DNA of 64,000 bases from Apostichopus japonicus (taxonomy: Eukaryota > Echinodermata > Holothuroidea > Aspidochirotida > Stichopodidae). The notes under the pieces were generated by a model. The model worked only from the letters and a program-made list of their open reading frames with translations. It was not told the DNA's origin and ran no database searches. The stretch covers positions 5,506,001-5,570,000 of the forward strand of contig NC_092561.1 of NCBI RefSeq assembly GCF_037975245.1, given 5' to 3'. Shown here piece after piece: positions 1 through 64,000 of the stretch (position 1 is its first letter; every line of letters begins with the position of its first letter). A program made the translations under genes and the position numbers.

Positions 1-35
1 GGGAACGCACTCTGTACCGGCCTGGAGCCGTCATA

Positions 36-754
36 TACCGAAATCCCATATCTGGCTTTATATCTGATTTAATCTGGCCACATGAACTTCATTATATGGC
101 CAAAATGATATGAAAACATATATACCTTGCGGATATAAATACTAACCCGGCAGGGTGGGTTCACCAGGTCTGGGGCAACCTCCCATTACTTTCCTAAGTA
201 GTTTCCATCACTCGTTGAAAGCAGTTGTGTGCTGCTTGTCTTCCTCTTCATTCGTTCCTTCAAATTGCTATATTGTCTGTATTATTAGCCAACCTAAAAG
301 TTCTAATTAACCCGCTGGAGCCGTGCCTTGCACGGCTCGAACAGGAATTTCATTTTAACCATGCATAAAGACTATCCAGATATGTAGATTAAGTTTTATG
401 TGCATGGCCATCATAAGGCCAGACATAACGTTAACTGTATAGAGAGTCAATCCGGATATGCAGATAGAGATTTACCTGGCCATATCAAGCGAGATATAAC
501 TGGATATGTATAGTTAATCCTGATATGCAGATACAGGTTCATATGTCCCAGATATGGAACTGGAAGCCATAAATTTAACCAGATAAAAAATGTTATGGAC
601 CATATAAAGCTTCATTTGATATCAAGTTATATCTGCCAAATTTTGTATCTGGCCAAATATATATAAATTCCAGATCTGAATCAGATCTGGCCCATATTCG
701 TGATCTGGTCCTGATCTGGATACTTATATCTGGCCCAAATCTGGGATTCCGGTA
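36..754. mobile_element. Palindrome-rich short element (MITE-like) with TATCTGG repeats
   Basis: The two ends are imperfect inverted repeats: the left end reads TACCGAAATCCCATATCTGG and the right end, on the opposite strand, TACCGGAATCCCAGATTTGG. Between them the word (A)TATCTGGCC and its reverse recur many times in both orientations. A hairpin built on GAGCCGTGC/GCACGGCTC lies near 323-341. No coding potential and no clear target-site duplication were found. It may be a foldback or MITE element; the superfamily is not assigned. Confidence 0.45.
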
Positions 755-1463
755 AGGGTACATACCCACGTGTCCCGGGCGGGCATTCGTGTAGGCCTAT
801 TTTTAATTGTCTGGGTCTCTTAATTTGCCTCGGCTGCCGGGATCGAGGCGGACATGATCTTCATAGCCAATTATATGGCCCCTATAGTTATCGTGTAAGT
901 TGACCATGCCCACCTCACCCCCCCCCACTCACCCCGCTTGCACCCCCAAAGTTAACGTTGCATACCCATCAAATCATAGCCGTTGAATATTTACAAAATA
1001 ACTTCTACTGTACCGTACGTACAACTAAATCTGACGAGTTGGGCAATGGTTCAAATTTAGTGATTCATATAGCTCATATTCATTCGCTCTTTCCAAACTT
1101 AGTTGACATGAAGTTGATTGTGCTGTTACATGAGGCCTTGAGAATTTAATTCGCGTCAGTAAAGGAACCCCGGACTTATAGTCCTGTTTGACCCTATCAT
1201 TGTCTTACAGAGCTCAATGTAAAGGATCTCTAAAAAATCCTGCAGGTATCCTTCACTAGACCTGTTTAATCATATATGGGTCCCCTCCCTTTAGAACATC
1301 CCGGCCATGAAAATGTAACATACTTAATTAGCCCCTCGATCGATCGATCCTTCTCAATAAAATGATTCCTCCATGCATGCGTATCTGCTCTTTGTCAAAC
1401 TTGATATTGCCCAATGAATTAGCATCGACCTATAACAACTTCACAACCCGGTATCTTCTGTAA
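755..1463. other. Intergenic, nothing recognised
   Basis: A C-rich run near 918-930 and a GATC-rich patch near 1337-1348 are the only local oddities. The short open frames have no recognisable product and no splice context. Confidence 0.5.
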
Positions 1464-1471
1464 CCAGGGAT

Positions 1472-1579
1472 CATAGGCGTACGAGGCGGGGGGGGGGGCA
1501 GGGGGGCAGACTGCCCCCAAATTTCCAGAGGACAAGAAATTCGGGCAAAAGTCCTGAAAAATTCTGGCAGCCTAAGAGG

Positions 1580-1630
<51 letters not shown>

Positions 1631-2408
1631 GTAGTTTGCCCGAATCTTTTTCAAATTTTTGCCCGACAATTCTGTGGAAAGCGTTTTATGTTATTTGTTT
1701 TGTGACATTAATGTTAATATAGGCCTAATGATTTTCTTTATTTAGCATCATGTTGCCCGAATATTTCCGTGTAACACCACCGTAAGCGCAGCTCATCTGG
1801 GCTACCACGCTTTTTGCACTATCAAAAATTTTCTAACTAGTCAACTGTATACCTGGACATCCCCGACATGAGTGTATATAAGAAACGTTTTATTGTTCAT
1901 GGATGGTGGGGGGTGCCTACAAGCCTAGAAGTACAGGTTTATCATATTCTTTGTTATTTTTTATACTTTTTTGTGAGACAAATTGCAGTCTCACCCGACA
2001 CAGCGACATTATCCCGCCTACGTGTCGTTCAACAATGTATGTTTTTCTGGAGGTTGCTGAGCACTGTAATAAAATAATAAATGCGATAAATAAAAAGGAG
2101 CTTAAAAAATAAACTGTCCTATTTTTCCCCTTCAAAGTGATGTTACCATTTTTTCTTTTTCTAATTTACCAAATTTTTGGGGAAGTGTAAATTTCTAAAA
2201 CGTGAGATTATAAAATAAAGAATGTTTAGATGCAACTTGCAAGGCCTCAGAAGTGCCATTTCCGGCAATCTGAGAGGCATTTTTTGCCAAAAAATTTCTT
2301 GTGCGCTACGCGTCAACCGTTGGTGGCGCTCCGCTTAGATAGTGTCACGGGAACTTTCGGGCACAAAAGTTTCTGCCCCCCAAACTGAAATGGTCCCGTA
2401 CGCCTGTG
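1472..2408. mobile_element. hAT-like non-autonomous element, copy A1
   Basis: The copy is flanked by a perfect 8-bp direct repeat CCAGGGAT (1464-1471 and 2409-2416). Its ends are inverted: CATAGGCGTACG on the left and CACAGGCGTACG on the opposite strand at the right. An 8-bp duplication with CA.. termini fits the hAT superfamily. The interior carries G-runs, a (TA)n tract and, at about 2308-2345, a core shared with copies A2-A4 that includes GGTGGCGCTCCGCTTAGATA. No transposase is encoded, so the copy would depend on a partner element. Confidence 0.8.
1581..1627. repeat. (TA)n microsatellite inside element A1
   Basis: Uninterrupted alternating TA tract of roughly 46 bases. Open frames through it, such as Ile-Tyr runs, are artefacts. 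Confidence 0.9.
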
Positions 2409-2416
2409 CCAGGGAT

Positions 2417-2934
2417 GGAACTGTTCTGCTTGTCTAGCTGATATACCCCCGGAAAAATAATTCGTTTCAGAAACTGCCGAATGTAATGGTACTTAATGGA
2501 TACCGTAGAAAATACTCACCGTATATATTTTTCCAAAGTGGTCTTTACGGCGACCTAAAATGTAATCTTTGAACCTAATGTTATACCCGGTAATTGACAT
2601 TGTGCAGGTGGCCTAACATGCAAATGTACGGAAAAAATAGTTTCACATATATCTCAGATATAAATCATTCATCCTACGAAATGTAATGCATAGGTCATTA
2701 GGGGATCTAATACTTGCAAAATTTAAGAAATAGTTCGAAACTATGGGCAAACTAAGCTAAACGGGGATACAAATTTAAACTCAAAAACAAGGTATGTACG
2801 GAAGCCCCCTATGTACATTGTATTTTTGCCTATGTAGACGCATTCAACTTTGAATTCAAGCAAATATAAATTGTGTATTACTAACATGTAAATTAGGTAC
2901 GTGGGGGTTGGAGGTGGGGACCAAATTCTGAAAT
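2417..2934. other. Intergenic, nothing recognised
   Basis: AT-rich sequence with no usable open frame, splice-site pair or repeat match elsewhere in the window. Confidence 0.5.
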
Positions 2935-3220
2935 CTCCAACCGATTTATGTAGGGCTCTGTAAGGGCTCTTATATGTTCCAGTGTAAGTCTCAAATGAAT
3001 TGCAGCTTTCATCTTGCTGCTGGGCCCCCGTTTGTGGAACTCACTTCCTTTAGATATATATATGATCTCTGGACTCACTAAATTGATCCGTTAAGCATCG
3101 TCTTAAAAATCATATTTGTTTACATTTTTATAAGATGCTTTTATATTGTCTTCACCTGTAAATTGCTTTGAGGAACTTTTATTGAATTGTGCACTATACA
3201 AAATTAATTATTATTATTAC
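2935..3220 (+). mobile_element. 3' end of a CR1/L2-type LINE
   Basis: Near 3033 one frame reads LWNSLPLDI, the typical end of the reverse-transcriptase protein in L2/CR1-group LINEs. It is followed by a Lys/Arg-rich stretch in another frame and then a 3' tail. The tail has the family's familiar TGTAAA..GCTTTGAGGAAC and GCACTATACAAA words and ends in a short ATT microsatellite (about 3206-3219). Only the last ~290 bases remain and the reading frame is disrupted. Class is assigned from remembered consensus, not from a search. Confidence 0.6.
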
Positions 3221-3735
3221 TAGCTGTGAATGAAGGATCTTATGAAGAGGAGTGTTGTTGTCGGTTCCTTGAACTAATTTCCATAAAGGGGGACTGCGGG
3301 GGTACTCCCCTCCAAAAAAGTTTAATATTAAACAAATTGTTTTTCGGGCACAGATAAATCTGCTGCAGTAAAAGGCAGTTACTTCTGGTAAAGCTATACC
3401 TCCCCCCCCCCCCCCTTCCCACCATTTTCTCCTTGCCAGTTGGACTGTAGCATATCTCAACTAAAGTCATGCCAAGTCTTGTCAATCGATTAAGTTGTCA
3501 TTCTCTACAGTCATGTCCCGTTGCTAAGTAAGCACTGACAGGAGATATCGATCGGACAGGTGACAATAAGAGCCATGTTTAGCAAACTACAATGTACTTT
3601 GTTAGGACAGTACGTCCTTTCTCTTTCTTCGCAAACCTCTAAGTGCTGTGTGAGCAAATACCAGTATTTGCTAAATCATTGTTAACAGTATCGCTGTAGA
3701 CAGAGTATATAGTGAGCAAATTTTAACACGAACTG
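3221..3735. other. Intergenic, upstream of the first gene
   Basis: Contains a C-run near 3402-3414. No coding feature is supported. The last part is the presumed promoter region of the 581-residue protein gene. Confidence 0.4.
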
Positions 3736-3743
3736 TATATAAG
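3736..3743 (+). promoter_or_regulatory. TATA box of the 581-residue protein gene
   Basis: TATATAAG, with transcription expected to start about 30 bases downstream, near 3768. A CRE-like word TTACGTCAG lies at about 3758-3766. The neighbouring 512-residue protein gene has an identical TATATAAG box. Confidence 0.5.
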
Positions 3744-3767
3744 CAACTCTCGGGCTTTACGTCAGTC

Positions 3768-4029
3768 TTAGATTACATTTCACTGGTTACCAGCACACAA
3801 ACACACGAGTTTATGCATAGAGTCACGCACCGACGAAGGTGTATATATTTTAATCTAACTTCAGTTATTATTATGTTGCATTTCCGAAGAAAAGAATATT
3901 TTTGAAAGTTTGTGCCCACCTAATGCTACTCATGTAATTGTTCATTGAATAAGTTACTCGTTGGAGATCAATTAGCATAAGGAGGAATACGGCAGTATAT
4001 GCCTACAGGAAAGTGATGTCATCTTTAAG
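3768..4029 (+). other. Putative 5'-untranslated first exon of the 581-residue protein gene
   Basis: The segment lies between the TATA box and a strong donor AAG|GTGAGT (exon ends at 4029). The matching acceptor TTTCTCAG|G ends at 4946, 19 bases before the start codon of the long frame. It contains several short upstream ATGs and no long frame. The start point is an estimate from the TATA box. Confidence 0.45.
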
Positions 4030-4965
4030 GTGAGTTATACTTGCATTTTTATATTAAGGAAGATGAGTTTCATTGTAATTGAACATGAAAGCTAATTAGA
4101 ATTACACCTTTTACTTTTAGATAGGTACCGTATTTTATTTTTATTAGAAGTTCGAAATTGTATATGAAAGTATGGATATAAATATGTAGGACTGCATATT
4201 ATTTTGGTTCATGATTCCAGAAATTCGAAAGTAAGCGAAATTTAAAAAAAAATTAAAAAAAATAAGTAAAAAGGCTACTCACATTGCTCCTATCGTGAAA
4301 TAGAATGATTTGAAAGTAAGTATTATACGAAAGAAATATTACATAAAATTGTACCAGCGTTTCTAAGATTGATTAATCAGTGGCGCATAGGACCCTTAGT
4401 TATAGATCTCATTATAGCCTAACTATTGGAAAGTGTTTTTTTTTTCAGTCAGCCTAGGCCTATACCGAATCGGTAAAGTGAGATCTGTTTCGATTCTGCA
4501 GTAGGATTCAAACGGATGACTTTAATTAGGCCAAAAATTAATATCCATAATTGATAGATGTTGTTGACCGTTAAAAACACTGCTAACCGTCCAGGTTGTA
4601 TTTTTATTTCCCACTTTTTTTTTTTTTTTAGAAATAGCCTTAAAACAGCTGAGGTTAATCAATTAAAGTGTAGTTTAATTAAATCATATTGAGTCATTTT
4701 ATGCAACTTACAATTTAACTCAAAGGGAAAATAAGACTTGTATGACACCAAATGATATATTTACAATGTATTAGATTGAAGGAGTATTCGGGATGACATG
4801 AGCTGGTGGTTAATTAGATTTTAATAATTAAAATGTATTAATGTGATTGGTAACACTTACATTAATTGGTGTCAGGCGGCGTAGGAAAATTCCAACAACA
4901 AACATTCAACATTCAAACTTGCATTTGTTTTGATTTTATTTCTCAGGATTTTATGAGTGTCCGCC

Positions 4966-6711
4966 ATGTTAGTTGCAGGATCGCTCAGTCCTAGGACTGA
5001 CTCCCGTTTGGATCCAGCAACAAAGTCAACGCCAAGATTATGTAAACTGACCTTTGGCCTCAACTCCAACGAACCTTATGTTGACGAAGCTGACCAAGAA
5101 GTATTTGTTATTTCAAATTCGCGTTCTTCTTTGAAACAACCGTACGAAAGTTCCCCTAAAAGGCGAACGAGCATTTCTTTACCGGAAATATCTAGCACCC
5201 TCTTTAATGCAACCGACATTGAATCAATCAGTTCAGAATCTCCAGAATTAATCGAATTACCTGTTGTGGACAAATCTTTAAATTCTATAAACGCACCGGA
5301 AAGGGTAGATATTTTACAGGAATTTCAGGACCGTGAAGAGGTCAAAGATCAGCGTAAACATGGTGCACCAAGCATTAGAAGTTTGGATACGTTTATCGCA
5401 GACAGTGATGACAACAGTCAAGATATGACTATAATTGATTTAGTGTCATACGCTAATAATCCTCCAAGAAATAGGTCGACCAGACAGAAATACAGAAATG
5501 TTAGATCAGCAGTTCAAAGTAGGGACTTAAGTCAACACGTCTTGAAGGAAAAATCTCATTCAGCCAGACGACCACGTCGTGAAAAGGAAGAAGTTTATTT
5601 GAAATGTAGATTTCACGAACGACCGTGCTCAAGAATTGGCAGTTTCTGGCGAGAGGAAGATTCTAATGATTTATCACGTGAATGCTGCGACGTGTTAGGA
5701 CCGAGAAGCTGTCGCGAGTGTTTTCGAATATCAGAACGACTGGCATCAAAGTCTAGTAACGAAGATACTTTCCCTGACATCGAAGCAACCCCTTCTGAAT
5801 TTTTTACTTTGGATTTAGCTCAAAGAATGTTTCCAGATATGTCTACGGTAGAACTGCTGCATCATTTAAAAGAGGGCAATATTGCTACGGAGGTATTACA
5901 GAAACACCAACTCGAATCCTATGCTGAACTGCGTCGAATTCGAATCGCAAGAGAAAATTCACGAAAGATTCGCGAACGGATTAATATGTATAAAGCTCCC
6001 GATGACGATAATTTTTTCAAGAACTTTAATGATCTGAAGCTACAAATGGTCTTGAAAAAGAAAGTCACTGCCGGTGCGGTCACAGTATTGGAACCAGTGC
6101 GCCCTCTCTCATCGCGAGCGCCTCCTCCTGAAATAGAAATGATACCTGTAGCAACCGACGAAAGGGAAAATCCCGCCAATTATTTCGGACCGCCAATTAT
6201 GACGCAAGAAGAGATTATGCGTCAAAAGAGTCAACCTCGTTTCTATGCAGGTGAAAGTAGTGACTACAAGTTACCACAGACTATGGAAATGACAAATGTT
6301 CTTAGAGAATCAAACAAGGCTATGAAAGATCTCAATTCTACGGCGTCTTTGAAGTTTGGTGTTATCGAAGAAGAGGAAGAGGAGGAGGAGGAATACCAAG
6401 AGGACGCCAAGGAATTCTATGATTTGACGTCAGCAGATATCAGCGCGAAAAACAAACTATCGTCTGCATCCATTAGCTTTTACAAACAAACTACTGAGGC
6501 GATAGGAGGCGCCATAGAGAATGCACCACATATGTATAGTTCATGTGGAACCGATTATAGAGGGCGCTTTTTCGAGGGAGATGACATTCTAGATACGGAC
6601 GATTTCTTCAGCGCAGAGGCACAGAATTTAGATTCTAGCTCTGAGGAAAACTCAAGTTCTTCGGATGATGACAAAGACAACGTGTCACATGACCAAGAGT
6701 CTTCGAGGTGA
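4966..6711 (+). CDS. Uncharacterised 581-residue disordered acidic protein
   Basis: A single long exon encodes 581 residues; I recognise no family. The start is the ATG at 4966 (context CCGCCATG), just downstream of an acceptor ending at 4946. An out-of-frame ATG at 4953 opens a short overlapping upstream frame. The N-terminal third is Ser/Thr/Pro-rich and looks disordered. A middle segment (about residues 210-260) carries a cluster of Cys and His residues (CRFHERPC, ECCDVLG, CRECF) that could bind metal. Residues about 285-350 are Leu/Arg/Lys-rich and probably helical. The C-terminus is strongly acidic, with a run of nine Glu near residue 470 and Ser/Asp/Glu repeats at the end. There is no signal peptide or membrane segment, so a nuclear or cytosolic protein is likely. 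A polyadenylation signal follows at 6918. Confidence 0.8.
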   Translation: MLVAGSLSPRTDSRLDPATKSTPRLCKLTFGLNSNEPYVDEADQEVFVISNSRSSLKQPYESSPKRRTSISLPEISSTLFNATDIESISSESPELIELPVVDKSLNSINAPERVDILQEFQDREEVKDQRKHGAPSIRSLDTFIADSDDNSQDMTIIDLVSYANNPPRNRSTRQKYRNVRSAVQSRDLSQHVLKEKSHSARRPRREKEEVYLKCRFHERPCSRIGSFWREEDSNDLSRECCDVLGPRSCRECFRISERLASKSSNEDTFPDIEATPSEFFTLDLAQRMFPDMSTVELLHHLKEGNIATEVLQKHQLESYAELRRIRIARENSRKIRERINMYKAPDDDNFFKNFNDLKLQMVLKKKVTAGAVTVLEPVRPLSSRAPPPEIEMIPVATDERENPANYFGPPIMTQEEIMRQKSQPRFYAGESSDYKLPQTMEMTNVLRESNKAMKDLNSTASLKFGVIEEEEEEEEEYQEDAKEFYDLTSADISAKNKLSSASISFYKQTTEAIGGAIENAPHMYSSCGTDYRGRFFEGDDILDTDDFFSAEAQNLDSSSEENSSSSDDDKDNVSHDQESSR

Positions 6712-6917
6712 CGAACTTGCGAAGTTTGGATCAGTATTTTAATTTTGTGATGCGATCCGGTCAAACTTAATTTTAGATCGTCAACAGAGGGAGGTCAGTC
6801 TCGGATGTGTCTAGTACGTTTGTCACGTGGCTATATCATTTGGACGGATACCGTAGTACCGTGCGAGGAAGGCTTCTGCATGTAATATAGCTCATCTTTA
6901 TGTACTGTTTGTGTAAC

Positions 6918-6923
6918 AATAAA
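6918..6923 (+). terminator. Polyadenylation signal AATAAA
   Basis: Canonical AATAAA about 205 bases after the stop codon of the 581-residue protein; cleavage expected near 6940. Confidence 0.65.
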
Positions 6924-6944
6924 GAGAACGTTATACGTATAAAC

Positions 6945-7660
6945 AAGAAATAGAATACTATATATAATCACATTATGTCAAATTACATATACATGCCCTA
7001 CACAGAGACAAAACTGTTTTCGTTTTTTATTGCTGTTTTATGAACTTTATTATCGTTATGCAATCTAAGAGAATGCATGAGTATCACAGTATAACATTAT
7101 TCAAGGAGAGAAAGGGCTGTGGGAGGCGGGGTGATGGGGATGGGCGGGGGGAAGTACAGAGGATCTAGTCTGTGCGATCTGAGACAGTCCAAGTATTGGG
7201 ACATGGCATCTCGGGCCAATGGAATCGGAGTCCAACTTTGCGCAATAATCTTTTGTTTCTCATTATGTTTAGACGTTATTGTTTTAACCTTTGATTGAAC
7301 AGGGTTCCAGCTTTGTTGATAGTTGATGTAAAGTTATCATTACCCCCTCCACCCCCCCCCCCCACAATGACTGTAGTGTATATAAATCTGTTCATATGTT
7401 AATGAATCTATGAATGCAGTCACACCTACTTGCACGTTTGGTACAAAACATGTCAACTTCAAATGCTGTTCTCTCGAAAACGATAAATAGAGATGGAATG
7501 AAATTTCATCAGAATGTTTAGAATATGAATGGCATTAGAAAGTCAACTCTGGGCTATCTTTTTAACCTGCAATGAAAATCAAACTGGCATAACGTACCGA
7601 ATACGTCATGCGAATGACAAATTAACAGGAAAAATTTGCCCAATCATTTGATCTTTTCCT
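6945..7660. other. Intergenic, nothing recognised
   Basis: Contains a G-rich patch (about 7120-7152) and a C-run near 7346-7362. No coding or element signature. Confidence 0.45.
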
Positions 7661-8010
7661 TTGCCCTCAGTGTAACCTAACAGTAACTCATTTTCTTTGC
7701 CTTAGTGTAACAAAATGTTACTCATTTCATTTGCCTTCAGTGTACCTCAAAGGTAACTCATATCCTTTGCCCTCAGTGTACCCCAAAGGTAACTCATCCT
7801 TTGCTCTCAGTGTATCCCAAAGGTAACTCATTTTCTTTGCCCTCAGTGTACCCCAAAGGTAACTCATTTTCTTTGCTCTCAGTGTACCCCAAAGGTAACT
7901 CATATCCTTTGCCCTCAGTGTAACCTAAAGGTAACTTTTTTTCTTTGCCCTCAGGGTAACTCAAAAGTTACTCATTTCATTTGCCCTCATTGTACCCCAA
8001 AGGTAACTCA
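7661..8010. repeat. Minisatellite, ~36-bp unit, about ten copies
   Basis: The unit is TTTGCCCTCAGTGTACCCC followed by AAAGGTAACTCATTTTC, repeated head to tail with point changes and small indels. The most similar copies are in the middle (about 7735-7920) and the edges are more diverged, as expected for unequal exchange. It lies between the two TATA-driven genes. Confidence 0.85.
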
Positions 8011-8744
8011 TGAGGTATTCCATGATACTGCCACGGGTCCAGACTAATTGAATAGCATAATAAAGGTCAGACGACATAGCTAAGCAACCGATAAAACGAC
8101 AAATCAAATGTACTGAGTTCGAAGCCTTTAGCACTCTTCGGTTACGTCACGTTTATTTACAGTTTGCAAGTATACTCTTACCAATGCGAGGTCCTTCAAA
8201 CAAGTATGTATATATTTGTCTACAAACCTATTGGATCCTGATCCTTGGGATAGATATTTATAAATAACGGAAGAAACAAGAGCAGGCTGAAAAGTCGTTT
8301 GGATGTAGCAAAAGATAACGAGTTTGCGCAACAACTTAGACACGATTCCATTACACGCATGTATGACTGAGGCAATTGGTATAGCCTCTTTAAAATTGAC
8401 AGAATTAACACCTAGTAATCGTGACAAACAGGATAAGTTTCGATATAAATACACCATGGTCTGATACTTTAGATGCTTGTGGAGACCCAGATAATAACTA
8501 TATGCTTCGTTGTTCTGTGATGAACAGCCTATTCGGATCAAGATCGACTAAACGCCGGGAATATCTTTCCATCGGGGAATTCAATACACTGGTATAAGGT
8601 ATAAGTAAATGATATTTTTTTTATATCCAATTTCTGACTATAATTTTTGCGTGAAAATTCACGATCGATATTATTGTCGTTGAAAAATAAATATTTATGT
8701 GACAAGTTTGCGGTATAGTTAACAAAGAGCGGTGTATGATAGTT
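8011..8744. other. Intergenic; an unsupported minus-strand frame
   Basis: A minus-strand frame of 137 codons (8128-8541) is open, but it shows no recognisable motif, no biased composition and no splice or promoter context. I do not call it a gene. Confidence 0.35.
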
Positions 8745-8746
8745 AC

Positions 8747-8825
<79 letters not shown>
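8745..8825. repeat. (TA)n microsatellite, ~80 bases
   Basis: Uninterrupted alternating TA tract followed by a short (CA)n stretch; prone to cruciform formation and to length error in assembly. Confidence 0.95.
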
Positions 8826-8830
<5 letters not shown>

Positions 8831-9160
8831 TCACACACACACATCCACAACAAATACCTAAATTCAATCCCTGTAGCTATATATCTATATACCACAGTAC
8901 TTGGCTGACCATATATCAGCCATACAATCTACTGTGTAAATGTTCCGGCATGGATCGTTAAAGTTCACTATCGTTATATTGTTTATTGAGTAATCAAAAA
9001 TCGATCAAAGGCAAACTAATAAAACCAATAATCCGTCAAATTACCATTCTTATCAGCTCTGACGTCATTTTATCGACTCACTTAGGGTTTCTTTGACCGT
9101 TAACTTACATGTACATCCTACACTTGTTTATCAGGGAGCTAAGCGAAAACGACGTGGAAA

Positions 9161-9168
9161 TATATAAG
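9161..9168 (+). promoter_or_regulatory. TATA box of the 512-residue protein gene
   Basis: TATATAAG, identical to the box of the upstream gene. The expected start of transcription is near 9192. Confidence 0.5.
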
Positions 9169-9191
9169 AACCAGGCACCATTGCTTCTGCA

Positions 9192-9323
9192 CCTTATTCC
9201 GTCTTGATAAATTGAAAACGATTTTCTAAACAAGTGTTTGACACCATTCTTACAAATTTTGTTACGATACGATGTCAAGGATAATACCTGATATTTTTAT
9301 AAGGAAAATGTCTCATGCTGCAG
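9192..9323 (+). other. Putative first exon with an in-frame upstream reading frame
   Basis: The exon runs from the inferred start site to the donor GCAG|GTAAAT (ends 9323). The acceptor TTTGGTTTCAG ends at 10931. An ATG at 9272 opens a frame that continues across the splice for 47 codons and stops at TGA 11021-11023. That frame is the same as the main protein's, which begins 33 bases later at 11057. The leader could be a regulatory upstream frame, or an N-terminus separated by one stop. Confidence 0.4.
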
Positions 9324-10282
9324 GTAAATATTTGTCATTCAATTATATATTTTATTCTTCAAAAATGGAAGGGAAACGAGTAAATGAGTATAGTGAATAT
9401 CAGTAAACGTAGTAAATAATAAAGTGCCTAACATCCGATCCATTCAGGTATAGTGAAGTATACAAAACGTGTTCGTTCTTAAAGCGTTAGTCCATGTTTA
9501 GTATATAGGTCAACAGAAATATGAATATTTAATTTTAAAGAGACATCACTTCTCAACGTTTGGTGTTGTTGTTTTGTCTTCTCATTCAACTATAGACAAC
9601 AATGCTTTATTTGAAAACAAAGTTGTAGCATCCTTTTGCTACTTTCATTCACATATACCAAAGAAACTGCAACTCAAATTGCATAATTGTGTATTAAATA
9701 ATGACCGTCCCCGTATCCGCGTTTTTCTTATTTTTTTTTTATTATCGTCATCTTTAATGAGGGTAGTCCTGCTCAGTGCGGAGCACTGCTTTCCATAGGA
9801 GCCCTCAATACAAAATACATATACAATATTATGCAGTAAAAAAACGGTAAACATCCAAAAGCACAAAAAAGGACGGCAAAAAAAGATAGACAAACAACTA
9901 TCAGACATCTAAACACAATATATAAGTTTTTCATATTTCGTTTAAAAATATTAACATTTGGCAAGCATTTCAAATTTGGGGGAAGACTGTTCCACGACCT
10001 GCCTCCAGAAAATTTAAAGGACCTTTCACCATTCCCAGATCTAAAAGGGGCAAGTAAAACATTATTAGAGCAGCTAGATCTAGTTCTGTACGAATGGCTA
10101 TCTTTCAGTAGAATAGTATTACAAGTTCAAGATATATATTTGGAAGATTATTCTGTAGGCAAAGAACTAACCATACCATTGTCAAACTAACCGTATTTTA
10201 GCTCAGTTTCCTTGCGCCTGCATGGGGCTTGATTATATATTCTTTGTACATAATGCATTACACGTTTATAAACTCTCGCGCT

Positions 10283-10675
10283 CAGTGGCGGAGCTAGGGG
10301 TATTGGTCAAGGGGGGCGAGAAAGGTCTGTAGGGGCGCTTTCGACACTATCTAAACGGAGCGCCACCACAGGTTGGCGCGGAGCGTACATAAATTTTTTG
10401 AGTAAAGATACTTCCTACATCGCCGGAAATGACCCTTTCCTGGCCTGGCCAATTTGCAGATAAACGAAGAATAAATAGGTGTCATCGCCAAATTACACCA
10501 GCAAAATGTGACAAATGTCAAAAGGGAGATGAGAGCGCAAAAAAAGTAAATAATCGCGAATAAGTAAAAAGTGGTAAAAAGCTGAAAGGGGCGCCAGCAG
10601 TCCATTTGAGTCCGTCAGGGGGGGGGGGGTGGTGGGGGGCATTCGCCCCCTGACTATATGGACGCTCCGCCACTG
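10283..10675. mobile_element. hAT-like non-autonomous element, copy A2
   Basis: Terminal inverted repeats are CAGTGGCGGAGC on both ends, flanked by a slightly diverged 8-bp duplication (CTCGCGCT at 10275-10282, GTTGCGCT at 10676-10683). The shared family core is near 10345-10390 in the opposite orientation to copies A1 and A3. The copy sits in the inferred intron of the 512-residue protein gene and encodes nothing. Confidence 0.75.
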
Positions 10676-11056
10676 GTTGCGCTTTTGACACGGACCGCCC
10701 AGATATACGATCTCACAAATATCCGCACGGAAATCAAACAAATTAACAAACAAGAAGCGATGACCACTGCATCAAGTAACTGGCACGTCACCCCGCCCCC
10801 ACCGGCAAATGGTCAAATGAAACGATCCTATACAAACCACGTACAGTCGGTCGGCCCGCCCGCAGGCTCGCCATGCTTGCTCCCACCTCTAAACTGTTGA
10901 TAATTCGTTTCATCTCATTTTTTGGTTTCAGACGGGAGTTCCGGTCTCTTGGAAGAGAGTGTCTTACTTACAGACAAGAAGCAGTTCCAGACCACCAATC
11001 AGCATCATCTCACCAATCGCTGACGTCACAATTATGCATATGCATTAGCGGAAATT

Positions 11057-12595
11057 ATGACTCCGAGTCGGATCCAACGTAATGGCGACCATTCTTACAA
11101 GGGACAGGAACTCTTGCAAAATTTACAAGTAGCAAGACTTTCGCCAAGAAACACGCCTTCTTTGGCTATTACGCGATCACGTGGAAAAACTCTGATTAAT
11201 TGTTCGGAACAAAGTGTACATGGTAAAGACGTAACATCTTTAAAGGCGCCGTCAAGACTTCAAAATGGAGAAACTAAAATCATTATAAGAAAACCAGTTC
11301 CACCAATTCAATCTCTGAGTAGTGATTGGACAAATCACATGACGCCACGTCAGCACACGTCATCTACTATAGGAGCTAATGGTACGTCATCATGTTACTT
11401 ATATCCCAACATGAGACAAGACATTCGAAGAAACGGTTTTTGGAAAACGGTGACCAGACCAACTCCAGGAGAACTTAGTTTGAAATATCGAAACAAGAGG
11501 AAGGACGGTTGCGATGAGTCACAAGACTGCATTTATAAACGCAATGCGAAAGATCCGGATGAAATTGATACTAGCTTCGTTTTGAACTTACTTGAGAATA
11601 ACACAACCAGAGAGGACATTGGTGAGAAACATTTAAAGTGTCAGAGAGATGAAACACAGACGTCTTTAAGAAACTTTTCGAATGAGTCCTATAAACCAAA
11701 TACTTCCTCTCAAAATCAAAGAAAACACAGTATTCCCCTTGAGGCACGGAAAACATCAAATGCTTCTGTTACAGACCACGTGCACAGGTTGAATGTTTTG
11801 CGTTCCCAGGACGACAGCAGAACGATAGATGCAACTTCTTCTCCCGCCAGAACGGAAACAGAAAACAGCAAAATCGAAAAGGAAAATAACAGTGCACTAC
11901 AGAGATTTGCCTCTCGTTTAAATAGTCCTACATCTTCGCACATCCATAGTCATGTGTTTTGCGCAGAGTGTATCCCGGATGTAGAGTCATCGCGCTTACT
12001 CGGTGCGCTCGATTCATACCGACGTGAAGACAGTCTGGAAAAAAGTAACCAATCACTGAAGAGTAATGTAAATATCGCACATGCGCAAAATGTAAAAACG
12101 ACCGAAAATTACGTCACCTTCAAATATAGAAACAGAAGACTAACTAAGTCACCTCCGGAAATTCTTGTCAAAATTGAAGATGGTTCCGATCACTTAAAAA
12201 CTGTGGATATTCCTGGAAAAATAGATCTACCTTCCGTTAAAGATCAATGCAAGGAACCCGAAGTTTCATTAAAATTATCTAATAAGCAGGATAAAGTTTT
12301 AACGAATGGGCAGAATGATGGAAGAAATCACGAAGAAGATTTGGACACTGGAAGTAGTCCCCGTTATCTTACTTTCTCTACGGCAATAGGAGCCGTTAGG
12401 AAACCCCCGGTGCCACATGATCGTCACTACGGGAATTCGCCGGTAGTAAAAGATGAGAAAACACGCGGTGGAAGGGCTAGGGTAGTTAACGTAATGACTC
12501 ACGGGAAAGGTGCCTTGATTATACAGCAGCACAAAGATCTCAAATCCGCAAAACTGGATGTGTTTCTACCACAAGTTAGAATGGGTCATGATTGA
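11057..12595 (+). CDS. Uncharacterised 512-residue disordered basic protein
   Basis: A single long exon encodes 512 residues; I recognise no family. The start ATG at 11057 has A at -3 and is the first in frame after the in-frame TGA at 11021. The sequence is rich in Ser, Asn, Lys, Arg and Thr with many polar repeats and looks disordered throughout. A short CAEC motif lies near residue 302. The most ordered-looking segment is the C-terminus, where YLTFSTAIGAVRKPPVP is followed by RARVVNVMTHGKGALIIQQ. There is no signal peptide, membrane segment or known catalytic motif. Like its upstream neighbour it has a TATATAAG promoter, a spliced leader exon and one large coding exon, which suggests similar regulation. 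The two proteins are not obviously alike in sequence. Confidence 0.8.
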   Translation: MTPSRIQRNGDHSYKGQELLQNLQVARLSPRNTPSLAITRSRGKTLINCSEQSVHGKDVTSLKAPSRLQNGETKIIIRKPVPPIQSLSSDWTNHMTPRQHTSSTIGANGTSSCYLYPNMRQDIRRNGFWKTVTRPTPGELSLKYRNKRKDGCDESQDCIYKRNAKDPDEIDTSFVLNLLENNTTREDIGEKHLKCQRDETQTSLRNFSNESYKPNTSSQNQRKHSIPLEARKTSNASVTDHVHRLNVLRSQDDSRTIDATSSPARTETENSKIEKENNSALQRFASRLNSPTSSHIHSHVFCAECIPDVESSRLLGALDSYRREDSLEKSNQSLKSNVNIAHAQNVKTTENYVTFKYRNRRLTKSPPEILVKIEDGSDHLKTVDIPGKIDLPSVKDQCKEPEVSLKLSNKQDKVLTNGQNDGRNHEEDLDTGSSPRYLTFSTAIGAVRKPPVPHDRHYGNSPVVKDEKTRGGRARVVNVMTHGKGALIIQQHKDLKSAKLDVFLPQVRMGHD

Positions 12596-12953
12596 GATTG
12601 ATGGAACATTGAAAGAAGCTAGTACCGAATCTCTCCGTCAACCTTTCCTAAAAATCCATATTTTGTTACCTTCATATCGATTTAGTTTAAATGGTCAAAG
12701 ATCAGATTTCAAATGAAGAGAAGGATAAAAAAGTCCTATACTTTCTGACTGTTTACTGCGGTATGTGATTAATATTGTACGAAACGTATCTATGCAACAT
12801 TTTATGTTTAAATTGAAAGTTATTCTTTACTTAGTAGTCCAAATATTAATAAGGGTTGGGTTTGCAACATAAATATCGACTTGCTGCAATAACAGGAAAA
12901 ATTCACGAAGTTTGCAACCTAATTTATTTGAAGCAATGTTACATGCTGATCGT

Positions 12954-12959
12954 AATAAA
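12954..12959 (+). terminator. Polyadenylation signal AATAAA
   Basis: The first canonical signal I see after the stop at 12595; another AATAAA lies near 13043. Either could be used. Confidence 0.45.
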
Positions 12960-13432
12960 TTTATTAATGCTATTCAAAACTAACATCTCACAACAATGTT
13001 AGTCATATATAACTTAAATTTTCGCTTCGAATGTTTTAATGAAATAAATGGCGAAATATTCATCACTGCGCCTTTAAATGCATTTACATGAATAAATTGT
13101 GATTTTTCATGGGAGGCGTAAATCAGTGCGCATGCGCGCTTATATGGCTCGTAGGCTTACATTTAAAGTTGGGTATTTATGTATAGGCCTTACGGCGATG
13201 AGCCACAGCTTACACACATTGGCCCGCATACAGTACTATCTATACAATAGCGTTGTACGATTTGCTATGGCGAGAGGATTATTCATGGTGAGCTTCCGAA
13301 TAGACGCCCAGCCTGAGAGTGGGTGGGGAAGGGAGAAGGGGAGGGAGGGGGTGGGAGAGACCCTCAAGTGGTAGTATTGCACGAAAGTGGACTTTATATA
13401 ATCTCTACAGAGCTAAACATGGATCCTCTAAT

Positions 13433-14084
13433 CAAGGGCGGCGGAACCGGGGGGGGGCACAGGGGGCACGTGCCCCCCCACTTTTCCTCAGGTTAAAAAT
13501 GTGCCCTTTTTCTACACAAAAATTGAGGTGTCTCAAGTTAGCAAGAGGCCAGGGAACCAGAATGAACACTCTGGAAGGGCCGTTTCCGGCCATCTGAGGG
13601 GTTTGTAAAACCAAAAATTTTCTTATACGCTCCGCGCCAACCGATGGTGGCGCTCCGCTCAGATAGTCGTGCATACAACTTTGCAAATCCTGGCCACGCC
13701 CCTGACTTTTAATGAATTTCTGTGGGTCAAACTCAAAGCTATTTCGAATGGAAAAAAATTGTTAAGATATTAACAAGAAATAAACTCTAATTCGAAAGAT
13801 TCCTACATTAGCAACTAGCACGATTTCACCTCATTTTGTCTCAAAAGAAAACTTGTTCCTTGTTTTCCAATTTGCACATTGGATATTGCAGTGCTAGTAT
13901 GCATATTTTCCTTGAGGGGGGGGGGGGGCGTTGATGCAGTGATGTGTATACGCAAATAAGATAACTATAAGAGTTATAAAGGGTACTAAATATAAGGCTG
14001 CATCAGTCCAATCGAATTTCTGCAAAGTGCCCTTTGATGTCGGTGCCCCCCCCCCCCAGATTAAAAGTGCTTCCGCCGCCCTTG
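13433..14084. mobile_element. hAT-like non-autonomous element, copy A3
   Basis: A perfect 8-bp target duplication CCTCTAAT (13425-13432, 14085-14092) surrounds perfect 14-bp inverted ends CAAGGGCGGCGGAA. The family core (about 13627-13668) lies next to a segment with the word GTTTCCGGCCATCTGAGG, which also resembles copy A1. G-runs (13449-13457, 13916-13928) and a C-run (14045-14057) lie inside. No transposase frame. This is the best-preserved pair of ends in the window, suggesting recent insertion. Confidence 0.85.
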
Positions 14085-14585
14085 CCTCTAATATTTAATT
14101 GGCTGCTGAATTTGAAAGTTCTGGAGACACTGGAAGAAAGACATCTACAAAAATTGTCTGGGCGAGGAAATGTTGAGAATCGATACGAATTCAGTAATTA
14201 CTTACATCTCAGTGACCTTCATTTACGTGAATATCATTCATTTGCACTCTTTGCATTAGAGTGCTATGCAGTAAGTTTGTCCAAAACCGTGCAGACCGAC
14301 CTATAGAAAAGCTATACTTTGAATACCTTAGCATTTTTAGTGGCACTATTAAGTTTCCATACATTACTATACAACAGCGGTTGGCGCCGTTAATAATCGG
14401 CTTCAAGTTTGTAGCAAGAGATATCTGTTATAAATTGTAACATTTGCAGTCAGTGTTCAGAAGCCGAAAGTTTCCTTCGCAAATTGCCACCGTGGGTAAA
14501 ATTTATTTAAAAAAAAAAGGGACAAAAAGTCAACAAGCTGATAATTCTATATACACTAACATGTGACTAACCTGCACCCTATCGG

Positions 14586-14770
14586 CAGTTTTGTTAATGC
14601 TATTACCACTCTATAGGCCTACTGTACTTTCAGGAAATGCTTCAAAGCACTCATACTGACAGTTTGAAGAATAATGCAATCTTTTTAAAGCTTCAATTGT
14701 CTGTATAAGTTCTGTGAAGCGCGCCTGGAGATTAACTCATATAGAAAATATGTCCCAACTGCATGGGTGA
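14586..14770. repeat. Degenerate copy of a palindromic short element
   Basis: It shares the words AAGCACTCATACTGACAGT, TTAATGCTATTACC and ATATGTCCCAACTGCATGGG with the copies at 57259-57480 and 59466-59645, but the arms are more diverged. Boundaries are approximate and no target duplication was seen. Confidence 0.4.
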
Positions 14771-15645
14771 GGTTACAAGCATATAGTAACAGAACTTTAT
14801 GTATGGTGAATCAACCTTAAAGTTGAATAACTTGTAGTTCAGAAGAGCTCTAAAGTCTTCTCTGCACCCTCACCCCCCACCCCCCACTCACCCAACCCTC
14901 ACCCCACCCCTCCCCTTATTGCTCATATCTCAGAGGGGCTAATTTCAAATGATTTAAGTTATGAAGTATACTTTTTACTTCGTTGAGAATAGATTTATTA
15001 CATGAAATGGTTCGGATATTAAAACTCGTATTTGTAGGTCAACAGACTAACCAAGGCACCTATAGAGTTAATCGTTGGACAAGGAAAATAGCAAAGAAAA
15101 AAATTAAAAGAAAATAAAAGAGAGAAATGAAAGAAAGAAAAACCCTGTTAACAGTAGTAAACAGTTTTAATGATATTATTTGCATGCATGCCAAATCTGG
15201 ACAAAATTTACAACATTGGGAGCCTGCTCCAATTGGACTCAGCGCCGCGTGTGTCTAGAGTCCAGAACGCCCTTATAATCGCAGTCAGCATAAATATTAA
15301 GAGGCTACTCTGGTCCGATTCCAGACTGGAAAACTTAAATCCACGTGGACAATCGTGGTTGTTTGTTACATAAATACTAATTTTTAACTTGATGTCGCAG
15401 TACTGAGGACCTGGATACAAATACATCTTCTGTGATATTATGAATAGGGGGCGCTATTTGCTTAAAGGTCAGCAGTAGTGGCCCCAAATGTTAGCTTGCT
15501 AAAAAAAGTGCTGGAAGTTTCCAAGAGTACTTTCCTGGCAGTTCTGGTCCTCAAAAATTATTTCCAGATATTTAGGAGTATTAAAATAGACCAATAATTG
15601 TCTCAGTGTTGATATTGAGGATGGGTGTCGGTTAAATGAACTCTA
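14771..15645. other. Intergenic, nothing recognised
   Basis: Holds a C-rich low-complexity patch (about 14868-14918) and A-rich stretches near 15080-15145. No feature supported. Confidence 0.4.
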
Positions 15646-15945
15646 GCATATATGTTCTCAAAATTTGGTTACACAAGTGCTACTAATTTCTGCAAATTTC
15701 AACCTCACTACTTTATTTAAAAATTTATATTTGTTTTCTCTGGAAGTTACAACTATTTTATATTAACAACTCCGCCTTTAGATTACATCTGGAAAATGTT
15801 GACCTTTTATTTGAAATATTGACTTTTTTTCTCTGCTTTACATATACATTACATGATAAACTTCCACATTAACTATCAAACTTTCAGCGTTTCATTGACA
15901 AATTGTGATTTTTTATGTTTAATTTTTAATTGCTACAGAAAAAAC
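15646..15945 (+). repeat. Dispersed repeat module, copy 1
   Basis: Closely matches 28829-29065, beginning TATATGTTCTCAAAATTTGG and ending near TTTTTAATTGCT. This copy has about 75 extra bases in the second half. The module has no coding frame; its class is unknown. In the other copy it directly follows a lipase-exon fragment. Confidence 0.7.
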
Positions 15946-15959
15946 AAAAACAAAAACAA

Positions 15960-16450
15960 AAACAAATATTGAGTAAGCCACATCCTAAGTTCATCAGAAG
16001 TATTGCTTCTCTCCACTTTAAAACTTAAAAAGTATAAGAATAAACTGTTAAATATACACACTACAAACTAAAAAACACATGTCTTGCAAATTACACTGGC
16101 AAATGCTTATTGCGACACTCTCTTTGGTAAGTTTTGTTTGAAACATTTCTTAACTAGGAATAAAAAAGATTCTTGGATAAAATCATCCAGATAAAAGAAA
16201 GAGTTTTCACTAAAAAAAAATAGCCAATGCAATCAGTATTACGTTTAGAGCTGTAGCTATTAGCAAACTTGGACAGAATGTAAAAACAAAACAAAATCAC
16301 TTCAAATCATGAGTAAGCCTCCCCCTAAGTTCGTCTGAAGTATCAGAAGAATCAGTATCACATTTAGAGCTGTCTTTAGCAGAAGTGTGAGTAAACCCCA
16401 TCTTATGTTCATCCGAAGTATCGGTTATCTCCACTTTGCGACTAAACGGT
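15960..16450 (-). other. Repeated coding-like fragments downstream of the SET gene
   Basis: On the minus strand at about 16310-16425 a frame reads KVEITDTSDEHKMGF, then a second TSDELRGRLTH. A third, more diverged TSDELRMWLTQ lies near 15970-16005. The second block follows an AG acceptor-like site. These look like duplicated pieces of a coding segment, but no intact exon chain could be built. They may be remnants or alternative 3' exons of the SET gene. Confidence 0.3.
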
Positions 16451-16889
16451 ATAGAATTGAACATAAAAATAATGGTCTAATGGGAAACTTATGAAAACAC
16501 TATGGAATATAACATATATATTGAAACGATTACATTTGAAAGTTACTTACGACAAATGGAGCTCTGACCGATTGGTCAATAATGAAGATGACACAAGTTG
16601 AGTAAAAGATTAAAATCAAGAGTAGTGTTAGAATGTCATAAACATATACGGAAAAAAACAGCAACGAATCAAACGACAATGGACACATCTCTGCTTCTTC
16701 TCCACTGGCACACTTACACTACATTGAGAAATATAACACAGTGCTGATTCAAACAAAACTGTATCTGAATTTCTCTTGGGAATAACATGTTAATACTCCT
16801 TGACAATGTCCCTAAGAAATGAATAAATGGGATTCAAGCAATTTCAACTCATTGCTTATCCATCCTTTCTGTGGACCTCTTCTTCCATT

Positions 16890-19800
16890 TCACTTTCTCA
16901 TTGTTGATCTTGGTGCGCACGGTCGTCCAAGGATACACCTGTGAAAGTTTGGCAGTTTTTTGAATGCTTCAATTTGAGCTTTATCTGTGGAAGTAGAAAG
17001 AAAGATATACAGATTAACATTGATTATTAGGTAGCTTTTAAACCCTTTAAAGTGTTCTCATCTGTATTTTCCTGACAGAGGAAGTCTTGTTTCCTTACCA
17101 AATAATTAAAGCAGTATCTAGTAGAAATAATCTCTCCTGTGGGACGCATTAGGTATCCTCTAAATAGCATGATAATAGCTCATTTGCATGCTGGCAGCTT
17201 CATTTAGACCTATATTTATATACAAAGGGCATTAATGAAGCAAATTCAACTATGGATGCCATTTAATCAGGGATGAGCCTGAGATAAAAAAAAAAATCAC
17301 GGAACTTTGCAAAAATTGCGGTATAGGCTCCGGTTTGCATATGCTACAGTGTGTTAGGATAATAGTTCTTGTCCCCCAGGTAGAAAAGAAATTACGGATA
17401 TTCCGCGAATTCGCAGGAAAAGCTAATGCCTGTTTAATTTAACTTAAGTTTTGTAACCCATTATCCAAAACTTCAATACTTACCCTTGCTTTAATACTTA
17501 CATGGAATATGCTTTGTTGTCTGCTCAGTTATAATGAGGTGAAAGTGTTTCTCCACCAACTCTTCGTCATTTTTTGTCCACTTGGTGTATTTTCTTTCTG
17601 CAAAAAAACAAAAAACATATAAAACCTAATCTTGTCTGCTTTAAATATCAGTACTGACAGCAATTGGATAGGAAACAAATAATTAAATGAGAAAAGAACT
17701 CTGGAAGCAGTTTGGCAAAGTGGACCTTGTGAGGAACCAGGAAGAGCTAAGGTTGAAACTGAATGAATGTTTTGGTTGAAACAATCCATTGATCAATACA
17801 CTAACTGGATAGGAGACAAAATAGTGAAGTTTTTGAAGCCACAGAGATGCCATCTTTACTCCTCCCAAAGGTTTATACATTACACCAAATTGGAGAGGTC
17901 AAATTCTTCATAATTTCCTACAGATTCAGCCTAGATCCATTATTACACAGGCTAGCCAATATGTTTGGCCAAACAGAACAGCCTAATTTCTTAAGCTCCA
18001 ACTGATATACCAGTATATCCTAGGCCTCATATTTGCATTAACAGTTAAGTTAGGTAACACCTCAACTTAATCAGCCGATGATCTTGTCGTGCGACTACCT
18101 TTTGGTGTTCAAGTCTCTCGTCTTATTCTCCAGATAACTTTTGGGCCTTAATTGAGTTGGCCTTAATTAAGTGGGCCTTAATTGAGTGGGCCTTAATTGA
18201 GTGGGCTAGCAGCTACACAGCTTACTAAAGTTCTGAGTGCCCACCAAAGTTCAGATTTACACATAGTTCGATACCTGGCCATTGTCGTTATCACCATTTC
18301 AACTCAAAATGCAGCTTTAAGTGACAGAGACCACCAGAAAAGTTTTCAAAACTGATCAAACAGTACATAAATGTATGGAGTTCTAGACTTCTCGTGTCCT
18401 TTTGGGGTAATACAAATGACTGATGCAGAACTTGGTAGCTTCAAACTGTTCTTATTGGACTTGACACCTATCCAGTTAATATGTCAATCAGTCAATCACA
18501 TTCCATTTGATCTGTGTGTATCTGTCGAGACACCCCTGTTATGTATTAATACTGAAATAAAACATTAGCCTGGGTTGAAAACAGTTGTGTTCCTTAAAGC
18601 ACTACATGCCATTTTGCCATGTCCCATATCATATATCTATACTCACTCTTTTTGGTTTCTGCTTTCACTTCTTCTGAACACTTCCTTTTCTTAGCTGCAT
18701 GAAATAAAAAGTAATCATAATAATAATCAGCAGTTATATTTACGACGCTTAAGCGACTACAAATGTGGGAGAAACCCACAAGGGCTTATGGATTACAACT
18801 GACACGTCCGGTGGCTTCCAATTCAACATTTTAACTCAAATTCGAAATGTTTTGAAGTTCGAGAGGTCAATTCAGATGGGAAAACCGTAGATTGCTCGTG
18901 GATGAAAAATCCACCTTACTATGACCCGGTCAGGTATTGAACCAGTAACCTCCCAATCGCTAAGCCTCATTGCTTCAAAGATCATGTGAAGTTTCTTTGA
19001 AGGCATTTCAAACTTTACACACACAGGTCACAAAAATGTTGAACCCTAACAATTCTTACGTTTGAATCAAAACATTTGCGTCAAAATGGTTGGGTTTGTA
19101 ATTTTGAAAACTTTGATGACTTTTCATCGATACTGAGGATACAAATGATGACATTAATAGTAATTAAATTATAGATTATTCAAACCTGCATCAATCTGTT
19201 GTGGCTGCCCAACTTCAACGACTTCCTTAACAGCAGGTGGTGCCTCGTCTATATTCTCGCTGACGTCGGTCGAGTATCCCATGTGTTTAAGGTACGACGC
19301 TCGTTCAGACACCGGTACATCCATTGATGCATATAAAGTACTGATGTGATGTCGGTTTCTTGTAGCAGTCAGTCTGGTTTTGCTCGACACCTCTGCATCA
19401 TGACATATGCCACTAAGTGCATGCCAACCCATGACATGATTAGTTGATGATTGGATGCGAGGAAACACACATCCATTGCTCGCCAACACACCTGCTGAAG
19501 ATCTTGCTGCCGAGCTTGTCAGAACCTCAATTGCCGGTATGCAATCATCTGGGAAAAGGACAGGAACAAGACGGTTGTTTCCTCTGACTGTCTGGTAAGT
19601 GACTTTCAACTTTGTGAGCATGTGTTCCTCAATTGGATCAGAAATTGCATCAGCTTGTGTCTCGTCAATCCAAGCATCTGCCATGGCCTCCTTCCATTCT
19701 TCAATGGACAGCCTACATGGTTCACCACCATGTTTAGCATTAAATAAAGTCAGCCTCGCTACCACCACGTCACGTAACTTTTCGAAGTTGTAAGAGTCCC

Positions 19801-22800
19801 AAACAATGACATCATCTTCCATCATGGTGGTTATCACTGACGATATGTAGTTCCGCAGCTTCTTAACAGCTTCCTCGAGGGGTAAGGCTGCTGGATTTCT
19901 GAGATTGGCTTGGCTGTTTTTGTTTCCCTGGTATTTTGCATCATCAAATAAATAATTGCGGTTTAGTTCGAGAGTGGCAACAAACTGGTCTATCTCTTCT
20001 GCACATGCATCTTGTCCTTCAACCAAATGGGTGGCCTTTACTATTTTACAGGATTTCTTCAACAAGTAGTAGAGTGCAATCTTCAGGCCTGACTTGAGTT
20101 CATTACTTTCTCCTGAATATGATGAAATTGCCTCTGTCAAACAGTTAAAGTTTCCTCTCTGAAACATGTCTCTTGCAGTACCACTTTCCAGGGGTCCTGT
20201 GCCATGTATCTCATGTTGCTCTTTGAAGCACCGGTACAAAGAAGCCAGCCGCCTCATATCTGACATGACATGTTTTCGAACTTCGGTCTTCTTATCCTCT
20301 TTGTTTCTGCTTGCATCCAACAATCTCTTTCCTATATCAACAATGAAAGGATCACTGCGACAGACTTCACCGACTTCATCCTCTTTGAATCGACGGAGTA
20401 TATCACGCTGAAATTCTGAGATATTCTGATTCACTCTACACTCAGGCGTGACCAAGGATACAGGGACTGAGCATGCTTGCAAACAGCTATCTCCTTGACA
20501 AATGGCCTTGTGTCTTCCGAAGTATCTAGTGGCATAAAACCCCTTACACAAGCCACAGATGACCAAAGGGTTTTCAGTGGCAGCCCTCCTTTGCGTTTCA
20601 TATTTTGGGTTGTCGACTTTCATCTGTAATATGTTGGCTTGTAGGATTCCTTCTTTCCTCATCAAGGCAAAAGCTTCCACTCTTTCCTTTTTGGGTAGTT
20701 CAAGGGCCCTTTTAACCTGTTCTTCATCCTTATGGACAAGCTTGAGGTGTCTAGTGAGTGTCTCTTTGAAATACTTCCCACAAAATGGACACATTCTTAA
20801 AGGTTTCTTGTACCTTGGTGGTTGTTTCGATTTACCAGCAATGATGTTTGCCTCTTTGTTAATAGTCTTTGAAGAAGATGCTTCAGACAGCTGTTGGAAG
20901 ACCTCACTACTGTCCCTATTTTCTTCAGGGTAATGTGTAAGGTCCTTGGCTTCTTCCTGAAAACCATTAGGATATTTAATGGATCAAATGTTCTTAAGAG
21001 ACATGTCATTCCAATGTTTGATTGATTATCATATTTATCACAATGAGAATGTCAACACTAATTTACTACTACTAAACCATTAAAGGTTTGACATAACATA
21101 CCTTGATACAGATAGAAAAGACGAAAGTAAAGTCATGACGCACCAACACATTAAAGGTTCAAACAGTACAGTTCACTCCCATTCACATAACATGTCACAA
21201 ACTCTAAAGGAATTTATGTAAGGCATGGTGCTTACAATTACCTCCCATATCAAATATAACTTTGTTCAATTTTCCCTTCTTGAAAATATCATATTTCCAC
21301 AATATTCACGTTTTGACCTCTACTGACCCCACAGACCTTTGACCTCAAACTAAAAGGCTTCTTATGTGCAATATATGGCATTCATATATTGTACAAATCA
21401 TGGTATCTTTCCATGTTTAAGTTACTGAGATATCATGTTTACAAACTGGCCAACACACCCACACACAACCCACCAACACAAACAATAAATCAGTTTGATT
21501 CTATGTCTCCCTAATATATAAACATCTCAATATTATTGGTCTGATTGCATGTCTACCAATTGTGCCTTATGGAAGTGTGTGTGTACATAGATACTGTAGG
21601 ATGCACAGTCAGAGGACACAGTCCAGGTTGGACAATCTGGCCAGATACCTTACCTAGTACTTATAATAGCAAGAGCACTGTACAGTAGCCTTATTTTGAT
21701 ATCCCACCTCCTCAGCTGGTCTTACATTAATTAATCATTAATCAAGTCTTCTTACCATAGAAGCCATGGTTTTTCAAAGAAGCTTACTGGCACTGGTCTA
21801 ACTGATTGATGGTCTTTAATATATAACACGCTTACATTTCATTAAAATCTTCTATACTATGAAAAAAACCTTAGAAAAAAGACATTTCATACATACCGAC
21901 TGTTCTGAGGAAGATTCTTGTGGAACTTTGTTTGTTTCCATCTGTATCTGCTTCTAGAAAGAGTTGCAGAGTTTGATGGTATAGTAAATTCTTGTCAAAT
22001 TTGTCAGATAACAACTTAGTATTTTAATACACTAATACCAAATAGTGCAGATCTCCCTACAGAGATTTTATTGAGTTGTTTTGCAACATGAAATAATGTA
22101 CACATTGGTTAATTGCATATATTCTTATCAATATATTATTAATACAGTTAAAATTCAAAATGTATGTTTACATCAGTGCACAAGTTTTCATCACAATGTT
22201 TCATTTTAAAGTATCTCTATGTCTTCAATATAAGTATCATTTTCTATCTAATTCAAAAGGTTTTCTAAAATAGCAACTGAGTTATAATGCAAGTAACATT
22301 TCTTAAAGTCAGTTTGATTCTATATCTACCTAATGTAGCCAACCAAAGTGTATATAGCTGAGTTGTACAGCATTAGTACAATATATTTTCTGTGTCTCCT
22401 ATATACATCTATTTATCACATACATACATATATCATTTGTGTTAAATAGAGAAAATTCCAAGTGTAAGCATTGTTCCACTAGAAGTGAAATCAGGTATCA
22501 TTTTCTAGCAAAATCAACAACTTTACCAAAATAGCAACTAGGTTATACAAGGAAAGTTTCTTACAAATCAGTTTGATTATACTGTATGTCTCCCTAATGT
22601 AGCTATCCAAAAGTGTATACATAGAGCGAGTTTCTACAGCATTAGTACGATATATTACTGTCTCCCAAATATATCAAATTACCACAAACTATATATATGT
22701 GATTTGTGTTAGAAAATTAGAAAAGAGAGTGAAAGATTTGTACCGTCTATGGTTCTCATGTCTAAAACAAATGTTCCAATAGCATACCCTCTTCCTCCGT

Positions 22801-25509
22801 GGTATATCACTGACACCATGGTAACACCTCAGCTTGCTTCCCTCTTCTATATCTTTCAATGCAAAGAGGCACAGTTTTGGCACTCGACCTTCCACAGTAA
22901 CAATCCTCATCTTGCAGTTTGCCAAGTTTTTACCATCATTAACCATTCGTCCATTTCCACAAGAATCTGTAGCATCGATGCTTCAAAAATGGATAAACAA
23001 ATAATGGGTCAGTTAAGATTATTTAAGGCATCTCTGCTCCTGAGGGCATGAAAATCCACAATGGCGATATTATGAGACAAGATGATGGAATCGGATGTTG
23101 AAATTATAAGGTATATATAGTTGCGGTTGAACAGCACAGTGACCTTTCGATTTTGTTATTTATATTATACTATTTACTGAATTTTGTACCGGTCGATCAG
23201 AAGCCCGAGTGACGGTCAGTTATAAGAACTTTTTACTTGGAGTACTGGTCGGCAAACTTTAGTGCTGCCAAGTCGGACCGGCCTAGCTACAACACTGGTT
23301 TGTATGTGTCGGTATGCTACTGAAAAAAAAAACAATTTTAACTGAGTATGAGGATGAACAACTTTCAATTACAATACTGTCTACATTGAGTAGACTGCAA
23401 TATTGTTCTAATACAATTTAAATGTAAAACAAGTTAAATAACTTGTATAAATTTTACAACTCACCATTTTGTTTTTCCTTTATGACAAAAGAAATAAAGG
23501 AAACTTCCTACTTCTTCTGGATAATTGGCTTCTCTATGTTCCCCTTCTTCTTGAGAAATTAGTTCCCCTCGATATTCCAAAAGAAAGTCTCCCTTCTTGA
23601 ACCGTTTCTCACAAATGACACCGGAGCCTGGGTAAAAAAAATGAAAAAAAAAATTATGCTTCAAAGACAAGACTAACCAGAATGCCAGTACTTAATACTT
23701 ATAGTGATTTCTTGCCGTATAAGGTGTCAACATCCATGCTCTGACAGATAGTATGTGTTCTGTTTTGTGTTCCAACTGTATTTTGTGGTATGCAGTATTC
23801 TGGTCATGATAAGGTGTACGTTTTAAGTGATACATGTATCCAAGGCTGACATCAACACTGCACAATTTTAGCAAAGTCAGTGTGTTGATTAATTTTGTTA
23901 TGTAAAGTATGAGTACCAACACACTAGACCAGGGGTTCTCTAACTGGGGTGCATGAACCCCCAGGGGGTGCGTGAGTCCATCTCAGGGGGTTCGTGAGAC
24001 GTTTCTGAATTTCAAAACTGTAGTATCTTCGACTACAACAAACATAAATGAAATTGTACATGGTAAAGTGGGTTTACTCTGCTTTATTACTTGAAAAAAA
24101 AACCACTTTAATGTAGTGCTTAAAACTATAACGTTGGCCGACTTACGTGGTCATAAATGTATATCAAATTGGCTATAAATTACAACAAACATTAAAGTAC
24201 TTTTTGTTGAACCAAATCTGATATATCTGATATATCATATAATTTAGTAATGTACAAAAGTTGTACCTATCGACAAACTCTACAATATTACACTATGAAC
24301 TTGATCTTTTACGAAGCACTGTTATGCATATTATAGTATAAGAATGACTCAGATCGTGTCTCGAAAAGTTGGGGGTTCGTGGACAACTCTGACATCCACA
24401 GGGGGTTCCTGGGGGGGGGGTAAAGTTAGGGAAACCCTGCACTAGACTATAATTCTTACTCCTATGAACAGGGACTTGTTAGCATCACAACCAACTGAAA
24501 GCAAAGTTTACATATGGGTTCAATGTGTAAGTCTTACTCATTAAAGTAGGCCACATGATTTCACATTTCATGGAAAATAATTCTTTAATTCAGTGCTCAG
24601 AAGTCAAGTGTTCAGAGATTGTTTAGCAGCTTGGGGTTTATGATTTTTTGTTGCCTGTAATATATTTGAAGCATTGCTAGTATACAGTAAGAGGTGTAAT
24701 CTACAAAGTTCTATAAATACTCTACAGTACATTTCGGCAGTAATGCTAGGTGCTGGGCTGAAAATATAGGAAAAAACATCAAAGGAAACATCTTAAATAT
24801 TGGCCATTATGAGCTTGATATAACTGATATATAAAGGGAAGAATAGTGAGGGTTTGGACTAATACGAATGATTACTGCACAGAAAATTTGTTTCTTTAAT
24901 TTCCCAGAATTAATGCAAATCATATAGATATCATTTCATTAGTATATATGTGACAGGTAAGCCTAAGCACAGCAGCCACTGTACATCATTGCTTTGTTTT
25001 ATAGGAGGCTAATCAAAATATACAGACTACAATTACACTAATGCAAATAAACCTGTTTACATCATTAATTGGTGACTTTACCAAGCCAAAACTTTGAAGT
25101 TTCTTGCACCAAATAAATGTAGTAACCTTAGGCCACTATATAGCAGAACCAGTTGTCTTTGCCATGTACTGCAGTTATAGTTGTTTCATTTCTCTTGCAT
25201 CAATGGCAAGGATTCAAAAGTACAGTAATACATGTAATGTAATGTCACCAGCATAGATAACTTCTCCCATGCTCAATTATCTAGGAAAGTTCATAGTTTG
25301 TATAAAACAAAACCGATCAAATGTGACATCTGCTGTTCTGTGCACCTTTCAAATAATTTTTAATTCTTCACAAAGATGAACAAAATTAAAATTGTACCTA
25401 TGAACTCATCTATGAATCCCAATCGGAATCCTTCAATGTCTTCGCCTTTAAGACAGGCATCGACAGCTCTCTCCTCCTCTGATTTTGATGTTCTTCTCCT
25501 TCGACTCAT
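16890..25509 (-). CDS. SET-domain / zinc-finger / tyrosine-recombinase-like protein
   Basis: Eight exons joined by matching splice phase: 25398-25509, 23465-23627, 22788-22980, 21897-21953, 19186-20956, 18647-18694, 17502-17597, 16890-16984 (844 aa). Residues ~30-155 form a KMT5A-like SET domain (KGDFLLEYRGEL, SFLYFF, CIDAT, CLFALKDI). The usual NHS-type substrate-cofactor motif reads MVND, and the YDYG-like site reads CYHG, so methyltransferase activity is doubtful. Residues 231-250 are a C2H2 finger and 309-328 a C2HC finger. Residues ~525-755 resemble a tyrosine recombinase core (box-I-like LFNAKHGGEP, GNNRLVPVLFP, RHHISTL, KHMGYS), with His, Tyr and Asp where Arg, His and Tyr are expected. 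A KKRK signal precedes a C-terminal SANT-like basic segment (KYTKWTKNDEELVEKHF). Exon structure is my reconstruction. The protein is probably nuclear; function unknown. Confidence 0.7.
18142..18206. repeat. Short tandem repeat, ~17-bp unit
   Basis: Four near-copies of GGGCCTTAATTGAGTT in an intron of the SET gene. Confidence 0.8.
18712..18990 (-). mobile_element. tRNA-derived SINE, family S1, minus strand
   Basis: Matches the full S1 copy at 56941-57236 on the opposite strand. It has the B-box region (GGTTCAATACCTGACCGGGT on the minus strand), the body with ATGGGTTTCTCCC-type words and the 3' end ACTGCTGATTATTATTATG. It lies in the same orientation as the SET gene. Its 3' end is about 18 bases before exon 6 (starts 18694), so it supplies the sequence next to the acceptor. 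Confidence 0.75.
22235..22735. repeat. Tandem duplication, ~261-bp unit, two copies
   Basis: The unit starts TATCATTTTCTA and contains AGTTTGATT, CCTAATGTAGC, CAGCATTAGTAC and TTTGTGTTA words in the same order in both copies. A further partial copy is near 21490-21510. It lies in the intron after SET exon 3, ending about 50 bases from the inferred donor. Confidence 0.7.
23930..24439. mobile_element. hAT-Charlie-like non-autonomous element
   Basis: A perfect 8-bp duplication CACTAGAC (23922-23929, 24440-24447) flanks inverted ends: CAGGGGTTCTCTAACTGGGG on the left and CAGGGTTTCCCTAACTTTAC on the other strand at the right. CAGGGGTTCTC.AAC is the familiar start of Charlie-type hAT elements. It lies in intron 1 of the SET gene, with no coding frame. 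Confidence 0.85.
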
Positions 25510-26651
25510 CTAAAGGAAAATAAAATAAGCAAGAACTAACACCAGTGGCAACATTTAGGTCATTTCTGCAAGGCCATAAATTAGTGTTAACATGTTTGTC
25601 TGAATTGGTCAAGGAATGAGTAAAAAAAGTCAAATTTGATCAACAGTATTATTGACCTGTAGATGACATTCTGGACAACTTCCAACCCAATAATAATGCT
25701 TTAACTTCATTTCTTTAAGTACAGTTCTACACCACGCATGACAAGTAAATGTATACCATACACTTGGGATCTACTGTACATTCTAACTTTTCTGTGTAAT
25801 GGATGGGAACCTAGACTGCCAGATGACCAGTTGAAATTAACTAACAGGTACCGCAGAGCAACTTTGTGTTCATTCCTGTCTCTAATACAGTAGACTAGGG
25901 TGTAGTAGACTAGGGTGTCGTAGGTACGGTGCGTCTGTATACCGATATTACTGGTATATATACCGTTAATTTCATTCATACCGATACAGACAGTATTGAA
26001 ATCTGTCATCAACAAATATACTGAAAATACCGGGTATATCCTGTGTGTTAGGGCTGTGCATTTACTTTTAATGATCTAAACGGCGGGATTTTCATTCCTT
26101 TAAGCATTTAAACGTGACCTTTTGACCTTGACTTTCGTACAAATTGAGCTACACGAAATATAGGGTTAACAATCCATTTTTTCCCTGATTGAAGTAGCAA
26201 ATGCACAAAGAAAAATATTTTAACTGCTTCATACCATCCCCTCACTTTAAGCTACAAAAGTAAAACAGAGATGGGAATGTCGTAATAATATCACAAATAC
26301 TTTTGTAGGCGAGGCTAGTGTTCATAGGTTCATGTAATAGTGTTTGATAGTACAATTAACAATGGTAGTAGCGGTTCTGCGAAGTTTTACTGTATACCCC
26401 GGTAATACGGGTATTCGTCATCAGGTATACCGGTATCTGTTTTTACTTAAATGTCAGCCTATATGCACTGTACATTGCATTGCTTCACACTTCAGGTATC
26501 GGTCATTTATATCGACAATCAGAATCGGTCTTTTTAATAAACAATCAACCTAAATTAATTTGATTTATTCAACCATCACTATGATATATTTGAAGACAGT
26601 ATATCGACTCAAGATAACAAACTTATTAAAACTATGCAATCAATTTGTACA
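25510..26651. other. Upstream region of the SET gene, nothing recognised
   Basis: Contains an acceptor-like TTTTCCTTTAG directly before the SET start codon, implying an upstream untranslated exon, and small repeats of TAGACTAGGGTGT near 25890-25917. No other feature is supported. Confidence 0.35.
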
Positions 26652-26655
26652 TTAA

Positions 26656-27014
26656 ACTTGGCTGTGAAGACTCCTGCAAAAAGAAATGTCTAATGCCGAT
26701 AATCTGACCTAGTTTCGAATGAGGTGTAACAAAAGTGTTAAACACCACCATCGATCCCAGAAAATACACATAGCTTGCTACCATCGGTAATTAGACACTA
26801 GTGTAGTAGTGTACAGTCACTACATACAGCTGCGGTCAATCCCCACATCAGTGTACAACCAATACAGCGATGGACATCTCAGGTCCAGCTAAAGATAACC
26901 AGGTATCAAGTTTCATTACTGTACTGTCTGCACTTTGTAGCAACACGAACAATAGTCACTTGCAAGCAACTTTTCCAGCTGGCCGCACACGGTTTGGGCG
27001 AGTCTTCAATGCTT
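26656..27014 (+). mobile_element. TTAA-flanked non-autonomous element, copy K1
   Basis: Flanked by TTAA (26652-26655, 27015-27018) with inverted ends built around GTGAAGACTC on the left and GCATTGAAGACTCG on the other strand at the right. The interior closely matches copies K2 and K3, with words such as CTGACCTAGTTTCGAATGAG and CCATCGATCCC. TTAA duplications are used by piggyBac and Kolobok transposons; the end sequence looks Kolobok-like, but that is a judgement. No transposase. Confidence 0.7.
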
Positions 27015-27416
27015 TTAAAGACTGTGTATCTATTCCCCAATTTTGTCTTAACTACAATTCAGTGTTGCGAGCGAACCGTCTTGTTTGAAGACGGTGTACC
27101 TATCTTTCCAAGCGATTCAAAGAAAGTTTCACTGATACATTCCTTCGAGCCGAGGAAAGGACTGACTGAAACCTATGGCGGTACGTACCTATGGCGGAAT
27201 GGCACTGGAATCGCTGAGGAATATGCAAAGGCTTATGTGATGCCTAGGCTATTGACACACAAGCCAGCTATGCCCTTAGACCTATGCTACTCTACAGTCA
27301 GAGTCATACTCATAGACGAAGAGATAGGGGAAGGGGTTATAACCAAAGTTAGATTTAAATACTTCTAAGTTCCAACAGGTGAACTCAGCGTCATCAAGTT
27401 TGAGACCACGTCTTAC

Positions 27417-27540
27417 CTTTCTTGGATTATCTTTAGAACAAGAACTGCTGACAAGAGTTTTCGTCAATGTCAATCCGTCTAATTTCTAATACCTTTCGTC
27501 TGGTAACCTGGCCAGGAACGACAAGTATATCGTGTACATG
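27417..27540 (-). other. Candidate 5'-untranslated exon of the SET gene
   Basis: On the minus strand a consensus donor AAAG|GTAAGA ends an exon at 27417, upstream of the acceptor that precedes the SET ATG. The 5' end is not defined by any sequence signal. Supported only by the splice sites. Confidence 0.25.
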
Positions 27541-27874
27541 CACGCATTGACTAGTTACGCTAAATTATTAGCGGAAAAACAATGCGAAAACGAATTGACA
27601 TGATGCGTCGGTTTCAGCGCTTGTGCATGTCAGACGTGCTCAGACCCCATCATTTCTAAAAGTGGGTATATTTTAGTGAATCAACGATATATATTTGGGA
27701 AGATCTGTTCTCGACGACGAATGAGAAATATATTTTAATGGTATGGTGGAAATTATTTGTCTAAAAACTGGATGTCACCATAAAGGTATTTTAACAAGGT
27801 GGGATAAATCCTTTGTTCTTTTATCAAATATATTCATCGAACAAAAAGTGGAACATTCATACTTTTGCGTTGTG

Positions 27875-28172
27875 CAGGCGCGCAGCCAGGAATTTGCCAA
27901 GGGAGGGGCGAAACTGTAGATTCGGCACTGCAAACTATCTAATCGTAACGCCACTACGATTGGCGCGAAGCGTACAAGAAAATTTTGGCTGAAAATGCCT
28001 CCCAGATTGCTGGAAATGGCACTTCCCAGGCCTTGTAAGTTGCATCTTAGCATTTTCTCTTTTGAAAATACTAGCGATATCATAAAAACATTAAAAAATA
28101 TATCAAAAATATGCTCAAAGGGGGGGGGGGGGGGCGGCTGCCCCATTCGCCCCCCCCTTGGCTACGCGCCTG
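27875..28172. mobile_element. hAT-like non-autonomous element, copy A4
   Basis: The 8-bp duplication differs at one base (GCGTTGTG 27867-27874, GCCTTGTG 28173-28180). Inverted ends are CAGGCGCGCAGCCA on the left and CAGGCGCGTAGCCA on the other strand at the right. It carries the family core near 27931-27975 and a G-run near 28120-28133. Confidence 0.8.
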
Positions 28173-28339
28173 GCCTTGTGTTGAACAATGTTCCTCTGCT
28201 GGCATGTTAAGTTGAACAAAGCTAATCTAAGTAAAGAGTGCCATAACATTAGGGAGACAGTTACTTGTCTCCGTTTTGTAATTATCCCCGTAACGTAAAA
28301 AAAAAAAAATGGTGCGCCTTCGCACCATTCAACCCCGTT

Positions 28340-28700
28340 TGGGCTCAACATTCAGGAAGGACATGACTAAATTTTCTTCTGTCCCCCTCCTTCTCGCCTT
28401 GCCCCCCCCCCCCCCACAATCACTCCTCTCCTCATAGCTACACTCCATCCTTTTTTCTCCACACCTTTCTGTCTTTGTCCTTCTCCAGTTTATTCCCTAC
28501 CCCCTTCCTTAGTCCTCTCTTTGTCTCTCCGCTGTTTATATCTCCCACCTCCATCTCCTCTTCCCTGGTGGTTTCTTTCTAGCTTTCTTCTCTCCATCCC
28601 TTGTCTACTAATCCCCTTACATCTATCTCTTTGTGTTCACCATGCTCATTAACCTGTCTGTAACCTGTGTGTGTTTTTCCCCTCTAGCTGTTACAGTTAC
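28340..28700. repeat. Pyrimidine-rich tract upstream of the hammerhead-like motif
   Basis: About 350 bases of C/T-rich sequence with many CTCTCC and TTCTCC words. Such tracts occur next to the hammerhead in Penelope-like retroelement ends, so this may be part of the same remnant. Confidence 0.4.
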
Positions 28701-28709
28701 TTGTCATTA

Positions 28710-28748
28710 GCCTTTGAAGAAGATCCTGCTAGGATCGAAACGTCAGGC
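28710..28748 (+). ncRNA. Hammerhead-like motif of Penelope-element type
   Basis: Order of parts: GCCT (28710-28713), TTGAAGA (core, canonical CTGANGA), stem II GATCC/GGATC with loop TGCTA (28722-28736), GAAA (28737-28740), CGTC giving a GTC cleavage triplet, and AGGC (28745-28748), which pairs with GCCT as stem I. Stem III is nearly absent, as reported for minimal hammerheads in Penelope-like elements. The first core base is T instead of C, so the motif is probably weak or dead. Confidence 0.45.
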
Positions 28749-28762
28749 CAACTTACCTTTAC

Positions 28763-28828
28763 ACATTATTAAAATGTGTCTTCTATTCTGGTTTCAGTTT
28801 CTTTTGACTTATTTGGTATCAATGAGTT
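28763..28828 (+). pseudogene. Fragment of lipase exon 5 with its splice acceptor
   Basis: About 65 bases match 35209-35275. They include intron words ATTATTAAAATGTGTCTTCT, the acceptor CTGGTTTCAG and the start of lipase exon 5 (TTTGACTTATTTGGT). One base is missing relative to the functional exon, shifting the frame. The copy is about 1.7 kb upstream of the lipase gene start and has no neighbouring lipase exons. Confidence 0.65.
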
Positions 28829-29065
28829 CTTATATGTTCTCAAAATTTGGTTACACAAGTGCTACTAATTTCTGCAAATTTCAACCTCACTATTTTATTT
28901 CAAAATTTCTACTTGTTTTCTCTGGAATTTACAACTATTTTATATTAACAACTCCGCCTATAGGCCTAAGATCGATCACATCTGGAAAATGTTGACCTTT
29001 TACTTGAAATATCGTTTCATTGACAAATTGTGATTTTTTATGTTGAATTTTTAATTGCTTTAGTT
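28829..29065 (+). repeat. Dispersed repeat module, copy 2
   Basis: Matches 15646-15945 nearly throughout, apart from the ~75-base segment it lacks. It begins exactly where the lipase-exon match ends. Confidence 0.7.
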
Positions 29066-30330
29066 TAAAACAGATGAAAAAAATATCAAAAATGGCACTC
29101 AAATTAGTAAGACTTGAAATTAATGTGGAGAATTCTGAAAACAATTCGGCAAGGAACATTTGGGGGTCGTCCCCAGCTATTGTCACAATAGTGGACTAAA
29201 ACAAAATATTGGTCTTTATTAGTTTTCTTTAAACACAATGAATGGGGCAGTGCATTCAAACAAAAATGCAAGTCATCCGTCACACAAAGGCGTAAAGTAT
29301 GCTCGTATGAAAGCCTCTGGAACCCGAAGACGATAACCTGTTTTATTTTGCTCTTATCATGTAAGTTTTCGGTCTTGCGACTTAAGGGCGAAAATAAAAG
29401 AATTCTAACACTCATACTTGTTACAAATTCTGCCAACTATTTATTAACACTTGGTTATATCATTCTTGTACGAATGCCAGAAAATCTATCTGCCAAATGG
29501 TATTTTATCTAGCTTGTAATATGCTAGAACGTTCACTTTAAAAACCGGCATAGTCACATGTGCGATCACACCGGCTTGAAGCTAGCAGACATTCTTAGCA
29601 GCCACTAACAGCAGCCAATTGCAGCAGACAACAGAATCCATTACAGACAGACCAGGGAGCTGTTAGAGTAGCAGCTCCCTGGACAGACAATAAGTTACAT
29701 CAGCCATTAGTGCATGCCTTAGCGTTGCACTCGGTTGGGCCCTGTCATTAGTACGCGTAGGCAAAAGACGCCAACGGCCTTACAGGATTACGTATCCCTA
29801 GCAGCCATTCAGAGCAGATAATAGTATCAGAGGGGATCCACAGTAGTTTGTCTAATTTCAACGCCCTTATTTCTATTTATGTAGAGGATGCAGAACCCCG
29901 AATACAGTACCAGTGTGGTACTTTGTTAAGAAAAGTCACCCAAGAAAGAACCAGGGCACGAAAACCATACAACAACACAAACGATCCGCTCAACCCCAGT
30001 CCCCTTACACCCCAGTTCCCATGGCAACCACATATTTTTTTTATAGTACTTGACACTTCCATTACACCCCTGAAGGTTCCATGTCGATTCATAGTTTCCC
30101 CTTGGAGTTTTAGCATTTGTAAACTTGACCTCTAGTTGGCCTTTGATTTCGGGGGTCTTATATAGGTTCATTCTGTGGTATCTTCACACCAAGTTTGAAG
30201 AAAACCGGCCCAGCCGTTAAGGAGGAGTTCTTGACACAAAATTAGACACACACATGTACCACACACAATACATGACACACACGGGCAAATTTTGACCGTC
30301 CCCTAGTCAAAAATCCAACAGCTCAGTTCT
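29066..30330. other. Intergenic with an inverted repeat and a possible LINE tail
   Basis: 29652-29682 is a perfect inverted repeat (CCAGGGAGCTG, 9-base loop, CAGCTCCCTGG). Around 30190-30230 the words ACCAAGTTTGAAGAAAA and CAGCCGTTAAGGAGGAGTT, followed by an ACACAC-rich tail, resemble the 3' end of a LINE of the RTE/CR1 type. No gene seen. Confidence 0.35.
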
Positions 30331-30555
30331 TGCGCTGTTGTATAGTAAACCGTCGGTGTGCGGTTATAGTGTTGTTTCATTATTGTCTGCTCTTAGTCAG
30401 CTACTATATTCTGCTTACATAATGGCTGCTAGCTTCCATGTGACTGCGGTCACGCGATGTTGTTTGTTTATGTATACGTACGATCACAGGGTTTTCTCAA
30501 TATAGAACCAGAAGCGCAAGATCGTGTACAGTCCGGACGGTATCGAATCCTCACA

Positions 30556-33500
30556 ATGTACTCCACTATTTTATTCTTTTTCATTCTTTCGAGCGGGATT
30601 TTATGTCTAGATGCAGCTCCTTTTAACTTAACGTGGCCGTGGAACAGGAAAAATGTCGATCCAGAAGTAAACATGAATGCGGTAAGAATTATTAAGTTCA
30701 ACCTGTTACTTGTTAGGTTAGGCTAGGAATGTGATGTAACTTGTTAGGCCTGGCCTGTGTTAGTTGGTTAGCTCTATTCAACGGCATTGTGTATTAATTA
30801 CTGACCACACTGAAGGCAAATTCTAAGGTGTGTACAGGGATTGACCAATGGGGGACATGATATCAATGGCGTGTCTAAACGGTCGATAAGGATTAGGCCT
30901 AGGTTGAATAAACTATATGCTGGTATGTCTTGTTGGACTAACCAGTTGATATGATTTTCTTTAGGCCTAGCTTTAGGGTAATTAAGGTATAGTCTAGGCA
31001 GTAATACTCTGAGATTTCACTGAGGAATTAACCCCTTCTCCAGCCTAACCTCACTTAACACAGACCAAGCTATGTGTCCATGCTTGTTGAGGCTATGTTA
31101 ACTTCACTTTAATGAAGGTATTTGTGAAATGATGAGTGTCTGAAGGGTAAAAATGAAAATGAAAAAAAAAAGTAAATCACAATATGGCAAGTATAAAAAA
31201 TGAAATTAACACAAGATATAGGCTAGGCCTGAAAAAGTAATGACATAACTGAGATTTTAGGGATACCAACAAAAAAAGAAGAAGAAAATATATGATAAAT
31301 AGCACAAAAAAAGAGAAGAGAATATATAACATAAACCTGGCAATATTTGCTGTCTAGAAGACCAGTACTGCAGTGGTCTAATGTATGTTTATGTTTTTCA
31401 AGTGCACTATTAGGAGCCTAGTATTATTTATAGGTTACAGTTCATTGCTCAGTACATTACAAACTGGTATTTGTTAGGTCTTTTGACTACAGTACAGTAG
31501 CTCCTGAGGATGGTAGTTGGGGCAGGCATAACTATGGCTGTTTGGTCAAAGTAGTAAGTTCGTCAAACCAAAGAAATGCTTTTCTTTCAACTAGTGTAAC
31601 ACTGAATTGAGGTAAGGAAGCCTTTATTAGATGTCTACAAAGTGTAAATATGTAACGGCACTACGCACAGGATTTTTATATCCGGGTTGAGTAGTAAACT
31701 TGCTTTTAATTTTAATGTTTCTTAAATTTCAGAGTTTGTATTGAATGCATGTGCATTTTGCAAGTGCCAATAAAGATCTTCCTTTAAAAACCATTTTGCA
31801 GAGTCAACTCATCCTGAGTAAAGGTTATCCTTGCATAGAATATTCCGTTTTGACCGACGATGGATTCATTCTCGGAGTACAGAGAATCCCGTACGGCAGA
31901 AACGAGACTAAATATACTCCAAGGCCAGTAGTCTTTCTCCAGCACGGCCTTCTTTGTTCATCCACAAACTGGATTACAAATCTGGCCAATGAAAGTCTAG
32001 CCTTCCTGTTGGCTGATGCTGGATACGACGTGTGGCTGGGAAATGTGCGGGGTAACACCTATTCTCAAAAGCACATCCGTTACACTCCAGATCAGGTGGA
32101 ATTTTGGGACTGGAGGTATGTATAATTTTTAGTCATGGGATCGGTCCAAAAAGTTGTTCCAGGTTACCGGTTTACTAATTTCAGTCGGTACCCCTTTAAA
32201 TTGCTGTTTAAAATCATCACATGCAATATTTTTCCCAATGATATTTTAAAGTGATCTATGAAAAGTTTGTGTACTTGCAAGTGTGCAATTCTAACAGTTA
32301 TGAAAGTTCAAGTCTAACATGCCTCATTGAAAGAATTACCCTTGAAAATGTTGTTTGCCTGATTGAAGAATTCCTTAAAACATTGTTCTTGCTGTATATT
32401 TTCATAAAATTGCTATTTAATTAAGCAATGGGAGACAATTAACAGTATAGTTTGCAAACTAAACGTTCTTACAAGTAATATACGGCACTTACATAAAAAC
32501 ACAATGTCTTACTTGCTCTAGGCATATCCAATTGTTCTTTCATTGCCTTGCGCTAAAGCTAATCTACAGGTAAGGTGGGTTTTTCATCAAAGAGCAATCT
32601 AAGGTTTTCCCATCTGAAATAACTTTCTTAAGATTCCAAAGGAAAGATTCCAAATTTGATTTAAAATGTTGAATTTGGAAGCCACCCAATGTGTAAGTTG
32701 TAATCCATAAACCCTTGCTGGTTTCTCCCACATTTATGGTCGCTTTATCGTCGTAAATATAACTGCTGATTATTATGATTATCGTCGCAAAACTGTCGTC
32801 GGTAACTTTCTTTTGATTATTTTCAACCTTCTGAAAATGACCTTTTCACATAGCTTCGACCAGATGGCAGAGTATGACTTACCTGCAATGATCAACTATG
32901 CCCTAAATTTAACCCGTCGCAACCAGCTGTACTACATTGGTCACTCTCAAGGAACCATGATTGGCTTTGCTGGGTTTTCCAAAAATAAGGAACTTGCTAA
33001 GAAGGTTTGTTCACTTTAATAATTAATATTGTAACCCAAGAGATAACAAATATTTATATATATATTTTGTTTGTGAACATCCAGTCCTTAAAGTTTTGTC
33101 AAAGTTGAGTTTAGATAAATAGTGCTAGAAGGCCGAATGTGTTCTAGCAGGTTTTTCTTCAGAGACTCACCAGTCAACCTCTGAAGGGGATTCTGATATA
33201 ATCAAACTGTTAGGTTCTCTTCACTTTTCCCTACACAGGAATTCTTTTGCAGTTGATACTTGCAGTTTTGTTCACAGTTTTGTCTGTCACGTTGAAGAGC
33301 TTTATGAGAAAGTTCTTCTTGGGAATTAACCCTCACATAGTACCTTCTACAGTGCAGGTCTACATCTCTTAGTGGAGTGTTTAGACTCGGTTGTTTTCTG
33401 AGTAAGAGATTCAGTCCAGTTTGTGATATGTATATCTACTGTTGCTACAAACCTTCAGGTAAAATTACCAAAATATACTATACAAAGAGCATTGTTTCAA

Positions 33501-36500
33501 AGGTCGCCATCCTGGCCGTTGCTTACTCAAGGATCACTGAGTACAGTGGGAAAGTGCCTCCGAGATTTTAGCCAAACTTTGTGAAAAATGTAATTTCACC
33601 CATAAAAAGAGGACCATCATCTTAAAGCATCCTTGTGAAAGTGTCATATGTATATGTATGCGCAGGACCAAAAATGTTATGTGTTTGGTGATGGTTTGAA
33701 TTCTCTTTTCAACTTTTAAATGTAGGGTGCACCAGAATATGAATACACTCATGTTCATTAGCACAGTTTTGTACTCTACCTACACTTTGTCTACTTTTTT
33801 GACAGATTTTCCAGAACACATCAATTTATATAGTTTTTCAGTGACTTCATTGAAACAGTATTCAAAACATACAGTAAAAAAATTGATTAGAAAAGTTTGG
33901 AAACGATTTTTCATTTGGAATGAGCTAATTATGATATTAAATGAATAGATAGTTTGTTTTCAAAGGAAATTTAACTTTGGTTTTTTCTTGTTTCCTTTTT
34001 TCACCATGTCCTGATTTTAAATTCCTTATTCTTCCCTGCAGGTGAAAACTTTCTATGCTTTGGCACCAGTTTCTACTGTTGGTAATATGACCAGTCCTCT
34101 TCGATATTTAGCAACCTTCTTGCCAGAAATCCAAGTAAGGGACACGTTTTATCCTCTTTTTTGCTCTCTCTTTTTTAATACAGTATGTTAAAGATGATGT
34201 CAAGGAAACCTGTTCTAGTAATGTTGTTGTTCAGAAATAGCATTCAAAACATGTGACAATTGTTGCTAAAACAAAGGACTTTTATTGATCAGCACCTTTT
34301 GAAGCAAATTCATTTGTAAAAGGGAGAGGCCAAATGTGGTTTTAGTTTTAATGTTCAGAAGCCTGCAGAGCGAAACGATCGATATTCATTTGATGATCTT
34401 GGACGAGCACCGGCTTATATCAAGGCCGATCTTTTTCGATGAGTGTTCAGAGAATTTACTGTATGAGGCAGGCTTGTAGTTGATGCAGCCATTGTTTCTC
34501 CCGGTACATCCAGTAAAAGTGCCCGTTCCGAAGACTCTGTCCATCGACACTGCACGGCGGCCAGTAGGAATAGGTCAAGAGAATCTGGGGTCTGATGATT
34601 TTCAAAGGCATTGAAAGAATTGGGTGTGTTCAAAATTTGTGTAGCAGTTTTGATGTACCTCTGAATTTTGTCTCTTTTAAAATAATATGGTTGGTATGTA
34701 AACGACTGCTATACGTTCGTTGGACTTTCATAGCAGTTTGATAATTTTGCAGTGCTTTGTGAGATGCCATACTGGATATGATTACCTGTATGGTCATGGT
34801 GGGGGGGGGGGGGGCAGATACTGTCATTGCTTTGTTATTCCTTGGCAAGGAATTCGTTCGGTATACATGTTTTGATGGTAATGCAAAACGTGAAAGAAGT
34901 AATTGATGCTGCTAAGAGGGTACTGTGTTGAAGTTGTTTGTCTTATAAGATACAATTAGATGGATTATCAGCCCCAGTGATCCACAAAATGGGTCTTCAT
35001 TTAAAATAGATCATCAAAACAGGAAAAGTCAGATTTTTGTGTCAAATTTTCTACTTTCTGTGCATATTACTAACATGTAACAAACTGATACAGGTCTGTT
35101 ATTTTAGCAGCACGGTCTGTTTGTTTCGTGAAAAATAAAGTTAAGAAAATAACATCGCAGATGTAGACCCTCATGTTTTTTACACAACTATACTACAAAG
35201 TTGTCATTATTAAAATGTGTCTTCTTTTCTGGTTTCAGTTTCTCTTTGACTTATTTGGTGTCAAGGAGTTCTTACCAAGTGATTGGTTTACTAAGTGGCT
35301 GGCCACAGATGTTTGCTCGCCTTCAAGTGAAATCTTTTGTTCCAGTATCCTATTTATTATCTGTGGTTTTGATGTGAACAATTTGAATGAAGTAAGTATA
35401 TACTTAATAAAATCCCTATAACTGGAAAGAAAACGTTTTAAAGCGTTGGCAAGGTTTTATGTTATTTTTTTAGAAATATTTACAAGTGGTTAATTCAGCA
35501 ATTCTTGGTAAAGTTATACTATTTGTAGGGCAACAACGTGAATTAATATTTCCTACATCCGATTATTAAGTGAACTCAAATTGTTTCTTACATCAAAGGA
35601 ACGATGAGGTAAGGTGTTTTCCTATTTTTTTTTATATTCTTTAGTTAGAACAGTTTTTTCCCCCAATTTTTTCCCCATCATGGATCAAGTATTTTCTGAA
35701 GCTGACAGCTGCAATTTTCATTGTAAGATTTTCTACGAGTAAAATTAAATCATTTGTTCTTGTGCAGTATGGTCATAGTTTTGCCAAACATATCTTGAAC
35801 TGTGATTGTTCAAGCTGGGTGCACTCATTTTAAACATATTTCTACGAATAAAATATCAAAAACATATTCTAGTTTGGCATGACCAGTGTTGAGCAGTGTC
35901 CCTTAGAATGTTCCTTGAAGTTGCATGAAGATGTGAATGCTATGTAAAGGAGAGAGGTTAACTCAACAGTCATCATGAACCTATGTAATACAAATGCTTA
36001 TAATGGTGTACCACGTACATAACAGCTCAGAAATAATTCTTATTCTATTATGGAGAAATCAACTTGTTTTTACAATTTTTTTTATTTCCATTCATATGTT
36101 GGACAGAAGTATTGAATCTAACAATCACATCACACAGCCACTTATGTCAATAGTTTCAGTTTTTTGCTTGATTAAATTATATACATTCTTTGTATCCTTT
36201 GACATACCTAGAAGGTTGGATTCACATTACTTGATTCTTGAAGCACAATGAAAAATGTGAAATCTTCCTTAAATCACCGATATGACATTTCATTGTCTCT
36301 CTTTCATTGGTTGATGACCAGAACATCTTCTGTAATTTATGCTATCCTCTGCAATGACATACCTATCTTCATCTTTCTCCCTCACAGACGAGGCTTCCAG
36401 TCTACCTGGCACACACGCCGTCTGGTACCTCAGTCCAGAATATGGTGCACTTTGCTCAGGTTGGTACTCTAAACTTGACCCCGATACACAACACCCCGCC

Positions 36501-39500
36501 CCATCCCTGCCCCCAGAAAGGTTCCGATGGTAGGGTAGGATTAAGTGTCTCTCGTCCGTGGGAGGTTAAATTTGCTGTAAGAGATAGGATAGTTTGTTTT
36601 TGCATCTTGTGTGATTGTTTTCACGTCTCGTGTGAAGGTAAAGGGCTCATAGTTTAGTTTGGTAAAGGCCCAGCACAGAGATAAGGGACTGTGTAAAAAG
36701 CATTGCCTGATGGTACCAAAACTGGGATAGTAACCACTGTGGTCAGTTTACGTCACCATGACTACTTCTGAATGTTTTAAGGATTGTCGCAAAACTATGA
36801 ATACCACATGTGGCCAAAACTGTCAAAAATTGCTTTAAAAGTATGTTTCTAACTTTTTTGAAATTTTTTTATAACATTTTACCGTATCTAACAACATTTA
36901 ATGTCACATTATTTATATAGTACTACCTATAAGTTATGCAGTTGGAAGATCTTTGAATAGAAAATATAACTTTTTGGATAATATTTTATCAGAAAGCATC
37001 GCAGTAGTATAGTGTAAGAGGAAGTGAGAGTGGGTGAGGTAGTAATCGCTAACATGCGGAAACTACTTCTATTGTAGCGCTAACAGTTCACTCTGTGATG
37101 ATTGGAATTTAGGGAACACGGTCAGGCTGTAAAGTAACAGCATTTATGGACTAGATTTGTTTTAAAGTATCTTTCATCTAAAGTGAAACCTTTTGCTTTG
37201 AGGGGTTCCTTTGTTATCATTTATCAATGACCATTCAGCAAATCTCGGTAATTCAGTTTGTTTTGAATTTTATTTCGATTGCTCGGTGGTTCCGTGTGCT
37301 TCAAAAGGAGATATTGTTTTGATTTCCTTTCTAAGTTAAATACATTATGAAACAAATTATCTCTGCTTATCATAATATCATGAAGAGAACTTCCTCTAAA
37401 TGCTGTTAATGATAAATGGATTAGCGTTACTTGTGATCCTTTCATAACCTCTCGAAATGAGTTTCAGCAAGCGTATAATACAATGTCACCTTCACCAAAA
37501 TAATTTCACAAAGTCACATGCAGTGCTTTCTCTGGGTGACAAAACAGTGCTTTGGATTTTGTAAGGTTGATTTTAAAGCAGCATTTTGCATTTGGTCGCC
37601 GTTTTCTACTTTTCTGACATGTCCATCAAGTTTTTTACATATATCAATCACAAAACAGCAAACTAAGATATTACCCAAGTTTCTCCCTGCCAACAACGTT
37701 AATTGGCGAGCAATTAGGGATATTTGCAGATAATGAGAAAAGAGTCCACCAAAAATTCCACATTTAAAATTAATCGCATACAGTTCCCCCAAACCCACTA
37801 GTTTGAGTTTGAAAATAAAAGGATAGAAATAAAGAAAGAAAAATGGTATCTAAATGTTGCTTTAACTTCATGAATCTATCTGGCAACAAAATAGATTGAG
37901 TGACATCATCATGAAAGATAGCTGAAGTTCATTTCAGGAAAGAAAAATAATATTAGACAGTTTAGGACAAAATTTCACTTTTGTTCAAGTCTAAACTGTA
38001 AAAGGCAAAGCAATGATATTTTTTGCTCTGTAGTATTTGTAACATGATGACATCACAGATCATACACTGATGTCCTTTTTCCTGAATTAGCTGCGCAATT
38101 TTTTTCGATGCAAAAATATCTCTGATATCAAGAATCAATGATATCAAGAATATAGTGATACGGAAATATCACGATAAATGAAATGTTGTTTTCAATTTTC
38201 ACAGAGAATCACGGAATACAATTTGTCCTTGGTATCTTTCACATTGTCTGCCAATGGCCAAATTCCGACAAAGTAGTTCAATTAAATTAAATTATATTAA
38301 AGGGGCTGCCCACTGCCCGACTGAACATTTGTAACAAATCATAGGTAATTTGGCAGCGTGGGTGTGTTTAAGACTACAACTGACAAAAAATTTGAGCAGT
38401 TTTAAGCCACATTGGCTTCAGTCGGGGACAGTCAACATGTAGTTGCTTCCTCACGTGCATCAGGTAGTGTGCAACACTGCATAGATTACCCAGTTTCAAC
38501 AAGTGTAACCATTCCGGGTGTTGGGGGGGGGGGGATTATGTTGCATGTGACCTAAACAATCCCTGGTTGATCACAGTAAAACGGACGTTGTGGAGAGTTG
38601 TCAATTGTTCAACTTTGTTGTGTCTTCTGGACTATCAAAACCTTGGTGGTGGTTGCGGTAGAGTTGTGTTCGGTCATGGCAGCACGCGGCTGGCTCTACT
38701 GTCAATGGATTATCTTCCCCAATTATTGACAACGCAATTATCATTTAGAAAAACAACTCTTTTACTGATCTAAATCTTCTTCCCTCTATGACAGATGGTA
38801 AACTCTGACCTGTTCCAGATGTACGACTACGGCTCGGCTGATAAAAACAAGGCGCATTACAATGTGGTGAGTTTTGAATTCAATAGAAATCTCTCCCTCG
38901 TTGGCTCTTTGTCTCCTTGGTCCCCTGACTTTGGGTTCTTTCCTCCATTCACCCATGGCTTTCTATCCAATGCTATTGTAACAGTACTTCACTTGTCAAC
39001 CACTCCCTGGCTCAAAAAAATATATAAAAAATAATAATAATAAAAAAAACCTTGTCTTTTCTTTGATGAAAAAAATCTATTTTCCCTCACAGGACCTCTC
39101 GCGAGGTTGATCAGGGGTTAAACTTCTTTACTACTTTAGTTTTGAATATATGGCATCAACTCATTCTGCAGTTCTCTGCAAATTTGTCAACAAAATCGGT
39201 GCGAAAATTGAATTTCACTGGCCATTCAAGCAGTTTGCAATGTCTCCCTATTATGCTTTAAACTTTGCACTGTAAAGCAGACCATGATTTTGATCCAGAC
39301 GTCGTAGGAGTATGGGTTAAAAATCATGATTAGTAGTAATCTTAGGAGTAAAAAAGTACAATTTCCTGATTATGGGTACAAAGTCATGAGTAGTAGTAGT
39401 AGTTGATTTTTATTACATAGTCAAGAGAAGGAGTACATGCATAAAATAGATGAACTCTCTGCGTACATGTACGAGTACAGAAGATTGTACTCGAGAGGGA

Positions 39501-40277
39501 GGACACACTTTGAGTCCCCAAATCTGGTTCGAATAAAATTCATTTACAATTGACATTCCAACAGTTTTTCAGGTTTTTTTTTGAGGCTCTTCATATCATG
39601 AGGCTGTTCCTGTCCTATTGCCATGACTACATTAAAGGCATTGAAGACTCGCCCCAAACGCGTGCGGCCATCTGAAGTGACGTTTTGTTTGTGTCGCTAC
39701 AAAATGCAGACAGTAATGAAACGTGATACCTTGTTATCTTTAGAGATGTCCATCGCTGCATTGTTTGAACACTGTGCTGTGGGTATTGACCGCAGCTGTA
39801 TGTACTGACTATACACTAGTGTCTAATTACCGACGGTAGCAAGCTGTGTGTGTATTTTCTGGGATCGATGGTGGTGTCTAACACTTCTGTTACACCTCAT
39901 TCAAAACTAGGTCAAATTACCGGCATTAGACGTTTCTTTTTGCGCCAGTCTTCACACCCTTTAATTCACAGTGAGAACTTTCTCTTTTTAATCTTTTAAC
40001 CCATTACCTGCAGACCGTGCCTCCCCAGTACTACCCGGAAAATATGACTACACCGACGGCCATCTTCTCGGGCGGCATGGATTGGCTGGCCGATCCTGAA
40101 GACGTCAAGGGGTTAGTCCCGAAGATCCAGCACCTGGTCGGGAACAATTTCATCGCCGAGTACGATCATTTAGATTTCATCTGGGGTCTGAGTGCGGCGG
40201 ACAAAATATACAAACCGATCATCGAGAAGATCGGACTCGCAGAGGCTGACGATAAACTGAGGTTTAATAAGAGGTGA
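30556..40277 (+). CDS. LIPA: Lysosomal acid lipase / cholesteryl ester hydrolase-like
   Basis: Eight exons in phase: 30556-30681, 31802-32115, 32854-33004, 34042-34134, 35239-35391, 36388-36459, 38795-38866, 40014-40277 (414 aa, close to the family's ~400). It hydrolyses cholesteryl esters and triglycerides, usually in the lysosome. The start [20 protein letters not shown] is a clear signal peptide. Further family motifs are FLQHGLL (oxyanion loop), [13 protein letters not shown] with nucleophile Ser178, GGMDWLAD with Asp350 and [10 protein letters not shown] with His379; all three catalytic residues are present. Several N-glycosylation sites (NLT, NET, NMT) fit a secretory route. Gastric or other acid-lipase paralogues share these motifs, so the exact orthologue is uncertain. 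A SINE fragment sits in intron 2 and a TTAA element in intron 7, both near acceptors. Confidence 0.92.
32569..32795 (+). mobile_element. tRNA-derived SINE, family S1, 5'-truncated
   Basis: Matches the body and tail of the S1 copy at 56941-57236 (AGGTGGGTTTTT, GGTTTTCCCATCTGAAAT, GTTGTAATCCATAA, ACTGCTGATTATTATGATTA) but lacks the tRNA-like head. It lies in lipase intron 2 and ends about 60 bases before exon 3. Confidence 0.75.
39636..39960 (-). mobile_element. TTAA-flanked non-autonomous element, copy K2
   Basis: Flanked by TTAA (39632-39635, 39961-39964). Ends are AGGCATTGAAGACTCG and, on the other strand, AGGGTGTGAAGACTGG. Inverted relative to K1 and K3. It lies in lipase intron 7 and stops 53 bases before exon 8. 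Confidence 0.8.
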
Positions 40278-40946
40278 TGTCAGCTTGTAGTTAACTATGA
40301 GTGGGTAATATTAGAGACATGAATATTCATAGAGTTATCATGTTCCATCTAACAAACTCAGAAACTATATATATATATATATACTTATTATAGAGTGACG
40401 CAGCTTAAACCTGGAACGGCAGAATATCTTAAACATTTCAGTAAAAGACGCATGGAAATATACATTCGCTAATTCCTGAATTTTGTCTTAAATAATTTTA
40501 AATGGAACAGAGAGTTTGAATAATTAGAAAGAAAGCATAGACCAAATACCTATGTATAAGGATTTTTTGTTTCATTTTAGTATTAGACCTGAAAGTTTTA
40601 CTGATGTACAGTTAGTAGTAAAAGAAGGTCTAACCAAGCAGAGGGCAGCATTATTCTTGTAATATTGAGGTCAAATAAGTGGCCTTTAACTTAATGAATA
40701 TTCAGCACCTGTATAAAGATACGATGGCTGCCTAGAGGCGAATTTTAATGTAAGTTATGATGACCAAATATTTGGCTTGCCTGCAAACTTCCCTTTTTAT
40801 ATGTCTTCATATGTATCGTGTACAATACTTTTCTTCGACAATGAGTTCAAACGCTGGCTGAAGCTTCAAAGGGGTGTGAAAATATTGACAGCGAGGCTAT
40901 CTTTGTTTCAATTAATTATTAAAAAAGTGCCGCTGATTGTAGGAAC
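40278..40946. other. 3' flank of the lipase gene
   Basis: Short (TA)n near 40368-40382. No canonical AATAAA found close to the stop codon; the 3' end of the transcript is not defined. Confidence 0.35.
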
Positions 40947-41150
40947 GTTTTGTACTGAGACTGGTTTGTCACATGTGAAAAACTCAAAATTCAAAGAAAA
41001 TCTCAATGCTGTAGTTTTGCATCTACAGTCATGTTGTAGCTTGGCTGTTTTGTACTGAGACTGGTTTGTCACATGTGAAAAATTCAAAATTAGAAGATTT
41101 CTCTCAGCTGTATAGGTTTGCATTTGCAGTTTGATTGTAGCTGGGTTGAT
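40947..41150. repeat. Tandem duplication, 100-bp unit, two copies
   Basis: Each unit starts GTTTTGTACTGAGACTGGTT and continues CACATGTGAAAAA; the second copy is diverged towards its end. Confidence 0.8.
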
Positions 41151-41735
41151 GAATAATGAAAAAATAAGGTCATGTGAGTAAGTACCTTTTAACACCACCA
41201 AAGTTGGGTAAGGAATGATGGATTAGGTCAAAAATAATTTAAAAAAATTAAAAGTGTTGTCAAATGAAGAAATGAAGCCAAAGTTAGATTCAATTTGTGA
41301 GACAAAAGTTTGTCTTTAACTGCGATTTCTCTTATATGAGAGGTGGTAACAGGTTTGTGGACACTGGAGGTCGTGAGCATACCTGGGGTGGGGGGGGGTG
41401 GGGAGGGTTCAGAGGCCATGGTTGCCTGGAAAAAGTTTGTTAAACGTCCTAATGTCAATCGTACTAACAATAAATGAGATAAAATGCAATGTTAAATAGG
41501 CAGAAGAACATTTACTTGTTGCTATTTGTGAGTGTTCAGAGCCAATATTTTTGATGTCAGATGATGGCATGGGTTATAAAAGTTGGATTGCCATCATTTC
41601 ATCTTTGACTCCTTCTCTGAAAGGGTGGGGCAGCGATGTAGGTCATAGGTTTGCGAGGCCATCTCACAAAATTAATACAAAGGGAATCTCCTGGGTTACA
41701 GATGTTATGTCTGAATTCCTGGGTATAGTCCTGAT

Positions 41736-42073
41736 CAGGGTTATAGCCACGCTGGCCGGCGGCGGCCGGTGGTAACCGCCACTCACGCCTGCCGGCCAGC
41801 ATTGGAAGTGAATAAACAGTCCACTGGCCGGCGCAAAAAAATAGTAAAATGCTTGTGAAATACAACAAAAGTAACAAATTTATCTTTCCCTTGCCGTAAA
41901 ACATGATAATAACGTCACCTTTTTCTGTTATTTACCAATTGTAAATCTGAAAAGTAGCAAACATCACCCTTAAGCGGGCCCCTGGACCCCCGGCCGTGAG
42001 ATGCGAGAGCTTCGCTCGCTACGCTTCGCAAATTTATTTAACCAGCACTCACAATCTCCTAGCTATAACCCTG
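41736..42073. mobile_element. hAT-like non-autonomous element, GC-rich
   Basis: Perfect 8-bp duplication GTCCTGAT (41728-41735, 42074-42081). Inverted ends CAGGGTTATAGCCA on the left and CAGGGTTATAGCTA on the other strand at the right. The interior has GCCGGCGGC-type palindromes and a CGAGAGCTTCGCTCG stretch. Different family from A1-A4. Confidence 0.85.
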
Positions 42074-42081
42074 GTCCTGAT

Positions 42082-44989
42082 TGTACATGATGGTGAGACT
42101 ACTGTGAACAATTCATTGGATGTCAACAACAATGCACCTCACAGGCATATTCACTTGTTTAGTTTCCCTTGAGCTTGTAACCGGTTTGTCGTTTCAAACA
42201 AAGTGTTAGGAAGTTTTTAATCTATCACCAAAACTGCAAATCAGTGGGTGAGTCAAAGTACTTTAGAACAGGTACAATTTTTAACCTATGTTAAGTTTGT
42301 CTGTCCTGATTTTAGAGCTTTGATTAAAATTTACAACATGAGTTGCACCTCTGTCTTTTAAACAGTTAATTCACAAAAAGAAGGGCAGGGGGTTGGGGGG
42401 GGGAGGGGCTGGAGGATATGGTGTGGGAGGTAGAGAAGGAGTCACATTGGTACAGAAGCCTTTCTGGAGTAGCAGAACCACATTTTCTAGGGGTCAGGTA
42501 GTATAGCATTTATCTTGAGGTGCAGTATTAATTTCATAAGGAGAAATGTAAGGAAGGGTAGAGGGGCTGGGTGCAGGGGGGGGGGGCGGAGGAGGTCAGC
42601 CAAGATTGCCCTGAGGGTGTTTTGAGGATTTATATCAAAACGGATTATGATTAAAGTACGCCTTGTACCGGGGAGAGATGTAGCATATATATTTTAAAGG
42701 AGAATTTCTGGAAAACTATCGAAACATTACTAGAACTCAAATTTTCCTTCTTTGACTATAACATATATGGAGATCTTCTGCCCAATGATATATTATCATG
42801 CCTATGTGTCTTCCAAAGTGACAGGGGTGTAAAATTATTCGTAACCTTTGAAAATTGATAACCCTTTGTAGTTTTGTAAACATTTAACTTTTTGTGGATG
42901 TTTTAATTGTTTTGTTATTTTATTCTTTCATTTTCATCATGATTAAATACTTAGTGACTTTTGGTCCAAGATGTTTAAAAAATTTCAGGTTGTATTTATG
43001 GGGAAATATGTCAGTTTTGGCTAATTATTTTATTTGATGTTAGAACAGCAAACTGTCAGTGTAAATATATATGCTAATATTCAGAAACATTAAAAAATAT
43101 AGAAATAAAATAAACGTGCTAACAGACTGCTCCTCTACTTTGAAAAGTCAATGTGAGTAAATGTCTGAAGGTAAGAGGGCTTGGAAGATTTAATTATTAG
43201 GTGGATGTTCTATGAACGGAAAATGGAGGAAAAAGGGGAACGTGGACAAATGGGACACACAAGATTATTGGAACATGGAAGAGAGCGAGAAAGGGGATTT
43301 TTTTTTTAATTTCCTGACTGATTTATGTAGGGGCTGAACCTATATGGCAGATCCATAGGTGAATGAAGGGTTCTATAAAGGAGGGTAAGACTGACACATA
43401 TACACTCAGAGGGGGGGATCTGGGGGTCATTTTTCCAGAGAAAAGAATTAAAGATTTATACATCAAATGGTACATTCTGAGGCATATTGAGACCATAAAT
43501 AATTTTTATTTTTAGCTCTAAATGCAAGATTGTGCTAATAAATATTCTTGATTTTTTGTGTTTGGCTGCAAAGTTTGTGTGTGCCATTTTGTAGTCCTCT
43601 GATACTTTCCCCATCTGTATGTAGAAAAACCTCTCCAGACTGAATAATTTTTCCTGTGACTGATGCTAGACGGTGTGCCCCCACCCCCATCCCCTCCTCT
43701 TTTGTACACACCGCTGCAAATGTGAGCCCCATGTTTATACTTATCCTAAATTGCATGTGTAAATACTATCATAAACTTTATAACATTTTTTCTTGAGTGA
43801 TTGATACTATTTTCTAAAGTACACCATGTGCACAAAAAAATAGCAAAAGTTAATACCCTAAGAAATCATTTTATTTTATTTTTGTCTTCGATATGCTGCA
43901 TAAAATGAATAAAGATAATTTTTTTTCGCTTTACATGTGAAAATAGCTTGAACTGCATATGATCAACTTTGCCAAAATTGACCAGAGACCAGACAATAAA
44001 AATTTGATAATTAAACAGCCATTTTGTAAGAGGTGAGTTATCCTCAGTGTCTCATGTTGCTGCATTGATGATGTGTACTTTACCAAGTTGACCTTCCATT
44101 TGGCTTGAAACAAAGAACACTGAAAATGCCAACATACTGTCGTGAAATGTTATTTCAATGTTTTTTGAAATGATACCTCGTATCTCACTTTGTGCAATAC
44201 CAAAAATGAGGTTTAAACGTGTGGGACTCTTCATTGATGCAAATGTTTTCTTAAGATTGTTTTCCGACTCTAATATCAATTCTGGTAAAATTTTAAAAAG
44301 TGTGATAAATTTTTGTATAGTGTATTGTAACAGTAGAAACATATTTGGACAATGGATGAGTGAGTGTTATGTAAGTTCAAACAATGTTACACAGCTATAG
44401 TGGGTTGAACGTTTTTGAAAAATGTTTCGTATTGATATCACGCGTAACGAGTCGATGCTTTGAAAAAGGATGTAAAAAAAAATATGTCATTTTAAATGCT
44501 TTCTCAATATTGAAGAAGCACATCCTGTGCTTTTGAAACTGGCTTGTGGGAAGTTTTCTTAAAGGAGCCGAGTATTGGATGGTTGTAGGCTTAGGCAACT
44601 TATGATAAGTATGAAGTCAAGTATATATATAAACAATAAGATTTAGTTTCCACACATGTGTACCTGGAATCTTTAGTTTTTCTGATCCCAAGTCATGAAA
44701 TCAGCCATCAGTGCTAAGCACACAATGTTTTTGGACTCGAGTGGAGTGGATTTCCATGGAGTGGCTTTTATACAATCTCTTCTGCGCTGTTACTATTTTC
44801 TTTTACGTATCAGTGGTCTCTCTATGCAAGACTATGTTTCCTGTAAAGTAACATATTCAAGTGTAAATATTAATTTGTAGCAGTTTTTATTGTACTATAA
44901 AATTATTCAAAATATACTTTAAAATTGGTACTGATTTGTCTGTGTTTGTCATCATTGTCTGTCACAGCTGGCATATTTACTGTATTTAG
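42082..44989. other. Intergenic, nothing recognised
   Basis: AT-rich sequence with G-runs near 42389-42410 and 42577-42590 and purine-rich patches. No open frame, splice chain or element signature is convincing. Confidence 0.4.
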
Positions 44990-45212
44990 GAGGGCTTCGT
45001 GGTCAAGGACTCAAGGCAGTGGACTTGTGATCTAAGGATTACAGGTTCGAGCCCTGGCCAGATCATTGCGTTGTGTCCTTGAGCAAGGCACTTTATCTCC
45101 ATTGCCTCTCTTCACCCAGGTGTATAAATGGGGACCTGCGAGGTAACTTGTAAATATAGTTGCGTGCGCCGGTTTGTGGCTGCACCCTATGGGAAGTCCC
45201 CCCAGGGCATAA
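44990..45212 (+). mobile_element. tRNA-derived SINE, family S2
   Basis: The tRNA-like head contains a B-box, GGTTCGAGCCCTGG (45047-45060), followed by the widespread SINE body word TGTCCTTGAGCAAGGCACTT and GTGTATAAATGGGGACC. The tail reaches the CCCCCAGGGCA words, where a local tandem repeat begins. Confidence 0.75.
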
Positions 45213-45520
45213 GGGATGTCTTCATGAATTAAAGAGTGTCATCTGGGCATAAATTACCACTTTTTCATGGCAGTAAGGATGTCTTCAGTGTATAAAGGAT
45301 GTCTTCACAGCACAAAGGATGTCCTCAGGGTATAAAGGGAGTCTTCATGGCAGAACGTGAAGGGTGTCATTGGGGTACAAATTGGTGTCGTCATGGCAGG
45401 AAGGGTGTCCTCAGGGTAAGAAAGGGGTGTTCATGGCAAAAGAATGTCCTCAGGGTTCAAAGGATGTCTTCATAGCAGAAAAGGATGTCCTTGCAGTACA
45501 AAGGGTGTCTTCAGAGTAGT
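45213..45520. repeat. Degenerate ~20-bp tandem repeat at the SINE tail
   Basis: Repeated AAAGGATGTCTTCAGGGTA-type units with substitutions, about 14 copies. It may have grown from the SINE's 3' tail. Confidence 0.7.
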
Positions 45521-46846
45521 AGGCTGCATAAGCTGACAGTACATTATGAGTGTCATTCAGACATCATGGTGTCCTCTAGGTATCATTTAATTAAGAAAAG
45601 AGAGCTTTCACTGATAGCATGACAGGTAAAATGAAAGTAACCCCTGTGAAAGATTTATTAGTGCTAAATGATATACAAATCTATATATATATATATATGT
45701 AAGAGTATTGGGATAAAAGAATTTTTCACAACGTGACAAAGGAAAATAAACGAAAAAGAGAAAGAACGAAAAACTTAGCAAAGCATATAAAAAGCGTACT
45801 CAAACTAAATGTCTAAAATGGAGGATGGAAAATTGGGGAGGGTGTTATTATTGCATTTTTTCTTGGGGGGGGGGGGGAAGCAAAATGAGGTCTTCAGAGG
45901 TTCTGCAAGAATTTAGTCGTCATTATCATCAACATCACTGGGTGGTTCACCGTCACCCCTCCCCATCCCTCCTGTCTCCCACTTACCACTCCCTGTGGTT
46001 GGAATCTGGAGCCTCTTCTCCATCCATTATCTTTGAATTAGTACTTTCGTTCAGGCAATTTTTTGAAATGAACATATTACCAGAGTTTCTTATAGCTGAG
46101 GTGTAGCTCTTACCACTGAACTTAATTATAGTGTACTGTTGCCATAGGGATCTCATATTTCAGATGATTAAGTGTAAAAAAAAATATATCAATGATTGCA
46201 TATATTTGACTGTAATATTACTCAACCGAAAAATACACAGTTACATACAAAATATATTAATCATGAATATTAAAAATGCATATTTATAGTATTGCATCAC
46301 ACACTCTATAAATCTACAAAATAATTTATAAATTGGCAATAGCTGATTTCAAGGAATGAGGATTTATCTCTAAAAAGTAAAAATACAACAACACTGTAAG
46401 ACATAAGTGAAATGTTAATTCTTCTACATGGAATAGTCATTTTATACTACCACTCAAACTATACTGAAGAAACAGGCTGCATCTCACTTTTATTTGCATA
46501 TATGCAAATATAATATCACCTCGATTCCCCCAAAAAAGAAGGAAAAAAGGTACCACTTCCTACCAATTTAACACCTTTACAGAAAGGTTAGCATATATTT
46601 TGTCACACTCAGTGCAATAGCAAAGCAATTGCACACTGTACAACACCCTGGTCCCTCCTCAGCCCCATCCTCTCCCTCCTTCAATATCATCTCCCTACCA
46701 CATATAAACTCCGAGAGGAAACTTGACATCCCTCATCATCATCATCATCTTCGAGCTGTATTTGATAATGGACAGCATATCACTCATCCCTAACACCATC
46801 CTTCTGCTCCACCCCCTCCAACCGTATCCTTAATTCTTTCTCTTGT

Positions 46847-47650
46847 GCTATTGATCACAGTCAACCCATAAGGTACTGCACTAGGCATTGCATCCCTACT
46901 ATAATCCCTTATGATTAATGGATGACCAATGTCAACGCAACTTTATATTTCTATATATACACACTTGCAGTTCTCTCTCTCTTGCTATTGATCACAGTCG
47001 ACCCATAAGGTACCGCACTAGGCATTGTATCCCTACTACAATCCCTTATGATTAATGGATAACCAATGTCAAAGCAAGTTTATATTACTATAAATACACA
47101 CTTGCAATTCTCTCTCTATCTTGCTATTGATCACAGTCGACCCATAAGGTACCGCACTAGGCATTGTATCCCTACTACAATCCCTTATGATTAATGGATG
47201 ACCAATGTCAAAGCAACTTTATATTTCTATATATACACACTTTCAGTTCCCTCCCTCTCTTGCTATTGATCACAGTCAACCCATAAGCTACTGTACTAGG
47301 CATTGCATCCCTACTATAATCCCTTATGATTAATGGATGACCAATGTCAAAGCAACTTTATATTTCTATATACACACTTGCAATTATCTCTCTCTTGCTA
47401 TTGATCACAGTCGACCCATAAGCTACTGTACTAGGCATTGCATCCCTACTACAATCCCTTATGATTAATGGATGACCAATGTCAAAGCAACTTTATATTT
47501 CTATATACACACTTGCAATTATCTCTCTCTTGCTATTGATCACAGTCAACACATAAGGTACTGTACTAGGCATTGCATCCCTACTACAATCCCTTATGAT
47601 TAATGGATGACCAATGTCAGAGCAACTTTATATTACTATATAATATATTA
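46847..47650. repeat. Satellite-like array, six ~137-bp units
   Basis: Units start at GCTATTGATCACAGTC (46847, 46984, 47123, 47262, 47398, 47532), 134-139 bases apart. Each contains GGTACTGCACTAGGCATTG-like, CCCTTATGATTAATGGATG and TATATTTCTATATA words followed by a CTCTCTCT run. Length changes are in the TA and CT stretches. Confidence 0.9.
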
Positions 47651-48627
47651 TAAAAACTTGTAGAAAAATTTAAAAAACATGGTTATTGCAAGTCTATTTC
47701 AGTCTCAGACATGGCACGCAAGGCAATTGGCAAGATAGCCGGGTGATTGCAAGATCTAGCAATTTCGTACACTACAACTTTGACCACTAATAAACTTCTG
47801 TAGTTGTACAGCGGAGCCCGGAGCTCACAGTCATGTTAACGATCCACATTGAGAAAGCTCTCTTCATTATGTCAATGCTAAACGTACGGTTCTTATAAGT
47901 CAACTAACCTTGTTAATTTGGATTTGTCTGGTTAGAACTATAAAACTGAATGCTTTACTGTACTTCAACTTCCCCAAATTGTTATAAAGATCTGAGTTTT
48001 AAATGAAGTGAGGTAAGAACCCTGAATAGAAACCTGACATCAGGAAATATATTTAAGGAATTTTTTTTGTCTGGTTGTCACTCAGACAACCAGGTCAACT
48101 TTAGCTGTCTGATACGCCGGTTGCCCGAAAAGAATTGGAGCTAAACGTAAACAAAGAACGACTAATATGTACACTGTTGGATAGATGTGTACAGTAGGTT
48201 CTAAGGTGATTAAAACAATATAGTTTTGGGCCTGTAAAACTCCCATTTGTGTGGATCATACTATAGGTATGGAAGGGACACCAATTTATTATTTTACCTA
48301 CAATATCTGGGGGAATTAGTAACAATGCAATCTCAAGTTGATTTAAACAACAATTCATCCGTTAGACGCCCACAATTTTAGCTTATTTTGGTTGTCCGAA
48401 CAGATATCAGGTCGTCTTGGCCGATCTGACTCCTGTTAAAATTTGCCCTGTCACATGATGCGAAGAATAGTCTATGACAGTAATTAAAAGCCGTGCAAAA
48501 GGACTGAACTTTGCATAAATTGATCCTGTATTTTCATGCATACAAATGAAAATTATTTCAGTACAGGTCTTTAAAGTTTGCAAAGCTGACTTATGGAAAT
48601 TTAAAAACCTTTACAAAACCAAAAAAT
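47651..48627. other. Intergenic, nothing recognised
   Basis: 3' flank of the minus-strand methyltransferase-like gene. No polyadenylation signal was pinned down and no other feature is supported. Confidence 0.35.
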
Positions 48628-49541
48628 TTAGCAAACCTTTTGTAGAAAAATAATACGATTCGAGCCAATCTTCGCTGGAAAGAAAGAAAGCCATCCGACC
48701 AACGGGTGGTTAGGACTTGGTCCCGAGACTGATGGGAAGGCCATGTCACTGTGGAAATCTGCAATCACTCTAAACCCAGAGGTATAAGAAACCGCTTCTC
48801 TGAAGAGACCATTATGAGGGCCACTCTCATTGTCAATGAACAGAACAAAGGTTCCCGGAGATATTGCCCTCAAAAATGGAAATCGGAGATGAGCAGGTCG
48901 TTTGCACACGAAAGCTGATAGGGAAGATACGACTTTGGTGAGAGTCACCAGATGGGCCCTTCTTATCTTCGTTGCGACCTCGTCTGGCACGTTGCCCTCT
49001 GAGGTTAAATCGTAAGTCACGTAATCAATATTCTTAATATTCAAGTCACTCGTCCTTGCGTGCAGACTCGTCCAGGTGTCGCCCCATTCGCCGCATTTGT
49101 CGATAACTGTTCCCTGTACGTCGCTCGATATGTTCAACGTTTTCAAGAACAGAGCGAACCCTAGGATGTCAGTGGCGGGTCCGCCACCGATGGCACATAC
49201 GTCAAACGTACGGACGTACTGCCAGGAAACAAAATTTTGGGTGAACTTTGTCATCTCGACTAAGGCTGTATGCACGAGATGGCTGTGTCGCATGAGGAAG
49301 ACATAGACGTAGGCCCACCGCGTAGGACTATCACCAAAGTCCAGTCGTTCATTTGGCGTCGTCAAGTTGACATTGTAGCTGTCTACGATCCTTTTCAAGA
49401 GCTCTTTGAACGGTACGGTAACATGATTCCTTATGATGAGTGGCATGATGATGTCGCGCTCAATCTCATCCAGAAGGTGACGAAGATAGCCTGCTGACTC
49501 GTCATACCCAGGAGGTTTGACGAGGATTGGCAGTGGATGAA
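48628..49541 (-). CDS. Last exon of a SAM-dependent methyltransferase-like gene
   Basis: The exon encodes about 304 residues and ends at a stop at 48628. The open frame continues upstream past the first ATG (49446). It reaches a pyrimidine-rich acceptor CCCACCACCAG, giving an exon start at 49541, so at least one upstream exon is missing; I could not find it. CAIGGGPATDILG is a glycine-rich motif I for S-adenosylmethionine binding in a Rossmann fold. It is followed about 25 residues later by GTVIDKCGEWGDTW (acidic end of strand 2 plus an aromatic helix), and later by FVLFIDNESGP. The pattern resembles uncharacterised GGGPGTD-type methyltransferases of invertebrates and fungi. The substrate is unknown, and the Ala in place of the second Gly is a mild deviation. 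Confidence 0.7.
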
Positions 49542-50300
49542 CTGGTGGTGGGTATGGTAGGTAGCTGATGAAGAAGTACAGTACAGTTCTCGTTAATTAT
49601 AAGCGTTATCATGTTACATAAGCCTTTGTGCTGTTAACTGTAAACTAATATGTATCATCATGCCGAATGCTGTAAGCAAAATTATCTTCATTTTTCATTC
49701 ACAAAGCATGACATCCAAATGAATATGGAAATACATACTGCATATTCATATTTCTGAGTATATGTTCTGTAGTGCTTTAGAAGTGATCCTTTTTGTTTGA
49801 GTTGCACCTTTCGTTTTCGTGCAGTTTTTCGTGAACAGCAATTTGTCCATTTTTATAGCATTTAACATTTGCAAAATGGATACCAGATTTTTGGCGATTC
49901 ATTCAATCTGCAACTCTGTGGCTCGCTATGTTTTTAACAGGGCTCCACCAATTTATGATCAAGAAATGAAAAGGAAAAGAGAAAAAAAATTGTGCTCATG
50001 CAGCCTCACATTGGCCTTAGGACACACAACAACAACTCAACATGAGCTTTAAAGGATGACAAATTTACACAGAAGCTTATAGGTCTTGATATATATGTTA
50101 TAGTTTAAAAACAAATGAAACAAAGTGTGTGCTAGTAATGTTTCTGGAATGCTCCAAAGATGCTTTCTTGATAATATGAAGTTAAGAGAACATGTTATGG
50201 TTGAGTTTCTGTTTAAGAATGTGCAGTACTATAAACAATGGATTAACACTAACACATTTAGTGCTGCACTGTGGAGCTGGCACCATCATATGTGAAGCCT
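49542..50300. other. Intergenic or intron, nothing recognised
   Basis: Presumed intron or 5' flank of the methyltransferase-like gene; no further exon could be supported. Confidence 0.35.
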
Positions 50301-50304
50301 TTAA

Positions 50305-50606
50305 AGGGTGGGAAGACTCGCGCACAAAGAAACGTCTAATGCTGGTAATCTGACCTAGTTTCGAATGAGGTGTAACAGAAGTGTTAGACACCACCATCGA
50401 TCCCTAAAAATGCACACACAACTTGCTACCGTCGGTCCTACTCCTAGTGTACAGTCAGTACATACAGCTGCAGTCAATACCCACAGCACAGTGTATAAAC
50501 GATACAGCGATGGACATCTCAGGTCCAGCTAAAGATAACACGGTATCACGTTTCATTACTGTCTGCATTTTGGCCGCATGCGGTTTGGGGCGAGTCTTCA
50601 ATGCCT
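50305..50606 (+). mobile_element. TTAA-flanked non-autonomous element, copy K3
   Basis: TTAA on both sides (50301-50304, 50607-50610). Ends AGGGTGGGAAGACTCG and, on the other strand, AGGCATTGAAGACTCG. The interior matches K1 in the same orientation and K2 inverted, including CAGCGATGGACATCTCAGG. Confidence 0.8.
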
Positions 50607-50610
50607 TTAA

Positions 50611-51757
50611 GTGTTTAGTTCTAGGCCTATATTACATATTTTATGTAGCCAGCTAAATCTGCCTTGTTGATGTGTATCTTTAGATGTACTATAGGCCTAG
50701 GCTAAACTGGATTGTCATTTGAAAAAAAAAAGAGAGGAAACTAGCTACATAGGCTAGGACTTATTGTTTGCTCACCTCATGTCAACCCTCCACTGCAGTG
50801 GGTAACCTATGTATTATCAAATAAAAATGATGAAGTTAAACCGTCGCCTTCAAATAAGCTGTCACCTTCAGAATCGGTTTATGCTAGTGGTATTGTTACT
50901 TATTTGTTCGCCGATACAGTATGCGTGTGCTCCTATAGGCTAGTCTATGCCCTTATTCATTGAAACACATTCGCGAAGCACTTGACATACTTCCCATTGG
51001 AAATCCCCCATTTCACATTATTCCCAAGAATGGCAATACGCCCTTGGTGTTCAGCCAGCTGGGTGTTCAGATAGTATTTTGATACAGCTGTAGTAACGTG
51101 TAACGGGGTTTTCAGGTTTGTTTCCCTCATCGATCTTTACACATTATTGGTTCTCCTTCGGCTCACAAAAATAATATCAATATTGAACTTGCTTCAAGTC
51201 GGCTGCTAGTTCGCGGGGTATTCAATCTAGCCGATGTCATACATTGAGGTGATCATGAGAATTTCTCATCATATTTTCTATAAATCAAAATGCTTTGATC
51301 ATTCATTTTCCACTCTCTTTCGTATTCTCAGATACAATGTTTCAGCTACAGAAACTGAGATAACAAATTAACTGCTCCTGAACTCGTCGCGTTAGCGAGG
51401 TATTACCTTACCTATATATTTTTGGTCACCTGGTCCAAAAGACGCGTTACTTGTATTGTACTGTACTCGAGCTGAGCATGAGACGGTCATGCAATTGCGC
51501 ACGAAATCCACATACATTCAACACAGCACAAGCCTAGTAACGCGAGAAAAGGAGGCTGAAATAATTGAATTTCCCGTCTGGACTCTTTATCAAATTACCG
51601 TATATCTCGTTCTTGTGTAGTTAGAACTGATTGCTGTGCGTTCGATAGATCTTCCATTTGAACAATCTAGCCTAGCTTTCGTGACTTCTAAGGCCTAACT
51701 TCATGTGATATATATTGTGAAGTTCGGATAATCATAGACTAGGCCCACCCAGTAACG
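50611..51757. other. Upstream region of NADSYN1
   Basis: No TATA box of note and no coding feature. Several TAGGCCTA-type palindromes occur. The promoter is probably just upstream of 51700. Confidence 0.35.
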
Positions 51758-54700
51758 ATGGGTCGCACGGTTACCCTGGCAGCATGTACGCTAAACCAAT
51801 GGGCCATGGACTTCGAAGGCAATCTCGCAAGAATTCTAAAGAGTAAGTATCGTTAGAAAAAGTAAGTTGGGCCTATCGCTCACGATGAAGCCAGTGACAT
51901 AAAATAATATTTCATTTTAGACCAGACCTTCAAACAATGAGCTTTGAAGTTTGACTCTTGACAAACTATTTTAAAGCCTGGATAAGTAGCCTAGTGAGTA
52001 GTGTTTGGGGTAACATCTTGGGTCCTAGGCCTAGTATAAGTTGCCCTTGGTTCATTAAGCCAAGTAGCCTCTATTGGGTGGCATTTAGGGGCCTTCAGAG
52101 GCTCAGTTTTGTTACTAAATCTAGCATGGTGGGTTAAAGTCTAATAATAAATAATGGAAAAGAGCAAAGAAATTAATGGCTTAGCCTACTGTAGCAGTTA
52201 AGGGATTTGAACCATTATTAAACTTATGGTTTCAAGCCCAGTGCTCTACTGAGCTATCCAGCCCATAGTTGGAGATCCTTATATATTATATAGCCTATTG
52301 TTTTGCGGGGGGCTCCAGTCAGAAGCCACAGAACAGTACCTTGCATACTGTGTGGCAAGGGATCGCACTATACAGTAGTTTTGGTACGCCCATGTTTCAT
52401 TTGATACAGCCCAGAGAATGACAGGGAGGGCATTTTATTTTCGTTTTTTGAATGCATCTGGCAACAGTAGAATTCACGATATCATCCGGGCAATTCATCC
52501 AAAAATACTTGTCTTTTTTTTCATATATACTCCCAAATTCACAAATAATATTTCTACCAAAACGTTGCATTTTGTTGAAATTCTAAATAGATTCAAGAGT
52601 GTTATAAGAGGATCATAAAGGGTCAAAGTAGTCTTCATTCAATCAACCATTTCTTTAGTTAGGAAAATGATATTATTATGGGCTTTTCAACTTATAATGA
52701 AGAGTATTTTTCTCTTAAAGATGAATGTTATATATTGACAGTCATATCCCTATAAGACATTGACCAAATCTACCATCAAATTGTTTTCTCTCAAGTCTAC
52801 ATCATCCTATGCAGTAGCTTTCATGATCTGTTAACAACATGAATGTATCTTTATTTAATGTTTTTTGACGAAAATTTATCAAATCTTGGGGTATTTCCTT
52901 AGTGGTACGTACAGTATCATGGCACAGTCTAAATACAACTACCTCATCCTTATATTGGCAATATTATTGAAATCTTGGTTCAGTGGGTTTTTCTCCATAC
53001 TAAATTAAATTACTGTTAACTTCCTGTAAAATAAAAAGTTACCAATTGCCTGCATCCTGCCACATCCTAGCAGTTCTTTAGTTGTCTCAAAAGATGCAAA
53101 GAAAAAACGTGAAACCACTTTGTGAATCCAAATGTTGTGTACCCATATATACTGTATAGTACAGTTCTTGGCTCAGTGTCACTGAGTGGAATTGATACTA
53201 AATTAATGGTTACGTTTCTAGTATAAGTGAAGAGGAGACCAAAGACTTCATATTTTGCAAAAACAATTGGGAATAGACTGTTAGTTGCATCAGTGTGTAA
53301 ACTTATTTTGTGTAAGATTCGTTATAGGTTCAATGGTCGGTAAAATTACCAAATTTAATGCAAACAGCTGGTTTTTATTAAAACTGATCAAAAATAAAAC
53401 TAGCTTTTAGCTGAAAGTATAATGTTGAAACAGACCTATGATACAATATGTACATGGAGGTACTATTTATGATTATTATGTTTAATGGATATTCTGTATT
53501 TGAATTTGGAAATTGTTATTAATTTATTTCAGGTATTGAGATAGCTAAAGAGAAAGGAGCAAGCTACAGACTTGGACCGGAATTGGAAATATGGTAAATA
53601 AACTGTTTTAATGATATACAGTTCTAGACATGTTTAGCCCCTTCTAGATTTTTCAGAGAGCTCTGTGAATATGAAGTGTGCAGTGGTTGTCTTGTTGTAC
53701 CTATCTCTCTATGTATATGTATGTACCTATGCCGAGAGAATCTGGTTCCTAATGACATTAAGATCCTAATAAAGAGATGTGGCATCTTAAAGAGAACAAG
53801 ACATTTGCTTTAAGTCAGGGTTGTCCAACCTATGGCCCGCGGGCCACAGTCCGGCCCGCCGCAGGGTTGCGTCCGGCCCGCCAGAGATGCTCTACGGTGC
53901 GAAATTTTATTGAGCAGAATTATTGATAACAAGTTGAAGCTATAAAATCAATCATTCGAACCTTCTGGGTCCAAAAAAACTGCATACAGGTTACTTTGTG
54001 TGACTCTCTCAGCGGAGGAGGGGGGGTGGGGCGGCTGGACTTTATTCATCTGTTTTATCAGGAAGGAAAATAAATCAGTGTGCTCCGCGCGCAGTGCTCA
54101 CATTTTGTTGCCTTGGGCTTCGGGCGAAAAATCGAGCGTAGGGTTCATGCAGCCCCCTCCTTCATCATAATCATTCCATGTGGCCCTCCTCTGCAAAAGG
54201 TTGGACAACCCTGCTTTAAGTGGACTTGAACGTTAACGAGACATCAGGTTACTAGCTCACTGCTCTACCATCTGAGCCATCTGACTAGATACTACTACTT
54301 GATACACTAGTACAATCTGTAACTTGTTACACTACTGTAACTTGCTACACTACTAACTGTAACTTGATACACTAACTGTAACCTGATACACTAACTGTAA
54401 CTTGATACACTAACTGTAACTTGATACACTGCTGTAACTTGATACACTGCTGTAACTTGCAACACTGCTGTAACTTGCTACACTGAGCTGTAACTTGATA
54501 CACTGCTGTAACTTGCTGCACTACTGTAACTTGATACACTGCTGTAATGTGATACAGTGCTGTAACTTGATACACTAACTGTAACTTGACACACTAACTG
54601 TAACTTGATACACTATTGTCACTTGATACACTACTGTAACTTGATACATTTGTTGGATACTGTAACTAACACAAGTTCAATACAGTTACTGGGTTTGCTG

Positions 54701-57700
54701 AAATGTGTACCAGGCTCCAGAAATTGCATTATTTAATTTTTGTTACAGAATCTAACAGAGAATTGTTGTCTTAGTTATAGTTACTTAACAGCCATGTTTT
54801 GTCATTTTCTTTGTATTTTCAGTGGCTATGGATGCAGCGACCACTTTTATGAATCCGACACATGCCTTCACTCCTGGCAAGTCCTGGCTGAGCTTCTCAA
54901 ATCTCCTATCACCAGGGAGATCATTTGTGACGTTGGAATGTGAGTGTAGGAATTCTAGTTCTCCACATCTCTGTACAAAAAGACAATGTTGACCTGGATC
55001 TCACCACTTAATGATTATGCTGAACACACATTGTGCTGTACCTTACTACCTTCATTTAACATAAGTTGAACTTTAACACTTTAACAGTATACCTTCTTCT
55101 TTTGAAAATATTCCAACTTTGTTAGATTAACTGTGTAGGATTAGCAACATCCAATACAGACAATTCCAAAAAGACGATGGATAATCTACTGTGAAAATGT
55201 GCAGGAAATCTGTTTTTCGACAATCCCCCCCAACCCCTCCACCCCCGCTCATGAAGTCTTGACCTACTGTACCTCTGGGTGTAGTATCGATCAAACAGGT
55301 TTCACTGTTATATTAACCAATTGATATGAAATTATGAAAAAAGAGAAATTATATATCTGCGGTAAAAAGAGAAGTTTATAGGATTTAGAATTAATCATTG
55401 ATCATCACTTTGGGCTCCACATTACAATCAGTCAATATATTTTGTTAATGATTCCCAGAAAAAGAAACGATTATAAATAAACATGTCATGATCCTTTCAA
55501 AAAGAAGATTTGCTTTTTCAGACTGGAATTGCAAGTGGAATGTTGTGCAGATCGGAGCCATTCCAGTTCCTTCTTTATTTTGAATTAAACACATCACATG
55601 CATTCTGTCTTTCTGAACGCAAATTTATTAGTAACGAAACCAGACACTTGATTCGGTTATATGTTAAGTTATTCTTGTATTTCTTTCACAGGCCTGTGAT
55701 GCATAAGAATGTCAGGTACAACTGCAGAATCATCTTTCTGAATCGGTAAGAACTGTGTTAATAATATTCTCGTTGATATTTAATCGTATTTGTCAGTTTA
55801 AAACGATGGCACAGACAGACACGTCTGCAGGGCCTCTTTCATCAATTTGCCGTAGGTGCCCTCACAAATGATCTCAATCATCAAGGATCATCTAACCCAA
55901 GGTTCAAAGATTATCTGAAATAGCAGTGACTATCCATCCCAGAAAACAGCTTTACTGCGTCGGCAGTAAATGGAAAAAATCTAGGGTGCGATTTTACGAA
56001 AGATCTCATCAATCGTTCCTGTTTTCTGTCATTTCTGTGTTCACGCTCACTTTGGACAAAATGTTTTCAATATTTTTGGAAAATTGTCTTGGTGCTCCTT
56101 ATGTATGCTACCAGGAAAAAATTGATGTGGTGCTGTGCCATTTTAAAGAAAATCCAAGGAAATTTCTAAGTTGCCCCTCATGATTCTCAATCGTGCCCTT
56201 GTGCATATCTTGCCATTGAAGGAACTTTTTGGTGGAGGCCAAGGTTATCCTCTGTTGGCTATACTTTGATAAATCAAGAAAACGTTATCTCAAAGTCTTG
56301 ATCCTGATTTTAGGGTGACAGCTAAAAACCAACAACTATTTACCACATGAACCCTCAACCATCCCAGGGCATAGCTTAAGCTATCAACATTTGTGTCTCG
56401 TGTTTAAAAAACTGGGACCAAATTTTGTAATCGAAAATGTAACAGTTCTTTTAAATGAACCGAACTTGATTTCGATGAAAGACAATATCAGCAATCATTT
56501 CTGAATGTAATATATCATTTATGTAAGTTTTTTTCTTTTGCATTTTAACAGGAAAATTCTTCTCATCAAACCAAAGACTGACATGGCCAACCATGGGAAT
56601 TATAGAGAGTTACGTTGGTTTACAGCCTGGGCCAAACACCAGATCATAGAGGAGTATTATCTACCGAGAATGATTGCAAAGATAACTAATCAGGTGAGTA
56701 GGCTTATTCATGAATATTTAACATGTGTTTACTTTTGTCATAGCCATGTCAGGGAGGTTTATCCTGTTAGCCGCATCTTCGTTTTGCACACATCGATATG
56801 AAATGTCGGTTGTGAATGGCAAACAAGAAGGAAACCTGTTCTCTTGTACATTGAAATGCATCTTTGGGGGGAGGGGGAAGGGGGGAATGGGGGAGGGGAG
56901 GGGGATTTACCTTCAATTTATGCCTAACTTATACTGGTGCTGTGCCAGAGTGGATAAAGGCGGTGGCATTTGAAGCAATGAGGTTTAGCAATCGGGAGGC
57001 TCAGGGTTCGATACCCGGCCGGGTCATAGTAAGGTGGGTTTTTCCGTCCAAGAGCAATTTACGGTTTTCCCATCTGAAATGACTTTCTAAATTGGAAAGT
57101 TTCCAAATTTGAGTTAAAATGTTGAATTGGAAGCCACCCCACCTGTAAGTTGTAATCCATAAGCCCTTCGGGCTTCTCCCAAATTGTGGTCGCTTAAGCG
57201 TCGTAAAAATGACTGCTGATTGTTGTTACTATTAACTTTAATAGCAAGTTGTGGAAAGCACCCAGTTGTGACAATTGTTTACGTACAGGGCTATCATGTC
57301 ATGCTCTAAAGCACTCTTACTGACAGTATGAGCAGTATGATGATCCACTTTCTATCAGAGACAGATTGGAACCTGTTCATACTGTCAGTACAAGTGCTTT
57401 GGAGCATGATATGACCGTACAGTATACAGTGGTATTAGCATAGCATTAGCATTGCATAAATTGTTCCAACTGGCTGGATGGGAGGAGATTATTTCATGAA
57501 TAATCATTGGATTATATTGTAATAAAATACAAGGACCTCATGAAGCAAGCTCCTTCTAAGAAATGAAACTCTAAGATTTAACATGAAATTGAGAGACCAA
57601 ACATGGCAACAACATGGCAACCAGACTATTCTCAGAAGAGGTTTTACATTGCAGTTTTAATTAGTCATTTTGCCACCAGTGTGGGACAGTAGGAGATATC

Positions 57701-60700
57701 CAAATTTGTAATAGTACTATATTCACTTTAAAAAAAAATTTAAAAAATACTATATTCACTTTTTGTTTTTTTAGCGTACACATTTCTTATTTTCTTTTTC
57801 TTTTTCTTCCTGTTCAATAATTGTAGACCACTGTTCCTATTGGAGATGCTGTTTTATCAACCAGAGATACCTGCATAGGATCAGAAGTTTGTGAAGGTCT
57901 GTGGACTGCAAACAGGTAAATATCAATACAGTCTGGTTGCCAAACTTGCTGGATTTCACATCTGGATGAAGTCTATATCTGTGGGAAAGATGTGTGTGTG
58001 ACATATCATATTAGCTTAACACGGACAGACGGATATGTTTCAGGCTACAGGTATTGTTTCGACCTGTGTCTAGATTTGCAGGCATATGAAATATGAAGCT
58101 ACCAGTATAAACCAAAATTTTGCATCACATTTTGAGATATAAACTTGACATTGTTGTTATTTCAAACTATCGATAAAACTTATGTTTCACACAGTTAAGT
58201 TCTTTTAAGTCTTTTCTTGCTTCTTTGGAGATACTCAACCATATTTCAGGGCATCCCTGAAAGGGGTTTATTTGTTTAGTTTGACACTCCATTTTATCCA
58301 GAACCAGTGAAAAAAAATCTATTGAACATGATATAATTTCAGTCTGAAAACCGTATAAAGACAAAATCTCAAATAGTGCAAGTTTGTTGAACTTTTCTTC
58401 TGGTATGTAGATCCCTCATGACAAGTACAAGATCCTTAGAGGTATTGGTTGAGGTCAGAGGTCACTTTTGGTCAGGACAGATCAGACTGGAAACCAATAG
58501 CTCAAAATGTAATGCTTTAAATCACCATTTTGTACTTAGTGTTTAGATCCAAATTAGTGATCACATAAATCCTTACATTCTTCTGTGAAGGTTCAATGGT
58601 CGATCACTTGAGGTTAATAGAGGTGAACATCTGAAAACCTTGTAAACACAAAAACCAAGGTAACATTAGTAAAAAACCTAGGCTTGCAGATGACTTGGAG
58701 TGAACAAGAGTCAACACTTAAATTTTTTTTATGTGCCTTGTAAGTGTTGTATGTTGTCGTTACCAAGGTCGTAACACAGAAACTAAGGTAACGTTAGTAA
58801 AAAACCTAGGCTTGCAGATGACTTGGAGTGAACAAGAGTCAACACTTAAATTTTTTTTTATGTGCCTTGTAAGTGTTGTATGTTGTCGTTACCAAGGTCG
58901 TAACACAGAAACTAAGGTAACGTTAGTAAAAAACCTAGGCTTGCTGATAACTTGGAGTGAACAATGGTCAACACTTTAAAAATCTTACGAACATTGTTAG
59001 TGTTGTATGTTGTCGTTACAAAGGTAGCAAGGGATCATTAATAGGCCAATTGGCTTCCCAGTTACTAATTTTTTTTTTTATTGTTTATGTTTCCTTTTGT
59101 TTCAGTCCTCACATAGCCATGTGCCTTGATGGTGTGGAGATATTCACGAATGGTAGCGGAAGTTACCACCAACTCAGGAAAGGTCATACATTGGTAGACT
59201 TGATCAAGTCTTGCACTATGAAGGTGAGGGAGTACTTTCACTAAAAACCCCCCAAAAAATAAAAGCTGTTCTTTTGTCACAATTATGTCCAAAAGAAGTA
59301 AACTTACATGATATATAGTAATAAAGTATAGACATTGGGTAAAAGTAATTTTTTTTAATATTCGTAGGAATATGTCAAACCATCCTTAACAGATTAAAAA
59401 TATTGACATATTTCCAAAATTTTCAGTCACAAATATTTGCATATTCATGAATCAGATGGTTGAACCAGCCAGTTGGGACAATTTCCTAATGCTAATACCT
59501 CTCTAAACTGTACTCCATTATCATGCTCTCGAAGCACTGGTATTGTCAGTACAAACAGTTCCTGATATTCATACTGCTTGTACTGACAATACAAGTGCTC
59601 TGAAGCGGGACATAACACAGTATAGAAAATATTGTCCCAACTGGGTGGTTGAACTGCGTATCACATTTATTCCGGTTCCATGTTAAAGATGACGTTACAC
59701 AGAATTATTAGCAGACCATATCGTAACATATAATGAAGTGTGCATCAACAATGAGTTCGGTCATGAACAAAATGTTAACCTTACATCAGCCATTAATGTC
59801 CTTCCAATTTCTGATGGGGATGGACAACATGTGTAAATAGTTCATACCTGTAGTTTCCTGAGAAGAATTATGCTAAATGTTATTAATGATTTATTTTTCT
59901 TTTCACCATCACAGTGCGGGGGCATTTACATGTATTCAAACCTGAGAGGTTGCGATGGGGAGAGAGCTTATTATTATGGAGGATCTACCATCGCCCTGAA
60001 CGGAGATATTATCACACGCGGGGAAGAGTTTTCTCTGCAAGATGTGGTGAGCATGTCCAACTGTGCAACACAAGATGGAACACGTTCCTTTGAAGAGTCA
60101 CGTTTTGATCATGACACTCTTTCAAAATATTCTAAATTAAAGTTTTAACTGGTTTATGAAAAACATTGAAGAAAACTGGGTTACAAGTTTAGCCAAGGGA
60201 CACAACTTGACAATTGTCTTCAACTTTTATGAGATGTGAAATATGAATATTGTAGCAAGAGTGTCAATTTAACTTGAAGTTTACATTAGGGTGGTGGTCT
60301 GACTCGACATTACCATTTAAACTCATTGCCACAGATTTTCCTGACTTTAGTTCATTCATCTGTAATGGAAAATTTAACAAACTTGTTTGAGGCATTTAAC
60401 TTTAGAAATTTAGTGGCTCGGATCACAAATGTTTACAATCTGTTTTTTCGAGGAACTCTTGTCTTTCATGGTGACTTAAGTACAGTAACATCACCAGATA
60501 GTCGCAGTTTCAATGCAAGTTTCAGGAGAAGAAGTTTTTCAAAACTTTTTGTCACATTTTTCTTGGGAAAAGATCATCTTCTTTCTGAAGGATAGAACCA
60601 CCTCAGATTTGTCAGATAAATGTCCAATTTTTTGAGACAAACGAAGATCGATGATGACTTTCTCCGTTTTCTTTCTTCAGGAAGTTGTTGTTACAACCGT

Positions 60701-63700
60701 TGATCTGGAGGATGTGAGGGCCTATAGAGCCCATGTCAGTAGCACGTCTCAGCAGGTGAGAGCAAAGAGCAACCGCTGCTCATTTGTACGTGTGTATGTG
60801 TGTGTATGTATGTGTATGTATGTATGTGTATGTATGTATGTATTTTAGATCCTCCTGCAAGAAGGAACTCGTGAAGAAACCATCATTGGCTTATCAAAGC
60901 CGCAAGCTGACCGAAGTCGGTCATTTAGATTCATATTTAACGTCCATGATTATGAATTGTCAAAAACTCTGTAACTGGACGACATACTTTAATCTTGGAG
61001 TGACTCGAACTCGGGACCTTATGATTGAAAGGCACCGGCGTTAACCACTGAGCTAACACTCCTAGCCGGTTTATTTTTTTTTGTTTCTTGCTATCTGTTT
61101 ACTCGTGTTTCCTCTGTCATGTGTGTTTGTTTGTCTTAGTTCTTTGTATCAATCATCTCACACTTAGTTACGAACATTTGACCAGTTTTGAGAGATGGTG
61201 ATTGGATTGACTGGTAGTTTTTGACTATCAAACAATGGCAATTAAACAATGGCAATTAGGCTTGATTCTAATCTGCAGGTGTTGTATGGTCTAAGAGATG
61301 GTATTTCACTTTTCTCCTTTTAAAAACAGGAAAATGGTTTGCAGAGTAAGTTTGTGACAACCCCTTTTTTAAGCACCTCTAATTTAGTGTGTAGAAGTAC
61401 CCAATTAAGTTAAAGGAGCCTTTTGTTTTTGGTGGCGGTCAAAGGTCATTTGGGGGTCATCAGAGGTCAAATTGTTAAACCCTTGTAAACATGTACACCC
61501 TTACTATACATGACATTAGATTCATGAAGAAAACTGCTCATGTTACATCATCAAATCCACAATGCATTTTTGCATTCTGGTTTAAGCAAATTCTATGCTA
61601 TGTTGAAGCAAAGGGATAGTAAACACAGTACAGTGTATACACACCTTAACAGGGGTCGCATCACCAATGTCATTTGAAATTTACCATTTTTTCATGTACG
61701 TATAAATATTTCAACAAGAAACAAAACTTGAGGATTTGAACTACTGGCCTTAGCATTATATCTGTCGTGTACTCTAACAACTAAGCTGTTGATCTCTATG
61801 AGTTGTTTATCTATCTCTAATTAACGTATCCAAGTTTGCTCTAGACATTCGTAATTCATTTTCTATATTTCGTGAGAAGTTATTTATGTATTGGAGAAGT
61901 TATTTATTATTTGAGAAGTTATTTATTTGAGAAGTTATTTATTACATAATTTATTTTAATTTATTTATTTATTTCAATTTATAATTTATTTATTTATTAT
62001 ATAAGTTATTTATTTGAGAAGTTATTTTTTATGTGAGAAGTTATTTATTTATTATTTGAGAAGTTATTTTAAAAAGTTATTTAAATAACCTGAGAAGTTA
62101 TTTATTTATCAAATGAAACCCGCTTCATTTTGAAAAATTTCTTTCTCATGCCATCAGGCTTCCCGAGCCAAACCATTCCCAAGGATTGAGGTGGATTTCT
62201 CCTTATCATCTCTGCTAAACAACGTCCCGGCGATGCCTCCTGTCCCACCAAGATTGTATTCAGCCGAGGAGGAAATAGCCATGGGTCCAGCATGCTGGCT
62301 TTGGGATTACTTGAGAAGAAGTGGACAGGTATGCTACATGTTGGTGAAGTTGCTATGCAGAGGTTAAAGGTTAGATTGTCAACCCTGCAATTGTTCGTTA
62401 GCTGTCTGGCTAAGAACGAAGCAGCAGAAAGGAGATTCTTCTTGTTCACCTGATTAAACTTTCCACAGGTTTAGCTGTGTCGAGACGAGTCATACATGGG
62501 TTTGGTTTTTATGGTTCCTGAAGGGACCTGAGTCCATGCGTGAGGTCTGTCGTCGTCATGGTGGCCACCTCAAGATCATTGTATGGATTGTGTTGAGAGT
62601 CCCTACATTGTATTGTACTCTTTGGGGTTGACTCGACTAAGCTTATCAATTTAGTGAGACACACATTGAGATGACCAGAAATCAAGAGTGTTTTCTGTTA
62701 AACGTGGGAATATAGCCATAAGGATGGCGGGCGGGGGGGGGGGGGGGGTTAAGGGGGAGGAAGGGAGGTAAAATATCCAAGGGTACTAGAAATAGATGCA
62801 GCTGACAAACTTAGGACTTCTTTTCTTTTAAGAAGTGCACAGACGGTAACAGCCTTTGGAAATGGAAGTTGGAATAAGTACTTTTGTTTTTGTTTTGACT
62901 GAGCTATTCAACATTTTATAATGCATCTTAAAAGTGATAATACGACAAGTTTTGTGATAATACAACAAGTTTTGGATGCACTATAATGGTTTACATTATT
63001 GAGCAACTTGTAAAAACTAGTTGTAACTCTCAAAACTGATTCCTGTGATTATTGAACCTCATTGCTCCGAGAAAATAAAAGACAAGAACTGACTATAATA
63101 TAGTTATCTTTATAATGACGAACTCTTTCCCAAAGTTTGCTGAGACCAAAACAAATCTTTGCCCACGAATTCACTATATGTATTTTTGCCAAATACTTTA
63201 GGAATAAAAACAACTTTGTTTTGAATTCTTACAAACCAATCAAAGCAACTATCACCAGTGCAGGCTTCATTTGCATACCTTGTGTAATTGTCCATAAATT
63301 CCAATGACGAGACTCGGAAATGAAAATGATAAACAACATTCTTTAGCAGGTAGAGTGTCAAGTCAACTCTGCAGAATCAGTACCAAAAGTACCAATAGAG
63401 GAAAATATAAAATATTGCTCGAAAAAAAAGAAAGAAAAGGAAAAAATGGAATCTGACAATGGTTTATTTACAAGAACACAAGTGACCCATTGTTATGGCA
63501 ATTGTTTCTTTTGCATTGTATGTATGTATGTATATATTTTAGATCCTCCTGCAAGCAGGAACTTGCGAAGAAGCCATCATTAGCTTATCAAAACCGCAAG
63601 CTGACTGAAGTCAGTCTCTTAGATTCATATTTTAACGTCCATGATTTTGAATTGTCAATTGTCAACAACTCTGTAACTAGATGACATACATTAATCTTGG

Positions 63701-63953
63701 AGTGACTTGAAGTCAGGACCTTATGATTGAAAGGCACCGGCGTTAACCACTGAGCTAACACTCCCTTAATGTCTGTTGTTATAGATTAACAACAAAGTAA
63801 ATATCAAAGTTGATCTTAGCTATTTATTTATTCATGCTCCCTTCTTCCAGGCCGGTTTCTTCATCGCTTTAAGTGGCGGCATCGACAGTTCCTCTACGGC
63901 CTGTATCGTGGCCTCTATGTGTAGGATCGTTTGTAAAGCTGTCAGCGAAGGCA
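51758..63953 (+). CDS. NADSYN1: Glutamine-dependent NAD(+) synthetase, 5' part
   Basis: Eleven exons, all in phase: 51758-51842, 53533-53593, 54823-54939, 55692-55745, 56552-56693, 57827-57915, 59106-59223, 59915-60046, 60681-60755, 62158-62328, 63851-63953. They encode 382 residues; the rest (~320) lies beyond the window. The enzyme converts nicotinic acid adenine dinucleotide to NAD with ATP, using ammonia from glutamine, in the cytosol. The start [20 protein letters not shown] matches the family's N-terminus. Residues 1-~290 are the nitrilase-type glutaminase domain with its Glu-Lys-Cys triad: Glu45 in GPELEICGYG, Lys114 in LLIKPK and Cys169 in DTCIGSEVC. Residues 356-361 (SGGIDS) are the ATP-binding PP-loop of the synthetase domain. 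No defect is seen. Introns hold a hAT-like element, two SINE families and several tandem repeats. Confidence 0.95.
53816..54213. mobile_element. hAT-like non-autonomous element in NADSYN1 intron 2
   Basis: Perfect 8-bp duplication CTTTAAGT (53808-53815, 54214-54221). Inverted ends CAGGGTTGTCCAACCTATGG on the left and CAGGGTTGTCCAACCTTTTG on the other strand. The adjacent GGCCCGCGGGCC palindrome is typical of one Charlie-type hAT group. Confidence 0.9.
54295..54650. repeat. Tandem repeat, 17-20 bp unit, about twenty copies
   Basis: Units of CTGTAACTTGATACACTAA and the shorter CTGTAACTTGATACACTG alternate irregularly, so length varies by a few bases. It lies in NADSYN1 intron 2, about 75 bases after the hAT-like copy. 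Confidence 0.9.
56941..57236 (+). mobile_element. tRNA-derived SINE, family S1, full-length
   Basis: The head resembles a Ser/Leu-type tRNA (CCAGAGTGGATAAAGGC A-box region; GGGTTCGATACCC B-box at 57004-57016). The body has GTGGGTTTTTCCGTCC and GGTTTTCCCATCTGAAAT, and the tail ACTGCTGATTGTTGTTACTA. It is the reference copy for the fragments at 18712-18990 and 32569-32795 and lies in NADSYN1 intron 5. Confidence 0.8.
57259..57480. repeat. Palindromic short element, copy P1
   Basis: Inner arms CATGCTCTAAAGCACT...ACTGACAGTATGA (about 57301-57331) and their inverse near 57378-57409 would form a long hairpin. Outer ends CACCCAGTTGTGACAATT and the inverse of CAGCCAGTTGGAACAATT match the copy at 59466-59645. 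Ends approximate. Confidence 0.6.
58640..59010. repeat. Tandem repeat, ~128-bp unit, about three copies
   Basis: AAAAAACCTAGGCTTGC recurs at 58671, 58799 and 58928. The first two units are almost identical; the third is slightly diverged and incomplete. It lies in NADSYN1 intron 6, upstream of exon 7. Confidence 0.9.
59466..59645. repeat. Palindromic short element, copy P2, with target duplication
   Basis: Flanked by direct repeats TGGTTGAAC (59457-59465, 59646-59654). Ends carry CCAGTTGGGACAAT and its inverse, and inner arms GTACTGACAATACAAGTGCT and inverse make the element almost wholly palindromic. A foldback-type MITE is likely; duplication length would fit hAT. Confidence 0.7.
60785..60845. 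repeat. (TGTATG)n-like microsatellite at a SINE tail
   Basis: TGTATG/TGTG repeats directly abut the 3' end of the minus-strand SINE that follows and are probably its expanded tail. Confidence 0.8.
60842..61064 (-). mobile_element. tRNA-derived SINE, family S3, copy 1
   Basis: On the minus strand the head reads GTTAGCTCAGTGGTTAACGC (A-box) and GAGTTCGAGTCACTCC (B-box). The body ends in GGAGGATCTAAAATACATAC, followed by the microsatellite tail. Nearly identical to 63537-63766. Lies in NADSYN1 intron 9. Confidence 0.85.
61866..62106. repeat. Degenerate GAGAAGTTATTTATTTA repeat
   Basis: Head-to-tail GAGAAGTTATTTATT units mixed with TTTATTTA runs, ending about 50 bases before NADSYN1 exon 10. 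Confidence 0.75.
63537..63766 (-). mobile_element. tRNA-derived SINE, family S3, copy 2
   Basis: Same structure as the copy at 60842-61064 with a short TGTATGTA tail at its left end. The B-box is slightly altered (ACTTCAAGTCAC). Lies in NADSYN1 intron 10, ending about 85 bases before exon 11. Confidence 0.85.
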
Positions 63954-64000
63954 GTGAGTATTTCCCTCATCAATCATCTTCTATATCTTCATATCCCAGA

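Follow-up and report, generated by a model that had tools for sequence, protein, structure and literature searches.

Does a single gene of the holothurian Apostichopus japonicus join a SET methyltransferase domain to a tyrosine recombinase (YR), and, if so, is its product a host protein, a transposon enzyme or a relic? The question is raised by a locus in a 64,000-nucleotide stretch of contig NC_092561.1 (positions 5,506,001 to 5,570,000 of assembly GCF_037975245.1), referred to here as the window, in which a first-pass annotation had joined eight minus-strand exons without a phase break. The join stands, as all seven introns have GT-AG borders, the phases agree and the exons together encode 844 amino acids followed by a stop codon (Table 1). 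The ATG at 25509 comes directly after an acceptor, and a further upstream 5′ exon is therefore likely.

Table 1 Predicted exons of the window gene, with positions in the window.
Exon	Position	Strand	Content
1	25398..25509	-	Start codon, then the KMT5A-like pre-SET helix
2	23465..23627	-	N-terminal half of SET; counterpart in the paralogue 96% at the amino-acid level
3	22788..22980	-	C-terminal half of SET
4	21897..21953	-	Linker
5	19186..20956	-	C2H2 finger, C2HC finger and YR core
6	18647..18694	-	Basic linker
7	17502..17597	-	SANT/Myb-like basic segment (label from motif reading)
8	16890..16984	-	Predicted C-terminus and stop codon, placed by splice and phase join only

Domains of the predicted protein and identity of its core

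The N-terminal domain is a SET domain of the KMT5A type, as had been proposed. A Pfam search with the window protein gave a SET match above the Pfam cut-off (43.7 bits, E 4e-11), and the closest solved structures were those of KMT5A/SETD8 (E 4.5e-22, residues 6–147, including the pre-SET helix), the best match under a different name reaching E 1.4e-11. The SANT-like exon 7 has no Pfam match in the window protein. Its counterpart in the group A elements described below shows 45% over 31 aa (E 1e-4), or 42% (E 0.001) in the C12 copy, and matches outside group A are weak (best E 0.23–1.1).

The core encoded by exon 5 had been likened to tyrosine recombinases of the Crypton type. In Pfam and PHROGs the window core itself has no YR match, and Pfam gives it no name. 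To compare the family as a whole, a profile was built from an alignment of seven diverse members, excluding the window gene and its paralogue, and was set against a reference YR profile of XerD, FimB, FimE, three prophage integrases, Cre and lambda Int. The two profiles aligned in hhalign over 137 columns with a score of 46.4, an E-value of 3.3e-5 and a probability of 72%, with the R/K/R/H/Y residues superposed (NARRGGEP on TGLRVSEL, GKGNKHLVP on GKGNKERLVP, RHRVST on LRHAFAT, MGH on LGH, and the final Y). Controls consisting of 12 column shuffles, one reversal and six unrelated proteins scored at most 21.5, with probabilities of at most 0.9%. The catalytic R, K, box II R, H and Y occur in this order and are invariant in the seven members.

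Other comparisons gave weaker matches or none. When single recombinases were set against the family profile, XerD gave E 0.0093 and the other seven of the eight fell within the control range. One of 11 members matched Phage_integrase at E 0.0057, below its curated cut-off, and the PHROG_1 integrase at E 4.8e-4. None of the 16 matches listed in a genome-wide Phage_integrase search was a family core, the family profile found weak zinc-finger and other matches and no YR among solved structures, and a single-sequence structure model of exon 5 alone was poor (mean pLDDT 37.9). Because the genome-wide Phage_integrase search lists no family core and single recombinases match the family profile weakly, the support for a YR core comes from the profile comparison and the catalytic motifs. 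These results uphold the likeness to tyrosine recombinases, but the attribution to Cryptons was too specific: DUF3504 was unmatched in the 11 members, in a search with HMMER filters on in which 16 families matched at E up to 1, and 17–19 kb elements lying in microsatellites are unlike the animal Cryptons described in PMC3212892.

The window also contains a tandem array of 135-bp units (46832–47640, ~6 copies, 92% alike), a 322-aa minus-strand open frame (48628–49596) with the motif GGGPATDILG, methyltransferase-like by eye, and two long open frames of 584 and 523 aa (4957–6711 and 11024–12595) on the plus strand, opposite to the SET-YR gene.

Catalytic losses and coding constraint in the window pair

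A paralogue of the window gene lies 0.61 Mb away, with exons 1–5 at C1:6133891–6143798 and exon 6 at 6147043. Its exon 1 (C1:6133891–6134002) has the same splice sites as the window gene, and at the sites compared the acceptors and donors of exons 1–4 and the donor of exon 5 are all retained. In our reading of the comparison, which covers exons 1–6, exon 6 of the paralogue is in phase and one codon longer. The introns align as well, which makes the two genes segmental duplicates on one chromosome. Exon 5 of the paralogue carries the finger segment three times in frame, inside a 1021-aa open frame (C1:6140777–6143794).

The window gene and its paralogue share a set of substitutions at catalytic positions. 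In a 12-row alignment of cores, the box I arginine, the lysine, the box III histidine and the nucleophilic tyrosine are replaced in both by H, R, Y and D, respectively, and the box II arginine is retained, whereas R, K, R, H and Y are kept in the other ten of the 12 rows, several of which are near-identical pairs. The window protein thus lacks the intact catalytic residues of a tyrosine recombinase enzyme. Being common to both copies, these losses probably predate the duplication. The SET domain has changed too. NHS and YDYG are important active-site motifs of KMT5A; the window protein has neither, reading GRMVNDG in place of the KMT5A sequence GRLINHS and LRCYHG in place of LLYDYG. The ND-for-NH change is common to the four relatives from the window clade that were read (C12:33.2, C2:11.5, C6:17.7 and C17:9.1). 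All four keep DYG and the paralogue has CDYG, whereas the window copy has CYHG, so that DYG is lost in the window copy only, among the SET copies read.

Coding constraint was assessed between the window gene and the paralogue over exons 1–4 and exon 5 from base 39, the comparison in exon 5 using the final one of the three finger copies in the paralogue and leaving the two extra copies aside. These exon parts contain two indels, both of 3 bases, whereas introns 1 (in part), 3 and 4 contain 41 gaps, 35 of which are not multiples of three. The dN/dS ratio of the pair is 0.31 for SET (155 codons; range 0.14–0.84 in 500 bootstraps) and 0.52 for the core (577 codons; bootstrap range 0.34–0.87). By quarter, the core gives 0.99, 0.61, 0.35 and 0.20; in SET the last quarter stands at 1.12. 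Binomial tests against neutrality found fewer non-synonymous changes in both SET (P 0.005) and the core (P 0.004); for the C-terminal half of the core, picked post hoc after the quarters, P was 0.0005. Judged from this one paralogue pair, the coding constraint on the window gene appears only moderate.

The stretches with dN/dS near 1 are what a decaying transposon copy would give, that is, a gene that is inactive, open by chance and without host function. The missing catalytic residues, the DYG motif lost from the window copy only among those read, and a family fragment at C17:9.146 Mb that has already decayed all point the same way. Chance preservation agrees poorly, however, with homologous exon parts whose indels come in threes only beside introns with many others, with non-synonymous changes below the neutral expectation at the P values given for SET and core, with the splice sites retained in the paralogue, and with catalytic losses that are common to both copies and hence probably older than the duplication. 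We regard decay as possible but rather unlikely. The reading that we hold fairly probable is that the window gene derives from a SET-YR transposon, can no longer move or recombine DNA, and was probably co-opted. The gene combines, in this one pair, the loss of mobility and the moderate coding constraint that mark a domesticated transposon gene. The earlier suggestion of a domesticated transposon protein is partly borne out, by catalytic loss accompanied by coding constraint, whereas expression and a function in the host are presumed.

The SET-YR family and its mobile members

Two protein queries, with 78 and 82 matches that were merged where they lay on the same strand with gaps below 4 kb, gave 102 YR-core loci in the A. 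japonicus genome, a count in which core fragments more than 4 kb apart may figure twice. At least 68 of the 102 cores have a Pfam SET match on their own strand no more than 40 kb upstream, compared with two cores that have SET downstream and one that has it on the opposite strand. Random placement over 200 trials, with 30 Mb assumed for contigs without a known length, gave 0.35 SET-upstream pairs on average and never more than 3. Among core loci spanning at least 1400 bp, the fraction with SET upstream is 60 of 80. The pairing is a lower bound, as 150 of 270 SET candidates were scored; the window gene itself counted as unpaired. In copies on C3, C16 and C15 a single open frame of 951–1498 aa runs from the C-terminal half of SET through a spacer and the fingers to the core, and a copy on C11 has the same frame with one stop. 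The fusion in the window is not a lone fusion but belongs to a family of ~100 copies, and the proposed single SET–zinc finger–YR polypeptide is supported by the one-frame copies and by the SET matches upstream of the cores.

Of 110 SET matches, 29 were unpaired with any core. Two of these, L003 and L007, were looked at, and the latter (C15:21104507) is a better candidate for the host KMT5A than the window gene, which we rejected as an orthologue. In a 12-row tree the window pair forms one starred clade, nearest by path to group A, and the forks between the groups of its half of the tree are open. A scan of two group A copies with an HMM of four SETs found no SET within their 17.4 kb; as more distant members have SET, its loss in group A would be the simpler history.

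Several features of the family stand apart from these comparisons. C17, which makes up 37.2 Mb of the 671.6 Mb, carries 27 of the 102 core loci, and many of these are fragments containing stops; low recombination or sex linkage of the region might account for this. Two SET-core pairs on C16 (31.82–31.85 and 32.02–32.05 Mb) are exactly 199,200 bases apart, and on C13 a SET match recurs at a spacing of 40,027 bases (9.229, 9.269 and 9.309 Mb); these repeats are either artefacts of the assembly or large duplications, tandem or segmental. At five equal-scoring cores (C9:28.90–28.93, C13:2.75–2.78, C13:8.97–9.00, C16:31.82–31.85 and C16:32.02–32.05 Mb) the SET match is 22–31 kb upstream, a distance suggesting even larger elements or introns that differ in length. 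Between SET and the fingers at C3:10.807 and C16:29.896 Mb (L021 and L023), the spacer is an array of ~68-residue repeats (length by eye), the number of which differs between these two otherwise near-identical copies, giving frames of 951 and 1429 aa.

Comparison of 20–30 kb tiles delimited discrete element blocks. Group A is a block of ~17.4 kb found at C16:4.99, C16:31.96 and C7:17.23 Mb with unrelated flanks, and its copies share 98–99% identity over the main blocks, with lower values across internal tandem repeats. A further copy on C12 (97–99%) is interrupted by a stretch with a 1280-aa LINE-like frame, and a fifth lies at C16:44.74 Mb. Right ends of group A were found at four places in the genome and run into (TA)n at all four, as do the left ends in the three copies read (3/3); the C12 copy, absent from the four right-end places, may be without a right end. 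Group B is a block of ~18.9 kb at C15:25.15, C15:25.75 and C11:27.49 Mb, mostly 98–99% identical and bounded by (TACA)n at three of three left ends and three of three right ends. Group C (C3:10.8 and C16:29.9 Mb) has no microsatellite at its right end, so the microsatellite target rule is not general. One long gene is prominent in group A and B elements. In two comparisons of group A copy pairs, 5 synonymous changes stood against 1 and 2 non-synonymous ones, a pattern as expected, on these counts, of recent elements selected for function. On the evidence of their sequences, groups A and B are mobile elements of 17–19 kb inserted in microsatellites. No viral gene was noticed by eye among the longer frames of the elements, and a viral origin is thought unlikely, as one scan of viral contigs confirmed no relative.

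The ends of the elements carry short repeated motifs, GGRGACA and GAGGACA, which were chosen after the ends had been read. In three group A copies, GGRGACA forms clusters of 5 and 4 sites at the two ends, each within ~250 bp; there are 14–15 sites per 20-kb tile, and in one copy 9 of 14 fall in the two end clusters. Group B has six GAGGACA sites at one end and no cluster of four at the other. No motif cluster was seen in the C12 tile of group A, which stops short of the right end and is partly unreadable at the left, and group C has no GGRGACA, with GAGGACA in small interior groups of one copy only. In the window, comparison with the element tiles recognised no element ends at 12–32 kb. Motif clusters at 22393–22659, 28253–28380 and 45320–45570 were considered as ends but are weak and unconvincing, the last coinciding largely with a tandem array.

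If the family had instead spread by ordinary gene or segmental duplication of host SET-YR genes, multi-exon genes would be expected, and the window pair is indeed a segmental duplication on one chromosome, introns included. Such a history is very improbable given the sharp 17–19 kb blocks that recur at 98–99% identity on different chromosomes, between unrelated flanks and with microsatellite ends, and given the conserved YR catalytic residues. Least credible of all is that two adjacent genes, one KMT5A-like and the other coding for a YR, were wrongly joined, since an uninterrupted frame of 951–1498 aa in other copies spans the C-terminal half of SET and the core (for which reason an annotation artefact was also rejected), SET lies upstream on the same strand in 68 of 102 cores, and the paralogue retains linker exon 4 with its splice sites.

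For the co-opted transposon derivative that we favour, the following history can be proposed. The ancestor would have been the transposase of a family of large YR DNA transposons, its multi-exon gene coding for a KMT5A-type SET domain, C2H2 and C2HC fingers, a YR and, at the C-terminus, a basic segment. Relatives that are still active probably use YR strand exchange, acting on their own ends and on microsatellites, for both excision and insertion, perhaps by way of a circle; the fingers or the basic tail may bind the end motifs, and the SET part may modify histones or chromatin at the donor or target. The window copy would have lost its DNA-cleavage residues before the duplication that gave the copy at C1:6.13 Mb, its SET losing DYG, and both copies appear to have stayed coding afterwards. 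Its protein could bind DNA and chromatin without cutting, for example to control its relatives among the transposons, or sites of similar sequence. The wider proposition, that animals carry a new superfamily of large, microsatellite-homing YR transposons with their own histone-methyltransferase domain and that one member, no longer able to recombine DNA, has been retained as a chromatin protein, seems to us evenly poised between right and wrong.

Relation to known systems

Fish and other animals have KMT5A-like proteins whose C-terminal tails are similar. The window protein resembles KMT5A/SETD8, its best similarity, in the pre-SET helix and SET domain and differs from it in the ND for NH of the window clade, the DYG lost in the window copy and the fused YR. 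A study of sex determination in A. japonicus reports male-biased kmt5a-a and kmt5a-b in the candidate region (PMC9128100). Because a better host KMT5A candidate lies elsewhere (L007) and SET-YR copies are many, these two genes may be SET-YR transposon copies and not host KMT5A, which suggests caution with A. japonicus genes annotated under either name.

None of the open-access titles and abstract openings covered, a scope that excluded Repbase and most papers behind subscriptions, indicated a SET-YR transposon. The large YR-mobilised Starships resemble the family in size and enzyme, as far as the consulted descriptions go, but are fungal. For the combination of C2H2 finger, YR and insertion into simple repeats, the closest likeness in the material consulted is with endogenous nimaviruses, which carry telomere-repeat-specific YRs (PMC10871703); those enzymes sit in large viral genomes, whereas group A and B elements show one long gene.

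The closest precedents among the sources consulted are the domestication of Cryptons and SETMAR (PMC3212892, PMC8704517). Cryptons are YR-only DNA transposons of animals, and their domesticated DUF3504 copies are without most catalytic residues, a depletion like that in the window pair (PMC3212892). The SET-YR family is unlike them in its SET domain, C2H2 and C2HC fingers, length of 17–19 kb, microsatellite ends and absence of a DUF3504 match, and the terms 'SET domain', 'methyltransferase' and 'microsatellite' do not occur in the main text of PMC3212892 as available to us.

A transposon with its own histone-methyltransferase domain would make it directly testable whether mobile DNA readies or hides its own chromatin, and near-identical recent copies beside an apparently SET-less sister group offer a natural comparison. 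The transposase of Hsmar1 is a DDE enzyme. In SETMAR, a SET gene was joined to the Hsmar1 transposase, which is inactive and the DNA-binding part of which is under purifying selection, and the likeness to the window protein lies in the union of SET with a catalytically inactive transposon enzyme (PMC8704517). The differences are that the recombinase here is a YR, that the SET of the window protein is KMT5A-like and that SET is native to the gene of the mobile family, whereas in SETMAR the two were brought together (PMC8704517). A recombination-dead SET-YR chromatin protein would, if true, be the mirror image of SETMAR.
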